A stretch of DNA of 39,023 nucleotides from Rhodothermales bacterium (GTDB taxonomy: Bacteria > Bacteroidota > Rhodothermia > Rhodothermales > UBA10348). Below are positions 1 through 39,023 of the stretch, one piece after another. The translations under genes were made by a program, and so were the position numbers. The notes beneath the pieces were generated by a model. It was not told the DNA's origin, searched no databases, and worked only from the letters and a program-made list of their open reading frames with translations. Within the stretch, counting starts at the first letter, position 1. The number at the start of each line of letters is the position of its first letter. Location: contig JAFMNH010000005.1 of assembly GCA_017859335.1 (NCBI GenBank), positions 1-39,023 of the forward strand, given 5' to 3'.

Positions 1-333
1 ACGGTGGACCATCCGCGCTGCGGCACATTGCCGGACTTTGGTAATTTCAACATGGGCGAAGCCAACGGCGGCTGGTACGACATCTATCAGGGTGTCGAAG
101 AGCTCATGCCCTTTGCCAAGGCCGTCTCCGCGAAGAGCCACAATTTTGACGCCGACGGCAACGAACGCGACAAGGATTACCTGCGCCTGATGCGCATCGT
201 CCTCGATGCCGGGTACCGCGGCTATGTGGGCATCGAATACGAGGGCAACGAACTGAGCGAAAGCGAAGGCATTTCGGCTACGCTGGACCTGCTCGTCCGG
301 TGCCGCGAAGAATTGGCTTCCGAATACTCCTGA
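1..333 (+). CDS. Sugar phosphate isomerase/epimerase, C-terminal part (5' end outside window)
   Basis: The reading frame is open from the first base and stops at 331-333, so only the last 110 residues are visible. The fragment looks like the C-terminal third of an AP-endonuclease-2/xylose-isomerase-like TIM barrel, as in hydroxypyruvate isomerase and related sugar epimerases. An AKSHNFD strand offers His and Asp metal ligands, and a GYVGIEYEG strand offers the late catalytic or metal-binding Glu. The tail is helical. It ends 14 bases before a DUF1080 lipoprotein on the same strand. In Bacteroidota and Planctomycetota such pairs are common in gene sets for oxidised (3-keto) sugars and glycosides. 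The substrate cannot be read from this fragment. The fold assignment is fairly safe; the exact enzyme is inferred. Confidence 0.8.
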
Positions 334-347
334 TACAGACCATACCC

Positions 348-1055
348 ATGAAAAAGCTTTTCATCCTCGGCCTGGGCCTTTCACTCGGCCTTACGGCCTG
401 CCAGCCGGCCGGCAACGAAGACACCATGACCGATGACATGGCTGCCGAATCCGAATGGATGTCCCTCTTTGACGGGGAGTCCTTCGACCACTGGCGCGGC
501 TACAAACAGGAGGCCATGCCTGAAGGGTGGGTCATCGATGACGGTGCGATGTACGCCTCAGCGCCGGGTGCCGGTATGGACATCGTGACGCGCGAGACGT
601 TCACCGACTTTGAATTCGCCTTCGACTGGAAAGTCGAGGAAGGCGGTAATAGCGGCGTGATGTGGCACGTGGATGAGTCGGCGGGCGATTATCCCTGGAT
701 GACGGGCCCCGAGTACCAGCTGCTCGATGATGCGGCCTTCAATGATGGGCAAATCAACAAGAACAGCGCGGCTTCGAACTACGATGTGCAGGCGCCGTCA
801 GAAGCTGTCACACGCCCGGCCATGCAGTGGAACGAAGCGCGCATCGTAGTCGATGGCAATCACATCGAGCACTGGCTCAATGGCGTCAAGGTTGTCGAGT
901 ACGAAAAAGGAAGCGAAGCGCATCAAGCCCTCGTAGCCGAATCCAAATGGACAGGCTATGCGACCTATGGAACGACGTCAACCGGTCATATCGCCATTCA
1001 GGGCGATCATGGCGCGGTCTGGTTCCGCAACCTGCGTATCAGGTCTACGGACTGA
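348..1055 (+). CDS. DUF1080 / 3-keto-disaccharide hydrolase family lipoprotein
   Basis: This 235-aa protein starts at 348, where a lipoprotein signal begins (MKK, hydrophobic core, lipobox LTAC with Cys18). An upstream in-frame ATG at 300 would bury that signal and overlap the previous gene. The mature part has the DUF1080 (PF06439) jelly-roll hallmarks: W-x-SLFDGESFDHWRG near the start, FEFAFDWKVEEGGNSGV in the middle, GPEYQLLDD, a WNEARIVVDGNHIEHWLNG strand pair, and a C-terminal GAVWFRNLRIR strand. Some family members hydrolyse 3-keto-glycosides; others are uncharacterised. A lipid anchor would place it at the outer membrane or in the periplasm. Being just downstream of a sugar isomerase fits a role in keto-sugar catabolism. 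Family identity is firm; the substrate is inferred. Confidence 0.9.
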   Translation: MKKLFILGLGLSLGLTACQPAGNEDTMTDDMAAESEWMSLFDGESFDHWRGYKQEAMPEGWVIDDGAMYASAPGAGMDIVTRETFTDFEFAFDWKVEEGGNSGVMWHVDESAGDYPWMTGPEYQLLDDAAFNDGQINKNSAASNYDVQAPSEAVTRPAMQWNEARIVVDGNHIEHWLNGVKVVEYEKGSEAHQALVAESKWTGYATYGTTSTGHIAIQGDHGAVWFRNLRIRSTD

Positions 1056-1058
1056 CCG

Positions 1059-1544
1059 TCAGGAACCCGCCCCTGCCTCGACGTGCCGGTAGCGACGCAC
1101 GTTGCCGGCTCCGTCGAAGGCCACCACGTCATAGGAATCATAATCCGCTGGCGAGCCCTGTTCCATACCAGGGCTGCCGATGGGCATTCCCGGAACGGAG
1201 ATGCCCTTGATGGCGGGTCGCTCCTCCAGCATGCGTAGCACATCCTCGGCAGGAACGTGTCCCTCAACGATGTAGCCATCGATCAGGCCCGTGTGGCAGG
1301 ACTGAAGATTGCGATCAATGCCCTGCTGGAACTTGACCTGGCTCATGTTGCTCGCATTCCGTACTTCAACCTCAATCCCGGCAGCTACGATATGGTCCAC
1401 CCACTTCGAGCAGCAGCCGCAATTGGGATCCTGATAGACCACCATTTTGGTGGGTGCCTCGGATGCTTGTGAGGAGCTGAAAAAGAACACGGCTGCCGTA
1501 GCAACGAGCAGCGTCGAGAGGAGGAGTATGGAAGACTTGTTCAC
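1059..1544 (-). CDS. DUF411 family metal-binding exported protein
   Basis: This 161-aa protein has an N-terminal hydrophobic signal segment (about residues 6-27) followed by the DUF411 (PF04214) domain. The diagnostic motif is DPNCGCCSKWVDH, with Cys42, Cys44 and Cys45. A second conserved block, SCHTG (Cys83, His84), is followed by GYIVEGHVP with His97. DUF411 proteins are predicted to bind copper or related metals through these Cys/His residues and often sit near copper-resistance genes, but no such neighbour is visible here. The gene is convergent with the DUF1080 gene, only 3 bases apart, and no hairpin terminator is visible between them. Location is probably periplasmic. Family is clear; the metal and function are inferred from the family. 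Confidence 0.88.
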   Translation of the reverse strand: MNKSSILLLSTLLVATAAVFFFSSSQASEAPTKMVVYQDPNCGCCSKWVDHIVAAGIEVEVRNASNMSQVKFQQGIDRNLQSCHTGLIDGYIVEGHVPAEDVLRMLEERPAIKGISVPGMPIGSPGMEQGSPADYDSYDVVAFDGAGNVRRYRHVEAGAGS

Positions 1545-1706
1545 GTCGGTCTCTGCTTCGTGGATGTCCGAGGGAAGAGTGTCTGTCTCGTATCGGGCGC
1601 GGTGCTGTTTGTTTCCTGGCCGGTACCTCCATCGAACAAGGCTCCCGTTGCCGCATGATGTACATTGGGGCTTCCAGTGCCCCAGATCGGCCGTACGGCC
1701 AAGCCC

Positions 1707-2783
1707 ATGTTCATGAGAAGACTATCTGTTCTGCTTTTGTCCGTTCTTCTGGCAGCGGCCTGCGCGCAGCCCGATCCAGCGCGCCCTACCCTGACCTCGC
1801 CCTCCTGGCAGTGGCAGTATCAAGATTCATCGGCCTTCTTCATTGGTATCCATGCCGTTGATGAGCGCACCGTGTGGGCTGCCGGTTCGCAGGGTCGCGT
1901 CGTGAAAACAACCGACGGAGGCACCTCCTGGACCTCGATCAGGGTCCCGGGGGCTGATTCCGTCCAATTCAGGGATGTGCACGGTTTTGACGATTTGACA
2001 GCCTATGTACTTTCCATCGGCAACGGCACGGATTCGCGTATATACAAGACGGTTGATGGCGGCCAGACCTGGGATCTTTCGTTCCAGAATGAGGACGAAA
2101 ACGCCTTTTTCGACTGTTTCTCCTTCTGGGATGAATCAAGCGGATTTGCCTTCTCCGATTCCTGGGAAGGGGAGTTCACCCTGATAAAAACAGAAGATGG
2201 CGGCGCATCCTGGCAGCGGATTGATCCAGCGCAGGTACCCGATGCGCGTGCCGGCGAAGGCGCTTTTGCTGCCAGTGGAACGTGTGTCCAGACATGGGAG
2301 GGTGGCCTCGGCTGGTTTGCCACAGGCGCTTCGGGCGTTGATACGCGTGTTATCCGCACAACTGATGTCGGCACAACCTGGAGTGAATCCATTACGCCCA
2401 TTGCGAGCCGGACAGGGTCCGAGGGTATTTCTACGATGAGTGTTCTTGACGCCAATCATCTTGCCATACTCGGTGGCGACTTTACGGAGCGGGACTCCAT
2501 ATACGCCAATGTGGCGCTTTCCACAGATGGCGGCGCAACCTGGAAACGCGGCCATCCCGCTCCCATCGGTGGCTCGGTTTACGGATCCACCTACGTGCCG
2601 GGTACAGCCACACCCACCCTTGTCGGCGTGGCGCCAACAGGCACCGCCTTCAGCACGGACAATGCAGCCTCCTGGTCCCGCATCGATGACACGAACTTCT
2701 GGACCGTCACGGCCGTTTCCCCCGCCGCCATCTGGGCGGCGGGTCCCGGCGGCGTAGCCCGTCTCGTGGACGCAGCCAACTGA
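1707..2783 (+). CDS. Ycf48/BNR-repeat beta-propeller lipoprotein
   Basis: This 358-aa protein is taken to start at 1707 (ATG at 1713 is equally possible), because the next residues form a short lipoprotein signal ending in LAAAC. An in-frame ATG at 1665 would put 14 polar residues before the signal. The body is a repeat of Asp-box/Ycf48-type blades: TTDGGTSW, TVDGGQTW, TEDGGASW, TTDVGTTW, STDGGATW, spaced about 40-60 residues apart. This predicts a six- or seven-bladed propeller. Such proteins are often labelled 'photosystem II stability factor-like' or 'oxidoreductase' by homology; neither label implies photosynthesis here. The DGG-x-[ST]W codons also create near-repeats in the DNA. The gene ends 21 bases before the tRNA nucleotidyltransferase and may share its transcript. 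The specific role is unknown. Confidence 0.85.
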   Translation: MFMRRLSVLLLSVLLAAACAQPDPARPTLTSPSWQWQYQDSSAFFIGIHAVDERTVWAAGSQGRVVKTTDGGTSWTSIRVPGADSVQFRDVHGFDDLTAYVLSIGNGTDSRIYKTVDGGQTWDLSFQNEDENAFFDCFSFWDESSGFAFSDSWEGEFTLIKTEDGGASWQRIDPAQVPDARAGEGAFAASGTCVQTWEGGLGWFATGASGVDTRVIRTTDVGTTWSESITPIASRTGSEGISTMSVLDANHLAILGGDFTERDSIYANVALSTDGGATWKRGHPAPIGGSVYGSTYVPGTATPTLVGVAPTGTAFSTDNAASWSRIDDTNFWTVTAVSPAAIWAAGPGGVARLVDAAN

Positions 2784-2804
2784 TCATCCCACTCCCCCGT
2801 ACGC

Positions 2805-4295
2805 ATGGGCTCCATTGCTGCCATTCTGGATGCTACTCCTCACGCAGATCTGCTGCGCGCCATCGGCCAGGTGGCGGCCAGGGAAAACATCGAGACCTAC
2901 CTCGTGGGCGGCAGCGTGCGCGATGCGCTGCTGGATCGTCCCACGACGGACATCGACTTTGTTTCCGTGGGCAACGGTGCGGGACTGCGTCTGGCCACAG
3001 CCGCGCAAGCTGAATTCGGGGGATCCGAAGTCCACCGCTATGAAAACTTTGGAACGGCGGCCATCCGTATTCAGCACGGGTCGCCCGGTGACATGCTGGT
3101 CCTTGAGTTCGTAGGGGCCCGCAAGGAGAGCTACGACCGCCATTCCAGAAAACCGGCGGTCGAGTCCGGCAGCATGGAGGATGACCAGCACCGACGGGAT
3201 TTCACCATCAACGCGCTGGCCGTCGACATTCATCCCGATCGCTTCGGGACGCTGGTGGATTCCTTCGGTGGCATCGCTGATCTCAACGCCGGCATCATCC
3301 GTACACCACTCGACCCGGAAACCACCTTCGAGGATGACCCGCTCAGAATCATCCGGGCAGCCCGGTTTGCATGTCAGTTGGGCTTCGAGATCGACCCGAT
3401 CACGCTGGCTGGCATGCGCATCAAGGCCGATCGCGTCACGATTCTCTCAGGGGAACGGATCAGCGATGAATTGAACAAGATCCTCTGCGCCAACACCCCA
3501 TCGGTGGGCTTCCGACTGCTCTACGAAACGGGCGTGCTGCATCATCTGCTACCGGATCTGGTCGCGTTGCAGGGTGTCGAAGCGGTAGACGGCATCCGTC
3601 ACAAGGATAATTTCTTCCACACGCTCAAGGTGGTGGACAACCTCGTCGACAGTCTTCCCGAGCGGCCGTGTCCGGATACGCTCTGGCTCCGATGGGCCGC
3701 CTTGTTGCACGATATCGGCAAAACGGCCACGAAGCGTTTTACAGAGGGCGCCGGGTGGAGCTTCCACGGGCACGAGGAGAAGGGAGCCCGCATGGTGAAG
3801 GGCATTTTCCGTCGGTTGCGCCTGCCCGTCGACGAGCGCATGAAGTACGTTCAACAGATGATCCGGCTTCACCACCGGCCCGTGGCGCTCGTCGATGACG
3901 ATGTCACGGATTCAGCCGTGCGACGCCTGCTTTTTGATGCAGGAGAACATATCGACGACCTCATGAGCCTCGTTCGCGCGGACATCACCTCCAAGAATCC
4001 ACGCAGGGTCCGGCGGTATCTGAACGCGTTCGATTCAGTGGAGGAAAAATTTCGCGAAGTGGAAGAGAAGGATCATCTCCGCGCGTTCCAGCCACCGGTT
4101 GATGGAGCAGAAATCATGACGGCTCTCGAGCTGCCGCCCTCGCCGGCCGTTGGTGTCATAAAGAACGCCATCCGGGAGGCTATCCTCGATGGAAAGATCC
4201 CCAACGATCACGATGCGGCCTACCAGTACATGATCGAGGTCAAGGATGCGCTGCTTGCCTCACTCGAAGAAGACGCCTTTCGGGATCGACGCTGA
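2805..4295 (+). CDS. cca: CCA tRNA nucleotidyltransferase / poly(A) polymerase family protein with HD domain
   Basis: This 496-aa class II nucleotidyltransferase has YLVGGSVRD at residues 32-40 (the GG/RD flap) and the metal-binding DID carboxylates at 49-51. Further on come the RRDFTINALAVD motif and EDDPLRIIRAARFACQLGF in the head-neck region. A C-terminal HD domain shows LLHDIGK (His302-Asp303) and later RLHHRP. This is the usual form in Bacteroidota and relatives, where one protein of about 470-500 aa adds or repairs the tRNA 3' CCA. The HD domain may give phosphatase or phosphodiesterase activity, by analogy with E. coli Cca. CCA addition cannot be separated from A-addition or poly(A) polymerase activity by eye, so the symbol is provisional. 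The start is chosen because the conserved core begins soon after it. Confidence 0.9.
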   Translation: MGSIAAILDATPHADLLRAIGQVAARENIETYLVGGSVRDALLDRPTTDIDFVSVGNGAGLRLATAAQAEFGGSEVHRYENFGTAAIRIQHGSPGDMLVLEFVGARKESYDRHSRKPAVESGSMEDDQHRRDFTINALAVDIHPDRFGTLVDSFGGIADLNAGIIRTPLDPETTFEDDPLRIIRAARFACQLGFEIDPITLAGMRIKADRVTILSGERISDELNKILCANTPSVGFRLLYETGVLHHLLPDLVALQGVEAVDGIRHKDNFFHTLKVVDNLVDSLPERPCPDTLWLRWAALLHDIGKTATKRFTEGAGWSFHGHEEKGARMVKGIFRRLRLPVDERMKYVQQMIRLHHRPVALVDDDVTDSAVRRLLFDAGEHIDDLMSLVRADITSKNPRRVRRYLNAFDSVEEKFREVEEKDHLRAFQPPVDGAEIMTALELPPSPAVGVIKNAIREAILDGKIPNDHDAAYQYMIEVKDALLASLEEDAFRDRR

Positions 4296-4411
4296 AACGA
4301 ATCGGGTAACTACTGCATCCCGCTTCCATTTTCCCCGTAGAGCAGCGCATGGGTGTCCGGCACCGACGCACGGCCCGCGGATACATTCATTCCCTCATTC
4401 CCTGCACCCGC

Positions 4412-4579
4412 ATGGCAGATCTGATTCGTGTTCTCCTCTCCGTTCTGATTCCCCCACTCGGCGTGTTTTTCAAGGTCGGTATCGGACTGTCCTTTTGGGT
4501 CAACATCCTGTTGACCATTCTCGGATACATCCCCGGTCTTGTTCACGCCATCTGGATTCTTGCCAGCAAGCGATCCTGA
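4412..4579 (+). CDS. YqaE/Pmp3 family small membrane protein
   Basis: A 55-aa hydrophobic peptide begins MADLIRVLLSVLIPPLGVF and continues through a second membrane segment, NILLTILGYIPGLVHAIWIL, ending in KRS. This two-helix pattern with PPLGV and YIPG-x-x-HA-x-W is diagnostic of the Pmp3/YqaE/UPF0057 family, which affects membrane potential and salt or stress tolerance in yeast, plants and bacteria. An ATG at 4349 in the same frame would add a basic 21-residue leader unlike the family, so 4412 is preferred. It lies 116 bases after the nucleotidyltransferase and is convergent with the DUF2256 gene, leaving 14 bases between them. Protein identity is firm; physiological role is by analogy. Confidence 0.92.
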   Translation: MADLIRVLLSVLIPPLGVFFKVGIGLSFWVNILLTILGYIPGLVHAIWILASKRS

Positions 4580-4593
4580 CCCACCCTACACGC

Positions 4594-4743
4594 CTAGGCT
4601 GCCCCTCGGTTGCGACGGCAGCGCTCGGAGCAGTAGACCACGGTTTCCCACGTGCGCTTCCACTTGCGTCGCCATACGAACGGCCGGTCGCAGACAGGGC
4701 ACACCTTCGTGGGGAGGTCAGCTTTCTGACGCCGCTTGGGCAT
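4594..4743 (-). CDS. DUF2256 small zinc-ribbon protein
   Basis: This 49-aa reverse-strand gene begins [19 protein letters not shown] and ends with stop TAG. It has four cysteines in two pairs (Cys15-x2-Cys18 and Cys38-x3-Cys42) separated by a basic, Trp-rich stretch ([12 protein letters not shown]). This arrangement, with the N-terminal KxxLP-x-K-x-CPVC block and the YCSERCRR tail, matches the DUF2256 (PF10013) family of about 40-60 residue proteins. Members sometimes sit near cryptochrome/photolyase genes; none is visible here. It follows the unknown protein at 4762-5163 by 18 bases on the same strand, so the two are probably co-transcribed. It is basic enough to bind nucleic acid, but that is inference. 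The gene is easy to miss because of its length. Confidence 0.9.
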
Positions 4744-4761
4744 GGCTCATGCGCAGGGCGC

Positions 4762-5163
4762 CTATTCGCTTACCGCTTCTTTGACCGGGCGAACATCCCA
4801 CATGAGCATCTGCTCGATGTCAGCGTAATCCTCTTCGCCGTCGACATCCGTGAACGAATAATCGCCCAACTTCTCGCGCTGCATCGGTGAGTTGCGCTTC
4901 CAGGTCTGGCCGTCCTGGTCCGTGAATTCAGACGGATACGGATTGCTGACCCGGTAGGATGGATGGTAGGATTTATACGTCTTTTCCGCTTCGTAGAGCG
5001 CGGCGCGGCGTGCACCGGCCATGGTGGCGCTCTTGCCCGTCACCTTGAAAGGGGTGATGGTGATGCTGGCCGCGAAAAAGCCATCCTCCTGCTCGAGGTA
5101 CTCCGGGCGCATGACCTTGAAGTCGACTGGATGGGGGTAGGCGCTGCGTTCGTTGACATCCAT
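4762..5163 (-). CDS. Hypothetical protein, 133 aa
   Basis: I do not recognise this family. The preferred start, at 5163, gives a 133-aa acidic soluble protein starting MDVNERSAYPHPVDF; an upstream ATG at 5223 would add 20 Ser/Pro-rich residues. It has no signal peptide or membrane segment. Visible segments are a strand-rich piece (GFFAASITITPFKVTG), a helix (ARRAALYEAEKTYKSYH), a Tyr/Pro-rich block (PSYRVSNPYPSEFTDQDGQTWKR) and an acidic tail with EDYADIEQMLMWDV. It could be a small DNA-mimic-like or regulatory protein, but nothing shows that. It is upstream of, and probably in an operon with, the DUF2256 gene. The long leader (5164 to about 5390) carries inverted repeats described separately. 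Confidence 0.7.
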   Translation of the reverse strand: MDVNERSAYPHPVDFKVMRPEYLEQEDGFFAASITITPFKVTGKSATMAGARRAALYEAEKTYKSYHPSYRVSNPYPSEFTDQDGQTWKRNSPMQREKLGDYSFTDVDGEEDYADIEQMLMWDVRPVKEAVSE

Positions 5164-5294
5164 GGTGGTGGGACGGGGTTGGGAAATGGAAGGACCCTGA
5201 TAGAGCACTCTCTTACCTTCCAATGCGTTTCGGGTTCATGCGATCGAGCGAGAAGTTCGTGCAAAAGCGCGTGAGCGTGCATTCAGAGGTTATT

Positions 5295-5405
5295 ACCGTT
5301 ATTGGGGTCAAAATCAGGCCGGTAGTGAGGCATCTGACAGACAACCTGTGGAAAACCTCGGAGACACAGGTTGTCTTGTCAACAATACCAAGATACAATA
5401 ACGGT
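5295..5405. repeat. Nested inverted repeat (two perfect palindromic pairs)
   Basis: An inner perfect 12-bp inverted repeat (arm AGACAACCTGTG at 5339-5350, mate at 5365-5376, 14-nt loop) sits inside an outer perfect 10-bp inverted repeat (ACCGTTATTG at 5295-5304, mate at 5396-5405). Transcribed RNA could fold into one long interrupted stem-loop. Neither side shows a T-run, so an intrinsic terminator is unlikely. A related ATAACGG motif recurs near 5521. It could be a protein-binding site, a structured leader of the reverse-strand gene, a small RNA or a miniature repeat element; the sequence alone does not decide. Confidence 0.65.
5388..5395 (-). promoter_or_regulatory. Possible -7 promoter element for the reverse-strand unknown gene
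   Basis: On the reverse strand the octamer TATCTTGG appears, resembling the Bacteroidota -7 element TAnnTTTG and matching TATCTT-type boxes seen before the SAM riboswitch and rho in this window. No good -33 TTTG is present at the expected distance, so this is weak. Confidence 0.25.
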
Positions 5406-5770
5406 TATAGCCGTCTTCTGTCCCGTCCTGAGGGCTTTATTCCCTCCCGAATGATGCCCTCATGACAGCTTTCAGGGCTGGTGAGTGAAATATGTAAATG
5501 TGGACAAAAAGGAGTTGCATAACGGCGATTACACTCATTTATTGGTAAGAGCACCCGTCACCACTTGGCACTTTTGCGGCTCACGCAGCCGGATGCCTCG
5601 TGGAGACTCGCGCCGCCATATTGACACTACCCCTTCGGTTGGTGCAGCGGCGTAAAAGGGTACGGAAGCGGTCCCACTGTCATGGAAATTGGTGCTGACG
5701 CCCGTTTGCCAAGGCTTCCCGCCCCGTGCCTTTGTGCGCCCCCCTCCGGGCAGTCCGATAGGCAGGTTGC

Positions 5771-5810
5771 GCCATCAGGTCCTGCGCGCCAGTGTGCGCG
5801 ACCTGATGGC
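5771..5810. repeat. Strong 11-bp hairpin upstream of nrdJ
   Basis: GCCATCAGGTC at 5771-5781 is perfectly complementary to 5800-5810. The interior contains a further GCGC/GCGC pairing (5784-5787 with 5796-5799). An outer TCCGGG/CCCGGA pairing (5745-5750 with 5810-5815) could extend the stem. No T-run follows, so it is not a standard terminator. It lies 120 bases before the nrdJ start and could be a structured part of the leader or a separate RNA element. Transcription of this region is not proven. Confidence 0.6.
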
Positions 5811-5932
5811 CCGGACGATCTGCACTCGCGCCCGGTAAAAAAGTGATGTTACCCCACACGTGCCCGTGCATTCAGAGAGGAGTAGTGTGACACGGCCACG
5901 CAGATTACCCACCCGAAAATTGAAGAGAAGCC

Positions 5933-8926
5933 ATGCCTGAAACCAACCGGGATTCGTTGTTCGGAGACAACACGACGGATGTTACCCGCGGTCTGACCAT
6001 CGACCGCGTATTTTCCACCCAGGGAGCCGACCCGTTCGACTCGGTCGAATGGGAGCGCCGGGATGCCTCGATCAAGAACTACACCGGCGAAGCGATCTTC
6101 GAGCAGACCAACGTTGAATTTCCGGTCGGCTGGAGCCAGCTGGCCACGAACGTGGTAGCCAGCAAGTATTTCTATGGAGAACTCTCCAAGAACGGTACCC
6201 ACCCGAGCAAAGGTGGGCGAGAGGACAGCCTTCGCCAGCTCATCCATCGCGTCACGAGGACCATCGCAGATTGGGGCACCAAACAGAACTACTTTGCCAC
6301 CAAGGAAGATGGCGAGACGTTCTACCAGGAACTGACCTGGCTCTGCGTCAACCAGTATGGCGCGTTCAACAGCCCGGTGTGGTTCAATGTGGGTCTGAAT
6401 CAGCAGTACGGTATCAAGGATTCGGGTGGAAAAACGATCTTCGGTTGGGACCCGAAGAAGAAGAAGGTAACGGCGGTGGACCCCTACATCCGCCCACAGG
6501 CGTCGGCGTGTTTCATCATCTCGGTGGAAGACTCCATCGACGATATCTGGCAGCTGATGGGCGAGTCAGCCCGGCTTTTCAAATTCGGGTCAGGCGTAGG
6601 CGCGGACTGGTCGAAACTGCGCTCAAGCCGTGAGAAACTTTCCGGGGGCGGTACGCCGTCCGGACCGGTGTCCTTCATGAAGGTGCAGGATGCCACGGGT
6701 GGCACGATCAAGTCCGGTGGCAAGACGCGCCGCGCTGCCATCATGCAGACGCTCAAGAGCTGGCATCCGGACATCATGGAGTTCGTCGAAGCCAAGCAGG
6801 AGGAAGAGAAGAAAGCATGGGCCCTCATCGAGGAGGGCTATGACGGATCGTTCAACGGTCCGGCCTATGGTTCTGTGGCCTTCCAGAACGTCAACCAGTC
6901 GGTTCGTGTGGATGACGCCCTCATGGCGGCAGCCGATCAAAATGCCCCCTATGGATTGCGCGCAGTGCAGTCAGGCGAGGTCATCGAGGAGGTGGACGCA
7001 GCGGGTATCCTGGAGAAAATTGCAGAGGGAACGCACGTTTGCGGCGACCCCGGTGTACAGTATGAGGATACCATCCAGCGCTGGCACACGTGCAAGAACA
7101 CGGACGCCATCAACTCGAGCAACCCGTGCTCGGAGTACATGTTCTTGGACGACTCGGCCTGCAATCTGGCCTCGCTCAACCTGCGCAAGTTCCAGAAGGA
7201 AGACGGTTCGTTCCACGTGGATCGCTTCCGCGCGGCTGCCCGTATCTACATCACGGCCATGGAGATCCTGGTCGACAACGCAGGATACCCGTCTGCACAG
7301 GTCGCAGAAAACTCCCACCTTTACCGCCCGCTCGGCCTCGGCTTTGCCAACCTGGGGGCTCTTCTGATGTCCATGGGTCTGCCCTACGACTCGGATGAGG
7401 GACGCGCGGTGGCCGGCGCCGTCATGGCCATCGAGCATTGCGAAGCCTATGCCCGCTCGGCCGAGATTGCGGCCAATCCCAAAATCGGGACGTTCGAAGG
7501 CTACGACGAAAACCGCGAGCCCTTCCTCGAGGTCATGCGCATGCACCGCGACGCCGTGGACACGATCCACACGTCCTGCCCCGAGTACCTTCTGGAAGCC
7601 GCGCGCGAGTCCGCTGACCGCATGGTGGCTCTTGGCGAAGTCCACGGATACCGCAATGCGCAAGCCACCGTGCTGGCACCGACCGGTACCATCGGCTTCA
7701 TGATGGACTGCGATACGACAGGTGTCGAACCGGACATCGCCTTGGTCAAGTACAAGCTGTTGGCAGGCAAGGGCGATGGCATGCTCAAGATCGTCAACCG
7801 TACGGTGCCCGAGGCACTGGAGCGCTTGGGCTATTCGGCCGAGGAAACCAAAGCCATCATCGACTTCATCGATGAGCAGGACACGATTGAGGGCGCCCCG
7901 GGGCTGCAAGAAGAGCACCTGCCCGTATTCGACTGTGCCTTCAAGCCCTTCAACGGCCACCGCTCGATCCATCACATGGGTCATATCAAGATGATGGCAG
8001 CCACGCAGCCGTTCATATCGGGTGCCATCTCCAAAACCGTCAACATGCCCGAGAGCACGACGGTCGAAGAGATTTCGGATGCCTACATGCAGGGATGGAA
8101 GCTCGGACTCAAGGCCGTGGCCATCTACCGCGAAAACTCCAAGCGCAGCCAGCCTCTGGCCACGTCCAAGGGCGGCAACACCAAGGGAAGCGTCAAGGAA
8201 GTCAGCTCAGGCGACGGTCAGGCGACAACACTAGAGCCAGAAGTAAAAGTTGTAGAGCGGGTCGTCCATAAATCGGTACGCCACCGCCTGCCAGATGAGC
8301 GTCCATCGCTGACCCACAAGTTCTCGATTGCCGGGCACGAGGGATACCTGCATATCGGTATGTATCCCGATACCAAGATGCCGGGTGAGATCTTCATCAC
8401 GATGGCCAAGGAGGGATCGACCATATCTGGTCTGATGGATGCCTTTGCCACGTCGATCTCGATCGCGCTACAGTACAACGTGCCTCTCGAGGACCTGTGC
8501 AAGAAGTTCAGCCACATGCGCTTCGAGCCCAACGGGTTCACCAACAACCGGCAGATCCCGATTGCCAAGTCCATCATGGACTACATCTTCCGCTACCTCT
8601 CCATGCGCTTCCTCTCCCAGCCTGTGGAAGAGGCAACAGCGAAGGAGCCCGAGCTTGAAGAGCCCGCATCGGATCTCGAACAGATTGACATGTTCACGGC
8701 GGAACCTACCGACAGCGCGGTGGACCCCCTCGTAGGCGATACGGTGGAAGACTTTCTCGGACGCTCCGGCGCCACGGCCACGGCAACGGCAACGGTAACG
8801 GAGACCGAAACCACCTTCGCCAACCAGGAGGATGCACCTCCCTGTTCAAATTGCGGCAGCATCACGGTGCGCAGCGGGGCATGCTACTCATGCCCGAACT
8901 GCGGAAACACCAGTGGGTGTGGATGA
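5933..8926 (+). CDS. nrdJ: Vitamin B12-dependent (class II) ribonucleoside-diphosphate reductase
   Basis: This 997-aa adenosylcobalamin-dependent reductase makes deoxyribonucleotides without oxygen or a separate radical-generating subunit. Key residues are visible. SACFI carries Cys193, and ACNLASLNL carries Cys410; together they form the redox pair. NPCSEY at 397-402 carries the thiyl-radical Cys399 and Glu401. APTGTIGFMMDCDTTG is the substrate-phosphate loop. After the barrel (to about residue 730) comes a linker and a TSCPD-like domain (HKFSIAGHEGYLHIG onward). An Ala/Thr-rich linker follows, then a C-terminal zinc-ribbon-like tail with paired cysteines (CSNC, CYSC, CGNTSGC) that probably shuttles electrons to the active site. 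Length is normal for long-form NrdJ and no intein is seen. The gene stands alone behind a long upstream region. No NrdR box or cobalamin riboswitch could be recognised. Confidence 0.97.
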   Translation: MPETNRDSLFGDNTTDVTRGLTIDRVFSTQGADPFDSVEWERRDASIKNYTGEAIFEQTNVEFPVGWSQLATNVVASKYFYGELSKNGTHPSKGGREDSLRQLIHRVTRTIADWGTKQNYFATKEDGETFYQELTWLCVNQYGAFNSPVWFNVGLNQQYGIKDSGGKTIFGWDPKKKKVTAVDPYIRPQASACFIISVEDSIDDIWQLMGESARLFKFGSGVGADWSKLRSSREKLSGGGTPSGPVSFMKVQDATGGTIKSGGKTRRAAIMQTLKSWHPDIMEFVEAKQEEEKKAWALIEEGYDGSFNGPAYGSVAFQNVNQSVRVDDALMAAADQNAPYGLRAVQSGEVIEEVDAAGILEKIAEGTHVCGDPGVQYEDTIQRWHTCKNTDAINSSNPCSEYMFLDDSACNLASLNLRKFQKEDGSFHVDRFRAAARIYITAMEILVDNAGYPSAQVAENSHLYRPLGLGFANLGALLMSMGLPYDSDEGRAVAGAVMAIEHCEAYARSAEIAANPKIGTFEGYDENREPFLEVMRMHRDAVDTIHTSCPEYLLEAARESADRMVALGEVHGYRNAQATVLAPTGTIGFMMDCDTTGVEPDIALVKYKLLAGKGDGMLKIVNRTVPEALERLGYSAEETKAIIDFIDEQDTIEGAPGLQEEHLPVFDCAFKPFNGHRSIHHMGHIKMMAATQPFISGAISKTVNMPESTTVEEISDAYMQGWKLGLKAVAIYRENSKRSQPLATSKGGNTKGSVKEVSSGDGQATTLEPEVKVVERVVHKSVRHRLPDERPSLTHKFSIAGHEGYLHIGMYPDTKMPGEIFITMAKEGSTISGLMDAFATSISIALQYNVPLEDLCKKFSHMRFEPNGFTNNRQIPIAKSIMDYIFRYLSMRFLSQPVEEATAKEPELEEPASDLEQIDMFTAEPTDSAVDPLVGDTVEDFLGRSGATATATATVTETETTFANQEDAPPCSNCGSITVRSGACYSCPNCGNTSGCG

Positions 8927-8936
8927 CCGCACTGAT

Positions 8937-8970
8937 ATCCCGGCCCGTGCACGGGAGCGCGGGCCGGGAT
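8937..8970 (+). repeat. Hairpin after nrdJ
   Basis: A perfect 11-bp stem (ATCCCGGCCCG at 8937-8947 with 8960-8970) begins 10 bases after the nrdJ stop. It lacks a T-run, so it probably protects the mRNA 3' end or works with the true terminator at 9019-9057. Confidence 0.6.
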
Positions 8971-9018
8971 AATTCACCTCAGGGCGAGGTCTTCAGTACT
9001 TCGTCCGGTTAACGGGGA

Positions 9019-9057
9019 GCGCCCGGCGGTTGGTGGGACCGCCGGGCGCCTTTTTTT
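9019..9057 (+). terminator. Intrinsic terminator of nrdJ
   Basis: A perfect 12-bp GC-rich stem (GCGCCCGGCGGT at 9019-9030, mate at 9038-9049, 7-nt loop) is followed by C and seven T's at 9051-9057. This is a classic rho-independent terminator 90 bases after nrdJ. Confidence 0.93.
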
Positions 9058-9166
9058 GGGCGCAATGTGCGCGTCCGTATCCACTACGGGGCAGGAGCGT
9101 AACCGAAGTCGCCTGAACCAAACGCATGATCACCCCCTGCCTTTCTCATCCTTTCCCCGATATGCC

Positions 9167-9928
9167 ATGTCCCGATTCCAAAACAAGATCGTCCTCATAA
9201 CGGGTGCCAGTGCGGGAATTGGGGAAGCCACAGCCTACGCTTTTGCGCGTGAAGGCGCCCGTCTTTTCCTCGTGGCACGACGCAGGGAGCAGGGCGAGGC
9301 GGTTGCCCAGCGTATCCGCGATGCGGGTGGAACAGCGGTATTCCACCCAGCAGACATGTCCCAACGGGATCAGATTGGCGCCATGGTTGCATCCTGTGTA
9401 GCACACTACGGCGGGCTGGATGTGGCCTTCAACAATGCCGGTATCGATGGCGCGTTCAATGTGGATACGCCCGACCACCCGGAAGAGGCTTGGGACCAAC
9501 TACTGGCCGTCAATTTGACGGGAGTATGGTTCTGCATGCGTCACCAGATTCCAGCCATGCTGGCCACGGGAGGCGGTTCCATCGTCAATATGGCCTCCAT
9601 GGCGGGCGTCAAGGGATTTCCCGGCAGCTCAGGCTATGCCGCCAGCAAGTTCGGCGTGGTCGGCATAACGAAAGCGGCAGCGCTTGAATACGCAGATCGG
9701 GGAATCCGGGTCAATGCCGTGTGCCCCGCTGTCATCCGATCCGACATGGCCGACCGGGTGTTCGGCACGGACGAGAAGGCAAACGAGGAAGAAGCCGGCA
9801 GCTGGCATCCCATGAATCGTATCGGAGAGCCCGAGGAGGTGGCTGATGTCGTGCTGTGGCTGGCCTCGGATCAGGCCTCTTTCGTGACGGCCGAAACCAT
9901 CAAGATTGATGGTGGGCTCGGAGCCTGA
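9167..9928 (+). CDS. SDR family NAD(P)-dependent oxidoreductase
   Basis: This 253-aa classical short-chain dehydrogenase has a TGASAGIG cofactor loop at residues 12-19, NNAG in the central sheet, a catalytic Ser region (IVNMASMAG), and YAASK with Tyr157 and Lys161. The C-terminal IKIDGGLGA is typical of FabG-like and sugar/alcohol dehydrogenase members. The start at 9167 puts the Rossmann strand at the usual distance from the N-terminus; an upstream ATG at 9056 would overlap the nrdJ terminator. An Arg-rich stretch (VARRREQ) at the end of the second strand suggests NADPH preference. It stands alone between the nrdJ terminator and queD (157-bp gap), so context does not suggest a substrate. Confidence 0.9.
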   Translation: MSRFQNKIVLITGASAGIGEATAYAFAREGARLFLVARRREQGEAVAQRIRDAGGTAVFHPADMSQRDQIGAMVASCVAHYGGLDVAFNNAGIDGAFNVDTPDHPEEAWDQLLAVNLTGVWFCMRHQIPAMLATGGGSIVNMASMAGVKGFPGSSGYAASKFGVVGITKAAALEYADRGIRVNAVCPAVIRSDMADRVFGTDEKANEEEAGSWHPMNRIGEPEEVADVVLWLASDQASFVTAETIKIDGGLGA

Positions 9929-10084
9929 GATATCTCCAGAGCGGGTCTGAGTCCTTGGGAATATCCAATTCAGCGCGCTTGCGGAACGCACGGCAACATC
10001 GCACCGTTCTTCGCCTCGTTTCGGATTGACCCGGGACGTATGCCGTGACGAATAAAGCCCCCGTGCACCACCAAGCCTGATTCA

Positions 10085-10516
10085 ATGAAAGTTGCCAAAC
10101 GATTCCGCTGGGAAGGAGCCCATCGTCTCCCCTGGCATGAAGGCCGTTGCCGCGATCTGCACGGACATTCCTATGAGATGTTCGTCGAGGTGGAAGGCGA
10201 ACCGGACGAGCAGGGGATGCTGATCGACTTCAAGCATCTGAAACGAGCACTGGCTCCCATTGTGGATGCCTGGGATCATGCCACGGTCGTAGCCGAAAAC
10301 GACACCAAGCTGCTGGGCATCATGCAGGAGAGCGGCTGGCGCCATGTCGTCATACCCTATGACACAACGGCTGAGAACATCTGTGTCTTCTTCGCTGATC
10401 ACCTGGTTGGGGAACACCTCGATCTCCTGAAAGAGCGACGTATCCACACGGTGCGTGTCCGCGTGGCAGAGACCGAAACCTGCTATGCCGAGACCGAGCG
10501 CCGCGTCGAGGGCTGA
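10085..10516 (+). CDS. queD: 6-carboxytetrahydropterin synthase (QueD/PTPS family)
   Basis: This 143-aa T-fold enzyme has zinc ligands at His13 (GAHRL), His26 and His28 (LHGHSYE), and a catalytic Cys22 just before them (CRDLHGH). WDHAT gives the second-half catalytic Asp-His, and the ending VRVAETETCYAE provides the pterin-binding Glu. This Cys-x3-HGH pattern marks QueD, which makes 6-carboxy-5,6,7,8-tetrahydropterin from dihydroneopterin triphosphate in queuosine/preQ1 synthesis; closely related PTPS enzymes share it. No queC or queE is visible nearby, and I saw no preQ1 riboswitch in the 156-bp upstream gap. It is convergent with the glutamate dehydrogenase gene. Confidence 0.92.
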   Translation: MKVAKRFRWEGAHRLPWHEGRCRDLHGHSYEMFVEVEGEPDEQGMLIDFKHLKRALAPIVDAWDHATVVAENDTKLLGIMQESGWRHVVIPYDTTAENICVFFADHLVGEHLDLLKERRIHTVRVRVAETETCYAETERRVEG

Positions 10517-10533
10517 ACTGCCTTCATGACTCG

Positions 10534-10552
10534 GATAGCGCCGCTCGCTATC
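10534..10552. terminator. Short hairpin between convergent queD and gdhA
   Basis: A perfect 7-bp stem (GATAGCG at 10534-10540 with 10546-10552, 5-nt loop) fills the 34-bp gap between the two convergent genes and touches the gdhA stop codon. No real T-run follows on either strand, so it is at best a weak bidirectional terminator. Confidence 0.35.
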
Positions 10553-11960
10553 ACGGGAAAATACCCATTTCAGAGTACGTCACGGCCACCTTGTTGATGG
10601 CATTGATGAAGGCCGCCGTCCGCAGGTCCGTATCCTTGGCATGTGCCGTTTCACGGGTTTCCTGGTAGGCCACGGCCATCGTTTCCTCCAGCCCTGAGTA
10701 GACCAGGTCCACCTCGTCAGCCCCGGCCGTCAGTCGCATCATTTCATCGCTCGGAATGTCCACTTGCATGGCGGCAGCCAGCGCCTTGACGATGCGCTCG
10801 TTCGAGGCCTGTTCGAAGCGCTTGCTCAGCCTGCCAAAACGCACATGCGACAGGTTCTTGAGCCACTCGAAATAGGATACTGTCACGCCGCCCGCGTTGA
10901 GGAAGACATCTGGAAGGATCAGGACGTTTTTCTCCAGCAAAATGGCATCTGCATCGGCTGTTACCGGGCCGTTAGCCGCCTCTCCAATGATTTTGGCCTG
11001 GATGCGGGCCGCATTGTCCTTTGTGATCACCCCCTCGAGGGCTGCTGGAATGAGGATATCGCATTCCAGTTCGAGGGCCTTGGCCGACTCCTCGATATTG
11101 GTGGCGCCCGGGAAGTTCAGGATGGATCCCGTTGACTTGCGATGCGCCATGACCGCTTCGAGGTCCAGGCCTTCCGGATTATGGATGGCGCCTTCGTACT
11201 CGGCCAAACCGACCAGTGTAGCGCCGCCCTCCTGCATGTACTTGGCCGCATGGTAACCCACATTACCCAGGCCTTGCACGACCACCGTTTTACCTTCTAT
11301 TCCGCTTGTCAGGCCGCGGCGCTGCATATCCTCCTCGAAGGAAACACACTCGCGGATGCCGAAGAAAACACCCAGTCCGGTGGCTTCCGTGCGGCCGCGC
11401 ACACCACCCTGTGCAATGGGTTTACCCGTGACGCATGCTTGCGCCGAAAGGGGATCGTCCGAGAGGGTACGGTAGGTGTCCATGATCCACGCCATTTCCC
11501 GCGCGCTCGACCCGTAGTCCGGCGCGGGCACGTCGGTGCCTGGACCGATGAAGCTCTTGTTGAAGAGTTCAAACGTGTATCGGCGGGTAATGCGTTCGAG
11601 TTCGGCATCGGAGTAGTCCGAGCGCTTGATCTTGATCCCGCCCTTGCCACCGCCGAAAGGCACATTCACGATGGCGCACTTGTAGGTCATGAGTGTAGCC
11701 AGCGCCGCCACTTCGTCTTCATTGACCGAGAGGTCAAATCGGATACCGCCCTTGGTGGGCAGCTTATGATGGCTGTGTTCGGCTCGCCACGCTTTGATGA
11801 CCTCAATGGATCCATCATCCCTGACGAGCGGAAATTCCATCTTGTAGACCGAATTGCAGATGCTGATCTGGGCCAGGAGCCCGTCGGCGTGATCAGTCAG
11901 CGCGGCTGCCTTGGCAAACATGCGGTCGACTTGCTGCAGGAAATTGGGGTGCGAAGCCAT
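10551..11960 (-). CDS. gdhA: Glu/Leu/Phe/Val dehydrogenase (glutamate dehydrogenase)
   Basis: This 469-aa hexameric-type glutamate dehydrogenase shows the substrate-binding LPTKGGIRF (residues 68-74) and VNVPFGGGKGGIKI with the catalytic Lys near 106. PAPDYGSSAREMAWIMD holds the catalytic Asp, the nucleotide fold is at VVVQGLGNVGYHAAK, and EAANGPVTADAD is also present. It catalyses reversible oxidative deamination of glutamate to 2-oxoglutarate and ammonia. The length is slightly above the common 415-450 aa, mainly from C-terminal helices. Cofactor preference cannot be set safely by eye. The gene is divergent from aroE, with a 97-bp shared upstream region. The symbol could equally be gudB/rocG-like; the family is certain. 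Confidence 0.93.
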   Translation of the reverse strand: MASHPNFLQQVDRMFAKAAALTDHADGLLAQISICNSVYKMEFPLVRDDGSIEVIKAWRAEHSHHKLPTKGGIRFDLSVNEDEVAALATLMTYKCAIVNVPFGGGKGGIKIKRSDYSDAELERITRRYTFELFNKSFIGPGTDVPAPDYGSSAREMAWIMDTYRTLSDDPLSAQACVTGKPIAQGGVRGRTEATGLGVFFGIRECVSFEEDMQRRGLTSGIEGKTVVVQGLGNVGYHAAKYMQEGGATLVGLAEYEGAIHNPEGLDLEAVMAHRKSTGSILNFPGATNIEESAKALELECDILIPAALEGVITKDNAARIQAKIIGEAANGPVTADADAILLEKNVLILPDVFLNAGGVTVSYFEWLKNLSHVRFGRLSKRFEQASNERIVKALAAAMQVDIPSDEMMRLTAGADEVDLVYSGLEETMAVAYQETRETAHAKDTDLRTAAFINAINKVAVTYSEMGIFP

Positions 11961-12057
11961 GGGAGCAGGGTATTGGGAGATGAATATCCAGGAGAACGCC
12001 TTTCATGAAACAACGTGCTTACCTTGTAAGATGCAACGCCCCAGACGCGGAATCGCC

Positions 12058-12909
12058 ATGGATCCCACACAAACCGAGATGCCCCGAAAAACATGCTTCT
12101 TGATCGGTCATCCGACAGGGCATTCGCTGTCACCCACCATCCATCAAGCCGCCTATGGTGCGCTGGACATGAACTGGCATTATGCCCTGATGGACGTGCT
12201 TGAGCCTGATCTCGACGCTGTGCTCGCAGGGATAGACGGGGAACGTATTGTGGGGGCGAATGTCACGATTCCCCACAAACAGGCCGTATATGAGCGGGTG
12301 GACGAGCTTTCCGATACAGCGCGGGCGGTTGGTGCGGTGAACACGGTCTATCGACGCGACGGGCGCCTGGTGGGAGACAACACGGATGTGGCCGGTTTCC
12401 TGGGGCCATTGCGCGCCATGGGGCGGGATTGGTCCATGGCCCGGGCCGTCGTGCTCGGAGCCGGGGGTGCGGCGCGCGCCGTGGCCCATGGGTTGACACG
12501 GGAGCTGGGACTGGCCGAGGTGGTCGTGACGGCGCGGCGCGAGGCCGCGGCGCGCGCCATTCCCGACATCTGTGCAGCGCCGTGGGAAGAGCGGGTTGGG
12601 GTCTGTGCTGAGGCAGACCTCATCGTCAACACGACCCCCGTGGGGATGGCGCCGATGGAAGCCGCCTCTCCCCTCCCGGACGATTTTGTATTCGACGCGA
12701 AACAAACCGTATACGATCTGATCTATGCGCCCGAGACCACCCGGCTTATGGCCGCTGCCCAAGCGGCAGGCGCCAGTGTCATCGGGGGTCTTCCCATGCT
12801 TATCGGCCAGGCCGCTGCTGCGTTCCGGATTTGGACCGGTCGGGACATGCCGCTGGAAGCTGTCAACCGTGCCCTCCGGCAGCGCATGGCTACGGGGGGC
12901 AGTTCGTAA
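12058..12909 (+). CDS. aroE: Shikimate dehydrogenase
   Basis: This 283-aa enzyme reduces 3-dehydroshikimate to shikimate with NADPH in aromatic amino acid and folate precursor synthesis. It has the shikimate-binding HSLSP with Ser23 and Ser25, GANVTIPHK with catalytic Lys74, VGAVNTV, and DNTDVAGF with the catalytic Asp. The NADP fold is GAGGAARAV followed by VTARRE, whose Arg residues fit NADPH. NTTPVGM, YDLIYAPETT and GLPMLIGQAA follow at the C-terminus. The ATG at 12058 is chosen because the sheet starts a few residues later; earlier in-frame ATGs lie inside the divergent gdhA upstream region. It leads a forward run: aroE, Rieske oxygenase (36-bp gap), nadE and ruvA. Confidence 0.95.
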   Translation: MDPTQTEMPRKTCFLIGHPTGHSLSPTIHQAAYGALDMNWHYALMDVLEPDLDAVLAGIDGERIVGANVTIPHKQAVYERVDELSDTARAVGAVNTVYRRDGRLVGDNTDVAGFLGPLRAMGRDWSMARAVVLGAGGAARAVAHGLTRELGLAEVVVTARREAAARAIPDICAAPWEERVGVCAEADLIVNTTPVGMAPMEAASPLPDDFVFDAKQTVYDLIYAPETTRLMAAAQAAGASVIGGLPMLIGQAAAAFRIWTGRDMPLEAVNRALRQRMATGGSS

Positions 12910-12945
12910 CTTGTCCTCGTTCCTCCCATCCCATCGCCTGCGCCC

Positions 12946-14061
12946 ATGATACCTGCCGGCATTGCCCCCCTGCTGACCGACGAGGCGCTCGAAGAAGCGC
13001 CCCTGGCGCGTTCAAAGACCATTCCGTCGGCGTGGTACGTCCATCCGGACTTCCACGCATTCGATCGGGACGTGGTCATGGCCCGAACGTGGCAATACGT
13101 CGGTCCGGCCGAGCGCGTGCGCCATCATGGCGACTTCATGAGCGACATCATTGCCGGAAACCCGATTGTGGTCATCCGGGATAAGGAGGGCGAGCTCCAG
13201 GCCTACTTCAATGTGTGCAAGCATCGTGGGGGACCGCTGGCCATGGAGGAATGTGGTCATTCCAAGGTGCTTCAGTGCAAATACCACGGGTGGACGTATC
13301 TGTTGGATGGTTCATTGCGCGGGGTGCCCCGATTCGACCGTACGGAGCTCTTTGACAAGAAGGATTTCGGGCTCGACGCGGTGGCCGTGCGTGAGTGGCA
13401 GGGCATGATTTTTTGCTGCCTCGAACCCGAGAAGGCCCCTCCCTTCGACGAAGTGATCGATGGTATCGTGGAGCGTATTGCACCATTGGAAATGGCCTCC
13501 CTGGACTTCCACCAGCGGGATCGCTACGACGTAAGGGCCAACTGGAAGGTCTACGTGGACAACTACCTCGAGGGCTACCATATCCCCCTCGTGCATCCGG
13601 ACCTGTGCGACGTCCTGGACTTCCGATCCTACCAGACCGACGTCATGCAGCACTACTCGTTGCAGCACAGTCCTTTCCGGGATGATGACAACATCTACGG
13701 CGCTCCCGACGAGCAGGCCTGCTATTACTTCATCTACCCCAACATCATGCTGAATATCCTCCCGGGCAGGCTGCAGGTCAACCGGGTGGATGCCAAGGGG
13801 TGGAATGCTTGCCAGACGGTCTTCGACTACTACTACACGCCCGACATCCTGGCTGAGGATCCCGATCGCATCCAGGCCGACCGCGCATTTGCCGACCAGG
13901 TGCAGGATGAGGACATCGACATCTGCGAGCGGGTCCAGCAAGGACTGGAGTCCCGGGCGTACGATCAAGGCCGGTTCTCGTATGATCTCGAAGGTGGTGT
14001 CCATCATTTCCAGCAGTGCCTCAAGCGCTCTTACCGGAACGCACGGCCCACTGGTTCGTGA
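12946..14061 (+). CDS. Rieske non-heme iron oxygenase, alpha subunit type
   Basis: This 371-aa protein has an N-terminal Rieske [2Fe-2S] domain: Cys91-x-His93 (CKHRGG) and Cys111-x2-His114 (CKYHGW). The C-terminal catalytic domain has the iron ligands His212 and His217 in DNYLEGYHIPLVHPDL. A likely third carboxylate lies in the QDEDIDICERVQQGL helix near residues 324-327. This is the ring-hydroxylating oxygenase alpha family. The architecture and size also match choline, carnitine, glycine-betaine and stachydrine-type monooxygenases, which act on quaternary amines rather than aromatic rings. No beta subunit, ferredoxin or reductase gene is next to it. It lies between aroE and nadE, 26 bases before the latter. 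The substrate is unknown. Confidence 0.88.
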   Translation: MIPAGIAPLLTDEALEEAPLARSKTIPSAWYVHPDFHAFDRDVVMARTWQYVGPAERVRHHGDFMSDIIAGNPIVVIRDKEGELQAYFNVCKHRGGPLAMEECGHSKVLQCKYHGWTYLLDGSLRGVPRFDRTELFDKKDFGLDAVAVREWQGMIFCCLEPEKAPPFDEVIDGIVERIAPLEMASLDFHQRDRYDVRANWKVYVDNYLEGYHIPLVHPDLCDVLDFRSYQTDVMQHYSLQHSPFRDDDNIYGAPDEQACYYFIYPNIMLNILPGRLQVNRVDAKGWNACQTVFDYYYTPDILAEDPDRIQADRAFADQVQDEDIDICERVQQGLESRAYDQGRFSYDLEGGVHHFQQCLKRSYRNARPTGS

Positions 14062-14087
14062 ACCCCACGGCCAAGCTGCACACCTCC

Positions 14088-15785
14088 ATGAAAATTGCTC
14101 TCGCACAATTCAACCCTATCGTCGGCGATCTGACCGGCAATGCCCGACGCACGATCCAGTGGATGGAGCGTGCCGCGCGCGAGGGTGCGGACCTGATCGT
14201 TTTTCCGGAACTGAGCGTCGTGGGCTATTCGCCCCATGACCTGCTCGACAACGCAGCCTTCGTGGATGCTGTGGCGGCAGCCATCCGCCTGATCCATTCA
14301 CGCGTCCCGAAAGGCATGGGGGCCATCATCGGAGCTCCGGTACGCAATCCGAATCCGATCGGCAAGAAGCTTTTGAACGCAGCCTTGCTGCTCGAAGCCG
14401 GGCAACCCGTGCAGACCACGGCCAAGATGCTCTTACCCACGTACGACGTCTACGACGAGTACCGCTACTTCGAGCCGGCCACCGGACAGGAGCCGCTCGT
14501 ATTCAAAGGGATGCGTCTGGGCGTGCACATCTGCGAAGACATGTGGAATCTGGAGGAGTATGCCACCTACCACATGTATGACAGGGATCCGGTCGCTGAG
14601 CTTGTGGCGCAGGGCGTGGACCTTCTGGTCAACCTGTCGGCTTCGCCCTACGCCCATGATCGGCACCACGTACGCACCGGCATCATCACCACCCTGTGCC
14701 GTCGCCATGGTGTCCCCTTCCTGATGACCAATCAGGTGGGCGCCAATACCGAGCTTATTTTCGATGGCGATTCGCGGGTGCACGCGGCCGACGGAAGTCT
14801 CCTGGCCTGCGCACCGTCGTTCCAGGAAGCCCTCATCTATTGGGACACGGCATCCGATGCGCCATGCCATGTGCCGGCGCACGATCGCATCACGGATCTG
14901 CACGATGCCCTGGTGCTGGGGATCCGCGAGTACGTCGACAAGACGGCCGTCTTCGATGACGTGGTGATCGGGCTTTCAGGAGGAATCGATTCAGCCGTAA
15001 CCGCTGCGCTCGCCGTGGAGGCCCTTGGCCCGGAGCGCGTTTCCGGCATCACGATGCCCTCCGTGCACTCCTCGGAAGGCAGCGTATCGGACTCCGAAGC
15101 CCTGGCCCGCAACCTGGGCATCGCCTTCCACGAGTTGCCCATCCGGGACGCGGTCAATGCCTTCGAAGGTATCCTCAAACCCCTGTTCGAAGGCACTCCG
15201 TTCGGTATCGCTGAAGAAAACATCCAGGCCCGATCGCGGGGCGTGCTGCTGATGGCGGTGGCCAATAAGTTCTCGCGTATGGTCCTGACCACCGGCAACA
15301 AGAGCGAGCTGGCCATGGGCTACGCGACATTGTACGGAGACATGTCCGGCGGCTTGGCCGTGTTGGCCGACGTCCTCAAGACCGATGTCTATGCGCTGGC
15401 CCGTCATATCAACGAGCGGGCCGGCAGGGAGCGGATTCCCGTATCCAGCATCGAAAAGCCGCCTTCGGCCGAGCTCCGACCGGATCAGAAGGATGAAGAC
15501 TCGCTGCCGCCGTATCCGGTGTTGGATGAGATCCTCAGGCGCTACATCGAAGAGCGGCAGGATGAAGGTGCCATTTCGGAAGCCACCGGGCATGACCGCG
15601 CGTTCGTGCGGGGCATCCTGGATGCCGTGGATCGCAACGAGTACAAGCGAAAGCAGGCACCGCCGGGACTGCGCGTCAGTGTCAAAGGCTTCGGCGGCGG
15701 TCGGCGCATGCCTATCGTGGCCGGCGTCAACCGGGCGGCCATCGAGGAAATGATGAACGCATTGAAGGAGGAGAGCACGGCATGA
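14088..15785 (+). CDS. nadE: Glutamine-dependent NAD+ synthetase
   Basis: This 565-aa two-domain enzyme performs the last step of NAD+ synthesis from nicotinic acid adenine dinucleotide. The N-terminal nitrilase-type glutaminase domain has the Glu-Lys-Cys triad: Glu41 (FPELSVVGY), Lys113 (AKMLLPTYDVYDE) and Cys149 (HICEDMW). The C-terminal synthetase has the ATP pyrophosphatase loop SGGIDS at 297-302, TTGNKSELAMGYATLYGDMSGG, and PSAELRPDQKDEDSLPPY. The ATG at 14088 is used because MKIALAQFNP is the canonical family start; an earlier in-frame ATG overlaps the Rieske gene. Its TGA overlaps the ruvA ATG (ATGA at 15782-15785), so the two are very likely translationally coupled. Confidence 0.97.
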   Translation: MKIALAQFNPIVGDLTGNARRTIQWMERAAREGADLIVFPELSVVGYSPHDLLDNAAFVDAVAAAIRLIHSRVPKGMGAIIGAPVRNPNPIGKKLLNAALLLEAGQPVQTTAKMLLPTYDVYDEYRYFEPATGQEPLVFKGMRLGVHICEDMWNLEEYATYHMYDRDPVAELVAQGVDLLVNLSASPYAHDRHHVRTGIITTLCRRHGVPFLMTNQVGANTELIFDGDSRVHAADGSLLACAPSFQEALIYWDTASDAPCHVPAHDRITDLHDALVLGIREYVDKTAVFDDVVIGLSGGIDSAVTAALAVEALGPERVSGITMPSVHSSEGSVSDSEALARNLGIAFHELPIRDAVNAFEGILKPLFEGTPFGIAEENIQARSRGVLLMAVANKFSRMVLTTGNKSELAMGYATLYGDMSGGLAVLADVLKTDVYALARHINERAGRERIPVSSIEKPPSAELRPDQKDEDSLPPYPVLDEILRRYIEERQDEGAISEATGHDRAFVRGILDAVDRNEYKRKQAPPGLRVSVKGFGGGRRMPIVAGVNRAAIEEMMNALKEESTA

Positions 15786-16378
15786 TCGATTACGTGTCCG
15801 GAAGCCTGGCCGGCAAGAAACCCACGGAAGCTGTCATCGATGTGGGAGGGATCGGGTACCGCATCCTGATTCCGACATCCACCTATGAGCGCCTGCCCGA
15901 GCCGGGCGAGGATGCCACGCTGCTTACGCATCATCATGTCCGTGAGGATGCCATCACCCTCTTCGGATTCCTCTCCACGGAAGAGCGGCGTGTCTTCGAA
16001 ATGATGTTGGCCGTCTCGGGTATCGGTCCCAAGCTGGCCCTGGCCGCGTTGTCTGCCGTGCGTCCTTCTGAAATCCGCCAGCGCATCCTCGAGGGCGATG
16101 CGGCCATGCTGACCCGCATTCCGGGCATCGGTAAGAAGACGGCCGAACGGCTGATTATCGAGCTGCGGGATCGCTTCGAAAAAGATGGCGGCGACGTGGG
16201 CGAATCGACGGCAGGTGGGGTCCCACCCGACGGAAATTTCCGGGCCGATGCCATGGCTGCGCTCGAGGCCCTCGGCCTCTCGCGCTCGGCAGCCGAAAAA
16301 GCTGTGATCGGCGTACTGCGCAAGGATCCCTCCATCCGCAACGCCGAAGAAATCATCCGGCTGGCCTTGCGGTCGTAA
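15782..16378 (+). CDS. ruvA: Holliday junction branch migration protein RuvA
   Basis: This 198-aa protein is the tetrameric DNA-binding subunit that loads the RuvB motor on Holliday junctions. Domain I begins MIDYVSGSLAGKKPTEAVIDVGGIGYRI. Domain II has two helix-hairpin-helix motifs, VSGIGPKLALAAL and IPGIGKKTAERLIIEL. A flexible Gly/Pro linker (about 143-155) leads to domain III (AMAALEALGLSRSAAEKAV), which contacts RuvB. A good Shine-Dalgarno-like AAGGAGG lies about 13 bases before the ATG, inside the end of nadE, and the start overlaps the nadE stop by ATGA. No ruvB or ruvC is adjacent. Confidence 0.97.
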   Translation: MIDYVSGSLAGKKPTEAVIDVGGIGYRILIPTSTYERLPEPGEDATLLTHHHVREDAITLFGFLSTEERRVFEMMLAVSGIGPKLALAALSAVRPSEIRQRILEGDAAMLTRIPGIGKKTAERLIIELRDRFEKDGGDVGESTAGGVPPDGNFRADAMAALEALGLSRSAAEKAVIGVLRKDPSIRNAEEIIRLALRS

Positions 16379-16408
16379 CCCCGCTCAATACGACCTGGAG
16401 GATGCGTA

Positions 16409-17473
16409 TCACTTCTCCAGATGAATGGTCTGCGTGGGGAAGGCGAACTCGATGCCACGGTCTGTAAAGAGACGATGGATGGCCAGGTTGATGGTCTGCT
16501 GTGTGTCCATGAACACGGCGTAGTCGGGCACAACCATGTGGTAGACCACCTCGAACTGGATTGCAAAATCCCCGAACGTTTTCAGGTGGGCGCGGTCGAA
16601 GCGCACATTCTCCTGCGCCTCAACGATCCCTCTCAGCATCTCGGGCAGTTCGGTCAGTATCTCGTGCGACGTGTCATAGGTCACACCCACGGAAAAGAGC
16701 GCCCGCCGCTCATTCATGCGCTTGTAGTTGCGCACGCGGCTTCCCAGGAGATCATTGTTGGAGAAGATGATCTGCTCGCCGGTCAGACTCCGAATCCGTG
16801 TCGTCTTGATGCCGATGTGCTCAACCGTACCGGAGTAATCACCGACGACCAGATAGTCTCCATACACGAACGGGCGATCGGCTACGATCGAAACATAGGC
16901 CAGGAGGTCCGCCAGGACGTTCTGAACGGCCAGGGCAATGGCAATACCACCGATTCCGAGCCCGGCCACGAGGGCGGTTACGTCGACGCCAAAATTGTCC
17001 AAGAGCGCCAAGAACACCAGGGTCCAGAGCACCAGGCGACCCACCATGGCCATGGCTCTGGCGGCCGTGATCTGACTGGCCTCCCCTTCACGCGCCTCGA
17101 CGTACCACTCGGTCCCGATCCGGACAAGGTCATTGCCCCACAGGCCGATCTGAAAGAGCAGGCCCACGAAGACCAGACGCAGGAGCCAGGGAATGGCAGG
17201 CGCATCGGCTGCGATGAACTCGACCGCAACGTAGAAGGCAACAACGGCAAGGAACCAGGTCCTCATGCCATGAAGGACCTCGGCAATGATGTCGTCGATA
17301 CGGTTGGTCGTTCGCTCGGCCAACCTCGAAAACCGACCAAAAAAGAAGTGGCGAAGCGCCACCAGAACGAGCGTCAGGGCGAGCGTGATGCCAAGCAGTT
17401 CGGCCCAATCGATCAGAGCCATACCCATCAGGGTGTGATCCAGAAAATCCTGTGCAGCGGCGGAGTCAGGCAT
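16409..17473 (-). CDS. Mechanosensitive ion channel family protein (MscS type)
   Basis: This 354-aa protein has several N-terminal membrane helices (first at about residues 15-40, then near 70-90, 105-120 and 145-170). These lead into the pore-lining MscS helix and beta domain: VDVTALVAGLGIGGIAIALAVQN with Gly/Ala packing faces, then FVYGDYLVVGDYSGTVEHIGIKTTRIRSLTG and IIFSNNDLLGSRVRN, the typical beta-domain signature. A short alpha/beta C-terminal cage follows. It should open under membrane tension and relieve osmotic stress. The start at 17473 leaves a compact leader before the first helix; an in-frame ATG at 17512 is less likely. It is last in the reverse-strand block, 81 bases after asd, and may be co-transcribed with it. 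It is convergent with ruvA. Confidence 0.92.
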   Translation of the reverse strand: MPDSAAAQDFLDHTLMGMALIDWAELLGITLALTLVLVALRHFFFGRFSRLAERTTNRIDDIIAEVLHGMRTWFLAVVAFYVAVEFIAADAPAIPWLLRLVFVGLLFQIGLWGNDLVRIGTEWYVEAREGEASQITAARAMAMVGRLVLWTLVFLALLDNFGVDVTALVAGLGIGGIAIALAVQNVLADLLAYVSIVADRPFVYGDYLVVGDYSGTVEHIGIKTTRIRSLTGEQIIFSNNDLLGSRVRNYKRMNERRALFSVGVTYDTSHEILTELPEMLRGIVEAQENVRFDRAHLKTFGDFAIQFEVVYHMVVPDYAVFMDTQQTINLAIHRLFTDRGIEFAFPTQTIHLEK

Positions 17474-17554
17474 GGAGAAAGGACGCTTGTGGACGTAACG
17501 GAAACGCTGCAAAATACGGCGTTGCCGTCAATCATCCCGCCATCGAGGATGCGA

Positions 17555-18613
17555 CTACACGTCTCGGTGCGCCAGGAGACCCCGTGCTGCCAGCAACTCT
17601 GCGTTCAGGATGGCTCCGCCAGCAGCGCCACGGACGGTGTTGTGACTGAGTACAACGAAGCGGACGTCGAAAACAGGGCAGGAACGAACACGACCCACAC
17701 TGACCGTCATGCCCGCGCCGCGATCCACATCGCGGCGCGGTTGCGGAGCCGCCTCCTCCTCCAAAACGAGAAGGCATCGGCTCGGCGCCGTGGGCAGGGA
17801 GGCTACCTCATCGGGCGACTCGAAGGCAGCCAACGCCTTTTGCACGCCGTCAATGGACGAGGAGCTGCCCAATTTCACGGAAACACATTCCAGATGACCT
17901 TCGAGGACAGGCACCCGATTGCACTGGGCCGATATGGGAATATCCAGGGCGCGTACCACAGGCTGTCCATCCTCCCGGGAAAGAGGCGCGAGCAGCCGCA
18001 GGGGCTCGGTCTCCAACTTGTCCTCTTCGCCTCCGATGAACGGAATCACGTTGGCCACCGCATCGAGCGAGGCAACCCCGGGATAACCGGCACCTGAGAG
18101 CGCCTGCATCGTCGTCACCTGCACTGCTTCGATCCCAAAGGCATCCTGCAATGGCTTGAGGGCCATGGTCAACCCCACGGTAGCGCAATTTGGATTGGTA
18201 ACAATGAAGCCGGGTGTTTCCTGCCGCTCAATCAGCGCCAGGTGCTCCGGATTGACCTCCGGAATGAGCAGCGGCACGTCCTCATCCATGCGATGGTTCT
18301 TGGCATTGGAAATCACGGGGTACCCGGCTTTCGCGAACGCCTTTTCGACCGGTCCCGCCACCGAGCTGTCCAACCCTGAGAAAACCAGATCGCACGCAAG
18401 GCCAGGTTCGCACAACTGCACCTCCATCTCCGCAATCGATGCCGGCAGCGGCGTCGACTCGATCCAGTGCGCCGCATCGCGGTAGGATTTGCCCGCGGAG
18501 CGCTCGGAAGCTGCCAGAGCCGTCACTTCAAACCAGGGATGACCCTCGAGCAGGCGAATGAATTTCTGACCGACGGCGCCTGTAGCACCCAGGATTCCAA
18601 CGCGTAGTTTCAT
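17555..18613 (-). CDS. asd: Aspartate-semialdehyde dehydrogenase
   Basis: This 352-aa enzyme reduces beta-aspartyl phosphate to aspartate semialdehyde, the branch point for lysine/diaminopimelate, methionine, threonine and isoleucine. The N-terminal GILGATGAVGQ is the NADP loop; TNPNCATVGL carries the catalytic Cys143; QALSGAGYPG follows. The catalytic His is most likely in CNRVPVLEGHLE, and the C-terminal SHNTVRGAAGG completes the site. The features resemble the archaeal/fungal-like branch more than the short E. coli-type Asd, judging by SGAGYPG and CNRVPV. It is 85 bases downstream of the aspartokinase gene on the same strand, giving the first two pathway steps in order. Confidence 0.96.
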   Translation of the reverse strand: MKLRVGILGATGAVGQKFIRLLEGHPWFEVTALAASERSAGKSYRDAAHWIESTPLPASIAEMEVQLCEPGLACDLVFSGLDSSVAGPVEKAFAKAGYPVISNAKNHRMDEDVPLLIPEVNPEHLALIERQETPGFIVTNPNCATVGLTMALKPLQDAFGIEAVQVTTMQALSGAGYPGVASLDAVANVIPFIGGEEDKLETEPLRLLAPLSREDGQPVVRALDIPISAQCNRVPVLEGHLECVSVKLGSSSSIDGVQKALAAFESPDEVASLPTAPSRCLLVLEEEAAPQPRRDVDRGAGMTVSVGRVRSCPVFDVRFVVLSHNTVRGAAGGAILNAELLAARGLLAHRDV

Positions 18614-18698
18614 GATTGCATCACCAATGAAGTAGAAATAATGCCGGTGGTACCGATGGCAACATGCCTGCGCCTGTCAGCGGTCGCGGTACGTTTCC

Positions 18699-19682
18699 TC
18701 AGATGGCTGCTCGCGTCCGGTTCATCAGCTCGCGGGCGTCTTTTTCGACCCGCTTGGGAAGACGGGCCGGTAAAATGAGCGTGCCATCTCCCTGCGGGTG
18801 ACGGGTCGAGCGCACGTGCACCGGAATGCACGCATGCAGCACCGGCTCGAAGGCATGCGCATGCATGCCCAGTTGATTGGCTTCGTTCCAGGTCGTGGCA
18901 TCTTCAAGCAGGAGATACAGAAAACGACCCGCCTGTTCATTCTTGCGCGGATCGGCTGTGTAGAGCCCATCGACATCGGTCCATCGATCAAACTTCGAGG
19001 CCCCGACGGCCTCTGCAATCAGTGATGCAGAGTAGTCGCTGCCTCCCCGACCCAGCGTAACGACCTGACCATTTTCCTCGGCGCCAAGGAATCCCGTGAT
19101 TACGGGTACACGCCCCGCGGGCAGACGACGATACCATGACTCGGTCTGCGCCCGTGTCTTATTGCGATCGACGACCCAGGAACCGGATGCGCTTTCGACC
19201 ACGCGGATCAAGCGGCGGGCATCCACCCATTCTGAAGACACGCCATGTCGCTCCAGAATCAGGGCAACCAGGGGCGCTGACATCCATTCGCCGCTGGCCC
19301 AGATGACATGTGAGCGCATGGGACCGGGCGGCCGCCGCAGGGTGTCACGCAAGAGGTCAATACATTCAGACAATCGATTCAGATAGCGTCCATGGCGTTC
19401 GTGATCGAGCACCTCGGCCGAAAGGGCCTGGTGCCTGCGCACCAATTTGCGCATCCATACCTGCTGCCGCTTGCGGTGTGTCTCCGTCTCCAAGGCATGG
19501 AGCCAGTCGGTTACGCCCGAGAGGGCCGAAACCACGAGAAGCGGTCGCGAACCCATTTCCTCTGCCGACACGATACCGACCAGGCGCTCCAACGCCTCCG
19601 CCGAACCGACCGAGGTGCCTCCGAACTTGAGGACCTTGACAACTTTTTGGCTATGGGTGCTATGCAACGCGTCAGTGGACAT
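18699..19682 (-). CDS. lysC: Aspartate kinase without ACT regulatory domains
   Basis: This 327-aa protein phosphorylates aspartate, the committed step to aspartate-family amino acids. It has KFGGTSVG at residues 19-26, a conserved SGEWMSA segment, VTLGRGGSDYSAS near residue 210, and WTDVDGLYTADPRKN, all diagnostic of the amino-acid-kinase catalytic domain. It ends about 20 residues after the DGTLI strand, where normal aspartokinases (about 400-460 aa) continue into two ACT domains that bind lysine or threonine. Only 85 bases separate its stop from asd, so no ACT segment is hidden there. The ATG at 19682 overlaps the end of the upstream SDR gene by 11 bases. The catalytic assignment is firm; lack of feedback control is inferred. 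Confidence 0.93.
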   Translation of the reverse strand: MSTDALHSTHSQKVVKVLKFGGTSVGSAEALERLVGIVSAEEMGSRPLLVVSALSGVTDWLHALETETHRKRQQVWMRKLVRRHQALSAEVLDHERHGRYLNRLSECIDLLRDTLRRPPGPMRSHVIWASGEWMSAPLVALILERHGVSSEWVDARRLIRVVESASGSWVVDRNKTRAQTESWYRRLPAGRVPVITGFLGAEENGQVVTLGRGGSDYSASLIAEAVGASKFDRWTDVDGLYTADPRKNEQAGRFLYLLLEDATTWNEANQLGMHAHAFEPVLHACIPVHVRSTRHPQGDGTLILPARLPKRVEKDARELMNRTRAAI

Positions 19683-20430
19683 AGCTTGCCGCATTGATAT
19701 CGATGGAGCAGCCGGTCGCATGATCAGACAACCCGCTGGCCAGGAGGACAACTGTGGGTGCTACGTCTGCAGGCTCTGTCAGCCGGTCAAGCGCAATACC
19801 ACCCAGAACGAATTCTTCGCCGTAGGCATCAATGGCATCCTGCGCCATAGCCGTTCGGACAAAGCCCGGGGCTACGGTGAAGGCCTTGATGTTCTGCTTG
19901 CCGAAAGCGCGAGCCACAGAGCGCGCCATGGAAACCATGGCTCCCTTGGAAGCTGCATAGGCCAGATAGTCCTCCGAGTCCCCCCGGAAGGCGGCACGGG
20001 AGGCCATGTAGATGAGCCTTCCCCCACCATGCTCCATGAAATGTGGTACGGCAGAACGTGTCAGTATGCCGGCGGCACGGGTGTTCACATGAAGGGTGTT
20101 GTCCCAGTCACGCACCCAGTCATCGAGGTCACTTCCGAGCGGCGAGTGCACCGCGATACCGGCGTTGTTGACTACACAGTCCACGCGGCCGTAGGCGTCG
20201 ACCACATCCCGGAACAGTCGATCCGTTTCGGCGGCGTCGGACAGATCGGCACGAAACGCTTCGCTGCGCCCACCGATCTCCTTGCACAGGGCGACCGCTT
20301 CATCCGATGACGAGCCATAGTGCACGGCCACTGTGGCCCCCGAGGTTCCCAGCTGCCGGGCAATCTCACGACCAATTCCGCGGCTGGCGCCCGTTACGAG
20401 AATCGTTTGTCCTTCAAGATCAATATGCAT
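19672..20430 (-). CDS. SDR family oxidoreductase (FabG-like)
   Basis: This 252-aa classical short-chain dehydrogenase has TGASRGIGRE at residues 13-22, a VVNNAGIAV strand, a catalytic Ser in IYMASRAAF, and YLAYAASKG with the Tyr-x3-Lys pair. The C-terminus is less typical: the usual IDGG is replaced by SIDINAASYVH. Its stop overlaps the aspartokinase start by 11 bases, so the two are probably translated as a pair. This suggests a role linked to aspartate-family or semialdehyde metabolism rather than fatty acid synthesis, but the substrate is unknown. It starts 168 bases downstream of the frameshifted transsulfuration gene. A T-rich stretch in that gap could hide a promoter; I saw no clear terminator. 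Confidence 0.9.
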   Translation of the reverse strand: MHIDLEGQTILVTGASRGIGREIARQLGTSGATVAVHYGSSSDEAVALCKEIGGRSEAFRADLSDAAETDRLFRDVVDAYGRVDCVVNNAGIAVHSPLGSDLDDWVRDWDNTLHVNTRAAGILTRSAVPHFMEHGGGRLIYMASRAAFRGDSEDYLAYAASKGAMVSMARSVARAFGKQNIKAFTVAPGFVRTAMAQDAIDAYGEEFVLGGIALDRLTEPADVAPTVVLLASGLSDHATGCSIDINAASYVH

Positions 20431-20598
20431 GGTTGAACGTCAGGGCCGTAGCCGCTGGTTTGACTGGTAGGGTGCGATGAATGATGTCTGGTATACCCGC
20501 AAACAGCATAAAAAGCTCAATCGGGTCTATTTTTTTGAGGTAAACGGCCCATGTACGGGGACGAACTGAACGGGTAGCCTTCCCCTCCCGGGTGGACT

Positions 20599-21814
20599 TC
20601 ATCCTTGCACGGCCAGGATGGCGTCCAGGGATGGCTCTTCAAGGCCCGTGGAGTAGCTGCTCCAGCCGGCCGGCGTGGAGGCTGCCTCAAACGCCTGCTC
20701 AAGATCGGAGAGCAGGTCTTCAGAGTGCTCAATGCCAACCGATAGGCGGACCACCTCCTCTGTGATACCGGCCGCCTTGCGAGCCTCTGGACGCATGGAG
20801 GCATGACTCATCGTGGAGGGCTGTTCAATCAAGGATTCCACCCCACCCAAAGACTCAGCCAGCGTGAAGACGCGCGTCGCGGCCAACAGGCGGGCCACGG
20901 CAAACCCTTCCCGAACCCGGAAGGACACCATGCCCCCGAATCCGTACTGCTGGCTGGCTGCCATATCGTGTCCCGGGTGCGAGGCAAGGCCAGGGTAGTA
21001 GACCTCCTCGACATCGGGGTGGGACTGCAGGAATTCGGCTACGGCCCGGGCGTTTTCCTGATGCTGCTTCAAGCGGAGAGGCAACGTCTTCAGACCTCTC
21101 AGGATCAGCCAGCTGTCAAACGGTACGGCGGTTGCTCCCTGGGCGTTTGCCGCAAAGTGCACCGCTTCCCGTCCTTCCTCGGTTGCCGCAATGATGGCGC
21201 CTCCGACGACATCGGAGTGTCCGTTCAGATACTTCGTCGTCGAGTGCACAACGAACGTCGCCCCAAAGTCGATGGGTCGCTGCAGGAGCGGTGTCAGAAA
21301 CGTGTTGTCGACAACGAGATCAATGCCGGCCTCCCTTGCAATCCGACCAACCTGCTCAAGATCCGTTATCCGAAGCAACGGATTCGATGGCGTCTCGACC
21401 CAGATGGCCCTGGTCTGCTCGCGCAGATGCGCCTCAAGCTGACGCGGATCGGAGAGGTCGACGAAAGAGACCTCCAACTTCCCTTGGTCCTGCCACCGTG
21501 AGGAGGCGCTCCGTCCCGCCATAACAGTCGTGCGAGCAGATGATGTGACTGCCAACCGGGTAGAGTGAAAGCACGGTGGCTACTGCCGCCATCCCGCTGC
21601 CCACGCATACAGCACCGGCTCCCCCTTCCAAATCGGCCAGCGTCTGCTCCAAGGCGGCCCGCGTCGGGTTGCCGCTGCGACTGTAATCGTATTCCGGCTT
21701 CGTTCCGTCGCTGTTGAAGCGGAAAATGGCCGACTGATAGATGGGCAGGGAAATACTGTTGAAGGTTGCATCGGTGGCCTGTCCAGCCAGTGCAAGTCGG
21801 GTCTGTGGGTGCAT
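20599..21814 (-). pseudogene. metB: Cystathionine gamma-synthase-type PLP enzyme, frameshifted
   Basis: Two adjacent reverse-strand frames together make one about 405-aa transsulfuration enzyme. The first (from ATG at 21814) has YQSAIF, YDYSRSGNPTR and GSGMAAVATVLSL, and runs to DCYGGTERLL. The second resumes at WQDQGKLEVSFVDLSDP and continues with ETPSNPLLRITDL, VVDNTFLTPLLQRP and the PLP-lysine motif HSTTKYLNGHSD. It ends with SLGGVESLIEQPSTMSHASM and VRLSVGIEHSEDLL. The join lies at 21494-21508 and needs one base removed (or two added); no long homopolymer is present. The family covers cystathionine gamma-synthase, gamma-lyase and O-acetylhomoserine sulfhydrylase; the SAM riboswitch upstream favours a methionine-synthesis role. 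It may be a true pseudogene or a sequencing error; every catalytic motif outside the join is intact. Confidence 0.9.
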
Positions 21815-21998
21815 GTCGGGAGCCTGAAAGGGATGGTCGGTCTCGGGGTACCACCGGGGCGTGAATACCCTGCCGATGACAGGCCTGAAGGCACGGCCCC
21901 GGGAATCCCGCAGGACGGTGCTTGGCGGAGGACATGGGCCCGTATCCCGTGGGAGGATCCGTGCGCCTCAACGTGTCCTCCATCCCCCTCTGGATACG
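21815..21998 (-). other. Leader between terminator and transsulfuration gene
   Basis: This 184-bp stretch lies downstream of the riboswitch-controlled terminator and before the ATG at 21814. I see no gene in it and no strong Shine-Dalgarno sequence directly before the ATG, which is common in this phylum. Confidence 0.5.
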
Positions 21999-22034
21999 AA
22001 AAAACCCTCGCCGGGTCAGAATATCCGGGAGGGT
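21999..22034 (-). terminator. SAM-riboswitch expression platform: intrinsic terminator
   Basis: On the reverse strand, ACCCTC (22029-22034) pairs with GAGGGT (22004-22009), with an inner CCGG/CCGG pairing (22025-22028 with 22011-22014), and is followed by a run of six T's (21999-22004). It sits 28 bases after the aptamer. An alternative pairing of GGGAAGG, from the aptamer P1 3' strand (22058-22064), with CCCTCCC in the terminator 5' arm (22027-22033) would form a competing antiterminator with one mismatch. This is the expected 'SAM bound = off' design. Confidence 0.88.
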
Positions 22035-22062
22035 CTGCACGGCACGATGTCCGTCAGCCTTC

Positions 22063-22164
22063 CCATCTATCTCTCGTATCGAGCAGGAATTAGCACCTTT
22101 GGTCCCTATCGGGCTCCCGGTTGCTACGACGTCTTCGGGCCTGTCCCTCGGTCGTTCTCGATGG
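22063..22164 (-). promoter_or_regulatory. SAM-I (S-box) riboswitch aptamer
   Basis: The reverse strand shows every S-box landmark in order. These are P1 (CCATC at 22160-22164 with GATGG at 22063-22067); P2 (ACGAC with GTCGT) carrying the kink-turn block GAGGGACAGGCCCGAAGA; AGCAACCGG; a P3 hairpin with CCC-GATA-GGG; ACCAAAGGTGCTAATTCC; and P4 (CTCG-ATA-CGAG at 22073-22083). It aligns closely with the classic Bacillus S-box in all conserved blocks. It lies upstream of a cystathionine gamma-synthase-type gene and is followed by an intrinsic terminator, so S-adenosylmethionine should repress transcription. Conserved-block matches are direct observation; ligand identity comes from the family. Confidence 0.95.
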
Positions 22165-22173
22165 AAGTGCCCT

Positions 22174-22204
22174 GAAGATACAACGACAGTACCCCGGAAC
22201 GCAA
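22174..22204 (-). promoter_or_regulatory. Predicted promoter of the SAM riboswitch transcript
   Basis: On the reverse strand, TTG (22202-22204) and TATCTTC (22174-22180) are separated by 21 bases, resembling the Bacteroidota -33/-7 promoter (TTTG, TAnnTTTG). Transcription would start about 5-8 bases before P1 of the aptamer, exactly where a riboswitch transcript should begin. The motif is short, so this rests mostly on position. Confidence 0.5.
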
Positions 22205-22493
22205 TACCAGCTTCCTGATGCGCGGGCCATTCCGTCCGGACCCGTGGACGCGCCCAAGGCGCCGCGCAGCGGACCCTGGAACGTAATCACCTGGAATATC
22301 ACTCCCTGAGGTTGCATTCGGTCCAGTGCCGTGTCAATGATGCAGGGACGCGGCAAAAGCACGCAACACTGGCGTGAGGAGACGACCCGGACGGGCGCGG
22401 CATCGCAACCAACGGGCGATGGCATGCGAGCAGGAAGCCGCAGGCAGGGTGATGCGCTCCGGGCGCAGTGCCTACCCTTCGTGACATTGGAGG

Positions 22494-22538
22494 CATGGGC
22501 GGGTGATGTGAAGGTACATGGGGGTCACCCGCCCCATG
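22494..22538. repeat. Inverted repeat downstream of SRPBCC gene
   Basis: A 13/14-nt inverted repeat (CATGGGCGGGTGA at 22494-22506, mate at 22525-22538 with one bulged base) lies just past the stop of the reverse-strand SRPBCC gene. A second small hairpin (GCTTCC/GGAAGC, 22538-22555) precedes it. Neither has a T-run. Together they may stabilise or end that transcript. The rest of 22205-22493 shows no gene I can support. Confidence 0.5.
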
Positions 22539-22557
22539 CTTCCGGTATTGGAAGCCT

Positions 22558-22989
22558 TCAGGCCCGGCTTCGCTCCTCGTAGGGCACGGACGTACCATCT
22601 TCGACCCACATGCGTAGCAAGCGCAGGTATTGGGCCCAGCAAAAAGAGGTATGGCGGAAGTGCGCATTATCGTCCTGCCAATCCTCATGTTCAAAAGAGA
22701 TCCATGTCTGGGCGCCCTCCGGGATCAGCTCGATTCGGAGCCGGGTCCCAGTCCAGTCGGGTTCGGCATCCGTGAAATACCACTCGATCAACCGTCCGGG
22801 GTCGACGCCGGTCACTTCGGCTGTCCATTCAAAGGCTTCCGAGAAGTGGAAACAATACATCGAACCGGCCCGTGGCTCCCCCTTGCACCGCTTCGTCCAC
22901 CAGGCATCCAATCCTTGAGGGCGCGAAATGGCATCAAAGATCACGCTCGGCGCAGCGCGTATGGCCAGACGATGTTTAATGGCATGCAC
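22558..22989 (-). CDS. SRPBCC/START-like (AHSA1-type) domain protein
   Basis: This 143-aa protein is a single hydrophobic-cavity fold. It opens with the typical strand-helix IKHRLAIRAAPSVIFDAISRPQGLDAWWT, then GSMYCFHFSEAFEWTAEVTGVDPGRLIEWYFT, then TRLRIELIPEGAQTWISFEHEDW, and closes with a long helix (CWAQYLRLLRMWVED). The P-x-x-x-[FV]-x-A(L/I)-x-x-P...WWT entry is the signature of the AHSA1/polyketide-cyclase SRPBCC group. Such proteins bind small lipophilic ligands or act as Hsp90 co-chaperone-like modules; the ligand cannot be predicted here. It is on the same strand as the T9SS protein and DnaJ upstream, with a 126-bp gap. Confidence 0.88.
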   Translation of the reverse strand: MHAIKHRLAIRAAPSVIFDAISRPQGLDAWWTKRCKGEPRAGSMYCFHFSEAFEWTAEVTGVDPGRLIEWYFTDAEPDWTGTRLRIELIPEGAQTWISFEHEDWQDDNAHFRHTSFCWAQYLRLLRMWVEDGTSVPYEERSRA

Positions 22990-23115
22990 GTCGGTATTCC
23001 TTGATCATGTACAAACGGGTAGCGGGTTCATCCCCAGAATACGAACCAAACCGCATACGATGGACCGCTGGCCAGCCGGAGCTGTCCTGGTGAACATTTT
23101 ACCCAGCCAACAGCC

Positions 23116-25233
23116 CTACTTGTGCAGCACGATCATGCGCACTGCACTGTATCTGCCCGCGGCGGCCTGTACCGAGTAGAGCCCGGAGGCGGGAACGGGT
23201 ACATCCAGATGGACCGTGGATGCACCGGCAGGAAGGAACATATCCTTTTCGAGCACCTGCCTTCCCATGAGGTCGAATACCTTGAAGCGGACGGGACCTG
23301 CCTGGGGAGGAGCGACCGAGAACCGGACCGGTCCACGGGAGGGATTGGGCCAGGGCGCCCCCAAGACCAGGTGCTCGGGAAGGGTATACCGCTCGATGCC
23401 TCCCACGGGGGCCGCTGCGCGGCGGAATAAGCCACCCTCCGCCGTACCAATCCATAGCGACTCTTGGGCATCACGCGTCACCGAGGTCACGCGTCGATAG
23501 GAGGCAAGCCCGGAGAGTTGCGGGGTCCACGTCATGCTCGATGGATCGAGCCGAAACACCCCATTGCCAAAGGTGGCAATGTAGGGCGCCCCCTGGGAGT
23601 CAAAGGCGATGTCGCGGATATCTTCGTTTCCTTCCAGCCCCTGGCCAAGGCGGGACCAACTCTGGCCATCATCGAAGGATTGCAGCACTCCGGCAAACCG
23701 GGTACCGGCAAGAATCCAGCCGTCAGACTCTGCAAAAGCCTGCACGCTGAACCAGGCTGGATCCCCTGCGCTCATCCGTTGCCACTCGGACCCACCAGGG
23801 ACCTGCCTCCAGGAATCCCATGCAGCACCCGCCAATTTGGATCCGTTCTCGCTCAGGTGCACGGCTACAATGTCGCGGGCATTACCCTCCTCGTCCACGA
23901 TGGGAGCATCCGTCCAGGTGCCCTTCGAGTAAACCCACGCTCCGGCATAGTAAGCTGCAAGGAGGGACCCGTCCTCGGCCAGGGCCAGATCCCGGATGAA
24001 GGGCCTCCCGGGCGGTCCCGAGGCCGACCACCCTGTGGCCTTGTCGTAACGCCACAGACCGGCATTCGTCGCCGCGAGCAGCCCTCCATCGGCATCCAGA
24101 AGGGCATCCGTCGCTCGACGCACGAGGGGTTCTTCGGGATGGACACGATCCCAGGATCCACCGTAATCGTGGGTGATGAACAAACCACCTGCTGTGGTCA
24201 CGACGAGACTGCCATCGGGCTGTGAGCGGACCGCAGTAACGTCGCTCGTCAGGCCTGTATTCGAGGGGTACCATGTCTGACCCTCATCCGTACTGAGGAC
24301 CACGCCCTCACCTCGCGTTCCAACCAAGCGCGAGGTGCCTGTCGACAGCCACGAGGCGACATCGGATGCGCTGACTGAGTGTACACGCCAGGTGTTTCCC
24401 TCGTCCTGGCTTTCAAACAGGTTTTGGAACCCGCCGACATGCAGCGATCCACCGGGACCTGCCGTGACCAGACCAACCGTCAGAGGATCCGTATCCGGCT
24501 GGATGCAGGTCCAGAGGGATCCGTTTCCGCGGCTGCGATAGAGCGAACATCCCCCAAAGACAGGATTGGCGCCCGCAAACACATGCCCGGACGCGTTGGT
24601 GGCAATCGAGCGGATGTCGTATTCCTGCAGCCCGCTTGACGCAAATTCCCAGGTGCTGCCCAGGTCGGTAGAGCGAAAGACACCAATGTTCGTGGCAGCA
24701 AAGACATGGGTGGTACTGGCGGCCAGGGAATAGACCGCCGCGTTGTAGCCTTGGAGCGACAGGAGATCCCACGTCAGCCCTTCGTCCTCGGACCGGTACA
24801 AATCGCCATTTACCCCCACCAGTAGCAGACCCGGTTGAGGCTCAAGCATACTCAGAGCGTAGGTAGCCTCCAGGCCAGCAGGTACCCAGCTTTCGGATTC
24901 GGGGGAGAGTTTGAAGAGGCCTTGACCATAGGTTGCGACGCGGACCTCACCGGAGGCATCAACGTGGATCGCCCGCACATCCAGTACCGTCAATCCTGAG
25001 CTGAATCGAGTCCAGGTTACCCCAGCGTCGAGGCTGCGCTGAACGCCATTTGACGTCGCTGCCAGAACCGAGCCATCGGAAAGCTGCTCCAGATCCCAGA
25101 CGATGGTCCCGCCGTAGGGACCCTCGATCGACATCCAGTCGCCACCCTGGGCGTGAAGGGCAGGGGCAAGCCACTGAACCAGCGCCAGGAGGACGATGGA
25201 GCGGGAGGCAAGCGCCAAAAAATGCCGGGCCAT
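23116..25233 (-). CDS. Secreted BNR/two-component-propeller-like repeat protein with T9SS C-terminal sorting domain
   Basis: This 705-aa protein has an N-terminal signal peptide ending around LAPALHAQ (cleavage near residue 29). It contains many Asp-box/propeller repeats of the forms S-x-D-x-G-x-TW and DDGQSW, interspersed with 'SDGSVLAATSNGV' style strands; two seven-bladed propellers would fit the length. The C-terminus is a type IX secretion sorting domain: APWPNPSRGPVRFSV, VFDLMGRQVLE, and a final ASGLYSVQAA-x-MIVLHK. The protein should cross the outer membrane by T9SS and be anchored or released. The start at 25233 follows the DnaJ stop by one base, so the two genes are probably coupled. 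Function is unknown; adhesion or sensing of glycans is a guess. Confidence 0.9.
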   Translation of the reverse strand: MARHFLALASRSIVLLALVQWLAPALHAQGGDWMSIEGPYGGTIVWDLEQLSDGSVLAATSNGVQRSLDAGVTWTRFSSGLTVLDVRAIHVDASGEVRVATYGQGLFKLSPESESWVPAGLEATYALSMLEPQPGLLLVGVNGDLYRSEDEGLTWDLLSLQGYNAAVYSLAASTTHVFAATNIGVFRSTDLGSTWEFASSGLQEYDIRSIATNASGHVFAGANPVFGGCSLYRSRGNGSLWTCIQPDTDPLTVGLVTAGPGGSLHVGGFQNLFESQDEGNTWRVHSVSASDVASWLSTGTSRLVGTRGEGVVLSTDEGQTWYPSNTGLTSDVTAVRSQPDGSLVVTTAGGLFITHDYGGSWDRVHPEEPLVRRATDALLDADGGLLAATNAGLWRYDKATGWSASGPPGRPFIRDLALAEDGSLLAAYYAGAWVYSKGTWTDAPIVDEEGNARDIVAVHLSENGSKLAGAAWDSWRQVPGGSEWQRMSAGDPAWFSVQAFAESDGWILAGTRFAGVLQSFDDGQSWSRLGQGLEGNEDIRDIAFDSQGAPYIATFGNGVFRLDPSSMTWTPQLSGLASYRRVTSVTRDAQESLWIGTAEGGLFRRAAAPVGGIERYTLPEHLVLGAPWPNPSRGPVRFSVAPPQAGPVRFKVFDLMGRQVLEKDMFLPAGASTVHLDVPVPASGLYSVQAAAGRYSAVRMIVLHK

Positions 25234-25234
25234 A

Positions 25235-26158
25235 TCAGGGTGAGTGGGTGTCTGCATCGGCATCACGCGCCGCCGCAATCAGTGTTTTCTGTTCTTCTGA
25301 CAAGGACTCCGGCAGAAAAACGTCAAGGTGCACAATGAGGTCCCCCTTCTCCGTTTCTGTGGCCACCCCATGTTCCTTGATGCGAAGTCGGTCGCCGGGC
25401 TGACTTCCCCCCGGAATGGTCAGTTTGAGTCGGCTCCCGTGGGGAGAGAGGACACGCATCGATCCGCCCAGGAGGGCGTCAAAGACAGAAACGCGTTCAT
25501 GCGTATGAATGGACAACCCCTCCCGGGTGAAGCGATCATCTTCTTTCACGCGCACGGTTACGTACAGGTCTGCCCGGGTCCCACCCGGCATGGTATGGCC
25601 TTTACCGCGAATCCGGATCTTGTGGCCATCCTTGACGCCCTTTGGAAAGGGGACAGCGATTTTTTCATTCTCGAGTGAGAGCATGATCCGGCCCCCTTTG
25701 AGCATCTGCTCGAACGAAATACGGACGGTACGATTACGCTCGTACGAAGGAGCCGCCTTCCTCCCAGACGGGCCGTTGCCGCCCGGTGAGCTGCGTGGGC
25801 CCGCTGCGCCTCCGAAGAAGCGTTCGAACAGGTCGGACATACCGGATGCGCTGCCGAAGTCAGGCTCCATGCGGGTGTAGGTCCCCTCCGGATTCCGGCG
25901 ATACCCGGCACCGGGGGAGGAACCGAAGGGCGATCCGGATCCACCGAATCGCCTCATGCGATCGTACTGCTTGCGTTTGGCGGGGTCGGAGAGGGTTTCA
26001 TAGGCCTCCTGGACCTTCTTGAAACGCTCCTCGGCCGTTGCATCGTCCGGGTTTCGATCCGGATGGAGTTCGCGTGCCAGCGTGCGGTAGGCCTTCTTGA
26101 TGGCAGCAGCGTCCGCTGACTCCTTCACTCCCAACGTTTTGTAAAAATCGTTTGGCAT
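25235..26158 (-). CDS. DnaJ-family chaperone without zinc-finger domain (CbpA-like)
   Basis: This 307-aa protein has an N-terminal J domain (residues 5-70, HPD at 32-34, DFYKTLGV start), then a Gly/Ser/Phe-rich linker with FGGSGSPFGSSPGAGYRRN and LFERFFGGA. A DnaJ C-terminal substrate-binding domain follows from about residue 145 (RNTVRISFEQMLKGG-like, IRIRGKGHTMPGG, FTREGLSIHTHERVSVFDALLGG, KLTIPGGSQPGDRLRIKEHG). The four CxxCxGxG zinc repeats of classical DnaJ are absent, so it is a type II/CbpA-like co-chaperone for DnaK. The ATG at 26158 is used because PNDFYKTLGV directly follows; an ATG at 26179 would add seven residues. It is the first gene of a reverse-strand pair with the T9SS protein and is divergent from the biotin carboxylase gene. 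Confidence 0.93.
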   Translation of the reverse strand: MPNDFYKTLGVKESADAAAIKKAYRTLARELHPDRNPDDATAEERFKKVQEAYETLSDPAKRKQYDRMRRFGGSGSPFGSSPGAGYRRNPEGTYTRMEPDFGSASGMSDLFERFFGGAAGPRSSPGGNGPSGRKAAPSYERNRTVRISFEQMLKGGRIMLSLENEKIAVPFPKGVKDGHKIRIRGKGHTMPGGTRADLYVTVRVKEDDRFTREGLSIHTHERVSVFDALLGGSMRVLSPHGSRLKLTIPGGSQPGDRLRIKEHGVATETEKGDLIVHLDVFLPESLSEEQKTLIAAARDADADTHSP

Positions 26159-26222
26159 ACCGCATCGTGGGACCAGCACAGATGGACTAACCGGGCAGCT
26201 GTCAGGATCGTCCGGTTTCTGC

Positions 26223-26230
26223 TATCTTGG
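26223..26230 (+). promoter_or_regulatory. Possible -7 promoter element for the biotin carboxylase gene
   Basis: TATCTTGG lies about 100 bases before the biotin carboxylase start and resembles the other TATCTT-type -7 boxes in this window. No TTG is present at the ideal upstream distance, so this is tentative. The rest of the divergent gap (26159-26330) shows no gene. Confidence 0.3.
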
Positions 26231-26330
26231 CACCACATTCAATTGGTGATGGCTGTTGTACGGCATCGTGAACGACGTCCGCAGCCACAGGATCTACCAA
26301 ATCCGTGCCAACCGGTAGTTTCATGCAGAA

Positions 26331-27854
26331 ATGTCAGGAATCCGCCCCATAAAAAAGGTTCTCGTCGCCAATCGTGGCGAAATTGCTGTCCGCATCATGC
26401 GTACCTGTCGCGATATGGGGATACGCAGCGTGGCAGTCTACAGTGAAGCCGATGAAAAGGCGCTGCATGTGCGCCTGGCGGACGAGGCATGGCCAATCGG
26501 GCCGGCCCCCTCGTCGCAATCCTACCTGGCAGCTGATACGATCCTTGCCGTGGCGGCCTCATGCGGGGCTGATGCCATTCATCCGGGGTATGGCTTCCTC
26601 TCTGAAAGTCCCGAATTCGCGGAGGCCTGCAGGCAACAAGGCATCCAGTTCATCGGGCCACCGGCATCGGCCATCCGGGACATGGGCGACAAGACAGCGG
26701 CGCGGGCCCTCATGCAAGAGGCCGCAGTCCCCATGGCTCCCGGCACGACGGGGGCAATCAACGGGCAGGAAGACGCGTTGCGGGTCGCTGAGGAGATTGG
26801 TTTTCCTGTACTGATCAAGGCGGCCGCAGGCGGGGGTGGAAAGGGTATGCGGATCGTGCGCTCTGCCGAGGCCCTCAGCGATGCACTTTCGACAGCCTCC
26901 AGAGAAGCATCCTCAGCCTTCGGTGATGGGCGCGTCTTCATCGAGAAGTATATCGATGAGCCCCGCCATATTGAAATCCAGATCATGGCCGATGCACATG
27001 GCAATATTGTGCATCTCTACGAGCGGGAGTGCTCGATCCAACGACGGCACCAGAAAGTCATCGAAGAGGCACCTTCCAGCATACTGACCCCCGAGGTGCG
27101 ATCCCTGATGGGAGAGGCTGCCATCCGGGCGGCTCGTTCCTGTGGATACGTCGGGGCCGGGACGGTCGAGTTCCTGCTCGATTCAGACATGCAGTTCTAT
27201 TTCATGGAAATGAACACCCGCTTGCAGGTGGAGCATCCTGTCACGGAATGGATTACGGGATTGGACCTGGTGGAACTGCAGATACGCATAGCCGAAGGCC
27301 ATACCTTGCCGTTTACACAGGATCAGGTGAGCGCCACGGGGCACGCCATCGAGTGCCGCATATATGCCGAGGATCCGACCTCGGGCTTCCTCCCCGGACC
27401 GGGCACCCTCCTGGTACACGATCCCCCTTCAGGGCCGGGCATCCGGTTGGACAGCGGGGTCGAAGAAGGGGCAGAAATCCCGGTCCACTATGATCCCATG
27501 ATATCGAAGCTCATCGCCTGGGGGACCACACGGGAGCAGGCCATTGCCCGCATGGTAGGGGCTCTCGGCGAATATGACATCGCCGGCGTACCCACCACGA
27601 TTGGTTTCTGCCGCTATGTAATGCTACACGATGCCTTCGTCTCCGGCGGATTTTCGACCCACTTCGTGGACGACCACTTCATGCCGGATGTCCTGACAGT
27701 GTCCAACCCGTCGCTTGGGGAGGATATGGCCATCGCGGCCGCCCTGTATGTCGATGGCCATCATCGTACGGCACCGCAACAGGGGCCCGGCCCCTCGACC
27801 CCTTCTGCCGGCTACAGTCCGTGGCACCTTCGACGACGGCAGCGCGAGGCTTGA
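26331..27854 (+). CDS. accC: Biotin carboxylase subunit of an acyl-CoA carboxylase
   Basis: This 507-aa ATP-grasp enzyme carboxylates biotin on a carrier protein with bicarbonate and ATP. KVLVANRGEIAVRI starts the N-terminal domain; IHPGYGFLSES and FIGPP follow. The ATP loop is AAAGGGGKGMR; the catalytic stretch ERECSIQRRHQKVIEEAPS and YFMEMNTRLQVEHPVTEWITGLDLVE are complete. The biotin-carboxylase C-terminal region includes GHAIECRIYAEDP and LDSGVEEG. No biotin-carrier (EAMKM) domain is fused on: the protein ends in a Pro-rich tail with WHLRRRQREA. It is slightly longer than E. coli AccC (449 aa) and could serve acetyl-, propionyl- or methylcrotonyl-CoA carboxylase. No carboxyltransferase is adjacent, so the substrate is open and the symbol denotes the subunit type only. 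Confidence 0.92.
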   Translation: MSGIRPIKKVLVANRGEIAVRIMRTCRDMGIRSVAVYSEADEKALHVRLADEAWPIGPAPSSQSYLAADTILAVAASCGADAIHPGYGFLSESPEFAEACRQQGIQFIGPPASAIRDMGDKTAARALMQEAAVPMAPGTTGAINGQEDALRVAEEIGFPVLIKAAAGGGGKGMRIVRSAEALSDALSTASREASSAFGDGRVFIEKYIDEPRHIEIQIMADAHGNIVHLYERECSIQRRHQKVIEEAPSSILTPEVRSLMGEAAIRAARSCGYVGAGTVEFLLDSDMQFYFMEMNTRLQVEHPVTEWITGLDLVELQIRIAEGHTLPFTQDQVSATGHAIECRIYAEDPTSGFLPGPGTLLVHDPPSGPGIRLDSGVEEGAEIPVHYDPMISKLIAWGTTREQAIARMVGALGEYDIAGVPTTIGFCRYVMLHDAFVSGGFSTHFVDDHFMPDVLTVSNPSLGEDMAIAAALYVDGHHRTAPQQGPGPSTPSAGYSPWHLRRRQREA

Positions 27855-27860
27855 GGGCTC

Positions 27861-28802
27861 CTAGATCCAGGCTTTTTGCATTGTCAGTCCCTGACTGACC
27901 AGCCAGTCGGCAACAGCCATGACGGATTCACGCACTCCCTTGGTGGTCATCGGATTGCCAAAGGGCTGAAGACTGACCAGCACGCCACCCTGTTCGTGTG
28001 GCCAGGCCTGGATGATGAGTTCCTGCCGCAGATCGGGCTCTTCACTGACGGCTTTGAACAGCAGCCCATCACCCGAAAGGTCACGGTAGGCTTCGAGCAC
28101 GATGGCATGACCCCCTTCAAAAGCCCGGACCTGCTTCTCGAAGGTCCCGACCTCGGTGAGTGTTCCGTCCAGGATAGCGTGTTGCATGGGTATGATCGTA
28201 TTTCGCGGTTCGGGTGAATCGGCCACCGAACTGAGGGTGAACCGCGCGTGATAAATGGGCTTGTCCTGCTCGAGCCACTTCATGGCATACTTTGTCCGCA
28301 GCGTTGCCGGCGGAGGGTCTCCTTCCTCAACAACAAAACACCCGGAGGCTTTGCCCTGCGCCACTGAAAAGGCGAAGTACTCAGGATGGTCCGTGGTCAG
28401 GTGGAGACTGCCACCGGGCTTGAGGCGACTGGAGAGGATCTGGAAAAACGGTACCTGAAGGAGCCGGTTGCTGAGGTGTTTTTTGCGGGGCCACGGATCC
28501 GGAAAATTGACGTACACGCGATCGAGTCCGCCTTCGGGAATGACATCCCGGACAATGAAGCGGCCGCTTCCCTTGTAGAGCCGCACATGCTCTGCACCGC
28601 ATCGTTTCATGCGCCGAAAGGCACGCCACACGGAACCGAGCGACACTTCGGCACCCAGTACATTCCACTCGGGATGAGCCTGTTGCAGGTGTTCGAGGTA
28701 GCGACCATCCCCGAACCCGATTTCCAGTACGAGCGGGGCCTGCCGCCCGAAGAGGGAGGAAAAATCCGTAGGTGTCTGGAAATCTGCGTTGAAGACAAGC
28801 AT
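27861..28802 (-). CDS. trmB: tRNA (guanine(46)-N7)-methyltransferase with C-terminal extension
   Basis: The first about 210 residues are TrmB: SAM-binding LEIGFGDGRYLEHL (25-38), GAEVSLGSV, and the substrate motif FPDPWPRKKHLSNRLL (100-115). KPGGSLHLTTDHPEYF and LRTKYAMKWLEQDKPIYHARF follow, the latter matching the T-x-(Y/F)E-x-(K/R)-style end of the family. It methylates guanine-46 in the tRNA variable loop. At 313 aa it is about 80-100 residues longer than E. coli TrmB. The extra part (from about 215) reads as an alpha/beta domain ending FGNPMTTKGVRESVMAVADWL. Some deep-branching bacteria have longer TrmB with C-terminal extensions. The gene is convergent with the carboxylase gene (6-bp gap) and divergent from the porX-like gene. 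Confidence 0.93.
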   Translation of the reverse strand: MLVFNADFQTPTDFSSLFGRQAPLVLEIGFGDGRYLEHLQQAHPEWNVLGAEVSLGSVWRAFRRMKRCGAEHVRLYKGSGRFIVRDVIPEGGLDRVYVNFPDPWPRKKHLSNRLLQVPFFQILSSRLKPGGSLHLTTDHPEYFAFSVAQGKASGCFVVEEGDPPPATLRTKYAMKWLEQDKPIYHARFTLSSVADSPEPRNTIIPMQHAILDGTLTEVGTFEKQVRAFEGGHAIVLEAYRDLSGDGLLFKAVSEEPDLRQELIIQAWPHEQGGVLVSLQPFGNPMTTKGVRESVMAVADWLVSQGLTMQKAWI

Positions 28803-29065
28803 CAGATGGGAAGGGGCAGCGGGGGATGAACCGACAGGGCGATGTTACGCTGTGACCGCTTGCAAGCCAAGTGAGAATCCTGTGGAAGTTGACCCACCGG
28901 GAACGGCACCCACTCCCAGTGGAGGGATCCACCGGAGCCGCTCCCACGAGCGACGAACAAACCTCTCTGGAGCGGGTACACCCCTTTCCATCGCACACCA
29001 GCCCTTCGACGCTCCGCACTTCGATACCGTTTTTTCAAGGACTCTCGAACGAACCACGGAACCGA

Positions 29066-30637
29066 ATGGCAACGATTTCCCGCATCCTGTGGGCAGACGA
29101 TGAAATCGATCTGCTCAAACCCCACGTTCTGTTTCTCGAATCCAGGGGCTACGAGGTGACGAGCGTCACCAACGGCGCGGATGCCATCGATGAGGTCCGC
29201 AATGGGCGGTATGACCTCGTCCTGCTCGACGAACAGATGCCGGGCATGGGTGGTCTCGAGACGCTCACTGCCATAAAGGAAACAAGCAGCGACCTGCCGG
29301 TGGTCATGATCACCAAGAGCGAGGAGGAGCGCATCATGGAAGAGGCGCTCGGTGGAAAGATTTCGGATTACCTCACAAAACCGGTCAATCCCAGCCAGGT
29401 CCTGCTGACGTGCAAACGCATCCTCGATGGGCGCCGCATCGAATCCGAGAAAGCCTCCGAGAACTATCTCCAAGCCTTCGGAGAAATTTCGGCCCTTCTC
29501 ATGAATCCCCTCGATCACTCGGCATGGGTGGATCTTTACCAGCGACTCATCCGGTATGACGTCGAATTGGACTCGGATGAGGGCGTACGACAGGTCTTCG
29601 AAGACCAGGCCCGTCACGTGAATCAGGCCTTCTGCAAATACGTGGAGGAGGTCTATCCTCGCTGGATTTCCCGCGTGGATTCCGCACCCGACGAAGAGCG
29701 TCCTGCCCTTTCCCACGAGGTCATCCCCGAATGGGTCATTCCGGAGCTGAATCACGGAAAGCCTGTCGTCTTTTTCGTCATCGACTGCATGCGATGGGAC
29801 CAGTGGCTCGAATTCGAGCATTTGCTCTCCCCGCTCTTCACTATTTCGAGGGACTACCACTACTCCATCCTGCCAACAGCCACGCCTTACTCCCGCAACG
29901 CCATCTTTTCAGGACTGCTACCGGACGCTTTGGCCAAACGCTACCCCCGCATCTGGGCACAGGGCGAAGATGATGAGCACAGCCGTAACCGAAACGAAGA
30001 GCAATTCCTGAACGATTTACTCGAACGACGTCATATCCAGGCGCGCGTGCGCTACGACAAGTTGATCGGGAGCAAGGATGGTCGGGAGTTCCAGCAAACC
30101 GTCCACGATCTGCTCCAACACGATCTGAGCGCGGTTGTGGTCAACTTTGTCGATATCCTGGCCCACTCCCGATCCGACTCTGCCGTGCTCAAGGAAATTG
30201 CGCCGGACGAGCGGGCCTATCGAGCCCTGACGAGGACCTGGTTCGAACACTCGTGGCTATTCCAAGCCTTCCAGCAGCTGGCCGAGAGCGACTGTACCCT
30301 GGTCATCACAACCGATCACGGCGCCATACGCAGTCTCCACGACACGAAAGTCATCGGTGATCGCGAAACCTCGACTGCTCTGAGATACAAATACGGAAAG
30401 AATCTGAAGTGTGATGAGCGTCATGCCGTCCTCGTGCGGGATCCTTCCACCTTCGGACTGCCTTCGGACCATCGCAATACCAATTTCATCATTGCCAAGG
30501 AAGACTACTACTTCGTGTATCCGACGAATTACAACCGGTATCTGAACAAGTATCGCGATACCATGCAACATGGTGGGATCTCGATGGAAGAAATGATCCT
30601 TCCCGTGATGACGCTTCGCCCACGGTCCGCAGGCTGA
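29066..30637 (+). CDS. porX: PorX-like response regulator with PglZ (alkaline phosphatase-superfamily) domain
   Basis: This 523-aa protein starts at 29066 with MATISRILWADDEIDLLKPH. Residues 1-120 form a receiver domain: DDE acidic pocket at 11-13, phospho-acceptor Asp55 in LLDEQMPG, conserved Thr in MITKSEEE, and Lys in YLTKPV. A helical linker (about 130-230) leads to a PglZ domain. Its metal site shows VVFFVIDCMRWDQW (Asp), TPYSRNAIFSG (likely Thr/Ser nucleophile), VNFVDILAHSRSD and VITTDHGAI (Asp-His). There is no DNA-binding domain. This matches PorX, the T9SS response regulator in Porphyromonas and relatives whose PglZ part is a phosphodiesterase. It is 3 bases before tsaE. No PorY kinase or sigma factor SigP is visible. 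Family and domains are firm; T9SS control is inferred. Confidence 0.93.
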   Translation: MATISRILWADDEIDLLKPHVLFLESRGYEVTSVTNGADAIDEVRNGRYDLVLLDEQMPGMGGLETLTAIKETSSDLPVVMITKSEEERIMEEALGGKISDYLTKPVNPSQVLLTCKRILDGRRIESEKASENYLQAFGEISALLMNPLDHSAWVDLYQRLIRYDVELDSDEGVRQVFEDQARHVNQAFCKYVEEVYPRWISRVDSAPDEERPALSHEVIPEWVIPELNHGKPVVFFVIDCMRWDQWLEFEHLLSPLFTISRDYHYSILPTATPYSRNAIFSGLLPDALAKRYPRIWAQGEDDEHSRNRNEEQFLNDLLERRHIQARVRYDKLIGSKDGREFQQTVHDLLQHDLSAVVVNFVDILAHSRSDSAVLKEIAPDERAYRALTRTWFEHSWLFQAFQQLAESDCTLVITTDHGAIRSLHDTKVIGDRETSTALRYKYGKNLKCDERHAVLVRDPSTFGLPSDHRNTNFIIAKEDYYFVYPTNYNRYLNKYRDTMQHGGISMEEMILPVMTLRPRSAG

Positions 30638-30640
30638 TCC

Positions 30641-31081
30641 ATGGAAGAACAGCGTATCACGAGCCACAGTGTCGAACGCACGATCCAGGCCGGGGCAGCG
30701 TTTGGTGATGTCCTTGGGGCCGGTCAGGTCGTTGCGCTCCTCGGCGACCTGGGTGCAGGAAAAACACACTTCGTGAAAGGCATTGCACAGGCTCTCGGTA
30801 TCCACCCTGATACGGTCTCGAGCCCGACATTCAGCATTGCGCAGGAATATCGAGGTGGGCGCTTTCCACTCTACCATATCGACTGTTACCGCCTCTCCGA
30901 TGTGGCCGAATTCGAGCGCACGGGAGCGCAGGACTACATCGGCGGTGATGGCATTTGCCTGATTGAATGGCCTCAGCGCATCGAATCACTCCTACCCATG
31001 GACACGATCCTCGTCAGCATTCGCCACCGAGGTGACGGGGGACGTGACATCCGGATACTGCCCTCCCCTGCCCATGCATGA
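30641..31081 (+). CDS. tsaE: tRNA threonylcarbamoyladenosine biosynthesis ATPase TsaE
   Basis: This 146-aa P-loop protein has Walker A GDLGAGKTHF (residues 35-44), the SSPTFSIAQEY switch-like segment, LYHIDCYRL with the Walker B-like Asp, and ICLIEWPQRI. It works with TsaB, TsaD and TsaC to make t6A at position 37 of tRNAs that read ANN codons. It starts 3 bases after the porX-like stop, and its stop overlaps the folC start region by 8 bases. The three genes are therefore very likely one transcript. As I recall, porX-tsaE adjacency is common in Bacteroidota. Confidence 0.96.
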   Translation: MEEQRITSHSVERTIQAGAAFGDVLGAGQVVALLGDLGAGKTHFVKGIAQALGIHPDTVSSPTFSIAQEYRGGRFPLYHIDCYRLSDVAEFERTGAQDYIGGDGICLIEWPQRIESLLPMDTILVSIRHRGDGGRDIRILPSPAHA

Positions 31082-32354
31082 AATGAAGGCGATGGAGCGT
31101 CTCATGGCGCTTCCGGCATATGCGACGTCCGGCGAAGTGGCGCTCAAGCCCGGTTTCGAACGGATAAAGGCGCTGCTGACCGGAATGGGTCACCCGGAAC
31201 GACATCGGGAGATCATCCTGGTTGCCGGAACGAATGGAAAAGGCTCGACGGCCTCCATGCTGGCTGCCATGTCCAGCGCCGCCGGCGTGTGCACCGGCTT
31301 GCATACCTCACCGCATCTTGTGTCGGTAACCGAGCGCATGCGGGTCAACGGCGTAGCGCCCTCCGAGGCCTGGCTGGCCGGAGAAGTGCTCCGATGGGAA
31401 ACGCTTTTCGCGCGCGTGCAGCCAAGCTTTTTCGAGGCTACACTCGCCCTGTCTCTGCGCTGGTTTGCCGACCAGGAGGCCGAGCGCTGCGTCGTAGAGA
31501 TCGGGCTGGGCGGACGCTACGATGCAGCCAATGCCCTGGATGCTGATCTGTGCATCCTGACATCCGTGGGCAGGGACCACATGCAGCTGCTGGGACCAAC
31601 GCTGAGTGATGTTGCTGCTGAAAAGGCTGCCATCGGCAAGCGCGGTAAACCGTTCATCATGGCGCCGCTCGAAGAGCCGAGTCGCACGGCCGCCTATCGT
31701 GTCCTGCAAAGCATCGGTGCCCGGGTAACGGAGATCAACGCATTGACAGGTATCCGCACAACGCCCGATGGGACACTCACATTGACCACGTCCCGCAGGC
31801 AGGTAACGCACCTCAAGCCGCCCCTGCCCGGCCCCCATCAGCAGGTCAATGCCCTGCTTGCCCTCGAGGCCATGGATCAGCTGCACGATCCGCTTATCGA
31901 TGCTGCCACGCTGCGGGATGGTCTGGGCAGCATGCAGACGCTCAGTGGCCTGCGCGCGCGCGGAGAGTGGCTCCTGCCGGGGGTCATGATCGATGTCGCG
32001 CACAATGAAAGTGCTCTTGAGGCCACATTGCGTGTTTTCCTGGACGCAGCCTCAGACAAGACACCCGTCCTCGTACTGGGTTTTCTGGCAGACAAGGACC
32101 CGGGCAAGCTCGGAGACTGGCTGCTTGGCTACGCTCCGAAATCCACACGCATCATCTGTGTGGATACCGGGGGAGCACGTGGCCTGAAAGCTGATGAAGC
32201 TGCTCTTCGCTGGATCCAAAGCGGTTGGACGGGCCCCATCGAAACGACCTCCGACCCGGCTGATGTCCTGAAACAGGAATACCGAGAGGGAGCGTATATG
32301 CTGTTTGCAGGCTCACATCAGGTGGTCTCACGGATCCTTTCTGCAAGACCATGA
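31074..32354 (+). CDS. folC: Bifunctional folylpolyglutamate synthase / dihydrofolate synthase
   Basis: This 426-aa Mur-ligase-type enzyme adds glutamate to folates. It has the ATP loop AGTNGKGST at 51-59, HTSPHLVSVTERMRVNG, VEIGLGGRYDAANALDADLCILTSVGRDHMQLLG, and AAEKAAIGK with the likely carbamylated Lys. MIDVAHNESALEATLRVF, in the C-terminal glutamate-ligase domain, is also present. The start at 31074 overlaps the end of tsaE by 8 bases; the next in-frame ATG at 31083 lies just past the tsaE stop and is equally acceptable. In Bacteroidota one FolC normally does both reactions. It is last in the porX-tsaE-folC run; no clear intrinsic terminator follows. Confidence 0.95.
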   Translation: MHEMKAMERLMALPAYATSGEVALKPGFERIKALLTGMGHPERHREIILVAGTNGKGSTASMLAAMSSAAGVCTGLHTSPHLVSVTERMRVNGVAPSEAWLAGEVLRWETLFARVQPSFFEATLALSLRWFADQEAERCVVEIGLGGRYDAANALDADLCILTSVGRDHMQLLGPTLSDVAAEKAAIGKRGKPFIMAPLEEPSRTAAYRVLQSIGARVTEINALTGIRTTPDGTLTLTTSRRQVTHLKPPLPGPHQQVNALLALEAMDQLHDPLIDAATLRDGLGSMQTLSGLRARGEWLLPGVMIDVAHNESALEATLRVFLDAASDKTPVLVLGFLADKDPGKLGDWLLGYAPKSTRIICVDTGGARGLKADEAALRWIQSGWTGPIETTSDPADVLKQEYREGAYMLFAGSHQVVSRILSARP

Positions 32355-32706
32355 CCGGCCCGGGATTTACCTGAACTTCCTGCCGGATACGCAAACCGTA
32401 TTGCTTTTCAACGTGGATAACCTATCTTTCTGTATCGGCTTGTCTGCGTTGACCCTCCCTGGACGTCCGCAGACAACCCTCTGGCCGTCCCAACTCCCTT
32501 CCGGGTCCCGGCCTCCTACTATTCGGCGGACCATCCGCCAACGCTCTACCTATTCCAACGCTCTCCTTATCGAACGGCTCTCGATTGACTGAGGGAACCC
32601 GTCACTCCGATGGAATCGACCGACAGGTTGACCCCTCGCGCCATGAGACGGCACGACACGGCATCGAAACCGATGCTTCAGTCATCGTTGGCCTGCTCTT
32701 CACTAC
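32355..32706. other. Intergenic rho leader
   Basis: This 352-bp region between folC and rho has no gene I can support. It contains a promoter-like motif at 32401-32430 and a pyrimidine-rich stretch (about 32480-32580), which would leave a rho leader of about 270 nt. Rho genes in many bacteria are autoregulated through long, C-rich leaders, and this one has such a bias. That is inference. Confidence 0.5.
32401..32430 (+). promoter_or_regulatory. Predicted rho promoter
   Basis: TTG (32401-32403) and TATCTTTC (32423-32430) are spaced by exactly 19 bases, a good fit to the Bacteroidota TTTG-N19-TAnnTTTG promoter. This is the best of several such boxes in the window. Transcription would start near 32437, giving a leader of about 270 nt. 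Confidence 0.5.
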
Positions 32707-34557
32707 ATGAAAATTGCAGAACTACAGGACAAGAAACTTCCTGAACTGAAAGAAATCGCAAAGCAGATGAACCTCGGTGGGGTCTCTGCTATGAGAAAAC
32801 AGGATCTGATCTACCTCATCCTTGAGGCAAAGGCCGAAGCCGCAGCGGGCTCTAATCGACGACGAGAAGAAGCCTCGCGCAAGCAGGAAGCTGCTGGCGG
32901 TTCACCGGATGCCGGTCCCTCATCTCAGCGTACTCGCGGCAAAAAGTCTGAAAGTGGCGGTCGAGACGAAGCCAAGCGCGGTCGCGGAGGTTCTTCCAGA
33001 GGCGAGGAATCCAACAATGATCGCTCCTCGGGCAGGCCCAAGCGTGGCGGTCGCAACGCGAATCAGGAGGAGGCCGAGCAGCAGAAACGACATCCCCGTC
33101 GCGGGCGTGGAGAGGACGACGCCGATGCCGCACGTGGTGACAACCGGGGCAGGCGGCGCAACCGGCCGGAGAATGGAAGCCGCGACGAGCGAGGTCGCGG
33201 TGGCAGGGACGAGGATCGTGGCCGCCGGCGTGAGGAGGATGATAATCGCGGTAACCGCCGGGGTGGACGTGGGCGTGATGATAATCGCGGAAACGAGCGC
33301 GGCAATAATGACCGGGACAATGACCGCGGTGGACGCCGCAGCCGTCGGGACCGCAACCGCGAAGCGCGGGAAGAACGTCGCAAGGAGGTCTACGCCGATC
33401 AGCCCGAATACATGCAGGAGTACAACCCGAAAGAGGTCGAGCTCGATGGCATGATCCGCAAGGTGGGGGTGTTGCAGATCCTGCCCGATGGGTACGGGTT
33501 CCTGCGCAGCGCAGAGTTCAACTACCTGCCGAGCCCTGACGACATTTACGTCTCTCCCTCCCAGATCAAGCGCTTCGCCCTCAAGATGGGTGACACCGTG
33601 GACGGTGAAATCCGCCCACCCAAGGAAGGCGAGCGGTATTTCGCCCTGATTCAGGTCAACTCCATCAACGGTCGCGCGCCGGGCGACATCGACGAGCGTG
33701 CGAGCTTCGATTATCTGACGCCCTATTATCCGGAGGAGCAACTTGTCCTGCAGACGCTTGGAGGGGAGTACTCAACCCGGGTCATGGATCTTTTCTCTCC
33801 TATTGGAAAAGGCCAGCGTGCGCTCATCGTAGCGCAGCCCAAGACGGGTAAGACGATCCTTCTCCAGAAGATTGCCAATGCCATCACGACCAATCATCCG
33901 GAGTGTCATCTCCTGATCCTCTTGGTCGATGAACGGCCCGAGGAGGTCACGGACATGCGCCGTCACGTCAAGGGCGAGGTCATTGCATCCACCTTTGACC
34001 AAGACCCGGAAAAACACGTCGAGGTAGCCGATATCGTTCTGCAGAAAGCAAAGCGCCTCGTGGAAGCCGGTCAGGATGTGGTCATCCTGCTCGACTCGAT
34101 CACCCGTCTGGCCCGTGCGCACAACGCCGTGACGACGTCGACCGGAAAAACGCTCTCCGGTGGTATGGAAGCCGGCGCGCTTCGGGGACCCAAGCGCTTC
34201 TTCGGAGCGGCCCGCAACATCGAGGAAGGCGGTTCGCTGACCATCATCGGGACGGCGCTCATCGATACGGGAAGCCGCATGGACGAGGTCATCTTCGAAG
34301 AGTTCAAAGGAACGGGCAACTCGGAAATCGTACTCGATCGTGAATTGGCCGACCGCCGCATTTTCCCGGCTATCCACATCGTGAAATCAGGTACGCGGCG
34401 CGAAGAGCTCCTGATTCCCGAGGCCAAACTCAAGCGTATCTGGATCCTGCGCAAGCTCCTGGCAGACATGAACCCCATCGATGCCATGAACTTCCTCCTC
34501 GACAAGATGCGTGGAACGAAGAAAAATGACGAGTTTCTGGTTACGATGAACTCGTAA
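32707..34557 (+). CDS. rho: Transcription termination factor Rho with long disordered N-terminal insertion
   Basis: This 616-aa Rho (E. coli: 419 aa) starts with a normal SAP-like Rho_N helix bundle ([19 protein letters not shown], to about residue 43). Residues 44-235 are an extreme low-complexity stretch of Arg, Asp, Asn, Gly and Glu ([20 protein letters not shown] style) with no predicted fold. The cold-shock RNA-binding domain follows ([30 protein letters not shown]), then the hexameric ATPase: Walker A AQPKTGKT at 376-383 (more often APPKAGKT), [29 protein letters not shown] (Walker B), SGGMEAGAL (Q-loop region), [25 protein letters not shown]. Rho in Bacteroides has a comparable disordered region that drives phase separation. 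A predicted promoter lies upstream and an intrinsic terminator follows 26 bases after the stop. Confidence 0.97.
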
Positions 34558-34583
34558 CGCCCGCGATGAGGATCATCGAGAGA

Positions 34584-34616
34584 GGCGACCCGGTCGAAGA
34601 TCGGGTCGCCTTTTTT
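34584..34616 (+). terminator. Intrinsic terminator of rho
   Basis: A 9-bp stem (GGCGACCCG at 34584-34592, mate at 34602-34610, 9-nt loop) is followed by six T's (34611-34616), 26 bases after the rho stop. Its T-run overlaps the last codon of the converging MFS gene (stop at 34615-34617), so this one site separates both genes. Confidence 0.93.
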
Positions 34617-35811
34617 ATTGATCGCTCTTCGGTTCAGGTAACGCCCAGTAGGCCAACATGGCCATCCCAAGCACTGCCACAGCCGCAGTCAGCGTGTTAG
34701 AGACGTAACCGTACCGGACGTAGGAGGTACCCGCCACCGCGCTGCCAATACCGAGACCGATTTGACCAATGGCCACGGCAAGGCTGAGCAGCGCCCCGCG
34801 GCGCTGTTCTTCGACAAGCGCCGTCATGAGCGACTGCAGGGGGCTGATTCGAATGGCGAACATGACCATGGCGAACCCGAAGACGACATAAGCCATGACC
34901 ATGGATGTCGTCAGGTAGGTGGTCGCCACCATGACGACGGCCAGTCCGAGGCATGATGTAATGATCAGGGGTTTTCGACCCGTGCGGTCTGACAGCTTGC
35001 CTGCAGCGGGACCGGCTATGACGTTGGCAATGCCTCCGACCAGAAACAGGGAAGCAATGGCCGTGCCTTCGACTCCCAGGTGATGCTCCAACCATGTTGG
35101 TAAGTAAATAACGTATAGCCCGATACTGAAAAACATCAGGAAGTATGTAGCGCTGGCCGCGACAACCACCCGACGGCCCAGTAGCTCCCTATAGCCAGCG
35201 ATGGCGGATCGCACGGTCAAACGATTCTTGTCGCGTTCCACATCCGGTTGCGGCACGTAGAACCAAATCAGCACCGTGGTCAGGGTCATCGTCCCGGCAA
35301 ACATCATGAAGGCTCCCTTGAATCCGACCCAATCAGCCAGCAGCGTACCAATCGGAATACCGATGATCTGTCCGACCGCGATACCGCTCATGACCCATCC
35401 ATTGGCCCACCCTCGTTTGTTGTATGGGAAATAGTCCCCTACGTACGACACGGCTGCCCCACTGAGCATGCCGCCTGCAGCCCCTGCTGCGGCACGCATG
35501 GTCAGAAGCTGTGCAAAATTCTCCACCACACCGTGCAACCATAGCGCTACGGCCATCGAACCACATCCCAGGAGGATGACCAGGCGACGTCCGAACTTAT
35601 CTGAAATAGGTCCAATGATGAGGGCAAAAAGACTCAGGCATACCGCGTAGGAGGTAATCAGCCATCCTTGATAGGCCTCAGCAATATTGAGCGCTTCGCC
35701 TATCCTGGGAAGAATGGGAGATACGATGATGACCTGGCTGCTGGCGGAAAACACCATCAGCCACAAGGCAAACAGGACCAGGTAGGGGTGGGAATTGTCT
35801 CTGCGAGCCAT
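34615..35811 (-). CDS. MFS transporter
   Basis: This 398-aa protein has about 12 membrane helices. Motif A, GPISDKFGRRL (between helices 2 and 3), is repeated weakly in the second half as GKLSDRTGRKPL, which identifies the major facilitator superfamily. The first half also has the helix-4 GAAGGMLSGAAVSYVGDYFP pattern and NKRGWANGWVMSGIAVGQIIGIPIGT (helix 5 motif C-like region), features common in drug/H+ antiporters. The start at 35811 (MARRDNSHPYLVLFALWLMVF) puts the first helix where expected; the ATG at 35913 would add 34 polar residues. Substrate cannot be named. Its stop overlaps the rho terminator T-run. Confidence 0.92.
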   Translation of the reverse strand: MARRDNSHPYLVLFALWLMVFSASSQVIIVSPILPRIGEALNIAEAYQGWLITSYAVCLSLFALIIGPISDKFGRRLVILLGCGSMAVALWLHGVVENFAQLLTMRAAAGAAGGMLSGAAVSYVGDYFPYNKRGWANGWVMSGIAVGQIIGIPIGTLLADWVGFKGAFMMFAGTMTLTTVLIWFYVPQPDVERDKNRLTVRSAIAGYRELLGRRVVVAASATYFLMFFSIGLYVIYLPTWLEHHLGVEGTAIASLFLVGGIANVIAGPAAGKLSDRTGRKPLIITSCLGLAVVMVATTYLTTSMVMAYVVFGFAMVMFAIRISPLQSLMTALVEEQRRGALLSLAVAIGQIGLGIGSAVAGTSYVRYGYVSNTLTAAVAVLGMAMLAYWALPEPKSDQ

Positions 35812-35970
35812 GGGGGAGCTGGGTTCGCGATTCGTCGCAGCGACGATCGATGAGGAGCATGCCTCTGAGCCACCTGAGAAGTGGCAGCCCGGTAATCGGC
35901 ACAGTATACGCAATGCGATCCGTCCATACGGTGGCTAATCCGTCAAGATGCTGCCCAGTCCACACACAAC

Positions 35971-36004
35971 GAAAACAGGGCGGCCGCCTTTCGGCGGCCG
36001 CCCC
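35971..36004 (-). terminator. Intrinsic terminator of the T9SS repeat protein
   Basis: A perfect 11-bp GC stem (GGGCGGCCGCC at 35978-35988 with 35993-36003, 4-nt loop TTTC) is followed on the reverse strand by TGTTTTC, 83 bases after the end of the reverse-strand T9SS gene. The T-run is short, but the stem is very stable. The gap between this hairpin and the MFS gene (35812-35970) shows no gene. Confidence 0.8.
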
Positions 36005-36086
36005 GATGCCCGCTTAGCGGGTCAACAAGACGCAACGGGTAGTTGCGAACGGGTCCCGTCATCCCCAGGGACCGCGTCCTCCCCGA

Positions 36087-39023
36087 TTACTTGAGCAGCG
36101 TCATTGTTTTCGATACCACGCCGGCTGCCGTCTGCAGGCGGTAGATGTACATACCCGAAGCCAGGTTCGAAGCGTCAAAGCCCGTCTGGAACGTACCGGC
36201 CGGCTGAATGCCATCAACCAGTACCGCGATCTCACGACCGAGCACGTCATGGACCGACAGGCGCACCTCCTGGCTCTGATCAAGACGGAAAGCGATGGTC
36301 GTCGTCGGATTGAACGGGTTCGGGAAGTTCTGCGCCAGTTCTACCTGCTGAGGGAGCTGGGCAAAGCCATCCTCCACGTCGACTGTCTGGCCCGTGGCGA
36401 TGTTGCCGAAGTAGCCGGCGTGTGCCAGGGCGGTCCAGCCAGCAGCCCAGTTGTCGCGACCGAAGGCACCCACAAAGTCCACCGGCGTGTAGAAGGCGTC
36501 GTTTGGATACGCGGCGCGCGTCATGGTAAAGGCCGGGCTGTTGCCCGTCGGGCGCGGATCAAGGCCACCCGAAGGCGACGTAGAGCGCTCGATACCGGCA
36601 ATCATCGGATCCTCGACCACGTTGCCGTTGGCCACGAGGTAGTCGATGATGGCTGCCTGGTTCTCCAGACCCGGGTTCACGAACTGCGCCGGTGCGTTGC
36701 CCGCACCGAACCCGTACCACAGGTTGTGCGTCAGGCCCAGGTCGCCCGCTTCAAAACGCTGACGGCTGTCGAGCGGCTTCGAACCGGTGTTGTCGATGTC
36801 CTCGATCGTCAACGCGTAGCCACCCGAGGTGGAGTTGTAGTCCGTAAAGATCGAGTTGTGGTAGAAACCACCCGTGTTGTCACGGAACATCAGCATCTCG
36901 GCGCGGTCGCCGTCGGGCGTGTTCGAAGCGCCGCCACCGATGTAGGTGGCGTTGTACACATACGGCTTGGCAAAGGGCTCCGTGTTCTCGTCGCCACCAG
37001 CGCCATCCTGCTCGGCCGCACCACCAGCTGCATCCGTGCCCTGGATCACGAACCAGAACTGACCCTTACCACGGTAGCCCTGATCCCAGTCCACAGCGTC
37101 ATCCGAGTTGAAGGCCGAGACGAAGTACTTCAGGTTCACGTTGCCGCCGAAGAACTCGACGCCGTCATCGCCCGAGGAGTAGGACTCGATGTACTCGAGC
37201 GTCGTACCGGCGCCAACACCACCAAGGGTAAGACCCTGGATCTCGTTGCCGTCCGACTCACCGATGTTGATACCCGTGTGGCGGATGGAGACGTAGCGCA
37301 TGATGCCCGAGGAGTCGTTGTCGTCCGTACCGCCATACTGGGCGCGCGTGTCACCGCTCGGAAGGATCTCGTTCACGCCTTCGATCTCTTTCCAGTCGCC
37401 CGAAGCGTCGCCGGCGTTGTTCGTGACGGCCGCGCCCAGGAGGATGATGCCGCCCCACAGACCACGATCTTCGTACGTCAGGAGGTCAGCCGAAGAGATG
37501 TTGTCCTGCACCGAGGTGAAGATGATGGGGGCCGTAGCCGTGCCTTCAGCATAGATCTTGCCGCCGCGGGCTACCATGAGGGCCGAAGCGTCAACGCTCT
37601 GGCCATCCTGGGCCTTGACCACCGTTCCGGCTTCGATGTGCAGCTCAGCACCGTCCTCGACGATGACCAAGCCGCTAAGGACATAGACGTTGTCTGCGGA
37701 CCAGCGCACGACGTCGCCAGCGTTTATGTCAGCGTCCGTGACCGTGACCGTGGGTCGGGACTCCACATCACCATCCGGTTTGTCGAAGTAGCCAGCCGCA
37801 TCCAGGGCGGTCCAACCGAGGGCCCAGTTGCCACGACCGAAAGCGCCTACGAAGTCAACCGGCGTGTAGAACGCATCGTTCGGATACGCGGCGCGGTCCA
37901 TCGAGAAGGCAGGCGAGTCGGCAGAAGGGCGCGGATCCATGGCGCCGCTCGGGCTCGTTGAACGCTCAACGCCGCGAATCATTGGATCCTCGACCACGTT
38001 GCCGTTGGCTACGAGGTAGTCGATGATGGCTGCCTGGTTCTCCAGACCCGGGTTCACGAACTGCGCCGGTGCGTTGCCCGCACCGAACCCGTACCACAGG
38101 TTGTGCGTCAGGCCCAGGTCGCCCGCTTCAAAACGCTGACGGCTGTCGAGCGGCTTCGAACCGGTGTTGTCGATGTCCTCGATCGTCAACGCGTAGCCAC
38201 CCGAGGTGGAGTTGTAGTCCGTAAAGATCGAGTTGTGGTAGAAACCACCCGTGTTGTCACGGAACATCAGCATCTCGGCGCGGTCGCCGTCGGGCGTGTT
38301 CGAAGCGCCGCCACCGATGTAGGTGGCGTTGTACACATACGGCTTGGCAAAGGGCTCCGTGTTCTCGTCGCCACCAGCGCCATCCTGCTCGGCCGCACCA
38401 CCAGCTGCATCCGTGCCCTGGATCACGAACCAGAACTGACCCTTACCACGGTAGCCCTGATCCCAGTCCACAGCGTCATCCGAGTTGAAGGCCGAGACGA
38501 AGTACTTCAGGTTCACGTTGCCGCCGAAGAACTCGACGCCGTCATCGCCCGAGGAGTAGGACTCGATGTACTCGAGCGTCGTACCGGCGCCAACACCACC
38601 AAGGGTAAGACCCTGGATCTCGTTGCCGTCCGACTCACCGATGTTGATACCCGTGTGGCGGATGGAGACGTAGCGCATGATGCCCGAGGAGTCGTTGTCG
38701 TCCGTACCGCCATACTGGGCGCGCGTGTCACCGCTCGGAAGGATCTCGTTCACGCCTTCGATCTCTTTCCAGTCGCCCGAAGCGTCGCCGGCGTTGTTCG
38801 TGACGGCCGCGCCCAGGAGGATGATGCCGCCCCACAGACCACGATCTTCGTACGTCAGGAGGTCAGCCGAAGAGATGTTGTCCTGCACCGAGGTGAAGAT
38901 GATGGGGGCCGTAGCCGTGCCTTCAGCATAGATCTTGCCGCCGCGGGCTACCATGAGGGCCGAAGCGTCAACGCTCTGGCCATCCTGGGCCTTGACCACC
39001 GTTCCGGCTTCGATGTGCAGCTC
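36087..39023 (-). CDS. Giant T9SS-secreted protein with tandem 459-aa modules (5' end outside window)
   Basis: This reverse-strand gene is open to the window edge; 978 residues are visible. It contains one complete and one partial copy of a 459-residue module. The module has a hydrophobic beta-rich start (VLSGLVIVEDGAELHIEAGTVVKAQDGQ), then ALMVARGGKIYAEGTATAPIIFTS, then GGIILLGAAVTNN, then repeated Gly/Asn/Asp-rich strands (GGTDDNDSSGIMRYVSIRHTG, SSGDDGVEFFGGNVN) resembling a right-handed parallel beta-helix. It ends with GNWALGWTALDAAGYFDKP-like text. The final about 85 residues are a T9SS type A sorting domain: ELAQNFPNPFNPTTTIAFRL, VHDVLGREIAVLV, ASGMYIYRLQT. The modules are negatively charged and surface-exposed; ligands are unknown. 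The DNA repeat is described separately. Confidence 0.92.
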   Translation of the reverse strand, partial: ELHIEAGTVVKAQDGQSVDASALMVARGGKIYAEGTATAPIIFTSVQDNISSADLLTYEDRGLWGGIILLGAAVTNNAGDASGDWKEIEGVNEILPSGDTRAQYGGTDDNDSSGIMRYVSIRHTGINIGESDGNEIQGLTLGGVGAGTTLEYIESYSSGDDGVEFFGGNVNLKYFVSAFNSDDAVDWDQGYRGKGQFWFVIQGTDAAGGAAEQDGAGGDENTEPFAKPYVYNATYIGGGASNTPDGDRAEMLMFRDNTGGFYHNSIFTDYNSTSGGYALTIEDIDNTGSKPLDSRQRFEAGDLGLTHNLWYGFGAGNAPAQFVNPGLENQAAIIDYLVANGNVVEDPMIRGVERSTSPSGAMDPRPSADSPAFSMDRAAYPNDAFYTPVDFVGAFGRGNWALGWTALDAAGYFDKPDGDVESRPTVTVTDADINAGDVVRWSADNVYVLSGLVIVEDGAELHIEAGTVVKAQDGQSVDASALMVARGGKIYAEGTATAPIIFTSVQDNISSADLLTYEDRGLWGGIILLGAAVTNNAGDASGDWKEIEGVNEILPSGDTRAQYGGTDDNDSSGIMRYVSIRHTGINIGESDGNEIQGLTLGGVGAGTTLEYIESYSSGDDGVEFFGGNVNLKYFVSAFNSDDAVDWDQGYRGKGQFWFVIQGTDAAGGAAEQDGAGGDENTEPFAKPYVYNATYIGGGASNTPDGDRAEMLMFRDNTGGFYHNSIFTDYNSTSGGYALTIEDIDNTGSKPLDSRQRFEAGDLGLTHNLWYGFGAGNAPAQFVNPGLENQAAIIDYLVANGNVVEDPMIAGIERSTSPSGGLDPRPTGNSPAFTMTRAAYPNDAFYTPVDFVGAFGRDNWAAGWTALAHAGYFGNIATGQTVDVEDGFAQLPQQVELAQNFPNPFNPTTTIAFRLDQSQEVRLSVHDVLGREIAVLVDGIQPAGTFQTGFDASNLASGMYIYRLQTAAGVVSKTMTLLK
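36606..39023. repeat. Tandem direct DNA repeat, period 1377 bp
   Basis: Positions 36634-37646 and 38011-39023 are identical as far as I can compare by eye (1013 bp, offset exactly 1377 bp = 459 codons). The first differences to the left are single substitutions at 36633/38010 and 36606/37983; further left the copies diverge clearly. The second copy is cut by the window end. This is coding sequence, so the repeat is an internal gene duplication. Confidence 0.95.

Follow-up and report, generated by a model that had tools for sequence, protein, structure and literature searches.

In the Ilm adhesin of Yersinia ruckeri, tandem Ig-like domains are encoded by intragenic repeats that are identical in DNA, and the number of these repeats is lost in short-read assemblies (PMC6868369). 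In spider silk genes, repeats within one gene are reported to be homogenised, a case of concerted evolution (PMC3933166). The locus described here, from a Rhodothermales bacterium (G000), resembles Ilm in that a putative surface protein carries DNA-identical intragenic repeats whose copy number is hidden by short reads; however, Ilm comprises more than 20 repeats, each of ~300 bp, whereas two repeats (as assembled) of 1377 bp are found here, with a predicted beta-helix instead of an Ig-like fold, export by the type IX secretion system (T9SS) and diverged edges flanking an identical core. With the silk genes, the homogenisation of intragenic repeats is a common trait, while our case differs in being bacterial, in having only two large modules and in having boundaries mapped via conflicting genealogies. 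A literature search combining T9SS, tandem repeats and gene conversion found no paper. Both homogenised intragenic repeats and their loss in short reads are already known; what is new is an example in an uncharacterised protein family.

The window, i.e., the whole 39,023-nt stretch of DNA that was analysed, forms the start (positions 1-39023) of a scaffold 47,049 bases long and ends within the gene in question (Table 1). A shift scan detected an exact run of 1013 bp when the offset was 1377 bp (459 codons), compared with a longest run of 13 bp at all other shifts, in agreement with the initial annotation, which had claimed 1013 identical bp between copies 1377 bp apart. To read 1013 bp as the repeat length rather than as a minimum takes at face value a 55-nt overlap across the assembly gap described below. 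Tandem Repeats Finder was blank for this spacing, its period limit of 500 being smaller than 1377, and a generic repeat search gave 300 nt at 81% where the shift scan recovered the full run.

The run is bounded on one side by a mismatch at 36633, past which 26 further bases match before divergence sets in, and on the other side by a mismatch at 37647, followed by 38 matching bases and then divergence; past both boundaries divergence climbs at once. With the gap closed in the simplest way, the module edges outside the run show 76.7% identity on the N-terminal side (120 nt) and 75.2% on the C-terminal side (226 nt). The latter is the diverged segment that had been reported to the left of the repeat, and the two peptides quoted for it, RGVERSTSPSGAMDPRPSADS and AGIERSTSPSGGLDPRPTGNS, were both found in the translation. 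The sharp identity boundary claimed there was also recovered; moreover, the right boundary, which the initial annotation had not covered, is sharp too, as seen beyond the window, which stops at the gap. The aligned module of 1359 nt contains 84 differences, none of which lies inside the exact run, and when 84 differences were placed at random over the module in 20,000 trials, the maximum clean run was 207 bp.

Table 1 Features of the gene part within the window (all coordinates refer to the window).
Feature	Position	Strand	Remark
Gene part in window	36087..39023	-	Last 978 codons of a cargo gene (T9SS type A)
T9SS type A C-terminal sorting domain (Por_Secre_tail)	36105..36326	-	TIGR04183, PF18962
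Module 2, C-terminal copy, predicted right-handed parallel beta-helix	36402..37769	-	
Module 2 diverged C-terminal edge	36403..36633	-	Groups with last module of sister species
Module 2 homogenised core	36634..37646	-	Identical to 38011-39023
Junction: C-terminal edge of module 1, 6-residue linker and N-terminal edge of module 2	37647..38010	-	
Module 1 diverged C-terminal edge	37780..38010	-	Groups with module 1 of sister species
Module 1 core	38011..39023	-	Identical to 36634-37646; last base is the window end, at the 100-N gap

Directly after the last base of the repeat, the scaffold carries 100 N (39024-39123), and the sequence after the gap opens with the repeat's last 55 nt before departing from it, which substantiates the assembly break at a repeat that had been suspected from the window end. 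Such a shared end next to a gap is typical of a de Bruijn graph that stops where a repeat ends, and k = 55 is a common assembler setting. A short-read graph is unable to count the passes through a loop of repeat, junction and repeat, which would explain why the assembly broke at the repeat end. Joining the contigs on the 55-nt overlap yielded a single open frame of 1046 aa, in frame and complete, which starts with an ATG at scaffold 39382 on the - strand, past the gap, and consists of a signal-peptide-like start, module 1, module 2 (~453 aa each) and a T9SS type A tail, in this order. The N-terminus beyond the gap reads MQRALRTLF...AQ, with the stretch MQRALRTLFAMLIMVGFTTSTTLAQ judged by eye to be signal-peptide-like. 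The tandem itself exists, because the junction, in which a module end is directly joined to a module start, is present and has counterparts in the sister species (G001) and in a further species of the genus (G002). Two modules are the minimum count, and we infer a true copy number of two. A 178-nt match at 39124-39301 had suggested a third module behind the gap; it proved to be the N-terminal start of module 1.

The C-terminal sorting domain scored 38.5 bits with TIGR04183 (cut-off 23) and 34.4 bits with PF18962 (cut-off 27; E 2.7e-8), so that the Por_Secre_tail of a T9SS type A cargo lies above cut-off. The genome encodes a T9SS, with SprA at 1946 bits (cut-off 200), 43 matches over cut-off to the tail domain TIGR04183 and, at 28871-30637 on the + strand, the T9SS response regulator PorX (NF052313, 717 bits). 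The gene is best explained as encoding a surface protein that is secreted and consists of two beta-helix modules of ~453 residues in tandem, followed by the T9SS type A sorting tail; it is like other T9SS type A cargo proteins in its sorting domain and in a genome with SprA and PorX, but unlike them in that its module matches no Pfam or NCBIfam family. As to the other genes in the window, porX lies ~5.5 kb from the cargo gene and adjoins tsaE and folC; transcription termination factor Rho (32707-34557, +) has 616 aa, about 200 residues above the family model (413), with a long insertion between its N-terminal and RNA-binding domains; and a vitamin B12-dependent ribonucleotide reductase is encoded at 5933-8926 (+).

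Searches of the module against Pfam and NCBIfam models gave no family match, and Pfam across 46 members of the module family gave none apart from one marginal unrelated hit. AlphaFold run on the 46 aligned modules returned a parallel beta-helix (pLDDT 93.6). VIA-align matched the modelled module to right-handed parallel beta-helix folds with Z of about 18-23 over 260-300 residues at 6-16% identity; Foldseek gave E no better than 1e-3, and a sequence profile search of the PDB with the module found no real match. The module is accordingly a predicted right-handed parallel beta-helix, with the handedness taken from the fold matches; it is like phage tailspikes, alginate epimerases, PL6 lyases and pertactin in fold but unlike them in sequence, identity being at most 16%. 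An alginate lyase/epimerase assignment (PL6, AlgE) would be tentative, with resemblance seen in the fold and no match to the family profile among the 46 members. The acidic residues D201, D202, E205, D223, D227, D229 and E253 are invariant and fall in groups 20-30 residues apart; because of this spacing, the groups may occupy adjacent coils and make up a single patch. A TonB-dependent receptor of 1000 aa is encoded directly upstream of the module gene (scaffold 39543-42545; L009:3544-6546, -). A same-strand receptor gene occupies this place in 39 of the 57 relatives with enough upstream DNA, and the module protein is therefore likely a surface partner of the neighbouring receptor. It probably contacts a glycan or other polymer.

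The module is widespread, with matches in 88 of 114 Rhodothermales genomes and at least 572 matches in many phyla. Tandem genes with two or three modules account for about 20 of 80 named loci, and in most of them the edges evolve faster than the core. Within the genus, where one genome per species was compared, G003 and G005 carry a single module each, G001 carries two on one contig, and the broken gene of G002 holds at least part of two, so that the number per species is 1 or at least 2. In a tree of 63 modules, most tandem modules cluster by gene; the genes L097 and L098 of Neolewinella (three modules) and Lewinella (two modules) are a counter-example in that their modules keep positional orthology, and not every tandem in the family is therefore homogenised.

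Core and edges of the G000 modules differ in history. The dS between the two modules falls from 1.5 in the N-terminal edge to 0 in the core and is back at 0.9 in the C-terminal edge. The cores of the two modules within a genome are 100% identical in G000, 89.9% in G001 and 89.6% in G002 (over 201 nt), and the G000 core is 77-87% identical to that of any other species of the genus. For the C-terminal edge of G000 and G001, by comparison, identity at the same position (77.9 and 80.1%) exceeds that between paralogues (75.2 and 68.6%). AU tests on four sequences from G000 and G001 rejected positional pairing for the core (p 2e-9), which pairs by genome, although the two identical G000 copies make a positional signal impossible by construction and the pairing also relies on correct assembly; for the C-terminal edge, pairing by genome was rejected (p 0.003) and pairing is by position. 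Because these two tests oppose each other, the C-terminal boundary is a border between two histories. The N-terminal edge pairs by genome (AU test against positional pairing, p 0.011); it agrees with the core, not with the C-terminal edge, and the edges do not have one common history. In the wider tree, the G001 core pairing received weak support (70.6/66). The site pattern of the C-terminal edge favours positional orthology 24:9, largely from amino-acid-changing sites; synonymous sites alone split 8 to 7, so position-specific selection could contribute to this signal. Furthermore, the C-terminal edges of module 1 in G000 and G001 have derived blocks in common, part of which is present in the G002 junction. 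Conflicting genealogies inside and outside the tract, as expected under gene conversion, were thus found for core versus C-terminal edge, with synonymous sites alone not decisive.

These results are probably explained by an old duplication, followed by homogenisation of the core through gene conversion or unequal exchange. The module would have been duplicated before G000, G001 and probably G002 diverged. Recombination between the long direct repeats, homologous and presumably of the RecA type, would then have replaced ~1 kb in the middle of one module by the matching sequence of its partner, and gene conversion or cycles of unequal exchange would give the same outcome. The edges outside the exchanged tract would have retained the older divergence, hence the sharp boundaries. 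The initial annotation had proposed gene conversion or a later internal expansion: conversion or unequal exchange is favoured by the conflict between core and C-terminal edge and by relatives, including the single-contig genome G030, while expansion is unnecessary for two copies but may still bear on the true copy number. A counter-point is that core and edges differ in constraint too.

Independent cases were found among the relatives. G030, a single contig of 4.8 Mb with ~50% protein identity, has the same architecture, its two modules sharing an exact run of 891 bp. A tract test that used only codons whose amino acid is the same in both copies, which excludes protein constraint as the source of the tract, gave p 0.0002 for G030, G108, G055 (single contig; a 44-codon synonymous tract) and G000, and p 0.003 for a Verrucomicrobiae chromosome; 33 pairs were tested, and p values near 0.03 are to be disregarded. 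The same-codon run of 328 in G000, which is subject to the assembly caveat, is an identity tract with boundaries beyond protein constraint. The two-module gene of G052 showed no synonymous tract, and most other tandem genes were not significant in this test. G052 and G055 (L168, L169) are near-closed genomes with two-module genes.

The exact identity of the G000 cores is an upper bound on their true similarity and may be partly assembler-imposed, since a single graph path could have been written out in both places. That the true cores differ slightly and were merged by a de Bruijn graph (k about 55) is a real if somewhat doubtful possibility, and one compatible with homogenisation, as both can hold. 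It would account for the break exactly at the repeat end with its shared 55 nt and 100 N, and contigs also end at repeated stretches of the module gene in G002 (63 nt), G016 (109 nt) and G029 (100 nt; spacing 1374); at the contig ends in G053 and G039 the overlap is absent, and in G107 it is 24 nt only. Collapse of tandem repeats is, moreover, documented (PMC6868369). However, merging needs near-identical copies anyway, and the edges, at ~75%, stayed separate; the exact run of G030 lies within a single-contig chromosome; and the two-module structure itself is evident from the junction sequence. Only contig breaks with exact shared ends were used as evidence here; a rough hand estimate from contig counts gave no clear excess of contig ends in the module gene over the order.

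Homogenisation is likewise compatible with an array longer than assembled, in which the loop of repeat, junction and repeat is traversed two or more times; both can hold. The assembler halted at a fork and three-module genes occur in relatives, but closing the gap in the simplest way leaves a complete, in-frame gene, the sister species has two modules in one contig, and no three-module gene was present among the Rhodothermales genes examined, which makes more than two modules rather unlikely. A recent duplication of the whole module in this lineage, followed by fast edge divergence under relaxed or position-specific selection and involving no conversion, seems improbable: nearly every tandem gene of the family does have fast-evolving edges and the positional signal of the C-terminal edge is mostly nonsynonymous, but a dS of 0 over 240 synonymous sites is incompatible with a dS of 0.9-1.5 at either edge of those very copies, and the derived blocks common to the module-1 C-terminal edges of G000 and G001 also argue against it. 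Purifying selection alone, acting on a core that is the conserved beta-helix, is already refuted, unless the assembler made the identity, by 0 synonymous differences among about 240 synonymous sites, and the cores of other species in the genus differ by 13-23% in DNA.

Overall, the probable homogenisation of an old tandem provides a clean case in which conversion boundaries are mappable inside one bacterial gene and separable from assembly effects, and the tandem members of this large uncharacterised family can be miscounted in metagenome-assembled genomes. More speculatively, this beta-helix module, which is widespread and coupled to TonB-dependent receptors both within and outside the FCB group, may undergo repeated rounds of duplication and of re-homogenisation through recombination. 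The number and sequence of the modules would then be a rapidly adjustable surface trait of uncultured bacteria that is hidden by short-read assemblies.
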